Source of the DNA: Actinomycetota bacterium
GTDB taxonomy: Bacteria; Actinomycetota; Acidimicrobiia; Acidimicrobiales; Acidimicrobilacustridaceae
Reading direction: 5' to 3'
Assembly: GCA_009705225.1 (NCBI GenBank)
Contig: WLCQ01000009.1
Coordinates: forward strand, 1-33,678
DNA length: 33,678 nucleotides
Position numbers and translations under genes: made by a program. Under the pieces are notes generated by a model that was given only the letters and a program-made list of their open reading frames with translations, searched no databases and was not told where the DNA came from. Positions within the stretch are counted from its first letter, which is position 1. Each line of letters opens with the position of its first letter. This document shows positions 1 to 33,678 of the stretch, one piece after another.

Positions 1-776
1 ACGGCCCGGGTGAGTTCATGCGGGAGCACCACGGAGTCGGCACCGAGTTCGAGAGCGAGGCGATGCTGGGTGGGGTACTTCGCCACCGCCATGATCGTGC
101 AGGGGCGTCCGAAGCGTCGGAGTGCGGCGATGGTGAGCAGGCCGAGCGCACCTGAACCGAGAACCACCACGAGATCACCGTCGGCTATGTCGGCGGCCAA
201 CGCACCATGCACCGCGCACGCGGTGGGTTCCACCATGACGGCGGCTTCGTCGCTGAACGACTCGGGTACGGAATGCAACTGGCTGACATGGGCGATCATC
301 CGGGTGGACCAGCCGCCGCCCGTGTCGCAGCAGAAGCCGCTCTGCAGGCCCGGCTCGATGGCACCGAAGGCAATGCGTTCGCAGTTTCCGAGGTCGCCGC
401 GGGCGCACGCCGTGCACACAGGATCGATGCCACGGGTGACGCAACCGAGCACGGGCTCGATGACAACGCGTCCGGCACCGAGGTGGCCAATGGGCGTTGC
501 TAGATCGGCGACGACCTCGTGCCCGGGCACGAATGGGAACGACACGATCGGTTCGAAATAGCGCGAACTACGGGCGTCGATGGTGGCGAGATCAGAACCG
601 CAGATTCCGGCGAGACGGGGGAGCACCTCGACCCATCCATCGCCGGGAAGGCGGGGCGGATCGATATTGCGCAGGCGTAACGGGCCGACCTTGGCGCCGC
701 CGCCCGGGCTCAGGCGACTGGCGAGGTTGGCTGCCGCGAAACGAGCGATGCTGCGTTCGAAACGGAGCGCCTTCAT
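1..776 (-). CDS. Zinc-dependent medium-chain alcohol dehydrogenase, 3' end outside the window
   Basis: The visible 258 residues form the GroES-like catalytic domain and the beginning of the Rossmann domain of an MDR alcohol dehydrogenase. Seen: the catalytic zinc ligand context GICGSD (Cys59), the PGHEV motif (His86-Glu87), and a cysteine-rich lobe with C-x2-C-x7-C plus one more upstream Cys. The VVVLGSGALGLL dinucleotide-binding loop follows. Such enzymes oxidise alcohols or reduce aldehydes with NAD(P)H in the cytosol; the substrate cannot be read from the sequence. The ATG at 776-774 overlaps the TGA of the upstream acyl reductase (ATGA), so the two are almost certainly co-transcribed and translationally coupled. 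A fatty aldehyde/alcohol pathway is therefore an attractive inference. No stop occurs before the window edge, so about the last quarter or more of the protein is missing. Confidence 0.9.
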   Translation of the reverse strand, partial: MKALRFERSIARFAAANLASRLSPGGGAKVGPLRLRNIDPPRLPGDGWVEVLPRLAGICGSDLATIDARSSRYFEPIVSFPFVPGHEVVADLATPIGHLGAGRVVIEPVLGCVTRGIDPVCTACARGDLGNCERIAFGAIEPGLQSGFCCDTGGGWSTRMIAHVSQLHSVPESFSDEAAVMVEPTACAVHGALAADIADGDLVVVLGSGALGLLTIAALRRFGRPCTIMAVAKYPTQHRLALELGADSVVLPHELTRA

Positions 777-3130
777 GCTCGACCTCCCGGCACGAGCGGA
801 TTGGCGAGACCACCCGTGCGAGTGCGTCGCGGGCCGATCGGGATGAGCGTGCGGGGCGCACCCGGGGCCTTTTCCCATTGCTCGACGAGCCAACCACGCT
901 TGCGGGCCAGCGTGGCCAGGCGGGTTTCGGGATTCACCGCAACGGGGAATCCGACAGCTTCGAGCATGGGGAGATCAGAGGTGGAGTCGGCGTAGGCAAC
1001 GCCTTCACTGACATCGAGGCCATGCTTCTCCGCGTAGTCGAACAGCACCTGGGCCCGGCTCTCACCAGTGGGTGGCACCGAACGCAGTTCGCCGTTGTAC
1101 ACACCACGATCGACGGCCATTTCGGCGGCGATGATGTCGTCGAAGAGCGGTTCGAGTGGCTTGACCACGAAGCTGAGGGCACCCGTGATGAGCACCGTGC
1201 GATGGCCGGCGGCGCGATGCGCGCGCACCCGGCGAATCGCCGCGGGGAAGGACTTGGCGATGATGAGTCGGCTGAACATCTCTGCGGCGTCTTCATCGAT
1301 CTGCTCGACCGGGGCGCCGTCGTAACGGCGGTAGAACATGCGGAGGAAGTCGCTGCGGTCCTTGCGATCGAGGGAAAGCAGCGACGGACCCTCGCTGATG
1401 AGTGAGGTGGCGAACTTGATCCGCTCGGCGCGGGGAAGGCGTCGGGTGGCGAGGAATGCGTAACTCGTGACCACGTTCGAGGCGATGAGTGTGTTCTCGA
1501 GATCGAACGCTGCGAACTGACGCTCGGGAGCGAGCACCTGGGCCCGAAGTCGTTGCTCCCGGGTGGGACCCACCTTGCCGCCGGGGGTGGTGCGCACCCG
1601 TGCCTGTTTGACCACCGAGGGGAGATGGATCTCTCGCACGAACGAATCCCACTCGATGACACGGGGATCGAAGCAGAAGTCGCGCTGGTCCTCAGCGCTA
1701 TGTGAATCCCATAACGCAATGAGTCGATCGAGTCCGTAGATGGCCTCGCATTCGGCATAGGCGCCGTAGATCTCGACGTACCCGAGCGCTCGTTCGGCTT
1801 CCTCACGCTTCTCCTCGAGGGAGGTACCGAACTCGGCCTGCTTGCCCCGCAGGGGAAGTGCCCCGAGCACCGACTCGGCTCGGCTGAGCGACTTCGTGGC
1901 CCGACGAAGCTGATCCTTCACATCACCGCGACCCGAGAACTTCCACTTGGGGACCATGATCGGCTGGCCCTTGGTGTCATAGAGCGGGTGCTCGCCGAAC
2001 CAGTCGCTCACGAGATCAACGAGGCGTCGGTAGTGCAGCGGATTGCGCGAACCAGAGGCGACCTGAATGACTTCGGGTGCGGGTTCGGGTCCCTTGGCGG
2101 CCACCGCGATGATGGCGGCGGACACGAGATCAACGGGGATCACATCGACGATGCCCTCGGGCACGCCGGGGAACTGCTTGAGCAGGCCTCGGGCGTAACT
2201 GATGATGATCGGCTCGGCCATGCGGAAGCCGCGGATCCAGCCCGGCACCGGTTCGGCAAGGGCGGATTCGATAATCGACGGGCGCACGATGCTGACGGGA
2301 ACGGCGCCACGGTTCTCGATCAATGCACGTTCGCCGAGTGCCTTGGAATAGGCGTAGGCATCGGGCCAACCCAACGAGCCAGCGCGGGCTCGACCGGTTT
2401 CGACCATGCGGTCCGATACCCACTTGATACGCAGGGCTTCGGTCTTCTCGGCGAGCAGGGGAGTTCCGGCGGCACCGAGTTCGCGATGGGCGCCGGCCCG
2501 GAACTGCTCGAGCTTCTCGGGGGTTCGGCTTTCGGCATCGGCGTCGCGTCGGGCCCGGCGGGCACCTTCGACCTCGCCGCGCCAGTCGACGTCGACGAAG
2601 AACGGACTCTCATCGACGAGAATCTCCGGAGCGTTCCCCCGACGGTTGCCCGCCACATAACAGGTGGACACCGCGACGAGATGGGGGGCGACACCGAGCT
2701 CGTTGCACAACTGGGCTATGCGGGTCGGGCCCATGAGGTTGACCTCGACCGCCGAGTCGAGAGGGGAGTCGAAGCTCACGGTTGCTGCCGAGTGAATGAT
2801 GGTGTCGCAGGATGCGAACAGTTCGCGCCCGGTAGCGTCGAGCCCAAGACCGTCGCGTCCGACATCGCCGGCCACGGCCGTGATGCGCCGGGCGGTCATC
2901 TCGGCGAAGCCTTCTTTGCCGAGTTCCGCTCGCAGTCGATCGAAGGCGTCGTTCTTGAGGATCTCGCGGGCCAGACGCTGCTCGACGGTGGAGCGGCGAC
3001 CGGCGCGCACGAGCAGCACCAGTTCGCAGTCGGGAACCGAGCGCAGGAGGCGTTCGAGCAGGTTGGTGCCGAGGAAGCCGGTGGTGCCGGTGATGAAGAG
3101 GCGCTTGCCGGCGAGGGAGTCAGCGATCAC
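773..3130 (-). CDS. Fatty acyl-CoA/ACP reductase (extended SDR) fused to a HAD-IB phosphatase-like domain
   Basis: This 785-residue fusion starts with a Rossmann fold of the NAD_binding_4 / 'male sterility' type: GTTGFLG at residues 15-21 binds NADPH, and the YAYSK motif supplies the SDR Tyr and Lys. Such domains reduce fatty acyl thioesters to aldehydes or alcohols. From about residue 540 a HAD-IB domain follows: motif I is FDLENTL (Asp543, Glu545, Thr547), motif II contains LITGA, and motif IV is YADSTSDLP (Asp715, Asp719). In canonical HAD phosphatases motif I is DxDxT, so the general acid/base Asp is Glu here and activity may differ. The start is GTG at 3130. The gene is divergent from a TetR regulator 46 bp away and overlaps the downstream dehydrogenase by ATGA. 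SDR-HAD fusions are known in actinobacteria; the physiological product (wax ester, lipid alcohol) is inference. Confidence 0.88.
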   Translation of the reverse strand: MIADSLAGKRLFITGTTGFLGTNLLERLLRSVPDCELVLLVRAGRRSTVEQRLAREILKNDAFDRLRAELGKEGFAEMTARRITAVAGDVGRDGLGLDATGRELFASCDTIIHSAATVSFDSPLDSAVEVNLMGPTRIAQLCNELGVAPHLVAVSTCYVAGNRRGNAPEILVDESPFFVDVDWRGEVEGARRARRDADAESRTPEKLEQFRAGAHRELGAAGTPLLAEKTEALRIKWVSDRMVETGRARAGSLGWPDAYAYSKALGERALIENRGAVPVSIVRPSIIESALAEPVPGWIRGFRMAEPIIISYARGLLKQFPGVPEGIVDVIPVDLVSAAIIAVAAKGPEPAPEVIQVASGSRNPLHYRRLVDLVSDWFGEHPLYDTKGQPIMVPKWKFSGRGDVKDQLRRATKSLSRAESVLGALPLRGKQAEFGTSLEEKREEAERALGYVEIYGAYAECEAIYGLDRLIALWDSHSAEDQRDFCFDPRVIEWDSFVREIHLPSVVKQARVRTTPGGKVGPTREQRLRAQVLAPERQFAAFDLENTLIASNVVTSYAFLATRRLPRAERIKFATSLISEGPSLLSLDRKDRSDFLRMFYRRYDGAPVEQIDEDAAEMFSRLIIAKSFPAAIRRVRAHRAAGHRTVLITGALSFVVKPLEPLFDDIIAAEMAVDRGVYNGELRSVPPTGESRAQVLFDYAEKHGLDVSEGVAYADSTSDLPMLEAVGFPVAVNPETRLATLARKRGWLVEQWEKAPGAPRTLIPIGPRRTRTGGLANPLVPGGRA

Positions 3131-3140
3131 GGATGAATGT

Positions 3141-3170
3141 TTACCACTTGGTAAGTGAATCGTCTAGGAT
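3141..3170 (+). promoter_or_regulatory. Palindromic operator and promoter between the acyl reductase and tetR
   Basis: The 46-bp divergent gap holds a perfect inverted repeat TTACCA-CT-TGGTAA at 3141-3154, and an overlapping CACTT-ggt-AAGTG at 3145-3157. TTACCA also sits where a -35 box is expected, 18 bp before a TAGGAT -10 hexamer (3165-3170). That hexamer is 6 bases from the GTG start of tetR, so the tetR transcript is probably leaderless. On the other strand the palindrome abuts a weaker TAAACA hexamer 7 bases before the acyl reductase GTG. One bound TetR dimer could thus block both promoters. The palindrome and spacing are seen; the binding protein is inferred from position. Confidence 0.65.
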
Positions 3171-3176
3171 GAGGAC

Positions 3177-3827
3177 GTGGCCGCCACCGTGACTGCTCCT
3201 GCCAAGCCGGACCGGCTGCCCGGATCCCGGGCCGAACGCACCCGGGACACCGAGAATCGCATCTTGGCGGCCGCGCTCGATTCCTTCGGCACCGCTGGGT
3301 ACGACGCCACGTCTCTCGATGCGCTGGCCGCCGGGCTGGGCCTGTCGAAGCAGGCGATCCTGTACCACTGGCCTTCCAAGGCAGCACTCCTCGACGCCGT
3401 GATCGACCGGGCGTGTTTGGATCTCGTGGTCGAGTTCGACGGGGTGCTGCGCGACGCCGGTGAAGGTTGGGAACGTATCGAGGCCATCGTGCGCTCGGTG
3501 TTCCGCGTGACCATCCGCCGACCCGAGTTGTTGGGCTTCGTTCGCGAGGTCAGTCGCCTGGGCGGCGATGCCGCGGCGCGCATCTCCGCCGACCTCGAGC
3601 CGTTCGTGGCTCGCGCCCGTGGATTCCTGCAGCGTGAGATGGATGCCGGACGGTTCCGGCGCTGCGACCCGGGCCTGCTGTTCGTCAGCGCGTACTCGGC
3701 CGTGCTCGGTGCGGCCACCGAGGTCGAGGTGCTTCGCGCTGTTGGCTTCGAACCTACGGCTCGCTCGACCGTGGTGCGCCGACGCGAACTGCTGTCATTC
3801 CTGCGCGCTGCGATCGTCGAGCCCTAA
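3177..3827 (+). CDS. TetR/AcrR family transcriptional regulator
   Basis: A 216-residue protein with an N-terminal TetR helix-turn-helix at about residues 24-70 (pattern ILAAALDSFGTAGYDATSLDALA, then LGLSKQAILYHWPSKAALL). A divergent ligand-binding C-terminal helical domain follows. The family represses its target until a small molecule binds. The gene is divergent from the fatty acyl reductase-HAD fusion and the palindrome between them is the obvious operator candidate, so a fatty acyl thioester or related lipid ligand is plausible but unproven. The GTG start at 3177 lies 6 bases after a TAGGAT -10 hexamer, fitting a leaderless message. It ends 36 bp from the convergent ddl gene. Confidence 0.92.
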   Translation: MAATVTAPAKPDRLPGSRAERTRDTENRILAAALDSFGTAGYDATSLDALAAGLGLSKQAILYHWPSKAALLDAVIDRACLDLVVEFDGVLRDAGEGWERIEAIVRSVFRVTIRRPELLGFVREVSRLGGDAAARISADLEPFVARARGFLQREMDAGRFRRCDPGLLFVSAYSAVLGAATEVEVLRAVGFEPTARSTVVRRRELLSFLRAAIVEP

Positions 3828-3863
3828 CGCTCTGCGACCGGGCCGCGACCCACTCGTTGGGGC

Positions 3864-4916
3864 CTATGCCCGCCCGGCGCGCTCAAGTGCGAGACCCACG
3901 AGCTCGTCGATGAGCGCTCGATAGGTGAGGCCGCTGGCCTGCCACATCTGCGGATACATGGAGATGGGCGTGAAGCCGGGCATGGTGTTGAGTTCGTTGA
4001 GCAGCAAGCCTCGGCCGTGTTCCTCATAGAGGAAGTCGACCCGGGCCAGACCCTCCGCTCGGTACTCGCGGAAAACCCGCACAGCGAGGGTCCGAGCTTG
4101 TTCGGTGATGTCAGAGGGAAGGTCGGCCGGGATATGTAACTGCGCGACACCGTCGTTGTACTTGTCGTCGTAGTCGTAGAACTCGGCTCCGGGCACGATC
4201 TCGCCGGGTACTGAGGCGCGCGCTGAGGTCGTGTGGCCGAGCACCGCGACCTCGATCTCGCGTGCGACAACGCCCTCCTCGAGCACCAGCCATTCGTCGA
4301 ACTCGAGGGCGCGATCGATGGCGATCTCGAGGGCATCGAGATCATTGGCCTTTGACACGCCGATGGACGAGCCCATGTTCGCCGGCTTCACGAAGATGGG
4401 GAACCCGAACTCTTCGACGGCGGAGGCGAGGACAGCCGCGCGCGCATCGCCGCTGACATCGCTGCGGTGCACACCCATCCACCGGGTCTGCGGGAAGCCG
4501 ACGGCAGCGGCGAGGTGCTTGGCGGCCACCTTGTCCATGGCGAGGGCAGAACCGAGCACGCCCGATCCGACATAGGTGACGCCGGCGACCTCGAACAGGC
4601 CCTGCACGGTGCCGTCCTCACCGTTCGGGCCATGCAGCAGGGGCAGCACCACGACGCCCGGCTGGGTGAGCAACGCATACGGATCGACGACCGGACCTTC
4701 GACCAGGAGAGCATCGGGCAGGGCGTCGGGTCCGAGGGCGAGTGCCGCGAGAGCGGCGTCGGCACGATGCCAGGCTCCGTCATGGTCGATGCCAAGAGCG
4801 TCGATGGCGTAGCGATCCGGATCGATGGCAGCGAGCACATGCCGGGCGGTCACCCGGGAGACGTCGTGTTCGGCGGATCGCCCACCGAACAGCACGATGA
4901 GGGGGATGCGAGTCAC
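3864..4916 (-). CDS. ddl: D-alanine--D-alanine ligase
   Basis: A 350-residue ATP-grasp enzyme that joins two D-alanines for the peptidoglycan stem peptide. The N-terminus carries the family signature LFGGRSAEHDVS. The central part has HGPNGEDGTVQG and MDKVAAKHL, and the ATP-grasp lysine region FPIFVKPANMGSSIGVSK. The C-terminal part has ARVDFLYEE and LNELNTMPGFTPISMYP, which hold the metal-binding Glu and Asn and the D-Ala contact loop. I chose GTG at 4916 because the family N-terminus begins there and a TACGGT hexamer lies exactly 7 bases upstream. The open frame continues further upstream, but that part has no family similarity and runs into murF. It is divergent from murF, which adds the dipeptide product to the UDP-MurNAc-tripeptide, so the two share a promoter region and a pathway. 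Confidence 0.95.
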   Translation of the reverse strand: MTRIPLIVLFGGRSAEHDVSRVTARHVLAAIDPDRYAIDALGIDHDGAWHRADAALAALALGPDALPDALLVEGPVVDPYALLTQPGVVVLPLLHGPNGEDGTVQGLFEVAGVTYVGSGVLGSALAMDKVAAKHLAAAVGFPQTRWMGVHRSDVSGDARAAVLASAVEEFGFPIFVKPANMGSSIGVSKANDLDALEIAIDRALEFDEWLVLEEGVVAREIEVAVLGHTTSARASVPGEIVPGAEFYDYDDKYNDGVAQLHIPADLPSDITEQARTLAVRVFREYRAEGLARVDFLYEEHGRGLLLNELNTMPGFTPISMYPQMWQASGLTYRALIDELVGLALERAGRA

Positions 4917-4923
4917 GGCGACG

Positions 4924-4943
4924 ACCGTAGTCCCCGATACGGT
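4924..4943. promoter_or_regulatory. Mirror-image ddl/murF divergent promoters
   Basis: The 34 bp between the ddl and murF start codons holds TACGGT on the minus strand (4929-4924) and TACGGT on the plus strand (4938-4943). Each is exactly 7 bases before its own GTG. Both hexamers fit the actinobacterial -10 pattern TANNNT, which places both transcription starts at or within a base or two of the start codons. No convincing -35 box is visible on either strand. Confidence 0.55.
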
Positions 4944-4950
4944 TGCCGAG

Positions 4951-6270
4951 GTGAGGTTCCGAGCCGCCGAGATCGCCGATGCCGTGGGCGGAACACTTGT
5001 TGGCGACGACGTCGACATCGAGGGTGCGGCCATTGATTCGCGGGCCCTTCGCACTGGCCAACTGTTCGTGCCGGTTCGAGGCGAGCGAGATGGCCATGAC
5101 TTCATTGAGTCAGCGGTCTCTGCGGGGGCAACCGCAACGTTCACCGCCCGAAACCCGGTGGACGGGATCACTTCGATTCTGGTCGAGGATCCCGAGGCCG
5201 CGCTGAGCCGGCTCGGTGGTTTCGCCCGCACCCGACTCGGCGACCGAGTGGTGGGCATCACAGGTTCGGTGGGCAAGACCTCGACGAAGGATCTGGTCAC
5301 CTCGGTACTGGCTCGCAATTTCATGGTGTCGGCCAGCGAGAAGAGTTTCAACAATGAACTCGGTGTGCCGCTCACGCTGGTGAACGCCGCCGATGACGCT
5401 GCGGTCACCGTGGTCGAGATGGGAGCGCGCGGAAGCGGTCACATCGCCGCGCTGTGTTCCATAGCGGTGCCCACCATCGGCGTGGTCACTGCGGTCGAGT
5501 TGGTGCACTCGGAGTTCATGGGTGGTCTCGACAACATCGCGCGCACCAAGGGCGAATTGATCGAGAGCCTTCCGGCCTCCGGAGTAGCGGTGCTCAACGC
5601 TGACGATGAACGGGTCTGGGCCATGCGATCACGTACCGGCGCCCGAAGCATCGGGTTCGGATTCGTCAACGGTGATCTCCGGGCCACGGCGCTATCACTC
5701 GATGAACAATTGCGGCCACGGTTCCGTCTGGATTCCGACTGGGGCCGCGCCGACGTGGTGCTGTCAGTTCGCGGTCGCCATCAGGTCAACAATGCACTCG
5801 CCGCTGCTGCGGTGGCCCTGGCCTGCGGTGTCGATCTCGACGACGTCGTTGCCGGGCTGGCAGTCGCCGAACTGTCTCCATGGCGGATGGAACTGCGCAC
5901 CACTGGCGCGGGCGCCCGGGTGCTCAACGATGCGTACAACGCCGGACCGGCCTCGATGGAAGCAGCGCTCCGTTCGCTCGCCCAACTTCCCGCCACTCGC
6001 CATACCGCGGTGCTCGGTCTCATGGCGGAACTCGGCGAGGAGAGCGAATCAGAGCATCAGCGGATCGTTGAGGTGGCCGCTGCACTTGGTGTGCGCATCA
6101 TCAGCTTCGGTGATGCGGAGTACGGGCGGTCAGGAACGGTTCTCGGTCATGCCGCCGATGTCGCGGAGGCCGTGGCGATGCTCGGCGAACTCACCGGAGA
6201 CGATGCGGTGCTCGTGAAGGGGAGTCGTGTCGCCGGCCTCGAACGGGTGGCCGCAGCGCTATTCGACTGA
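4951..6270 (+). CDS. murF: UDP-N-acetylmuramoyl-tripeptide--D-alanyl-D-alanine ligase
   Basis: A 439-residue Mur ligase adding D-Ala-D-Ala to the UDP-MurNAc-tripeptide in the cytoplasm. Seen: the N-terminal MurF domain (DSRALRTGQLFVPVRGERDGHDF), the Mur ligase P-loop GITGSVGKTSTKD (residues 102-114), NNELGVPLTL, the EMGARGSGHIAAL segment typical of MurF, and the C-terminal LNDAYNAGPASMEAAL and GLMAELGEES motifs. The start is placed at GTG 4951, where the MurF N-terminus RFRAAEIADAVGG begins and a TACGGT hexamer lies 7 bases upstream. Starts at ATG 4906 or further upstream would run through the ddl start region. The stop codon abuts the stop of the convergent MFS gene with no base between them. 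Confidence 0.95.
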   Translation: MRFRAAEIADAVGGTLVGDDVDIEGAAIDSRALRTGQLFVPVRGERDGHDFIESAVSAGATATFTARNPVDGITSILVEDPEAALSRLGGFARTRLGDRVVGITGSVGKTSTKDLVTSVLARNFMVSASEKSFNNELGVPLTLVNAADDAAVTVVEMGARGSGHIAALCSIAVPTIGVVTAVELVHSEFMGGLDNIARTKGELIESLPASGVAVLNADDERVWAMRSRTGARSIGFGFVNGDLRATALSLDEQLRPRFRLDSDWGRADVVLSVRGRHQVNNALAAAAVALACGVDLDDVVAGLAVAELSPWRMELRTTGAGARVLNDAYNAGPASMEAALRSLAQLPATRHTAVLGLMAELGEESESEHQRIVEVAAALGVRIISFGDAEYGRSGTVLGHAADVAEAVAMLGELTGDDAVLVKGSRVAGLERVAAALFD

Positions 6271-7653
6271 TCAGGCGAACTCGCCGGCATCGGGAACATC
6301 GTCGCGCTGGGAGCGCCATTCGTCGAGCAGCGATCGACGTTCTTCAGGTGGTCGGAGATCAGCGAACCAGGCAAGGAAGAGCGCAAACGCTGCTCCGAAG
6401 TAGATGACGGTGTTGATGGTGGTGAGTGAGATCACCCAACCGGCAATCAGGCCGCTCACCGGCACCGTGCCACCGAAACACATCATCCAGATCGCGCTGA
6501 CCCGGCCGCGGATCGTGTGCGAGAGGCGCGATTGGAACACCGTCGACAGGGAGGTCACCGCTGCGAAGTAGAAGAACCCCAACATGAATGCCACCGGGAA
6601 CGCCGGGAGTCCCGAGTCGAGTGACACGAAGGTCGCAAGACAGAGGCTGAACCCGACCAGGGCGAAACGGACCACAACGGCCAGATTGCGGCCGGACAGG
6701 AACGTGCCGATGGAGAGCGCACCGACCACAGCCCCGAAACCGAAAGTGGCGTAGAGGAATCCGTATTGGGTGCTCTTGGCAACGATGTGCAGATCCTGTT
6801 CGGCGATGGCGGGGAACACCACCACGAAGGGCATGCAGAACAGCGAAAACATGAACACGGTTCCAACTGCCCGGCGCACCACAGGTTCGTGCCGCACGAA
6901 CCTGAATCCCTCGGCGATCTTCTGCAACGGCCCGATGTCATTGGTCTTCGGAAACACGGGAACGTTCACGAAGGTGATGCCGACCATGATGAACAGGTAG
7001 GTGGCGGCGTTGAGGACGAACACCCAAGATGCTCCGATGGCGACGTAGAGGAGAGCCCCGATCGCCGGCCCGACCACCCGCGAAACATTCATGCTCACGG
7101 AGTTGAGTGAGATGGCTCCGGCGAGATCCTTGGGTGGAACCAGCGATGGAGTGACCGAGAGGAACACCGGGCCCGAGAGCGCAGCACCAATGCCGACCGC
7201 GGCAACTGCGGCGAGCAGCGCGGGTTCGGAGAAACTTTCGGCTCGGGTGATCCACGCGATGGCAAGCGAACCGAGGAGTTGTTCGAATGACAACCAGAAG
7301 ATGAGCTTCTTGCGACTGAACATGTCGGCGATGACACCGCCGAGGGTCGCGAACACCAATTGCGGAACAAGGTTGGCGAAGCCGATGAGGCTGACCAGCC
7401 ACACACTGCGGGTTACCGAATAGACGTAGGCCGCGAGGATGACATTTTGCATCCAAGTGCCGATGCCCGAACCGAGCGCGCTGAGCCACATCGTGCGGAA
7501 GTTGCGATTGCGAAGTGCGGATCGAACTGCCGAAACCTCGACCGTGCGATCGCCGTCGAGGGCTGCTTCCTCGGCCTCCTCGAGCACGAATTGTTCCGGC
7601 TCGGGGTCGGATCCGTGCCGCGGATCGAGGGGGGCGTCGTCGGGGGGTGTCAT
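6271..7653 (-). CDS. MFS transporter (MFS_3 / EntS-like exporter family)
   Basis: A 460-residue membrane protein with 10-12 predicted transmembrane segments. It has an acidic cytoplasmic N-terminal tail of about 45 residues and the motif SALRNRNFRTMWLSALGSGIGTWMQNV, typical of MFS_3 proteins. The loop MFSRKK after the GGVIADMF segment corresponds to the MFS A-motif. The family exports siderophores, drugs or lipids by proton antiport; the substrate here is unknown. A TACCGT hexamer lies 10 bases before ATG 7653, giving at most a very short leader. It lies 47 bp downstream of the Tad locus on the same strand but has its own probable promoter, so I do not count it in that operon. Confidence 0.88.
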   Translation of the reverse strand: MTPPDDAPLDPRHGSDPEPEQFVLEEAEEAALDGDRTVEVSAVRSALRNRNFRTMWLSALGSGIGTWMQNVILAAYVYSVTRSVWLVSLIGFANLVPQLVFATLGGVIADMFSRKKLIFWLSFEQLLGSLAIAWITRAESFSEPALLAAVAAVGIGAALSGPVFLSVTPSLVPPKDLAGAISLNSVSMNVSRVVGPAIGALLYVAIGASWVFVLNAATYLFIMVGITFVNVPVFPKTNDIGPLQKIAEGFRFVRHEPVVRRAVGTVFMFSLFCMPFVVVFPAIAEQDLHIVAKSTQYGFLYATFGFGAVVGALSIGTFLSGRNLAVVVRFALVGFSLCLATFVSLDSGLPAFPVAFMLGFFYFAAVTSLSTVFQSRLSHTIRGRVSAIWMMCFGGTVPVSGLIAGWVISLTTINTVIYFGAAFALFLAWFADLRPPEERRSLLDEWRSQRDDVPDAGEFA

Positions 7654-7700
7654 CGCGCCACTTACGGTACGACCGTGACCGGCCTTCGGACGAACCGGTG

Positions 7701-8153
7701 CTAGCGCGCCACTACACGGGCGGTGGCCTCGGCGTGCACCGGCACTGGGTCGGATGCTCCCGGAAGTGCTTTGGCGAAGATGTGCTCCACGCGGCCCTCG
7801 AGCCTCACGGTGACCGATCGGTCCGGGTGGATGACGATCGTGGGTGCTGACGTCAGATGATTCAGGACCCCCTTGGCGAAGAGCACGGCGTAGACGGCAC
7901 CCCGTACTCGCTCGGGATCGAGTCGGTATCCGTCGCCAGACCGGAACGCCTCCTCATCGAGGCCGACAGTGACTGCATCATTCGCTGCATCAGTGGCCGA
8001 GCTCAGCAACGATCGTTGTCCCACGCGGACGGCGGTGAGATCGACAGCGATAGCGCCGAGCACGAGCAGGATCATGAATGCCGCCGGCATGATCATGAGC
8101 ACGCTGCCCCTCTCGCCGCTGGTTCGTTGGCAGCTTTCGGAGCGATTCAACAT
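7701..8153 (-). CDS. TadG-like pilus assembly / pseudopilin protein
   Basis: A 150-residue protein with a short N-terminus ending in GERG (residues 13-16), then one hydrophobic helix (SVLMIMPAAFMILLVLGAIAVD) and an extracellular part of about 110 residues. This is the arrangement of the TadG N-terminal domain, but it lacks the long vWA region of full TadG. The motif ALIAVD..AVRVGQRSLLSSATDAANDAVT in the helix and following segment is typical of TadG/TadE proteins. The ATG overlaps the end of the preceding TadE-like gene by 7 bases. It is the last gene of the Tad operon; role as a minor pilin or assembly factor is inferred from family and context. Confidence 0.78.
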   Translation of the reverse strand: MLNRSESCQRTSGERGSVLMIMPAAFMILLVLGAIAVDLTAVRVGQRSLLSSATDAANDAVTVGLDEEAFRSGDGYRLDPERVRGAVYAVLFAKGVLNHLTSAPTIVIHPDRSVTVRLEGRVEHIFAKALPGASDPVPVHAEATARVVAR

Positions 8154-8626
8154 GCGGCCTCTCCATCCACGCCGTCGCGGAAGGGATCGACAACTTCCGT
8201 CTGTCGGGAGACCACGTCGAAGGCATGGCCGAACCCACCGATGTATGGGAGTAGCAACAACGGAACTTCGTGGTGAACGGTCACCATGGCAAGGGAACAT
8301 CGTTGCCATCCGCGCCCTCCAATGGTTTCGATGTCGACGGTCGTTGAGAATGGCGAGCGGCCGTACCCGACGATGGCTGCCGCTGCGGCGCTGACCGCTC
8401 GGTCGCGTGCGTCGGACGCGGATGGCGATTCCACATACGCCCGAACTCCCTCCCGGGCAGCCGTGGTCGTGGCCAGTTGGGCATCGACGACTCCCCACGC
8501 ATTGGCCACGAGCAACATGCCGACGATGAACATGAGGATGCCGAAGGGCAGTACCTCGATGCCCGCAACCTGACCTCGATCACCGGTGCCTCGGCGTGGT
8601 GCGGTTCGGTGGGGAGATGTGGTCAT
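8147..8626 (-). CDS. TadE-like minor pseudopilin
   Basis: A 159-residue protein with a class III prepilin-like start: GTGDRG (to residue 18), then QVAGIEVLPFGILMFIVGMLLVANAW as a single membrane helix and a soluble tail of about 110 residues. The segment AQLATTTAAREGVRAYVE after the helix is the TadE hallmark. It should be inserted in the membrane and cleaved after DRG by a TadV-type prepilin peptidase, which is not in this window. The ATG overlaps the upstream TadE-like gene as ATGA, and its end overlaps the TadG-like gene, so it is translationally coupled on both sides. Confidence 0.82.
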   Translation of the reverse strand: MTTSPHRTAPRRGTGDRGQVAGIEVLPFGILMFIVGMLLVANAWGVVDAQLATTTAAREGVRAYVESPSASDARDRAVSAAAAAIVGYGRSPFSTTVDIETIGGRGWQRCSLAMVTVHHEVPLLLLPYIGGFGHAFDVVSRQTEVVDPFRDGVDGEAAC

Positions 8627-9021
8627 CGTGGTCGCTCCACCCGGACCCGCACGGTGCGACTGATCGGTTCGGGGCCGGCACCGCGAAGTGCGTCCCAGAG
8701 GAAACCCGGTGGTTGGGCATGCACCGTGAGAGTGATTGTGTCGGTCGACGACCCCGACCAATCGAGACTCACCCCGTCTCCGAAGCGGCCGAGATGACCT
8801 CGAACAGTTCGTTCGGCTTGCTGGCGGGCCAGGACCACCGAGGTGAAGTCGTCGTGCCCGACTCTTGCCCCGGCGACCTGGCGGGCGCCTTCGTACGCTG
8901 CATCGGTGACCGCCGATCGGGCGAAGAGCGCGAACAGCGACTGCACGGCGAACAGCAGCAGGGCGAGCAGGACGAGGAGCCCGGCAATCGATCCGATGAG
9001 CCCCCCGCCCCGATCGTCCAC
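8623..9021 (-). CDS. TadE-like minor pseudopilin
   Basis: A 132-residue protein starting with MDDRG directly followed by a hydrophobic helix (GGLIGSIAGLLVLLALLLFAVQSLF), then FARSAVTDAAYEGARQVAGARV, a typical TadE continuation. A soluble tail of about 90 residues follows, ending with alternating basic residues. The GTG start (9021) follows the stop codon of the Flp-like gene with no intervening base, and its TGA overlaps the ATG of the next TadE-like gene. The leader before DRG is only two residues, shorter than in its neighbours. Role: minor pilin or pilus-assembly protein of the Tad system, by family and context. Confidence 0.8.
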   Translation of the reverse strand: MDDRGGGLIGSIAGLLVLLALLLFAVQSLFALFARSAVTDAAYEGARQVAGARVGHDDFTSVVLARQQAERTVRGHLGRFGDGVSLDWSGSSTDTITLTVHAQPPGFLWDALRGAGPEPISRTVRVRVERPR

Positions 9022-9231
9022 TTACTTGCCGATCTGCGTGATCTTGGTGTTGGTGGTGGTCTGTGTGGTCTTCCACATCTGGTTGAACCCCACCCACATC
9101 GCGGCCCCGAGGAAGGCCATGATCAGGATCGCGATCGCTGCAGAGATGACTCCTTCGCCCCGATCGCCAGTGAATCGCGAGCGCATGGCATTGCGGATGA
9201 AGGCCTGCAGTGTGCGGTTGGTGATGTGCAT
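9022..9231 (-). CDS. Small Flp-type pilin candidate
   Basis: A 69-residue protein, the right size for a Flp/Fap prepilin. It has a 25-residue positively charged leader ending TGDRG, a hydrophobic helix (EGVISAAIAILIMAFLGAAMWVGF), and a short polar, Thr/Asn-rich tail. Start ATG 9231 is supported by a strong ribosome site AAGGAG 5 bases upstream, the best in the locus, which fits a highly expressed major pilin. Unlike classical Flp (G followed by an Glu-Tyr at +5/+6), the Glu is directly after the cleavage-site Gly and there is no EY pair. It is therefore a divergent pilin, or another TadE-type component. It lies between tadC and two TadE-like genes. Confidence 0.75.
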   Translation of the reverse strand: MHITNRTLQAFIRNAMRSRFTGDRGEGVISAAIAILIMAFLGAAMWVGFNQMWKTTQTTTNTKITQIGK

Positions 9232-9286
9232 CGTTGCTCCTTGGTTCGGTTGTGTTGGGTGGTTACTGCAAGTGTGAAGAGGTCGT

Positions 9287-10234
9287 TCAGGAGGTCGTGA
9301 AGAGGCGAATGGCTTCGAGGAATGGCACGGCGAGGAACAGCACGCCCGGAATGAGCGTGGCCACGGTGACCGGAATCCAGACCTGCTGTGCGCGGCGCTC
9401 CAACTGCTCGATGAGTTCGCGGTGCACCTCTGATCGTGCCGAGCGAGCCTCCTCGGTGATGAGCGCTCCGAGATCAGTTGCTTCACGGTTGAGTGCGAGA
9501 ACGCCGAGCAGTCGATCGAGTGCGGGCACACAGGCGAGATCGGCCCATTCCCGCAGGGCCCGAGATTCGTCGACGCCCTGTTGGAGCCTTCCGACAACGA
9601 CGCTGAGGTCGACAGCGATTGCAGCATCGCTGCGGTTGGCGATCCGGGTCAGGGCCTGGCCGAGCGAGTACCCAGCCGAAAGCAGCATCCCGAGTTGCTC
9701 GCTCACCACTGGCAATTCAAGGAAGATCCGTCGTTTCCACTGCTCGGATCGGTGAGCGAGTTGCTGCTCGATGATGAGGAAGCCGACGAGCGATGCTGCC
9801 GTGCTGGCAAGTGCTACGACGAGGGCGGGAAGCCCCGCGACAACGGCGAGCATCAAGATGACAGCCCCGGCGGTGATGGAGCGAGCAACCTGACGACTCC
9901 GGAACTCAGCGGCACCCACGTTCGCGTGGACGCGCAGGAGTCGGTTGCCGAGCGGCTCGGCCACACCGAACATCGCGGCGACCCGATCTCCGTATCGCTC
10001 GCTGGTAGGGGAGAACCATGAACGTAGGAAGCGGAGCAATTGGCGCGCGTCGCTGCCGATACTGGTGTCGGAGTTCGTCGCCGATGTTGTGCCCGTGCGA
10101 CCAGCGGCAGCGCCGGCGATGTGGGGACGCAGACGGTTCGAGAGTGAGGGGCGCCGGAACCAGCGGAGCTCCCCGAGGATGAGCGCGGCGCCGCTCCAGA
10201 CCAGCAGGAGGAAGGGGACAATGATCCGGATCAT
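9287..10234 (-). CDS. tadC: Tad inner-membrane platform protein TadC (T2SSF domain)
   Basis: A 315-residue membrane protein with N-terminal hydrophobic segments, a central cytoplasmic T2SSF/GspF domain (EQWKRRIFLELPVVSEQLGMLLSAGYSLGQALTRIA, then ADLACVPALDRLLGVLALNREATDLG), and C-terminal membrane segments near residue 290. TadB and TadC together form the platform that couples the TadA ATPase to pilin extrusion. ATG 10234 overlaps the tadB stop (ATGA). After its stop there are 55 bp to the pilin gene, the only sizeable gap within the locus, where the pilin's ribosome site lies. Confidence 0.88.
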   Translation of the reverse strand: MIRIIVPFLLLVWSGAALILGELRWFRRPSLSNRLRPHIAGAAAGRTGTTSATNSDTSIGSDARQLLRFLRSWFSPTSERYGDRVAAMFGVAEPLGNRLLRVHANVGAAEFRSRQVARSITAGAVILMLAVVAGLPALVVALASTAASLVGFLIIEQQLAHRSEQWKRRIFLELPVVSEQLGMLLSAGYSLGQALTRIANRSDAAIAVDLSVVVGRLQQGVDESRALREWADLACVPALDRLLGVLALNREATDLGALITEEARSARSEVHRELIEQLERRAQQVWIPVTVATLIPGVLFLAVPFLEAIRLFTTS

Positions 10235-11094
10235 GTGCGGAACACCCGTTCCTCAGTTGGAAGCCGCAGCATGCGCCCGGCCCAGATCCAACAGCCAGCA
10301 GTGACTGCGATCGCCACAAGGACCGCCGATTGGCCAATGGGGGTCTGATAGGCGGAGCGGCCTGTGCCAACAGCAAGACCGGCTGCAGCCATACCGAGTG
10401 GTACGAGCAGGACGAACCTGCGGGCGAATCGGACCCCGGCCTGACGCGCCCGCGCCTCGCGGCGATGGCGAGTGTCGATCCGTCGATCCTCAGCGAGAGC
10501 GATGAGCCGTCGATCGAGATCCGTCCCGCCGAGTTCGGCGGCGATGAGAAGTGTCTCGCACACGCTGTCGCAGGTGGGATCAGCCAGCGCCGAGCGCAGA
10601 ACCGTGAGCATCCGTTCGAGGTCAGTGTTGAGCATCCACTCCCGCGATGCGTCGGCGAATGCAGGCTTGAGTTGGATAGGGGCAGACGCACCGATCTCGA
10701 GAAGCGCCTGCGGGATCGACCGACCTGCGGCGGCCGTGAGCACTCGAAGCTCATCGATCATCCGGGGCCAGGATTCCTGGGCTGCCGCAAGCTGCTGCTG
10801 GCGACGCTGGCGCGCCGCGGAGATTGGGAACGTGGCCGCGAACACCCCTCCGGCGATGGCGGGGAGCAATGATCCGAAGATGGTCAGGCAAAGTGCTGAG
10901 CCGAACGCGAACGAGCAGACTGTCGACAGCAACAAATGTTGCGTCGAACGCTGATCGAGGAGTCGGCGGATGCGCTCAACGGTTGGTAGTCGCCATGGGG
11001 GCGCCGGGACCGGTTCGCCCGAGTCGCCGCGGCGTGGAAACACGATCAGCGCAACCCCGGCCGCAGTGATGAGTGCAGAGGTGATTGCGATCAT
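10231..11094 (-). CDS. tadB: Tad inner-membrane platform protein TadB (T2SSF domain)
   Basis: A 287-residue protein with an N-terminal helix (ITSALITAAGVALIVFP), a membrane hairpin around residues 50-90, a T2SSF domain (QESWPRMIDELRVLTAAAGRSIPQALLEIG and ADPTCDSVCETLLIAAELGGTDLDRRLIALAEDRR), and C-terminal membrane segments. It partners TadC. The ATG at 11094 overlaps the tadA TGA. A longer in-frame extension exists upstream, but it lies inside tadA and lacks similarity, so the coupled ATG is preferred. Confidence 0.88.
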   Translation of the reverse strand: MIAITSALITAAGVALIVFPRRGDSGEPVPAPPWRLPTVERIRRLLDQRSTQHLLLSTVCSFAFGSALCLTIFGSLLPAIAGGVFAATFPISAARQRRQQQLAAAQESWPRMIDELRVLTAAAGRSIPQALLEIGASAPIQLKPAFADASREWMLNTDLERMLTVLRSALADPTCDSVCETLLIAAELGGTDLDRRLIALAEDRRIDTRHRREARARQAGVRFARRFVLLVPLGMAAAGLAVGTGRSAYQTPIGQSAVLVAIAVTAGCWIWAGRMLRLPTEERVFRT

Positions 11095-12383
11095 CGGACG
11101 ACCTCCGTCGAGCACCGCAGGAGGTCCGGCAGGTCGATCCCCTGTGAGGCGAGCAGGTGAGAAAGTCGGGCTGGTACAGCGCCGGTCCATCGGAGCGAAT
11201 TCTCCGATGACGTCCGGAACAGTTCGGTGACTGTGAACGCCGCGCTGTCTGGCCCCGTGGTGAGTTCTTCGACCGCCAGGATCTCGCGAACTCTTGGGCC
11301 CGAGGACGTGCGTTCGCTGAAGACCACGAGGTCGATGCACTCCGACACCAGGGTCGTGAGAGCGGAATGCGGGAGATTGCGGGCGGAGTCCGAAAGTTCG
11401 GCGAGGAAGCGGAGTCGGGAGAGCGCGCCGCGGGCATTCGCTGCATGCACCGTGGTGAACCCGGTGACCCCGGATGAGAGCGTGAGCAGGAGTGGAAGGG
11501 CTTCTCGGTCGCGAACTTCGCCGACCACGGCTACGTCGGGTGCCATGCGCAGGAAGCCGCTCACCAGACGCCGGAGGTCGATACCCGGACGATCGGATCG
11601 TGCAGCCCGGGTCTGCATGCTCGCGACGTTGGCCAGTGGGGCATCGATCTCGAACACCTCTTCTGCAGTGACCACACGGAGGGATGGGTCGAGCTCGCCG
11701 AGGCAGCAGGACAGCAGTGTGGTCTTCCCGGATCCGGGAGCACCGGCGAATACAACCGATGCTCCGCCGCGTACTGCTGCGGCGAGGCAGCGCGCAGCGG
11801 CAGGAGAGAGTGTTCCGCCGGAGACCAATTGCTGAAGCCGGGTGAACGGAACGCCGGTGAAGCGTCGGATATTGACCATGCAGTGCCCGCCCCGAGCGAT
11901 GTCGCCGTGCACAATGTGGAGGCGTGATCCATCGTCGAGCTGCGCGTCCTGGAGTCCCTCGGTGGGGTCGAGCTTGCGGTGACTCCCTGATGAATCGTCG
12001 AGCAGTTTGGTAAGCGTGCGCAGCACATGGTCGTCATCGTGGAACGTCTCATGGTGGTAGCCACTCGCTCCGCGGTGGCGCTTGACGAAGATGTCCGAGG
12101 GAGTGTTGATCTCGATCTCCCAGACATCGGGATCGAGCAGGAGCTCGGTGAGCGGCCCGTACTCGGCCAGATTGCGCCAAGCCCGACGGGCGACCGCGTC
12201 GGGATCGGCGATTGGTGTCGGGCGCACACCGAGGGCCGCCTCCGACTGCCATGTTTCTATTGCGTCATCGATAAGGGTGCGGAGCGCGTGACGGCCATCG
12301 TCGGTTGCCATATCCACCGCGATGGTTCGTGCGTCGCGCTGGACGGTGCGCTCGATCTCGATAAGTGGTTTCGATGTCGTCAT
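11091..12383 (-). CDS. tadA: Tad pilus secretion ATPase TadA/CpaF
   Basis: A 430-residue type II/IV secretion ATPase of the CpaF class. Seen: the N-terminal domain segment YGPLTELLLDPDVWEIEINTP, the Walker A GAPGSGKTT (Lys220), an Asp-box-like VVTAEEVFEID, the Walker B-like region APDVAVVGEVRDREA, and the His box GFTTVHAANARGALSRL. It hydrolyses ATP to drive assembly of Flp pilins. Start ATG 12383 overlaps the tadZ stop as ATGA; the frame remains open upstream but only inside tadZ. All catalytic motifs look intact, so the machine should be powered. Confidence 0.94.
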   Translation of the reverse strand: MTTSKPLIEIERTVQRDARTIAVDMATDDGRHALRTLIDDAIETWQSEAALGVRPTPIADPDAVARRAWRNLAEYGPLTELLLDPDVWEIEINTPSDIFVKRHRGASGYHHETFHDDDHVLRTLTKLLDDSSGSHRKLDPTEGLQDAQLDDGSRLHIVHGDIARGGHCMVNIRRFTGVPFTRLQQLVSGGTLSPAAARCLAAAVRGGASVVFAGAPGSGKTTLLSCCLGELDPSLRVVTAEEVFEIDAPLANVASMQTRAARSDRPGIDLRRLVSGFLRMAPDVAVVGEVRDREALPLLLTLSSGVTGFTTVHAANARGALSRLRFLAELSDSARNLPHSALTTLVSECIDLVVFSERTSSGPRVREILAVEELTTGPDSAAFTVTELFRTSSENSLRWTGAVPARLSHLLASQGIDLPDLLRCSTEVVR

Positions 12384-13663
12384 GATGCGATTCCCAATGA
12401 ACCCGGAGCGATCGGAATGGGGTCGGAGGTGGCGGGGGTGGGCCACTCCGACCCGAGAACCGAGTCCACGATCGATCGGAGCGAATTGACGAAGAGCTCC
12501 GGGAGAGGGCGGGCATCGAGCAGCATGCTGTCGAGACCCTTCGGGAAATCCAGGAATGCCGTCGGCGGAGGATTATGAGAAGGCTGCAACTCCCGGAGTA
12601 ATTGCTCGATTGCGCGCCTGGTTTCCCCGGTTCCGAGCGCTCTGCGCCCGCCTCCGAGCATCACGATCCGGATCCGGCCGGCACCGACACCGAGTTCGAT
12701 CAGATCGCTGATGATCCGGACGAGCCGACTTACGCCAACGAGGTCCGGTCTGCCGGTGACGAGAATCGCATCGGCGGATCGGGTGATGATCCGACTCAGC
12801 GAATTTCTGTCTCCGATGTCGAATGATCCGGTCTCAGATTCACCCTCGAAGTCCGGGTCGATGTCGGCGATGAGGAGTTGGCAGGTTCGACGTAACGAGA
12901 CGACTGAGGCTCCGACGGCATGCGTGCCGAGCGATGTCCAGTCTCGATGACGACGCAGACCGGGCACGAGGAAGAAGTGATGGTGCGGACATGGGTGGAG
13001 GAAGCTCACGAGATCCTCCGGTGCAGGCGTTGCCAGGCGGTGGGCCTCGACCAACTGCTGCAGCGACGGTGTGAGGTTGGTGCTGCCGAGCATGAGAGCG
13101 AGTGAGCCGTCGAGGGCTGCATCGACCAGCGTGACGGCGAGCGTGGCGCTGAATCCTTGTGCGAGAGCGGCAGCAGCTGTGGAGGTACCGGTCCCGCCGG
13201 CGCCGACAACAGCGACGAGCGGAGCGAGCGGTGCAGTTGGCGCGTCGATGGTGTCAGTGGTCAGGACTTCGGTCGGGCGATGAAGATCATGACGGTCAGT
13301 CGGCTCAGCCCAGCAGCGGAGCGCGTGCAGGAGGTCCTCGGGGCCGAAGGGGTCGGTGATCGTTCCGCTACCGCCAAGTGATTCCCAGTCGTGCCGGGCA
13401 ATGCCCTTGGTGATGACGATCGTGGCGCAGCCGGTCTCGCGGGCGAGCATGAGGAGATCACGATCGAGTCCGATCATGGACTCGTCGATGATCGCCGCCG
13501 AGAATCGCTGGATCGAGCCGATACGAGCCCGCAACTCCTCGAGCGAAATGCAGCGGATGACCTCAACGCCGAGCGATCCTTCGTTCGACCATGCTGTGAG
13601 ACGAGTGATCCAGTCGGTGCGTGGGGGAGCGACCGTCACGAGCGAGAAGGTGGCCGCTCTCAT
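12380..13663 (-). CDS. tadZ: TadZ/CpaE-like localisation protein with degenerate P-loop
   Basis: A 427-residue protein with an N-terminal receiver-like region of about 120 residues and a C-terminal ParA/MinD-like domain. At residues 154-162 the deviant Walker A is GAGGTGTST: the family pattern KGGxGK(S/T) has lost both lysines (Ala155 and Thr160). Later motifs remain recognisable: VDAALDGSLALMLG, LLIADIDPDF and the LPELFVNSLRSI tail. TadZ marks the cell pole or assembly site and recruits TadA. Loss of both lysines suggests weak or no ATP hydrolysis; atypical Walker motifs are already known in some TadZ proteins. The ATG overlaps the cpaB TGA, and its own TGA overlaps the tadA ATG. Confidence 0.85.
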   Translation of the reverse strand: MRAATFSLVTVAPPRTDWITRLTAWSNEGSLGVEVIRCISLEELRARIGSIQRFSAAIIDESMIGLDRDLLMLARETGCATIVITKGIARHDWESLGGSGTITDPFGPEDLLHALRCWAEPTDRHDLHRPTEVLTTDTIDAPTAPLAPLVAVVGAGGTGTSTAAAALAQGFSATLAVTLVDAALDGSLALMLGSTNLTPSLQQLVEAHRLATPAPEDLVSFLHPCPHHHFFLVPGLRRHRDWTSLGTHAVGASVVSLRRTCQLLIADIDPDFEGESETGSFDIGDRNSLSRIITRSADAILVTGRPDLVGVSRLVRIISDLIELGVGAGRIRIVMLGGGRRALGTGETRRAIEQLLRELQPSHNPPPTAFLDFPKGLDSMLLDARPLPELFVNSLRSIVDSVLGSEWPTPATSDPIPIAPGSLGIAS

Positions 13664-14433
13664 TGCAGGCCCCATGGGAGGCCAGTGGTTTCGGCGCCTG
13701 AGGGAATAGCGCCGGGACTCATCACCAGTGTTCGCCCGCTTTCGGGTGCATTCGAACCGGTCGTGCGAACCAACGTGAGTGCGGCGACCTGCGCCGCGTG
13801 TGCGACATCGAGCACCTTGTCCGTATCGGCGAAGCTCGCGGTGACAACCAACCTGCCGGCACCGGCCACCGAGGAGGAGTCGGTCGTTGTGACCTGGGTG
13901 AGACGCACGGATCTTGCGAGAAGCGCGGTGTGCGCATCCAGTCCTGATCCGAAGGTGGCGAGCACGTCCACGGTGTCACCTGCCCGCAACTCCCCATCGA
14001 TCGCATGTTCACGATCGATGGGAAAGGAGAAGCCCACGCCGCTGCTGGGGGCGGCGGACACGCGGACGGCGCTGCGCTGGAGCAGTTCGCCCGCTCCGAT
14101 TGGTGCGAGTGTGACGGAGTGCAGCAATTCGTCGGGGTCGCTGAATCCATGGTCGAAGAGCTCATTGGAGATGGCAACGGTGCGGATCTCGATATCCGCT
14201 GAGCTGAGTTGCGTGCCCGGAGCGATGACCCTCCGGGCGACGACGACGGTGTGGTTCGCAGTGCCGTGGTCGGTACTCGCAGCGACGAAGGCGAGGCACG
14301 CAGCCAGTGCGATGAGGACTCCCCCCACGACCGCGCGGTGTCGGGGGATGAGGCCCGCTGTGGGCCGGGGGACCGTTCGCTGGGCATTGGTCGGGTTCTT
14401 CCCGGCGTTCAATCGGGGGATCGCCAGCTGCAT
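13660..14433 (-). CDS. cpaB: CpaB/RcpC pilus assembly protein (SAF domain)
   Basis: A 257-residue protein with a basic N-terminus, a single membrane anchor (GGVLIALAACLAFVAAS) and a SAF/CpaB-type domain (VVVARRVIAPGTQLSSADIEIRTVA). A later segment DGELRAGDTVDVLATFGSG is typical of CpaB. ATG 14433 is chosen because GGAGG lies 9 bases upstream; an earlier in-frame TTG at 14469 overlaps the likely -10 hexamer. It is the first gene of the Tad operon, and its stop overlaps tadZ. In Gram-negatives CpaB links to the secretin; without a secretin here, its extracellular role in a monoderm envelope is open. Confidence 0.87.
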   Translation of the reverse strand: MQLAIPRLNAGKNPTNAQRTVPRPTAGLIPRHRAVVGGVLIALAACLAFVAASTDHGTANHTVVVARRVIAPGTQLSSADIEIRTVAISNELFDHGFSDPDELLHSVTLAPIGAGELLQRSAVRVSAAPSSGVGFSFPIDREHAIDGELRAGDTVDVLATFGSGLDAHTALLARSVRLTQVTTTDSSSVAGAGRLVVTASFADTDKVLDVAHAAQVAALTLVRTTGSNAPESGRTLVMSPGAIPSGAETTGLPWGLQ

Positions 14434-14546
14434 CGTCGCCTGCCTCCATCGGGTGAGTGGGGAGCGCAACGTAGGGATGGCGAATGGTTTCCGGAAGAGG
14501 CCATTGGGCCCATTCCCTTCTTCGATCTCGTCCGTACCCTTCGGGC
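14434..14546. promoter_or_regulatory. Divergent control region of the Tad operon and the HTH gene
   Basis: For the Tad operon (minus strand) there is a TACGTT hexamer at 14473-14468 with TTCCGG 17 bp upstream (14496-14491), followed by a leader carrying GGAGG at 14447-14443. For the HTH gene (plus strand) TACCCT at 14535-14540 lies 6 bases before ATG 14547, so its message should be leaderless. Between them sits the 8-bp palindrome TGGGCCCA (14505-14512), and TTCCGGAA (14489-14496) overlaps the Tad -35. Either could be an operator for the HTH protein. The elements are seen; the regulation is inferred. Confidence 0.5.
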
Positions 14547-14846
14547 ATGGACGATCAACGGCCCAGTACCGCGCCTGCTGTGCAGACCGTTGCGTGGATG
14601 AGCACCGGTGAGGCGGCAGACATCCTCGGTCTTCGCACCCGCACCCTCTACCGACTCATTGATGAAGGACAGCTCCCTGCCTATCGATTCGGCCGCGTCA
14701 TCCGCCTCAAACGACATGAGGTCGACGCGTTCGTCGAAAGTTGCCGGATCACGCCGGGATCACTTGAACATCTGTATCCCGATGGCAGTGACCTTCAGGT
14801 CAGGCGCGAGCCGATCACCTCGTCGACTCCGGCCAGCGACACGTAG
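14547..14846 (+). CDS. Excisionase-family helix-turn-helix DNA-binding protein
   Basis: A 99-residue protein whose centre matches the excisionase/MerR-like winged HTH: MSTGEAADILGLRTRTLYRLIDEGQLPAYRF, then GRVIRLKRHEVDAFVES. The C-terminal 35 residues are a polar tail. Despite the family name, most such chromosomal proteins are transcription regulators or architectural proteins, and there is no integrase or attachment site nearby. ATG 14547 is chosen because TACCCT lies 6 bases upstream; earlier in-frame starts would lie in or before this hexamer. It is divergent from the Tad operon and is the best candidate regulator for it. Its last 52 bases overlap, tail to tail, the gene on the minus strand. 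Confidence 0.85.
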   Translation: MDDQRPSTAPAVQTVAWMSTGEAADILGLRTRTLYRLIDEGQLPAYRFGRVIRLKRHEVDAFVESCRITPGSLEHLYPDGSDLQVRREPITSSTPASDT

Positions 14847-15394
14847 CGAACTCCTGTTGGGCTCGCCACAACCGCGAGGTCGGTGCTGAGTGATCGGAGC
14901 TCTCCGCTGGTCATGAGCGAGCCGGACCACATGGTGACCTGCTCGCCGGGGTCGACGAAGGACTCGATGATCAGCCGGGTGGATGCCTCAGTTGCCGCGA
15001 GAGATGAGGGTTCGCCGAGCACGGGTGTAGCGGGCGACTCTTGGTTTGGAGCCGGGCTCTGCGGTATCCGATCGCCGAACGACCGAAGTCGTTCGGTGGA
15101 GTCGAGACCGAGAATCGACCGGAGGCGAACCCCGATCAGTCGATCGCCCGATGTGGCGAGGACTGTCCATGTGTCGGTGACGGCGACCACCCTGCCCCGG
15201 TGTCGCCGGCCACTCGAGAGTGTTGCCAGTACCTCGCATCGGCGGTCCATGAAGTCGGCCAGAACCCCTTCCAATGAAGCGTCCTCACACCCGTGCTGGT
15301 TCCAGGCAGTGACGCGTCGTCGCCGACGCGCCGCCTCTGCGACTCGGGCGTCGGCCGCCCACTCCTGGAAGCCCGGTTCGCCGAAGTGGTCCAT
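14795..15394 (-). CDS. Hypothetical protein, possible LSm/SH3-like barrel
   Basis: A 199-residue protein I cannot assign to a named family. The N-terminus is charged (HFGEPGFQEWAADARVAEAARRRRR). Residues of about 45-100 (LADFMDRRCEVLATLSSGRRHRGRVVAVTDTWTVLATSGDRLIGVRLRSI) show the alternating, Gly-punctuated pattern of a small beta-barrel, with the 'SG..H.G.V..V..TW..L' rhythm of LSm/SH3-like nucleic-acid or protein binding domains. A second beta-rich part follows a Pro/Ala linker. ATG 15394 has AGGGAG 6 bases upstream; an in-frame ATG at 15418 is also possible. Its 3' end overlaps the convergent HTH gene by 52 bp. Its place beside the Tad locus is suggestive only. Confidence 0.65.
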   Translation of the reverse strand: MDHFGEPGFQEWAADARVAEAARRRRRVTAWNQHGCEDASLEGVLADFMDRRCEVLATLSSGRRHRGRVVAVTDTWTVLATSGDRLIGVRLRSILGLDSTERLRSFGDRIPQSPAPNQESPATPVLGEPSSLAATEASTRLIIESFVDPGEQVTMWSGSLMTSGELRSLSTDLAVVASPTGVRYVSLAGVDEVIGSRLT

Positions 15395-15492
15395 GATTCG
15401 CTCCCTGTCGTCGTTCATTGGCCGGTCTGTGTGGTTCCGGAGGTGCACTCGGTTCCGACGTCATGGTGCCCGCACTCGGGTCCTCTGGGTCA

Positions 15493-15517
15493 GGGCCGTA
15501 TGGCCCGCCTCTAGGCT
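15493..15517 (+). promoter_or_regulatory. Hairpin and -10 hexamer before phoH
   Basis: A perfect inverted repeat GGGCC-gtat-GGCCC (15493-15506) lies just before TAGGCT (15512-15517). TAGGCT is 9 bases before ATG 15527 and is the only TANNNT in the right place, so the phoH message should begin within a few bases of the ATG. The hairpin occupies the -35 to -10 spacer and could be an operator for either phoH or the divergent hypothetical gene. Confidence 0.45.
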
Positions 15518-15526
15518 GTGGGCAAC

Positions 15527-16477
15527 ATGTCGAGCTCAACCGTCACCGTCCATGTCCCCGGCAACCACCTGATGCCCGGTCTGCTGGGTTCCCGAGACGA
15601 ACTACTGCGTCTCGTCGAGGACTCGTTCCCCGAGGTCATCGTGCATGTGCGGGGCAACGAGATCACCGCATCGGGAGCCAAGGCCGAGCAGGTCGGGCGG
15701 CTGTTCGAAGAGCTCGTGGTGCTGCTCCAGCAGGGTCAGGTGCTCGAACCTGTGGCCGTGCGCCGCAGTATCGACATGGTGAAGGCCGATGAACGACCTT
15801 CGGAGATTCTCACCACTGATGTGCTGCGCAGTTCTCGTGGTCGCATGGTGCGCCCCAAGACCAGTGGCCAGAAGCGTTACATCGAAGCCATCTCCCACAA
15901 CATCGTCACCTTCGGTGTCGGCCCTGCCGGTACGGGCAAGAGTTGGCTGGCGGTCGCCATGGCGGTGCAGGCCCTGCAGAACAAACAGGTCGACCGGATC
16001 ATCCTCACCCGTCCCGCGGTCGAGGCGGGCGAACGACTCGGTTTCCTCCCCGGCGACATGATGGCCAAGGTCGATCCCTATCTACGTCCGCTGTACGACG
16101 CGCTCTACGACATGCTCGAAGCAGAAGGTGCACAGCGCATGCTTGAGCGCGGCACTGTCGAGGTCGCACCACTTGCGTTCATGCGCGGCCGTACCCTCAA
16201 CAATTCGTTCATCATCCTTGACGAGGCGCAGAACACCACGCCCGAGCAGATGAAGATGTTTCTCACCCGCATCGGCTTCGGTTCAAAAGTTGTCGTCACT
16301 GGCGACACCACGCAGGTCGACATCCAGGGTGGTCGTAGCGGACTACTCGGTCTCGAACCGATACTCAGTCATATCGATGGCCTGGCATGGGTGAAACTCA
16401 CAGCCGCCGATGTGGTTCGTCATCGCATCGTGCAGGACATCGTCACTGCCTATGAAGCGGCGGCTGGTCTCTCGTGA
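15527..16477 (+). CDS. phoH: PhoH-like ATPase/helicase
   Basis: A 316-residue PhoH family protein. The N-terminal third (VRGNEITASGAKAEQVGRLFEELV) resembles a KH-like region. The ATPase has Walker A GPAGTGKS (residues 132-139), the segment LTRPAVEAGERLGFLPGD, Walker B with DEAQNTTPEQMKMFLTRIG (from Asp232), and VVTGDTTQVDI. Family members are RNA-associated ATPases linked to ribosome maturation and RNA metabolism. ATG 15527 is preferred over an in-frame GTG at 15518, because the likely -10 hexamer TAGGCT ends at 15517 and transcription would start after that GTG. It is the first gene of a coupled operon with ybeY (GTGA overlap), corC and era, the usual actinobacterial order. Confidence 0.94.
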   Translation: MSSSTVTVHVPGNHLMPGLLGSRDELLRLVEDSFPEVIVHVRGNEITASGAKAEQVGRLFEELVVLLQQGQVLEPVAVRRSIDMVKADERPSEILTTDVLRSSRGRMVRPKTSGQKRYIEAISHNIVTFGVGPAGTGKSWLAVAMAVQALQNKQVDRIILTRPAVEAGERLGFLPGDMMAKVDPYLRPLYDALYDMLEAEGAQRMLERGTVEVAPLAFMRGRTLNNSFIILDEAQNTTPEQMKMFLTRIGFGSKVVVTGDTTQVDIQGGRSGLLGLEPILSHIDGLAWVKLTAADVVRHRIVQDIVTAYEAAAGLS

Positions 16478-17079
16478 CCGAACCTCCCCGCAGTCATCGC
16501 GCCCGCCGTCACGGCCCCTCCGATGGTGAGGTCACGGTCTTCGTGTCCGATGAGCAGCGGCATGTCGAGATCGACCTCGATCGATGGCAGCGACTCGCGC
16601 TTGCGGTGCTTGCCGATGAAGGTGTGCAGGGTGAATGCGAACTCTCGGTCATGTTCGTCGACGAAGCCACGATCACCGATCTGAACACGCGGTTCATGGA
16701 TTCCGATGGGCCCACCGATGTTCTGTCGTTCCCCATCGACGGCGATGGCGACCCACCGGGCCGCTGGCCCGACGCCGGCGGCCCTGGTCCTGATCGCACC
16801 GACGACATCGAGGATGAACTGCCACTGTTGCTCGGCGACGTGGTGGTTTGTCCATCAGTGGCCGATCGCAATGCCCCGACCCACGCCGGTTCGTTCGATG
16901 ACGAAGTTGCGCTGCTGGTGGTCCACGGGATTCTGCACCTGCTCGGGATGGATCACGCCGATGACGCCGGACAAGCTGCGATGCAGGGTCGCGAACGCGA
17001 ACTGTTGGCTGCGCATCACGGCTCGCTCGCTGCGGACCCATGGGCGGCACTTGCTCGCGAACAGACAGATGAGAGTTGA
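16474..17079 (+). CDS. ybeY: Endoribonuclease YbeY, rRNA maturation factor
   Basis: A 201-residue UPF0054 metalloprotein. The zinc motif HGILHLLGMDH is at residues 151-161, and the domain has the preceding signatures LNTRFMDSDGPTDVLSFPID and LGDVVVCPSVA. YbeY is a single-strand RNase acting in 16S rRNA 3'-end maturation and ribosome quality control. It is longer than typical homologues because of about 20 extra N-terminal residues (RSHRARRHGPSDGEVT) and an acidic, Gly/Pro-rich insertion (DGDPPGRWPDAGGPGPDRTDDIEDE) before the LLGDVV strand. Its GTG overlaps the phoH stop. Confidence 0.94.
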   Translation: MTEPPRSHRARRHGPSDGEVTVFVSDEQRHVEIDLDRWQRLALAVLADEGVQGECELSVMFVDEATITDLNTRFMDSDGPTDVLSFPIDGDGDPPGRWPDAGGPGPDRTDDIEDELPLLLGDVVVCPSVADRNAPTHAGSFDDEVALLVVHGILHLLGMDHADDAGQAAMQGRERELLAAHHGSLAADPWAALAREQTDES

Positions 17080-17084
17080 CTGAC

Positions 17085-18386
17085 ATGACGTCGATCACCT
17101 CGTTCTTCGGGAGCTCGGAGTTCGTGGTCGCCGTGGTCGTGACATTGCTCGTTGCGGTGTCGGCGTATCTGTCGATCGCCGAGACCGCACTGCTGCGAAT
17201 TACCCGTTCGCGGGCGCAATCCATGATCGACGATGGTCGTTGGGGGAGTCGTCATCTCCTGCAACTTGCCTCGCACCCCGACCGTTTCATGAATCCACTC
17301 AAGTTGATCGTGTTGTCACTCCTTCTCACTGAAGCAGCGGTCATCGGCGCAGTGTTCGAGCATCACCATGGCGTCAAGGGGTTCGTGGTCTCGGGCGTTG
17401 TCAACGTGTTCGTGGTCTATGTCCTTGCTGACGCCGCTCCGCGGCTCTGGGCACTCGAGCACCTCGAGCGGGCCGCGCAGCTGACGGCCTCTCCGGTCTT
17501 TCGCCTCGTGAGTTTCTGGCCGGTGCGATTGCTCTCAGCTGCTTCCATTGGCGTCGCGAATGTGCTTCTGCCGGGTCGGGCGTCGAAGGAGAGCCAGTAC
17601 GTCTCAGAAGACGAGATCCTCGCTCTGGCTGATGCTGCGGTCGAGGAGGACGTGATCCAGGAGGAGGAACGCGTCCTCATCGAACAGATCATCGAGTTCG
17701 GAGACACGATCTGCAGGGAGATCATGGCTCCGCGTCCCGACATGATCACCGTCGATGCCGATGTCAGTGTGTCCGATGCGCTGGAGGTGGCGCTGGGTGC
17801 TGGACGAAGTCGCGTCCCCGTATGTGGCGAGGGGATCGATGACATCATCGGCGTTGCGTATGCGAAGGACCTCATGCGTGCCGAACGAAGTGGTCGGGGA
17901 GACGAGGTCATCACTCGGGGGATGCGGCGTGCACATTTCGTGCCCGAGACAAAGCGCATTGCTGAACTGTTGCCGGAGATGCAGGCACGGAAGTTCCATC
18001 TCGCGGTCGTCATTGACGAGTACGGCGGCACCGCAGGCATCGTCACCCTCGAGGATGTACTCGAGGAACTTGTGGGCGAGATCGTCGACGAGTTCGACCG
18101 TGAGGACCCGATGGTGGTCCACCTGCCCGGAGGAGCGCTGCGCGTGAACGCGCGCATGCCGCTGGACGAGGTGGTCGAACTCCTGGGCTCTGAACTGCCA
18201 GAGGGTGATTGGGACACGATCGGTGGCCTGATGTTCCACCTGCTGGGTCGCGTTCCCGTCTCCGGCGAGAGCGCGGACTGTGACGGACACCGGCTTCGCG
18301 CCGAGAATGTCGTTGGCCGACGTATCGGCGCAGTGCACATCGAACCTATCGATGATCCAGAACAGGCACAGGAGAGCTCGACATGA
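17085..18386 (+). CDS. CNNM/CorC-HlyC family membrane protein with tandem CBS domains
   Basis: A 433-residue protein. The N-terminal CNNM/DUF21 membrane domain begins near residue 10 and has three to four membrane helices (VVAVVVTLLVAVSAYLSIAETALL, where the SxAE(T)AL motif is characteristic). Two CBS domains follow (IMAPRPDMITVDADVSVSDALEVAL and KFHLAVVIDEYGGTAGIVTLEDVLEELVGEI), then a CorC/HlyC transporter-associated domain near the C-terminus. The family takes part in magnesium/cobalt homeostasis; despite older names it is not a hemolysin. ATG 17085 is chosen; a TTG at 17076 overlapping the ybeY stop is an alternative. Its TGA overlaps the era ATG. Confidence 0.92.
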   Translation: MTSITSFFGSSEFVVAVVVTLLVAVSAYLSIAETALLRITRSRAQSMIDDGRWGSRHLLQLASHPDRFMNPLKLIVLSLLLTEAAVIGAVFEHHHGVKGFVVSGVVNVFVVYVLADAAPRLWALEHLERAAQLTASPVFRLVSFWPVRLLSAASIGVANVLLPGRASKESQYVSEDEILALADAAVEEDVIQEEERVLIEQIIEFGDTICREIMAPRPDMITVDADVSVSDALEVALGAGRSRVPVCGEGIDDIIGVAYAKDLMRAERSGRGDEVITRGMRRAHFVPETKRIAELLPEMQARKFHLAVVIDEYGGTAGIVTLEDVLEELVGEIVDEFDREDPMVVHLPGGALRVNARMPLDEVVELLGSELPEGDWDTIGGLMFHLLGRVPVSGESADCDGHRLRAENVVGRRIGAVHIEPIDDPEQAQESST

Positions 18387-19222
18387 GATCCGGATTCGTC
18401 TCCATCGTGGGACGACCGAATGTGGGCAAGTCGACGCTGCTCAACCAGATTCTCGGTACCAAGGTGGCGATCACCTCGGACAAGCCGCAGACCACCCGAT
18501 CGCAGATCCGGGGCGTGCTTAATCGTCCCGACGTGCAGGTTGTCTTCGTTGACACGCCGGGCATTCATCGTCCGCGCACGTTGCTCGGTGAACGTCTCAA
18601 TGCCACTGCTGCCGATGCTGCGAACGGCGTCGATGTCGTGTGCATGGTGGTCGATGCCACCGGACCGATCGGTCCCGGAGATCGTTTCGTGGCGGGGCAG
18701 ATGCCTGCTGATGCGATCGTCATCGTCAACAAGACCGACATCGCGTCTGCCGAACAGGTCATCGCCCAGTTGGCCCGGGCCGCCGATCAACTCGATCGTT
18801 CGGCGTACTTTCCGGTCTCGGCAATGACCGGCAAGGGGATCGACGCTCTGCTCGACGAGATCATCTCCCGTCTCCCCGAAGGACCAGCGTGGTACCCCGA
18901 TGACACTGTCACTGATGTCCCCGAGGCATTCTGGGTCGCTGAGCTGGTACGCGAGCAACTGCTGGCGGTCACGCATGATGAGCTTCCGCATTCCATCGCC
19001 ACCCGGGTGGTCGAATGGGAATGGCCACGAGTCCGCGTCGAGATCTTGGTCGAGCGTGATTCGCAGAAGGGCATCGTGATCGGTCGCAAGGGTTCGGTGC
19101 TCAAGCAGGTCGGTATCAACGTGCGCGAGCAGTTACCTCCGGGTGCCTTCGTGGAACTCTTCGTGAAGGTCGACAAGGATTGGCAGCGTCAGGCCAACGC
19201 GCTCGACCGCCTGGGATTCTGA
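18383..19222 (+). CDS. era: GTPase Era
   Basis: A 279-residue Era. The G domain has G1 GRPNVGKS (10-17), the switch region DKPQTTRSQIRGV, G3 DTPG (from Asp57), G4 NKTD (from Asn116) and G5 VSAMTG. A C-terminal KH domain carries IVIGRKGSVLKQVG (from about Gly234), which binds the 3' end of 16S rRNA during 30S assembly. The start ATG overlaps the corC stop (ATGA). With ybeY and phoH it forms a ribosome/RNA maturation operon. It ends 13 bp from the convergent phosphoesterase gene. Confidence 0.96.
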   Translation: MRSGFVSIVGRPNVGKSTLLNQILGTKVAITSDKPQTTRSQIRGVLNRPDVQVVFVDTPGIHRPRTLLGERLNATAADAANGVDVVCMVVDATGPIGPGDRFVAGQMPADAIVIVNKTDIASAEQVIAQLARAADQLDRSAYFPVSAMTGKGIDALLDEIISRLPEGPAWYPDDTVTDVPEAFWVAELVREQLLAVTHDELPHSIATRVVEWEWPRVRVEILVERDSQKGIVIGRKGSVLKQVGINVREQLPPGAFVELFVKVDKDWQRQANALDRLGF

Positions 19223-19235
19223 GCGCCGAGGGCGA

Positions 19236-21017
19236 CTACTGCGAGGCGGGTCCGGGGGGCGGGTTCGTCGGAAGTAGAAGGGGCTCCCGGGGTGCCTGGG
19301 TGAAGTCGAACGATTCGGCGAGGTCTCCGAGAATCGCGACGTTCTCCCGGACGGTCGGACGCGAGTCCGGACGACCATCGGTGGCGGGGTCGAGTCGCTG
19401 ACCGCCGAGGAACACATCCTCGATGAACTTCAGATACGCATCGTGACTCAGGATCTGATGATCGATGAAACCCCGTTTGGCATAGGGCGAGATCACGAGT
19501 CCCGGAACACGGAGGCCGTAACCGTCCTGATCGACCCGCGGGGGCACCACGTGGTCATAGAAGCCTCCCCAGTCATCCCAGGACAGGAAGATCGCCGTCG
19601 TATCCCAGTCGGGACCCTTCATGATCGTGTTGATGATCGCGGTCACGTACGCCTGTCCGCCGGTGATCGAGGCCGGAGGGTGTTCCGAATGAGCCTGATC
19701 GGGGATGACCCAGGACACGGACGGAAGCGTTCCGGCCTTCGCCTGCGTGAGGAAGTTGGTGTGGGGCTGGACGTTGCCAACCTGATTGTTGTCTCGGACC
19801 GTCCAGAAGTACGGGAGGGGATTCCAGATGCCGGGGGTGCGGTGATTCTGCCTGTGGGGCAGGCAGTCGGCTGCGTCGTCGCGACAGTCGGGTTCGTCCC
19901 CCTCCGCGACGTAGTACCCCCATGACACCTTGTTCTTCTGCAGCAGATAGGTGATGTCAGTCCATGCGGCATTCGGGTCAGGAGCTTTGGGGGTGTTTCC
20001 TCTGATCCAGCCGGTGAGCAGCCCGGAGTTGCCGATACTCGTGGCATTGCCGAGTTCGGAGACGCAACTGTTCGGGTCGCGCCGGATCGAACACTTCGCG
20101 GACCAACCCGAGACCATGGCGAGATGCTGGGGGAGGCTCCAGCTGGAGACTGATTCGAACATGTTGTCCTGCAGTACGAAGTTCTCGGCGTACTTCCAGT
20201 AGTTCGGGATTTCACGGGCATCGTGCCAGCCCATGACATCGGTGGCGTCGAATCGGTCGCAAGGGAGTCGCCCGGGCTTTGCGCAGTTGGCGAACGCGGT
20301 GTTCGCCTGGTTCATGAAACCGTTCATCCGACCACCGTTGATGTCGTAGACCGTGTCGAGGGGGCCGTGGGGTCCGCTGGTCTCGAAGATCTTCGAACTG
20401 TGGAATGGCTTCACGCACCTGCCGGTCTTCGCGTCTGGGGAGCACACAGTCGGAACTCCGTCGACCATCGGTATTCCATTAGCTCCCGGGTAGGTGCCGA
20501 AGTAGGTGTCGAACGAGCGGTTCTCCTGCATGATGATGACGATGTGTTCGATCTTGTCGAGTCCATCGTGGCTCGAAACCATCGGCAGAGCGATCGCCGT
20601 TACGGCTTTCGAGGGTTCGGAGTTGGTGCTCTGGCCGATGGCGTTCGACGCTCGCACGACGAAGGTGTAGGAGCGACCATTGGTGAGTCCGCGAACCGTG
20701 CATGAACGCGCTGTCGAAGTGGTGCAGCTCTTCGCTGGGTCCTGCAGTGAGCTCACCCTGTACAGAGTGACCGGACTTCCACCGTCATCGACTGGGGCCG
20801 ACCACGCGACCACGACGGATCCGTCTCCTGACGAACCTCGCACGCTCCGCGGTGGACTGGGACGGGAGTTCCGGGCGACCGATGGACTGGCGGACTCGCT
20901 GCGTGAGTTCGCCTGTGCGTCATCGACCGGCAGTAGCCCCGACAGGGCTCCGAACATGATCGTTGCGGTGACCGCCACGATCATGATGCGTTGCAGGTGG
21001 GGCCGATGGTCTGACAT
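19236..21017 (-). CDS. Secreted phosphoesterase / phospholipase C-type protein with N-terminal FN3 domain
   Basis: A 593-residue exported protein. A signal peptide (basic start, then [20 protein letters not shown] and a DDAQA cleavage-type site) is followed by a Ser-rich linker and one fibronectin type III domain ([23 protein letters not shown] ... [14 protein letters not shown]). From about residue 145 a PF04185-type phosphoesterase begins ([25 protein letters not shown]), with the later motifs [26 protein letters not shown] and [11 protein letters not shown] carrying the likely metal ligands. The family includes phospholipase C and acid phosphatase AcpA. The substrate may be phospholipid or another phosphate ester. 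ATG 21017 has TACATT 8 bases upstream; the more upstream in-frame starts lie before that hexamer. Many cysteines suggest disulfides. Confidence 0.9.
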
Positions 21018-21077
21018 GGCCAAGCAATGTAGATCGGCTCGATGCAACGGGTGGGTTGATTCCGCACAAGCGGCGTG

Positions 21078-22970
21078 TCAGCGCAGAGAACGCAGGAATT
21101 CCTCGGCCTCGCTGCGAACCTTCGTGCGCGGCATGGGGGGAAGCGCATTGATGACGTCCCACCGATAACGCGCGTTCGTCGCCATTCGCGGATCGAATAC
21201 GGCGATGACGCCACGGTCGGTTGTGGTGCGAATGAGGCGCCCTGCTCCCTGTGCCAGCAGTGTGGTTGCTCTTGGGAGGTCCACCAATCGGAATGCGTCA
21301 GCGCGCGCCCGCTCGCGGCGTGCCTGCAGCAACGGGTCGTCTGGGCGGGGGAACGGCAATCGGTCGATTGTGACGAGGCTCAGCGTTGCTCCGGGCACAT
21401 CAACCCCCTGCCAGAACCCCATCGTGGCGAACAGGCAGGTTTCGGGCTCTGCGGTGAATCGTTCGATGAGTAACTGCTTCGGGAGTTCGTCCTGGGCGAG
21501 GATCGGAACCTCGAGTCGGTCCCGAAGCGCTTCGACTGCGGCGCTGAGCGCCCGATAGGACGTGAACAGCGCCATGGTGCGCCCACCGGCAGCTTCGATG
21601 AGCGCAGCCAACTCGTCGTGCATCGCCGGGTCGAAGGCTTCGCTGCGGGGGTCGGGCATATGGGCGGCGCAGTAGAGCAGTGACTGATTCGGATAATCGA
21701 ATGGACTTTCGACGGTGAGTCGTTCGAATGCATCGGGTTCGAGGCCGAGTTGATCGGGCAGCGCTGCGGGAAGAGTGGCACTGGTGAGCACAGCGGTTGC
21801 GGTCGGCCACATGACATCGGCGAGCAGGCCACCGACGTCGATCGGTGCGACGCGTAGAACGGGGTTTTCCTCGGTTCCCTCGATCCAAGCAACTTCACCG
21901 GAACGGACCTCGGAGATCCTGTCGATGTCGTCAATGAGCGAGGTGGTCGCCTTGATGGCGCGCAGTTTGCGCGCACCGACATCGCCGGTGCTGTCATCGG
22001 GTATGGCCCGGAGCGCGGCCATCGCCGGTTCGAGCCTGTTGCGAGCGAGGCTGAGCACACGGGCCGCGTCGCCATCGACAGCACCGCGCAGCCGACGCCC
22101 GCGTTCATCGGCGATGGCGGCTCGCCACTGGGATCCGAGATCGTCAATGCCGGTGACGATGGAGGGGTCGGCGAGGATCGAACCGATGGTGCGGGCCAGC
22201 GCAGTGAAGCGCCCGCCGGTGAGATCGACCCCAGAGGTGGCGGCGATGGTGTCCTCGAGTTGATGCGCCTCATCGATCACCACGATCTCGTGCTCGGGAA
22301 GAAGCGCCCCGCCGGTGGCGAGGTGCATCCCGTACAGATGGGTGTTCACGATGATGACGTCAGCTTCCATTGCGGCAGCCCGGGCTCGCTCGGCGAAGCA
22401 TTCATCGCCTTTCGGGCATCGGGTGGCGCCGGGGCATTCGCGAGGGCCAACGCTCACCGCAGCCCAGGCCCGATGTGACGGTTCGACGCTGAGTTCGGCG
22501 CGATCTCCGGTTTCTGTGCCGGCCGCCCAGCGAGCGATGGCTGCGATTTCCTCGGTGGGAGGTCGAGGACCGGTATCGAGATCGAGACGGTCTTCGCCGT
22601 CGTCGAGTTCATGGATCCGTTGCATGCAGACGTAATTCGAGCGGCCCTTGAGCACGGCGAACTCGATCGGCCGGTCGAGATGCTCGACCAGATGAGGCAG
22701 GTCCTTGTTGGCCAGCTGATCCTGGAGGGTCTTGGTGGCAGTAGCCACCACGGTGCGGCGGCCGGAGACGATCGCTGGAACGAGGTAGGCGAACGTCTTT
22801 CCCGTGCCGGTGCCCGCTTCGACGACGAGATGCCTCCCGTCGGAGATCGCCCTGGCGACGGCCTGTGCCATCTCGATCTGTCCGCTTCGCGCTTCACCCG
22901 TGGGGAGTGTCGCGGTGATCGCTTCGAGAGCGGCTGTTGTGTTTGCGACGAGCCGATCGGAGGATGCCAT
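21078..22970 (-). CDS. DinG/XPD-family iron-sulfur DNA helicase
   Basis: A 630-residue superfamily 2 helicase. Walker A is EAGTGTGKT (residues 51-59), the DEAH box begins at Asp233 (VIDEAHQLEDT), and four cysteines lie between them (SNYVC, RECPG, TRCPKGDEC), matching the [4Fe-4S] domain of DinG/XPD enzymes. C-terminal motifs include VLTSATLP, ALFTSYRAL, FATMGFWQGVDVPG and the arginine-finger region QGAGRLIRT. Such helicases unwind 5'-3' and resolve R-loops or damaged forks. ATG 22970 is chosen because the family N-terminus begins there and TACCAT lies 10 bases upstream; the long open frame beyond it is antisense to uppS. No SOS box is visible in its promoter, unlike E. coli dinG. Confidence 0.92.
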   Translation of the reverse strand: MASSDRLVANTTAALEAITATLPTGEARSGQIEMAQAVARAISDGRHLVVEAGTGTGKTFAYLVPAIVSGRRTVVATATKTLQDQLANKDLPHLVEHLDRPIEFAVLKGRSNYVCMQRIHELDDGEDRLDLDTGPRPPTEEIAAIARWAAGTETGDRAELSVEPSHRAWAAVSVGPRECPGATRCPKGDECFAERARAAAMEADVIIVNTHLYGMHLATGGALLPEHEIVVIDEAHQLEDTIAATSGVDLTGGRFTALARTIGSILADPSIVTGIDDLGSQWRAAIADERGRRLRGAVDGDAARVLSLARNRLEPAMAALRAIPDDSTGDVGARKLRAIKATTSLIDDIDRISEVRSGEVAWIEGTEENPVLRVAPIDVGGLLADVMWPTATAVLTSATLPAALPDQLGLEPDAFERLTVESPFDYPNQSLLYCAAHMPDPRSEAFDPAMHDELAALIEAAGGRTMALFTSYRALSAAVEALRDRLEVPILAQDELPKQLLIERFTAEPETCLFATMGFWQGVDVPGATLSLVTIDRLPFPRPDDPLLQARRERARADAFRLVDLPRATTLLAQGAGRLIRTTTDRGVIAVFDPRMATNARYRWDVINALPPMPRTKVRSEAEEFLRSLR

Positions 22971-23009
22971 GGGAAAGACGATGGTACCGGCGGTGTCCGA
23001 TGACGGCGG

Positions 23010-23015
23010 TAACCT
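23010..23015 (+). promoter_or_regulatory. -10 hexamer of uppS
   Basis: TAACCT lies exactly 6 bases before the GTG start of uppS, and no ribosome site precedes that GTG. This fits leaderless transcription. The helicase promoter is divergent in the same 51-bp gap. No clear -35 box is visible. Confidence 0.5.
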
Positions 23016-23021
23016 CAGCCG

Positions 23022-23744
23022 GTGGACGTCCCCGGCATTGATCCGACCAGAATCCCCGTGCATATCGCCGCGGTCATGGATGGGAACGGTCGTTGGGCAC
23101 AGCGGCGTGGCCTCAAGCGCACCGAGGGACATGCCGCTGGTGAGGAAGCGTTGATGGACGCGGTGGATGGGGCCCTTGATCTGGGTGCCAAGTGGCTCAC
23201 CGTCTACGCATTCTCCACGGAGAACTGGCGTCGACCTGTCGACGAAGTGCGCTATCTCATGGGTTTCAACGAGTCGCTGCTGATGCGCCGACGCGATGAA
23301 CTCAACGAGAAGGGCGTGCGCATCCGGTTCATCGGCCGTCGTGATTGGCGGGTCCCGAAACGACTGCTCCGGCGAATCGACGAGTCCGTCGAACTCACGC
23401 AGGGGAATCGCACGCTCACCCTCACGATCGCGTTCAATTACGGCGGCAAGGCCGAGCTCGTCGACGCCGTTCGTCAGATCGTGCGTGAGGGCATCCCGGC
23501 CGACAAGATCGACGAGAAGACCATCGCCAAGCGTCTGTACGCACCCGACATGCCTGACCCCGAACTCCTGGTGCGCACCTCCGGTGAGTACCGCCTGTCG
23601 AACTACCTCATGTGGGAGGCGGCCTACAGCGAGCTCGTCTTCACCGATGTCTTGTGGCCCGATTTCCGACGCGAGCACCTCTTCGATGCGGTTCGTGAGT
23701 ATCAGGCACGTGATCGTCGATTCGGCGGTCTGAGCGACGAATGA
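23022..23744 (+). CDS. uppS: Cis-prenyl transferase (undecaprenyl/decaprenyl diphosphate synthase)
   Basis: A 240-residue isoprenyl synthase making the polyprenyl carrier for cell-wall synthesis at the cytoplasmic membrane face. Seen: HIAAVMDGNGRWAQ with the catalytic Asp20, GHAAGEEAL, YAFSTENWRRP, FIGRRDWRVP, AFNYGGKAELVDA, and the C-terminal LLVRTSGEYRLSNYLMWEAAYSELVF with the usual substrate-binding Arg and Ser. The final product length (C50 or C55) cannot be read from the sequence. Start GTG 23022 is supported by TAACCT 6 bases upstream. recO follows after about 100 bp holding a tandem repeat. Confidence 0.95.
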   Translation: MDVPGIDPTRIPVHIAAVMDGNGRWAQRRGLKRTEGHAAGEEALMDAVDGALDLGAKWLTVYAFSTENWRRPVDEVRYLMGFNESLLMRRRDELNEKGVRIRFIGRRDWRVPKRLLRRIDESVELTQGNRTLTLTIAFNYGGKAELVDAVRQIVREGIPADKIDEKTIAKRLYAPDMPDPELLVRTSGEYRLSNYLMWEAAYSELVFTDVLWPDFRREHLFDAVREYQARDRRFGGLSDE

Positions 23745-23782
23745 TTCTCCGTGGCGATCGACCGATCCGGGCGGCCTTCGTC

Positions 23783-23859
23783 GTCATGAGTAGGTCCGTC
23801 ATGAGAAGGTCCGTCGTGAGTGGGTTCGTCGTGAGTGGGTCGTCGTCATGAGTAAAGGA
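23783..23859 (+). repeat. 15-bp tandem repeat ending on the recO start codon
   Basis: Four consecutive 15-bp units fill 23783-23842 (GTCATGAGTAGGTCC, GTCATGAGAAGGTCC, GTCGTGAGTGGGTTC, GTCGTGAGTGGGTCG). After two extra bases a fifth unit, GTCATGAGTAAAGGA (23845-23859), contains the recO ATG. Each unit therefore carries an ATGAG or GTGAG start-like sequence. The array looks like repeated duplication of the translation start region of recO. Confidence 0.85.
23786..23851 (+). CDS. Possible 21-codon leader peptide upstream of recO
   Basis: The tandem repeat is open in one frame: ATG at 23786 begins a 21-codon reading frame of pentapeptide repeats (MSRSV, MRRSV, VSGFV, VSGSSS). Its TGA overlaps the recO ATG as ATGA. 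If translated, it would couple termination to recO initiation. There is no clear ribosome site before its ATG, and the frame may simply reflect the repeat. I regard it as a candidate only. Confidence 0.3.
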   Translation: MSRSVMRRSVVSGFVVSGSSS

Positions 23860-24588
23860 ACGATCCATCGCGACGAAGGCATCGTGCTGCGCACTTACAA
23901 GTTGGGTGAGGCCGATCGCATCATCGTGTTCCTCACCCGCCGTCGGGGCAAAGTGCGAGCCGTGGCGAAAGGGGTCCGCAAAACCCGATCTAAGTTCGGG
24001 TCACGGCTCGAACCGATGAGTCATGTTGCCTTGCAGCTCTACGAGGGACGTGAGCTCGACCTGGTGACTCAGGTGGACAGCATCGATCATTTCCGGGGGT
24101 TGCGTGATGACCTGGATCAGATCGCGCGGGCTTCGGCGATGCTCGAGACCGCCGACCAACTCGCGCAGGAAGGGGCGGCGAACCCCCGGCTCTACGAGAT
24201 GCTGCTCGGAGCGTTGCGCACTCTCGACCTCTCGCATTCGCCGCTCGTGGTGCCGGCGTTCTTCTGGAAGGTGCTGGCTCTCGAGGGGTACCGACCTGAA
24301 GTCGATCATTGTGTGATGTGCGGTGAGGGCGGACCGACCGACGCATTGGTGGCACTCGTGGCGTTCGATCTCGAGAGCGGTGGGCTCCTGTGTCACGGCT
24401 GCCGTCGCGGAACAGCGGTATCGGCCGAAGCTGTGGAGTTGCTGCAGCAGATCTTGGGTGGACGACTCAACGAAGCGCTTTCTGCTCCACCATCGCCGGC
24501 GAGTCGTGAGGTCGATCATCTCGCCACCCGGGCCGTCGAACATCACCTCGAACGACGCCTCCGATCGGTCACGGTGCTTGATCGCTGA
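23848..24588 (+). CDS. recO: DNA repair protein RecO
   Basis: A 246-residue RecO, the mediator that loads RecA onto SSB-coated single strands in the RecFOR pathway. The N-terminal OB fold is clear (DEGIVLRTYKLGEADRIIVFLTRRRGKVRAVAKGVRK, then YEGRELDLVTQVD), followed by the helical domain and a zinc-finger pair CVMC (Cys155, Cys158) and CHGC (Cys182, Cys185). ATG 23848 gives the canonical short N-terminus. The region upstream is a 15-bp tandem repeat. uppS and recO are often neighbours in actinobacteria. Confidence 0.95.
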   Translation: MSKGTIHRDEGIVLRTYKLGEADRIIVFLTRRRGKVRAVAKGVRKTRSKFGSRLEPMSHVALQLYEGRELDLVTQVDSIDHFRGLRDDLDQIARASAMLETADQLAQEGAANPRLYEMLLGALRTLDLSHSPLVVPAFFWKVLALEGYRPEVDHCVMCGEGGPTDALVALVAFDLESGGLLCHGCRRGTAVSAEAVELLQQILGGRLNEALSAPPSPASREVDHLATRAVEHHLERRLRSVTVLDR

Positions 24589-24638
24589 AGTGATTCCTTC
24601 TCGGGGTCGAAAGGGCCGGGAAAATAGGGCGAATAGCC

Positions 24639-24667
24639 TTGCATATCGAACAGGTGTTCGATAGAAT
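24639..24667 (+). promoter_or_regulatory. SOS-type promoter with a perfect LexA box
   Basis: A perfect palindrome TATCGAACA-GG-TGTTCGATA spans 24644-24663. Its core CGAACAGGTGTTCG (24647-24660) matches at every position the Gram-positive/mycobacterial SOS box CGAACRNRYGTTCG. It fills the 17-bp spacer between a TTGCAT -35 (24639-24644) and a TAGAAT -10 (24662-24667), so bound LexA would block RNA polymerase. TAGAAT ends 6 bases before the ATG of the HNH gene, giving a leaderless, DNA-damage-inducible message. The match is seen; LexA binding is inferred. Confidence 0.85.
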
Positions 24668-24673
24668 CAGGAC

Positions 24674-26314
24674 ATGGATCGCTATCGATTCACCGCCGAC
24701 AACTCGCAGTTCTCCAAGCTTGCCGAGGCAATCGCTGAGGTCGTGATCCCGGTCGATGGCGCTTGTCTGGTTGAGGCACGGGCGCTGCTCGATGCACTTG
24801 CCGCTCGCGTCGCCCGTGCCGAAGCTGAATTCGCGGCGGCAGGGCTTCCCGAACTGGATGGCACCGGCTCGATAGCTGCATGGCTTCGCCATCATGTCGG
24901 CCTCACCGAACCCGAGTCACGGCGGGCGGGTCTGCGGGCCGAGCGGCTCGCCGCATGGCGGGGTTTCGCCGATGCATGGGAGCACGGTGTGCTCACCGGC
25001 GCACAGGTCGATCTCGCCGTGGCACTCATCCCCACACACCACGTCGATCGCTTTTCGCGCACTGATGCCGATACCGCCCGAGCGTTGCGGCAACTCAACC
25101 CGCAGCAGACCCGCATCGTTCTGCGGCATTGGGTGCAGCGGGCTGATGCGGCTGCCGATGTCGAAGCGGCGATACTGGCGGCCGAGTCAGGTGCCGGCGA
25201 GGCAGAGCCCGCTCCACCAGATCGCTCGCTGTTCTGTTCTCGTACTCTCGATGACGTCGCGATCATCGATGGTCGTCTGCATCCTGATGGCGCCGCTGTC
25301 GTCGAGGCAGCGCTGCGGGTGGCTGAACGCCCCGACGAACCCGAAGAGTCACGCTCCGCGGCTGCTCGGCGCGCCGACGCGCTCATCTCCATCTGCGGCT
25401 TCTACCTCGACAATCACGCCGGGGTCGACGAACTGGGCCGCCAGCGACCCCATCTCACCGTGGTGGTCGACCTACCCCAACTCTTCGCCTCCACTCTGCG
25501 ATCGTCGGGCGTTCGATCCGATGCCGACCTCGAACGTTTCCTGCGCACGCATCGGGTCGCTCCCGGCGATCGAGCTCAGTTCATCGAAGCGTTCGCCCGT
25601 TTGTTCTCCGGCCCCGGGTTCTCCGGCACCGGGTTCTCCGGCCCATCGCGTGCAGGTGTGGGTACTGGCACCGAAGCTTCAGACTCAAGATTGCCCGGAG
25701 TTCCGATGGCGAACGGTTCGTTCTCCGGAGCTCCGATGCTCAATGGTGGACGCACCCTCGACGGTCGGCCCATCAGTGCACTCGCGCTTTCGGCGCTCAC
25801 CTGCGACAGCATCCTCGAGCGTCTCCTCGTGGCCGATCAACGGGTCATCGATCACGGTCGTTCCGTGCGGGAGTTCTCCTCCTCGCAGCGACGGGCCGTA
25901 TTCGCTCGCGACATGGGCTGTCGGTTTCCCGGCTGTTCGCTCGGTCCGCGTCACTGTCAGGTTCATCACATCGAGCCATGGCAGACCGGTGGGCGAACCG
26001 ATCTCAGCAATGCCGTCGCCTTGTGCTCGTTCCATCATCACGCGGTGCACCGACCGCAATGGCGGGCTTCGCTCGGCTCCCGTGGCGAGTTCATCGTCCA
26101 CCGGGCCGATGGTTCAACGCTCCAAGGCCGTGGATTCAGCGGCTCGCCAATGTTGGCTCCGGTCGCATCCGCGCTGCCCGTCCAACTGATTTCCGCCATA
26201 CGCGAGAACATCGATGAACCGACGGAAGATGCCGACGTCGAGTCCTGGTCCGAGATTGACGAACTCGTTCGACTCGCCCGAGAGCGCGCCCACGGACTCG
26301 TGACAGCGGCCTGA
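24674..26314 (+). CDS. DUF222 / 13E12-type HNH endonuclease, probably SOS-induced
   Basis: A 546-residue protein with an N-terminal DUF222 (13E12 repeat family) domain of about 300 residues: LLDALAARVARAEAEF, then SIAAWLRHHVGLTEPESRRAGLRAERL and VLTGAQVDLAVALIP. A Gly/Ser/Pro linker contains three FSG-P/T-G repeats (residues 311-325). The C-terminal HNH nuclease starts at Cys416 (CRFPGC), followed by CQVHHIEPWQTGGRTDLSNAVALCSFHHHAVH, with the two zinc Cys pairs and the HH...N...H catalytic set intact. The biological role of this abundant actinobacterial family is unknown. The SOS box in the promoter links it to DNA damage. Neighbouring recO is also a repair gene but has no such box. Confidence 0.92.
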   Translation: MDRYRFTADNSQFSKLAEAIAEVVIPVDGACLVEARALLDALAARVARAEAEFAAAGLPELDGTGSIAAWLRHHVGLTEPESRRAGLRAERLAAWRGFADAWEHGVLTGAQVDLAVALIPTHHVDRFSRTDADTARALRQLNPQQTRIVLRHWVQRADAAADVEAAILAAESGAGEAEPAPPDRSLFCSRTLDDVAIIDGRLHPDGAAVVEAALRVAERPDEPEESRSAAARRADALISICGFYLDNHAGVDELGRQRPHLTVVVDLPQLFASTLRSSGVRSDADLERFLRTHRVAPGDRAQFIEAFARLFSGPGFSGTGFSGPSRAGVGTGTEASDSRLPGVPMANGSFSGAPMLNGGRTLDGRPISALALSALTCDSILERLLVADQRVIDHGRSVREFSSSQRRAVFARDMGCRFPGCSLGPRHCQVHHIEPWQTGGRTDLSNAVALCSFHHHAVHRPQWRASLGSRGEFIVHRADGSTLQGRGFSGSPMLAPVASALPVQLISAIRENIDEPTEDADVESWSEIDELVRLARERAHGLVTAA

Positions 26315-26331
26315 ACTCGCCAGCCCAACCG

Positions 26332-26358
26332 CGCTCGTCGTGGCGGCTCGAACGAGCG
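26332..26358 (+). terminator. Hairpin after the HNH gene
   Basis: Perfect 7-bp arms CGCTCGT (26332-26338) and ACGAGCG (26352-26358) flank a 13-base loop, 17 bp after the HNH stop codon. There is no T-run after it, so it may be a weak or factor-assisted terminator or an RNA stability element. Confidence 0.35.
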
Positions 26359-26390
26359 ATCACTGCTTGATCACTGCTTGATCACTGCTT
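26358..26390 (+). repeat. Three 11-bp direct repeats
   Basis: GATCACTGCTT occurs three times head to tail (26358-26368, 26369-26379, 26380-26390) without mismatch, starting at the last base of the preceding hairpin. Each junction makes a GATC or TGATCA motif, and GATC follows the last copy. The rest of the gap to 26490 contains a weak TACCGT hexamer (26455-26460) and the ribosome site of the next gene. Confidence 0.85.
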
Positions 26391-26490
26391 GATCTCGCGA
26401 TCACGGCCGGAGCGACGTCAGGCGGCAGCCGGTTTCTGGTCGCCTGTTGGCTGGTACCGTCAGGCGGTTGAACGTTCCAGAGGGGGAAAT

Positions 26491-28899
26491 ATGACTGCAT
26501 CGAGAGCACTGCCGCTCGAGGGGATTCGAGTACTCGATCTCACCGTTGAGAACGGGGAGCTGGCGTCGCGGCTGCTGGCCGATCTTGGGGCCGATGTCAT
26601 CAAGGTCGAACCACCGTCGGGTTCGCCGGCCCGGTCGTTGGCGCCAGTGCGCAAGGGCGTCTCGCTGTCATGGGCGGTGAACAACGCCGGAAAGCGCAGC
26701 GTTGTGCTCGATCTCCAGCAGGAGGCCGAGGTCGGGCGTCTGCTCGAACTCGTGCGCCATGCCGATGTCATCGTGTGCCCGTCGGGTGTTGTGGCACCGG
26801 GCCTCACAGTGCACGACCTCGCCGCCGGGAATCCTCATCTGATCGTCGCCGCACTCACCCCCTATGGCCTCACCGGTCCTTGGTCCGACTGGCAGCTCAC
26901 CGATCAGGTGCTCTCCGCAACCGGGGGCATGACCTTCAAGGCCGGCACCCTTGCTCGTGAACCCATTCCGGCGCCCGGACAGTTCAGCAACGATGTCGCG
27001 GCATCAAGCGCAGCATGGGCGATGCTGTGTGCGCTCTGGCAGCGTCAGCACACCGGCGCCGGCCAACTCCTCGACATCTCGATCAATGAATGTCTCGCCC
27101 AGACCGCCGATTGGTCGCTGCCCAACTATACGGCTCGTGTTGCTGCCGGCTCCACCTTCCCCGAACTGCGCATGGGTTCCGGTCCCGTGTACCCGATCTT
27201 CAAATGCCGCGACGGCTATGTGCGTCTTATCGTGCTGAGCCCGGCCCAGTGGCGCGAGATGCGCGCCTGGTTGGGCGAGCCCGAGTACCTCCAGGACGAG
27301 GAGTACGACTCCTTCCCGGGGCGCTTCGCCATCGCAGAGGCCATTCTCAATCCGCTCTATGAGGAACTGTTCGCCGATCTCACCATCGAGGAGGTCTCGG
27401 CCCACGCACAGGATCGCGGCATCGTATGCACGCCGGTGTACGACGCCCCGCGCGCTCTCAAGAACGAGCACTTCGATTCCCGTGGAACGTTCCAGTCCAT
27501 GGAGATCGCTCCAGGTGTTGTTGCCCAGATGCCCTCCGGCTTCTTCGAACTCGATGGCGAGCGGGTCGGTCCGCAGAGTCCGCCGCCGGCGATCGGGGAG
27601 CACACCGCCGAGGTCTTTGCTTCGTTGGGCGACCAGCGCGTTGGCACCTCCGCTCCCGCCCCGAGTCTTCCGCTGGTCGGCCTTCGGGTGATGGACTTTG
27701 GTCAGGGAGCGGTTGGTGTCGAGGCCGGAAAACTCTTCGCTGAGTACGGCGCCGAGGTCATCAAAATCGAAAGCCGCTCGCATTACGACTTCATCCGGGT
27801 CGTCACCGGTACCGAGATGGGTCCGTCGTTCGCCTCGTCGAGTCGGTCGAAGAAGGCAATGGGCGTCAACGCCAAGTTCGCCGAGGGCCGTCAGGTGCTT
27901 CTTGACCTCGTCAAGCACTCCGATGTCGTCATCGAGAACACCACCACTGGTGCGATGGCCGCACTCGGCATCGGTTACGAGGACCTCTCCGCGGCCAATC
28001 CGCGCATCGCCATGGTGGCGAGCCAACTCATGGGCTCCCGGGGCGTGTGGGCGCATTGGCGCGGGTACGGCCCCAGCACCCAGGCCCCCGGCGGGCTGTC
28101 GTATCTCTGGAGCTACGAAGGCAGCACCGAACCGGCCGGCACCGCCTCGATCTTCCCGGACCACTTCGTGGGTCGACTCTCGGCCTGTGGCGCACTCGCC
28201 ACGCTCATCGGCCGCGAGCGCGGAACCCTCGAGGGCGGCCTCATCGAGCTCGCCCAGTGCGAAGCCGTTGTCGGCTCCATCGCCGATCTGCTCGCCGCCG
28301 AGTCGATCGAGCCGGGTTCGGTGCTCCCCATGGGTGTGCATTCCGAGCGCGGCACCCCGGGTGCGAACTACCGCTGTGCCCCCGATGCCGACAGTGGTGC
28401 CGGTGCTGAGGAATGGGTCGCGATCACCTGTCGCAATGATGCGGAATGGCAGGCGCTGGCAGAGCTGATGGGTCACGCAGAACTCGGCAGCGATCCGCGG
28501 TTCACCACCCTTGAATCTCGGAGGGCCAACGTGGCCGAACTCGATGCGCTCATCGGAGCATGGACCATCGAACACAACCGCTTCGACGTTGCCGATCGTT
28601 GTCAGGCGGCGGGAATTCCTGCTGGCCCGATGGTCACCTCGCTCGACATGATGAACCATCCGCATTTCGTCGAGCGCGGATTCCCCGTGCATATCGAGCA
28701 ACCCGGTGTTGTCGGCCCCGTCATCTTCGAGGGCCCGGCATTCCATGCGACAGGGATGACTGATCCGTTTGAGGGGCCAGCACCATGGCTGGGGGAGCAC
28801 ACCATTGCCATCGCCACCGAGGTTCTCGGCATGAGCGCTGATGAGGTCGATGAACTCATTGCGAAGGGCGTTCTGGAGATCACCCCACCGCAGGGTTGA
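26491..28899 (+). CDS. Double-domain family III CoA-transferase (CaiB/BaiF)
   Basis: An 802-residue protein made of two CoA-transferase III domains in tandem, each about 400 residues. Each starts the same way: PLEGIRVLDLTVENGELASRLLADLGADVIKVEPP and PLVGLRVMDFGQGAVGVEAGKLFAEYGAEVIKIESR. Family enzymes move CoA between carboxylic acids through an aspartyl-CoA intermediate. The first half keeps Asp195 in QLLDISINE; at the matching place the second half has Glu586 in GLIELAQCE. The halves may thus be catalytically unequal. ATG 26491 has AGGGGG (26481-26486) upstream; TACCGT at 26455-26460 would give a leader of about 24 bases. Substrate unknown; degradation of fatty, bile or aromatic acids is typical. 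It stands alone. Confidence 0.9.
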   Translation: MTASRALPLEGIRVLDLTVENGELASRLLADLGADVIKVEPPSGSPARSLAPVRKGVSLSWAVNNAGKRSVVLDLQQEAEVGRLLELVRHADVIVCPSGVVAPGLTVHDLAAGNPHLIVAALTPYGLTGPWSDWQLTDQVLSATGGMTFKAGTLAREPIPAPGQFSNDVAASSAAWAMLCALWQRQHTGAGQLLDISINECLAQTADWSLPNYTARVAAGSTFPELRMGSGPVYPIFKCRDGYVRLIVLSPAQWREMRAWLGEPEYLQDEEYDSFPGRFAIAEAILNPLYEELFADLTIEEVSAHAQDRGIVCTPVYDAPRALKNEHFDSRGTFQSMEIAPGVVAQMPSGFFELDGERVGPQSPPPAIGEHTAEVFASLGDQRVGTSAPAPSLPLVGLRVMDFGQGAVGVEAGKLFAEYGAEVIKIESRSHYDFIRVVTGTEMGPSFASSSRSKKAMGVNAKFAEGRQVLLDLVKHSDVVIENTTTGAMAALGIGYEDLSAANPRIAMVASQLMGSRGVWAHWRGYGPSTQAPGGLSYLWSYEGSTEPAGTASIFPDHFVGRLSACGALATLIGRERGTLEGGLIELAQCEAVVGSIADLLAAESIEPGSVLPMGVHSERGTPGANYRCAPDADSGAGAEEWVAITCRNDAEWQALAELMGHAELGSDPRFTTLESRRANVAELDALIGAWTIEHNRFDVADRCQAAGIPAGPMVTSLDMMNHPHFVERGFPVHIEQPGVVGPVIFEGPAFHATGMTDPFEGPAPWLGEHTIAIATEVLGMSADEVDELIAKGVLEITPPQG

Positions 28900-28914
28900 G
28901 CTTCCCCGACCACC

Positions 28915-29022
28915 CGACGCTTCGACGCTTCGACACCTCGCCGCCTTGAATCCTCGACGCTTCGACACGTCGCCGCCTTGAATCCTCGACGCTTCGACAC
29001 GTCGCCGCCTTGAATCCTCGAC
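28915..29022. repeat. 32-bp tandem repeat between convergent genes
   Basis: Three complete 32-bp units (28923-28954, 28955-28986, 28987-29018) start CGACGCTTCGACAC and end CGCCGCCTTGAATCCT. They differ only at 28937 (C instead of G). An extra CGACGCTT precedes the first and a 4-base stub follows the last. Copies 2 and 3 contain CGACG...CGTCG arms around a TCGA centre and could form small hairpins. The array fills nearly all of the 146-bp gap between the convergent CoA-transferase and RDD genes and may serve as a bidirectional terminator. It has no spacers, so it is not CRISPR. Confidence 0.9.
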
Positions 29023-29045
29023 GATGCCAAGATGTAGGTCTCAGT

Positions 29046-29714
29046 TCAACCCTCAGTCAGAACGATCCACTGCTGTGACGAGGCATCGAAGATGAGCCAG
29101 CGATCATTCGCTTCGTCCCACAGCACATAGGCCTGTCGCGACGGGTCCCACAGGGGCCCGGGTGGCCGGGGTGGGGCTTGCGCCGCAACCGTTGGTGGTC
29201 GCAGCGGAAGTTGTTCATGAACCCCGACCCGCTGCCCGGTCTCGGGTGTAGACGGCTCGGTCCCGGAGCCGTTCGCGGAACTGCTCTTGTTCCGACGGAC
29301 GTCGACCACGATGCTTCCTGCTGCCAGGTCTCCCACGCGTTGTCGTGATGGTGTCGCGGCGATGGTGACAACTCCGACGATGGGTATGCAGCAGGGTAGA
29401 TAGTCAATCCCTCCAGCAAGGCTGCGCAGCGCTGCCCGCCCCACGCCGATGGGTCGGAGATCCTCACCGACCACCTCGAACATGAACAGCATCGATCCGA
29501 CTGTTCGCCCGGTGAGCCCGCGTTGCACGATGAACACGCCCACCAGATAGGCCGCGCTCAACGCGAGCAGGATCACTAACGGCCAGCCATGTGCAAATGA
29601 GTCGTTGGCTCGGAAACAGGTGCTGTCCCCGCTGCAGGGACTGATCCCGAGGACGTCGTAGACACGTGGTGTGGGTTCGGCGATCAGCGACCAACCGCCC
29701 CACACGAACACCAA
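29046..29714 (-). CDS. RDD-family membrane protein, 5' end possibly frameshifted
   Basis: The protein has RDD-type membrane segments (LVILLALSAAYLVGVFIVQRGLTGRTVGSMLFMFEVVG, then GVGRAALRSLAGGIDYLP and PSRQRVGDLAAGSIVVDV). A Pro-rich cytoplasmic tail of about 80 residues follows, ending in a Trp-rich segment. The coordinates start at TTG 29714, but the family N-terminus RRFGGAAIDIG, with the RDD Arg and Asp, is encoded in frame just upstream (29753-29721). No ATG, GTG or TTG precedes it in frame; only CTG 29756 is available. An ATG at 29788 lies in another frame and meets a stop after three codons. One extra G in the GGG at 29783-29781 would join it to the RDD frame. So the 5' end is an assembly error, a real frameshift, or a rare start. 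Confidence 0.75.
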   Translation of the reverse strand: MVFVWGGWSLIAEPTPRVYDVLGISPCSGDSTCFRANDSFAHGWPLVILLALSAAYLVGVFIVQRGLTGRTVGSMLFMFEVVGEDLRPIGVGRAALRSLAGGIDYLPCCIPIVGVVTIAATPSRQRVGDLAAGSIVVDVRRNKSSSANGSGTEPSTPETGQRVGVHEQLPLRPPTVAAQAPPRPPGPLWDPSRQAYVLWDEANDRWLIFDASSQQWIVLTEG

Positions 29715-29787
29715 GAGCAGGCCGATGTCGATGGCGGCGCCGCCGAATCGGCGCAGTGTGAGTCGTGTCGAAGTGGTTATCCCGTCA

Positions 29788-29814
29788 TTGTGACAGAGCC
29801 GCCCCCACTAGGCT
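29788..29814 (+). promoter_or_regulatory. glyS promoter
   Basis: TAGGCT (29809-29814) lies 8 bases before ATG 29823, with TTGTGA (29788-29793) 15 bp further upstream as a possible -35. The transcription start would fall at or next to the ATG, so the glyS message is likely leaderless. This is why the upstream in-frame GTG at 29790 is rejected as the start. Confidence 0.5.
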
Positions 29815-29822
29815 CACCGCTC

Positions 29823-31151
29823 ATGTCTGATGTTTCGGTCCCCAACGATGTCACGCTCATGGAGAAGGTGGTCAACCTCTCGAAGCGTCGTGGCTTCGTG
29901 TTCCCGTCGGCCGAGATTTACGGCGGGTTCCGGTCCACCTACGACTACGGCCCCATCGGCGTGCAGCTGCTGCGCAACGTCAAGGATGCTTGGTGGCGTT
30001 CCATGGTGCAGATGCGCGACGACGTCGTGGGTCTTGATGCCGCCATTCTCTCGCCGCCGGCCATCTGGGAAGCATCTGGACATCTGAAGAACTTCACCGA
30101 TCCTCTCGTTGACTGCCGTCAGTGTCGTGAGCGATTCCGTGAGGACCAGCTCGAGGATCTCACCACCTGCCCCGGCTGTGGTGGCAAGAACACGTTCACC
30201 GAGGCCCGCAACTTCAACCTCATGTTCAAGACCCACGCCGGCCCGGTGGAGTCCGACGCGGCTGTGGCCTATTTGCGCCCCGAGACCGCGCAGGGCATGT
30301 TCATCAACTTCTCGAATGTGCTTCAGTCCAGCCGCAAGAAGCCACCGTTCGGTATTGCCCAGATCGGCAAGTCGTTTCGCAACGAGATCACTCCGGGCAA
30401 CTTCGTGTTCCGCACTCGTGAGTTCGAGCAGATGGAACTCGAGTTCTTCGTGCCGCCCGAAGAGGCGCTCCAGTGGTACGAGTACTGGTGCGCCACCCGC
30501 TACCAGTGGTACATCGATCTCGGAATTCCTGCGTCGAAACTGCGCATGCGTCCGCATGATGCCGACGAACTCAGTCACTACTCATCAGGCACCTCCGATG
30601 TGGAGTTCCTGTTCCCATGGGGTTGGGGCGAGCTCGAGGGCATCGCCAATCGCGGCGACTACGACCTCACCCAACACGCCACCCATTCAGGGGAGAAGCT
30701 CGACTACTTCGACCAGGCCACCAACAGTCGCTATGTGCCCCATGTGATCGAACCGGCTGCCGGCGCCACCCGCACGATGATGGCGTTCCTGCTCGCCGCA
30801 TACGACGAGGAAGAGGTTCGGGGAGAGACCCGCACGGTGCTTCGTCTCCATCCGCGTCTGGCGCCGTACAAGGTCGCAGTGCTGCCCCTGTCCAAGAAGG
30901 ACGACCTCATGCCGATGGCGCGTGAGGTCCTCGCTCTTCTGCAGCCCCATCTCATGTGCGATTTCGACGAAACTCAGGCCATCGGACGTCGGTACCGCCG
31001 CCAGGACGAACTCGGCACCCCGTTCTGCGTCACGGTCGACTTCGACTCCCTCGAGGATCAGTCCGTCACCATTCGCGAGCGCGACTCCATGGAGCAGGTC
31101 CGGGTTCCCGTCGCCGAACTGCTCTCGCACCTGCTCCCACGACTGGTCTGA
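29823..31151 (+). CDS. glyS: Glycine--tRNA ligase, dimeric eukaryotic/archaeal-type
   Basis: A 442-residue class II synthetase of the alpha2 type (glyQS), not the bacterial alpha2beta2 enzyme. Seen: the N-terminal KVVNLSKRRGFVFPSAEIYGG and YDYGPIGVQLLRN, a zinc-type insertion CRQC...CPGC, the motif 2 region IGKSFRNEITPGNFVFRTREFEQME, and motif 3 with GATRTMMAFLLAAYDEE. The C-terminal anticodon-binding domain (LAPYKVAVLPLSKKD) ends with the usual SLEDQSVTIRERDSMEQVR. It charges tRNA-Gly in the cytosol. It precedes dnaG by about 100 bp, an order common in actinobacteria. Confidence 0.96.
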   Translation: MSDVSVPNDVTLMEKVVNLSKRRGFVFPSAEIYGGFRSTYDYGPIGVQLLRNVKDAWWRSMVQMRDDVVGLDAAILSPPAIWEASGHLKNFTDPLVDCRQCRERFREDQLEDLTTCPGCGGKNTFTEARNFNLMFKTHAGPVESDAAVAYLRPETAQGMFINFSNVLQSSRKKPPFGIAQIGKSFRNEITPGNFVFRTREFEQMELEFFVPPEEALQWYEYWCATRYQWYIDLGIPASKLRMRPHDADELSHYSSGTSDVEFLFPWGWGELEGIANRGDYDLTQHATHSGEKLDYFDQATNSRYVPHVIEPAAGATRTMMAFLLAAYDEEEVRGETRTVLRLHPRLAPYKVAVLPLSKKDDLMPMAREVLALLQPHLMCDFDETQAIGRRYRRQDELGTPFCVTVDFDSLEDQSVTIRERDSMEQVRVPVAELLSHLLPRLV

Positions 31152-31152
31152 T

Positions 31153-31193
31153 CCAGCTCCTTCAGCTTCTCGTCACATGCCGGCGGGAGCTGG
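31153..31193 (+). terminator. Hairpin after glyS
   Basis: Perfect 8-bp arms CCAGCTCC (31153-31160) and GGAGCTGG (31186-31193) flank a 25-base loop, beginning one base after the glyS stop. No T-run follows. It could end or attenuate transcription between glyS and dnaG, which has its own promoter downstream. Confidence 0.35.
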
Positions 31194-31225
31194 TGGGTCC
31201 CCGGTCGGAATCGCTCCTCAACCGT

Positions 31226-31250
31226 CTAGCCTTCCGGTTCGGAGGAGGGG
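31226..31250 (+). promoter_or_regulatory. dnaG promoter -10 and ribosome binding site
   Basis: TAGCCT (31226-31231) is a -10 candidate 22 bases before GTG 31254, and GGAGGAGGGG (31241-31250) is a strong Shine-Dalgarno sequence. The dnaG message thus appears to have a short leader, in contrast to the leaderless layout of most other operon-first genes here. Confidence 0.5.
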
Positions 31251-31253
31251 TCT

Positions 31254-33158
31254 GTGGGCATTCTTGACGACGACATCGTCGCGGTACGCGAGGGAACCGA
31301 CATCGTCGCGGTCATTTCCGAACATGTTGGCCTCAAGCGCACCGGGCGTCGATGGGTCGGCCTGTGCCCCTTCCATAACGAGAAGTCCGGATCGTTCTCC
31401 GTCAATGCCGAACAGAAGCTCTATTACTGCTTCGGTTGTGGGGCAAAAGGAGACGCCATCAGCTTCGTGCGCGAGGTCGAGCATCTCGATTTTGTCGCGG
31501 CGGTCGAGAAACTGGCGGGCAAAGCCGGCATCACCCTGCGCTACAGCGATGAGGGACAGAGCGAGGGGCGCAAGCGGCGGACGCGTCTGTTGGCGGCGGT
31601 GGAGAAAGCCACTGAGTGGTACCACCAGCGCCTGCTGGCTTCCCCGGATGCCGCGGCTGCTCGGGCGTATCTGCGCAGTCGTGGACTCACGGGTGACGAT
31701 GTCCGGGCGTATCGGATCGGCTGGGCCCCCGAGGGTTGGGACGAATTGGCCAGAGCGCTCCGATTGCCCGATGACGACTTCGTCGCGGCCGGCCTCGGCT
31801 TCATCAACAGTCGGAGTCGACCCACCGATGCATTCCGTGGTCGGGTGCTGTTCCCGATCTTTGATGTCAAGGGTGACCCAGTCGGGTTCGGCGGGCGCAT
31901 CATGCCCGGTGCCGAAGGGGCGAAGTACAAGAACTCGGTCGACAGTCCGATCTACAACAAGTCCAGCCTCCTCTATGGCCTGAACTTCGCGAAGGCCGAC
32001 ATCGTCCGCGCCGATGAGGCGATTGTGTGCGAGGGGTATACCGATGTGATCGGTTTCGCCAAGGCCGGGGTGCCGCGTGCTGTGGCCACCTGCGGGACTG
32101 CGCTTACCGAAGAGCACTTCAAACTGTTGCGCAGTTTCGCCCGCCGCCTTGTGCTGGCCTTCGACGCAGATGCCGCCGGACAGAACGCGGCCGAGCGCGT
32201 GTACGCATGGGAAAAGAAGTACGACCTCGATGTGGCTGTGGCGTCGTTCCCCGGTGGTGTCGATCCTGCCGAACTCGCCCAGTCGGATCCGGCTGCTCTT
32301 GCCGTTGCCATCGCCGATGCGAAACCGTTCCTGAAGTTCCGTCTCGATCGGGTTCTCGACGGCGCAACACTCGATACCCCCGAGCACCGGGTGCGGGCCG
32401 CCGAATCAGCAATGGCTGTCGTCCAGGAGCACCCGAGTGAGATGGTGCGCGATCAGTACCTGCTCGAGGTCGCGGCCCGCTGCCGGATCGATCCGCAGCA
32501 GCTGCGTGGTCGGCGGTTCGAGGCTCCAGCGGTCCCGGGGGCGAAGCGAGAGGCCGCCCCCCGTCGTTCCGGATCCGATGATGAGCCGCCGCCGTATGGC
32601 GAACCGTCCCCGCAACGACGACGGCGAGCCGTACCGCGGGATTCCTCAGCCACAGAAGCGCTGCGTCTGCTGATCTGGAATCACGACGAGATCGCTCCTT
32701 GGTTGGCCGAGGTGCTGTTCCCCGATCCGGTCACTGCCACCGCGTACCGATCAGTCATCGCGACGCAGTCCCTCGCCGATGCGATCATGATGGCGGAGGC
32801 AGAGGAGCCGGTCTCAGGCGAACTTCTGCAGAGACTCGCCGTCGAGGAGCCCACAGCCGAAGCCGCTGATGTTCTGGCCCGACTCGTGGATGAGGCCGCA
32901 GGTGCAGCAATGGCCGCATTGCGGGCCGAAGCACAGGTCGCGCAGGACCCATTGGCGATCGGCAACACCATTGGTTGGCTCAATCTGCGCATCATGGAAC
33001 TGCGGGAACCGCTCACGCGGCAGGTGGCGCTCGACGAACTCCTCGACTGGCTCATCGACGATGAACCGGCTCTTCCCGATGATGAACCTGCTCTTCTCGA
33101 CGAAGACTCCGTTCTTCCCGACGAAGACTCGTCAGTTCGTGAGAGTGTGGGGGAGTGA
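31254..33158 (+). CDS. dnaG: DNA primase
   Basis: A 634-residue bacterial primase making RNA primers at the fork. The N-terminal CHC2 zinc domain is complete (Cys38, His41, Cys59, Cys62). The RNA polymerase core follows, with the TOPRIM motifs EGYTDVIGFAKAG (Glu260) and DADAAGQ (Asp304, Asp306), and a C-terminal helicase-interaction domain after a charged linker (residues of about 430-460). The extreme C-terminus carries four degenerate 7-residue acidic repeats (DDEPALP, DDEPALL, DEDSVLP, DEDSSVR) from residue 602, an unusual tail. GTG 31254 is supported by its ribosome site. The stop overlaps an in-frame GTG of rpoD, so both belong to the macromolecular synthesis operon. Confidence 0.96.
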   Translation: MGILDDDIVAVREGTDIVAVISEHVGLKRTGRRWVGLCPFHNEKSGSFSVNAEQKLYYCFGCGAKGDAISFVREVEHLDFVAAVEKLAGKAGITLRYSDEGQSEGRKRRTRLLAAVEKATEWYHQRLLASPDAAAARAYLRSRGLTGDDVRAYRIGWAPEGWDELARALRLPDDDFVAAGLGFINSRSRPTDAFRGRVLFPIFDVKGDPVGFGGRIMPGAEGAKYKNSVDSPIYNKSSLLYGLNFAKADIVRADEAIVCEGYTDVIGFAKAGVPRAVATCGTALTEEHFKLLRSFARRLVLAFDADAAGQNAAERVYAWEKKYDLDVAVASFPGGVDPAELAQSDPAALAVAIADAKPFLKFRLDRVLDGATLDTPEHRVRAAESAMAVVQEHPSEMVRDQYLLEVAARCRIDPQQLRGRRFEAPAVPGAKREAAPRRSGSDDEPPPYGEPSPQRRRRAVPRDSSATEALRLLIWNHDEIAPWLAEVLFPDPVTATAYRSVIATQSLADAIMMAEAEEPVSGELLQRLAVEEPTAEAADVLARLVDEAAGAAMAALRAEAQVAQDPLAIGNTIGWLNLRIMELREPLTRQVALDELLDWLIDDEPALPDDEPALLDEDSVLPDEDSSVRESVGE

Positions 33159-33160
33159 CC

Positions 33161-33678
33161 ATGCTGTTCGACGAACTCGAGTTCCAGCGTCTCGTGCATC
33201 GTGGCTTGGCCCGGGTCCCAGCCCTTGTCACGCACGACGAAGCGGTTCCTGCTCTCGGCGACCTCGAGCCCGACCCTGAGGTCATCGCAGCACTGCGGTC
33301 CCGGCTCGCAGTGCATGCAGTTGAACTCGAATCGGAGGAGAGCGACGTTGCCGCACTTCTCGACGATGCCTCCGATCTCATGAGGCGTCGTCATCAGGAC
33401 AGGCAGCAGGCGCTGGCCCGGGAATCGGCGCGGGGCCAGTCGGCTGGAGCGGGTACCTCCGATCCCGTGCGGATGTATCTGCGCGAGATCGGTCGCGTTC
33501 CGCTGCTCACGGGGCCGGAGGAGCGTGAGCTCTCGGCGCTCATCAAGGCGGGGGCGGCAGCAGAGGAGCAACTCGAGCAGTTTCATGCAGCCGAAAGACC
33601 GGTTGATGGTTCTGGTGCCGCTGAGGGTGGTACCGATACCGAACGGGCATTCTTTGATCCGGGTCAGCGTCGATCGCT
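33161..33678 (+). CDS. rpoD: Primary sigma factor RpoD, 5' part
   Basis: The first 172 residues of a sigma-70 protein; the gene runs off the window. After an acidic N-terminal region (about 100 residues, LDDASDLMRRRHQDRQQALARESA) comes the region 1.2 signature DPVRMYLREIGRVPLLTGPEERELSALIKAG. Its place directly after dnaG is that of the housekeeping sigma factor. The start may be ATG 33161, preceded by GGGGGAG, or GTG 33155, which overlaps the dnaG stop. The later promoter-binding regions are outside the window, so the -10 preference cannot be checked. Confidence 0.9.
   Translation, partial: MLFDELEFQRLVHRGLARVPALVTHDEAVPALGDLEPDPEVIAALRSRLAVHAVELESEESDVAALLDDASDLMRRRHQDRQQALARESARGQSAGAGTSDPVRMYLREIGRVPLLTGPEERELSALIKAGAAAEEQLEQFHAAERPVDGSGAAEGGTDTERAFFDPGQRRS

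Follow-up and report, generated by a model that had tools for sequence, protein, structure and literature searches.

How the gene for an HNH endonuclease beside recO is controlled in a member of the Acidimicrobiia, and what the encoded nuclease does, are the questions raised by this locus, which lies in a window of 33,678 bases (the whole stretch of DNA that was analysed). LexA control of such genes has a precedent in Mycobacterium tuberculosis, as the initial annotation of this DNA had stated and as is now found in print in the available text of three papers (PMC5005354, PMC8151990, PMC4181829): the 13E12 genes Rv0515, Rv1702c, Rv3074 and Rv3776 are reported to be under LexA (PMC5005354), and mitomycin C is reported to switch on five HNH genes in a RecA-dependent manner (PMC8151990). 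The comparisons described here indicate that the promoter of the HNH gene is, with high confidence, LexA-repressed and induced by DNA damage. Judged from the sequences of its relatives, DNA damage very probably switches on the DUF222-HNH family in lineages far outside the mycobacteria. The role of the enzyme is the least certain part of the analysis: an induced HNH nuclease would fit with repair, with self-copying or with cell death.

A predicted operator in the promoter spacer

The predicted operator lies within the promoter of the HNH gene (Table 1). The two promoter hexamers are 17 bp apart and the start codon is preceded by CAGGAC; the mRNA of this gene is probably leaderless. Re-reading of the positions agrees with the initial annotation that the box fills the spacer between TTGCAT and TAGAAT, that the ATG follows six bases past the -10 element and that the core fits the consensus CGAACN4GTTCG at every position. 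Its description as a perfect 20-bp palindrome holds for the 9-bp arms, which are fully complementary, but not for the central GG, which is non-palindromic (18 of 20 positions symmetric).

Table 1. Features of the HNH locus and its neighbours, in window coordinates.
Feature	Position	Strand	Basis or remark
DinG/YoaA-type helicase	21078..23678	-	profile matches; same order in L034
recO, upstream neighbour of the HNH gene, same strand	23848..24588	+	TIGR00613, 145 bits
-35-like hexamer TTGCAT	24639..24644	+	read in the sequence
Predicted LexA (SOS) operator TATCGAACAGGTGTTCGATA	24644..24663	.	core CGAACAGGTGTTCG at 24647-24660
-10 element TAGAAT	24662..24667	+	read in the sequence; 2-bp overlap with the extended operator
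DUF222-type HNH endonuclease gene (product of 546 aa), probably leaderless	24674..26314	+	ORF, profile matches
HNH/zinc motif, residues 416-460 (C416, C421, H431, H432, C451, H455)	25919..26053	+	Pfam HNH
CoA-transferase family III gene, downstream neighbour	26389..28899	+	same order in L034

It is very improbable that the operator is a chance palindrome or the site of another regulator. Words resembling CGAAC/GTTCG are indeed frequent in the window at two mismatches (64 matches of the bare pattern against 28 expected), so that only exact or extended matches are informative. In these forms the motif is infrequent: the exact pattern has one match in the entire window against 0.06 expected, and is present in six of 100 shuffled sequences, whereas the 20-bp form, with up to three mismatches allowed, matches the window only at the operator and none of 100 shuffles. 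On these exact and 20-bp counts, a chance match was rejected as the origin of the box. The placement of the site, its conservation as a footprint, the boxed paralogues and an identical box ahead of an imuA′-like ORF, each described below, argue against both alternatives.

The encoded nuclease

The HNH protein scores 26.6 bits with the Pfam HNH profile (PF01844; cut-off 21.4), and the cysteine and histidine residues of the motif listed in Table 1 are invariant among 53 aligned relatives. By itself it falls below the Pfam DUF222 (PF02720) cut-off, which is exceeded by homologues in its own genome that align with it over their full length at 37–41% identity. The label DUF222-HNH given in the initial annotation is borne out for the HNH part, and for DUF222 it is suggested by these homologues. 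In a comparison with solved structures, all matches below E 0.04 lay in the HNH part of the protein; they were restriction enzyme A, IscB, Cas8f-HNH and a maturase. A mismatch-repair role has been proposed for M. tuberculosis genes in the available part of one report (PMC4181829). No MutS family, as would be expected of the MutS-like mismatch repair component of that proposal, was present among the Pfam or NCBIfam matches of the window HNH protein. Membership of a defence system was rejected, as PADLOC gave a weak score on the window HNH region (17 bits) and nil for two paralogues.

LexA and other SOS sites in the same genome

LexA, whose absence would have refuted the reading according to the initial annotation, is encoded: the genome contains a single LexA match (C195:507-1124; 224 bits against a cut-off of 111), which aligns over its full length with solved LexA. 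Two boxes lie ahead of lexA itself (C195:342 and C195:378). The recA gene, recognised by eye, shares the lexA contig and has a box approximately 190 bases upstream. Furthermore, the 20-mer of the window recurs identically ahead of an imuA′-like ORF, which was named by place and sequence without a Pfam hit and is followed by a Y-family polymerase ORF identified by its Pfam IMS domain. Across the genome there are 22 exact sites, compared with one for the reversed pattern. Classified by position, with no annotation used, 11 of these are promoter-like, 10 are inside long ORFs and one is ambiguous; the promoter-like sites include two at lexA, one at recA, one at the imuA′-like ORF and six at HNH genes. 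The consensus CGAACN4GTTCG is common to the window site and to the actinobacterial and Gram-positive SOS boxes of lexA, recA and imuA′-imuB; unlike those boxes, that of the window stands before a nuclease gene.

A further exact box (C214:5573-5586; L025:4574-4587) was observed at the 5′ end of an ORF combining an RNase_T exonuclease with GIY-YIG, which on this basis is possibly another SOS target.

Conservation of the box in orthologous regions

The nearest named relative, at locus L034 of a Microthrixaceae metagenome-assembled genome, keeps the gene order dinG-recO-HNH-CoA-transferase-glyS. This relative places the window within the Microthrixaceae (Acidimicrobiia) or close to them. Its HNH protein is 69% identical to that of the window, compared with 92% for recO, 87% for dinG and 89% for the CoA-transferase. 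Similarly, genome G134, which is given as belonging to the same genus as the window, keeps recO-HNH, at 74% identity for recO and 50% for the HNH protein, and the recO-HNH pair is retained at both L034 and L144. Between the window and L034, the HNH gene has a dN of 0.21, a dS of 0.97 and a dN/dS of 0.22. The window HNH gene is positionally stable and is evolving faster than its neighbours.

In the stretch from recO to the ATG, the window and its orthologous regions at L034 and L144 have diverged everywhere but in ATCGAACAGGTGTTCG, most of the -10 element and the start. The box that was expected ahead of orthologues is present at L034 and L144 with this 16-bp core unchanged. The -10 element reads TAGAAT in L034 and TAGATT in L144, and the ATG stands six bases past it in all three regions. 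The counterpart of the -35 hexamer is TTGTTC in L034 and is weaker in L144.

Paralogues with the start codon inside the box

Profile A3 located seven family places in the genome of the window, two of which are fragments at contig ends. All six profile-found family starts, including that of the window, are boxed, with one mismatch at C46. On contigs C19, C32, C81, C117 and C185 the box (CGAACACATGTTCGA) contains an ATG in the reading frame of the family ORF, and a -10-like TANNNT abuts the box upstream; C46 shows this whole arrangement, with its one mismatch in the box. The start-in-box proteins begin MFE or MFD, which would be explained if the start codon is part of the repressor site. C185, a seventh start, is a contig-end fragment recognised by its box and its likeness to C117, and is therefore not independent evidence. 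The start of the copy on C36 is unseen because only a C-terminal fragment is present. The refined M. tuberculosis LexA motif, given as MKWMTCGAAMRYWTGTTCGA in the available text of PMC4181829, appears on our own reading to have WTG at the start-codon position of the start-in-box type.

A word TGTC(A/C)CACC was observed approximately 29 bases before start-in-box ATGs at L026, L031 and L021 (C81, C117 and C185), L198 and L214-L242. It stands 10–11 bases ahead of the -10, where a sigma-70 element is unexpected, and occurs in two genome families.

Frequency and geometry of the box across relatives

Named relatives were represented by 80 loci, of which the 72 with a closed 5′ end were counted. An exact box was present at 19 of these 72 and a box with at most one mismatch at 37, against 3 and 91, respectively, of 1446 control stretches (650-base stretches from the named loci, half overlapping). 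At class level the corresponding counts were 25/64 and 41/64, for loci that were hand-picked from the listed best matches and are thus non-random, beside the same 1446 controls drawn from the named loci only. When both sets were pooled and two duplicated genes removed, 77 of 134 family starts carried a box at up to one mismatch and 57 did not. Fifteen of the boxless starts belong to ORFs of fewer than 350 aa in the available stretch, including four of the 14 from Cryobacterium, so their true start may lie elsewhere.

The start codon lies in the box at 27 of the 134 starts, the box occupies the spacer at 21, with a further six less certain, and it follows the -10 element at 15; eight are arranged otherwise. 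Where the box is present, its geometry tends to follow lineage: the start codon is in the box in Microthrixaceae and one Pseudonocardia strain, the arrangement is spacer-like in two Amycolatopsis strains, and the box follows the -10 element in Cellulomonas and Actinotalea. Boxed members of the family are found among the Acidimicrobiia, Cellulomonas and its relatives, Pseudonocardia and Amycolatopsis. In contrast, none of 14 Cryobacterium starts is boxed at up to one mismatch; a shifted operator may be in use in Cryobacterium, Arthrobacter and Galactobacter. Exact sites in two Cryobacterium genomes number 17 and 15, compared with 4 and 2 for the reversed pattern.

The proposal in the initial annotation of a conserved module beyond mycobacteria therefore needs qualification. 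Boxes ahead of the orthologues and of many other members support it, but with 57 of 134 starts boxless and Cryobacterium without any boxed start, LexA control is not a fixed property of the family. Likewise, the spacer arrangement of the window recurs, but alongside other geometries, at least three in all, rather than as one conserved promoter module. That the box is kept at many members while its geometry varies suggests that selection preserves damage induction.

Of the 148 genomes of the class, 101 have a family match to profile A2 and 143 have a LexA match. The genomes with no LexA match (G006, G051, G103, G122 and G130) all have family matches, and missing contigs may explain these five cases. 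Two family relatives lie in records named Acidobacteriota (L071 and L093; Vicinamibacteraceae and Luteitalea), with no box at up to two mismatches in the scanned region. Two further records, L041 and L046, are titled Bifidobacterium breve and contain genes of the Acidimicrobiia family; these titles are probably wrong.

The reverse approach started from the motif TCGAACRYATGTTCGA, which is present in 98 of 396 Actinomycetota genomes; its reversed control had one match (G302) among the matches listed. At 30 loci taken from 30 of the 98 genomes, the in-motif ATG opened a family ORF in eight, and two further loci were dnaE2-like by eye. With a family ORF at just eight of 30 loci, the motif alone is no marker of the family.

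A model for damage-induced expression

It is proposed that, in an undamaged cell, a LexA dimer would occupy positions 24644-24663, over the spacer and the beginning of the -10 element, and would keep the promoter closed to RNA polymerase while bound. Upon damage, RecA on single-stranded DNA would trigger self-cleavage of LexA. Transcription beginning at the ATG at 24674, or immediately ahead of it, would then give a leaderless mRNA for the DUF222-HNH nuclease. The same logic would hold for the paralogues, where LexA on a start-in-box operator would cover the transcription start and the start codon together. The site, LexA, the boxes near lexA, recA and imuA′-imuB, their conservation and an intact nuclease motif under purifying selection are observed; LexA binding, induction and the leaderless start are inferred from these.

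Expansion of the family in one genome

The family is expanded in another genome of the class, G003 (Acidimicrobiia; one contig of 2,461,858 bases), which contains 30 exact TCGAACATATGTTCGA sites (L198 and L214-L242). All 30 begin family genes, 29 as identified by profile and the remaining one, L236 (34 aa), by the N-terminal residues of its product. Of these copies, 28 are full length, and every full-length protein retains the HNH catalytic residues. Median dN/dS by region among the 28 proteins is 0.08–0.17, calculated from those pairs, 42–97 out of 378, whose dS fell in the range from 0.05 to 1; in the genus of G003, 13 copy pairs gave 0.09–0.32. By eye, the copies are alike from TGTC(A/C)CACC at about -29 to the stop codon and dissimilar beyond. 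Thirty dispersed, boxed DUF222-HNH genes represent a large share of this small 2.46-Mb genome.

Three incomplete genomes of congeners contain 17, 13 and 0 exact sites. Of the 29 sites examined out of 30, a family ORF recognised by profile begins at 27, and the short ORFs at L259 and L269 have family-like first residues. Twenty-five copies in two congeners have a counterpart at the same position in G003; this counterpart is the closest protein for 11 of them, and 14 are closest to a different paralogue. Among these 14, L249, L257 and L262 are uninformative because the G003 counterpart is truncated, leaving 11 against 11. In several positional pairs, identity drops over the N-terminal part of the coding sequence but is high towards the 3′ end and in the flanks, whereas other pairs, such as L229/L271, are similar throughout. 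This swapping of paralogues shows recombination between copies, whether enzyme-driven or not.

At L223/L245/L248 and at L238/L246, congeneric species carry different paralogues at conserved chromosomal positions, and the difference is limited to the gene and the sequence just upstream of it. At L302 (contig C165 of genome G507), other sequence with no family match lies at the position of one G003 copy, and no family protein was found in 20 G507 contigs (152 kb of approximately 2.1 Mb). No clean empty site was found in 13 kb around one G003 copy compared with three congeners. Terminal inverted repeats of the G003 units were considered and rejected, as TGTC(A/C)CACC was not found inverted near their 3′ ends.

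Possible roles of the nuclease

Of the roles considered, the likeliest, though still at less than even odds, is that the enzyme cuts or nicks DNA in recombinational repair; conversion among the copies of its own gene would then follow. An alternative, which is unlikely, is that the unit of operator and ORF (approximately 1.25 kb) spreads itself under SOS control and behaves like a homing element. In this reading, the induced nuclease would cut related slots or alleles, and RecA repair would copy a paralogue in. The sharp limits of similarity among the 30 G003 copies, the 14 of 25 positioned congener copies closest to another paralogue, the local drop in identity within genes and the family-free G507 slot are consistent with such spreading, as are REP13E12 elements, which are described as gene-conversion hot spots in M. 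tuberculosis in the available text of a preprint (PMC13061034). However, three of those 14 copies are uninformative, and RecA-dependent gene conversion of the usual kind, acting between repeats, accounts for the swapping with no need for the enzyme to cut. The search for a clean empty site, which failed, and the persistence of the window gene beside recO in three genomes also argue against spreading, and the intact motifs and low dN/dS of the 28 full-length G003 proteins suit a cell function at least as well. Relatives are, moreover, few on plasmids and phages: at E 1e-5 the C81 protein matched 5 records among 72,556 from plasmids and 2 among 50,697 from phages, a search in which remoter relatives could be missed, and profile A2 found no relative in viral_contigs. 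With so few matches, carriage as phage or plasmid cargo is likewise unsupported.

A low probability is also assigned to damage-induced suicide or self-restriction, whereby the nuclease would fragment the chromosome of badly damaged cells. In the available text of one study, the HNH nuclease MSMEG_1275 of M. smegmatis cuts DNA and inhibits growth when over-expressed (PMC9416677), but four of five over-expressed HNH genes caused no great growth inhibition. Moreover, the harmful MSMEG_1275 is tied there to an ArsR regulator, and it is likened here as an HNH nuclease rather than assigned to the DUF222-HNH family. A suicide enzyme would weigh heavily on a genome with 28 intact copies of its gene, and the window gene is flanked by recO and the CoA-transferase gene, with no evident immunity gene. 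A chromosomal role in the damage response is favoured by the 28 intact copies under purifying selection, by the fixed position of the window gene next to recO and by the rarity of relatives on phages and plasmids.

Relation to known systems and significance

The M. tuberculosis 13E12 genes are likewise multi-copy and under LexA, with gene conversion of REP13E12, according to the available text of PMC5005354 and PMC13061034. The present case differs from theirs in extending to Acidimicrobiia and other actinobacteria, and in the position of the window operator within the promoter spacer. HNH homing endonucleases share with the DUF222-HNH units the HNH motif, dispersed copies and the exchange of paralogues at fixed positions; unlike them, these units have no intron or intein host, defined target or clean empty site that was seen. 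The leaderless lexA of M. tuberculosis is described as an SOS gene with its start codon at the transcription start (PMC2897130, available text), whereas genes of the start-in-box type have their start codon within the operator itself.

Thus, LexA control of 13E12/HNH genes is known from M. tuberculosis, while its breadth, including LexA regulation of DUF222-HNH genes in Acidimicrobiia, and the start-in-operator geometry were not reported in the literature searched, as far as the available text of the sources extends; papers defining the M. tuberculosis regulon may describe such starts. Davis 2002 and Smollett 2012 reportedly define this regulon. The word HNH is absent from the main text of a paper on LexA of Streptomyces venezuelae (PMC9380542).

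A start codon within an operator ties the first residues, MFE or MFD, to the repressor site and could help to mend annotated starts. If self-copying were true, the operator with its start codon and the ORF would move or convert together, as a single cassette, among fixed positions on the chromosome, and damage would drive diversification of the nuclease repertoire. The family is widespread, and the function of an SOS-induced HNH nuclease can be put to the test outside mycobacteria; G003, in which every one of the 30 exact sites opens a family gene, is a natural test case.
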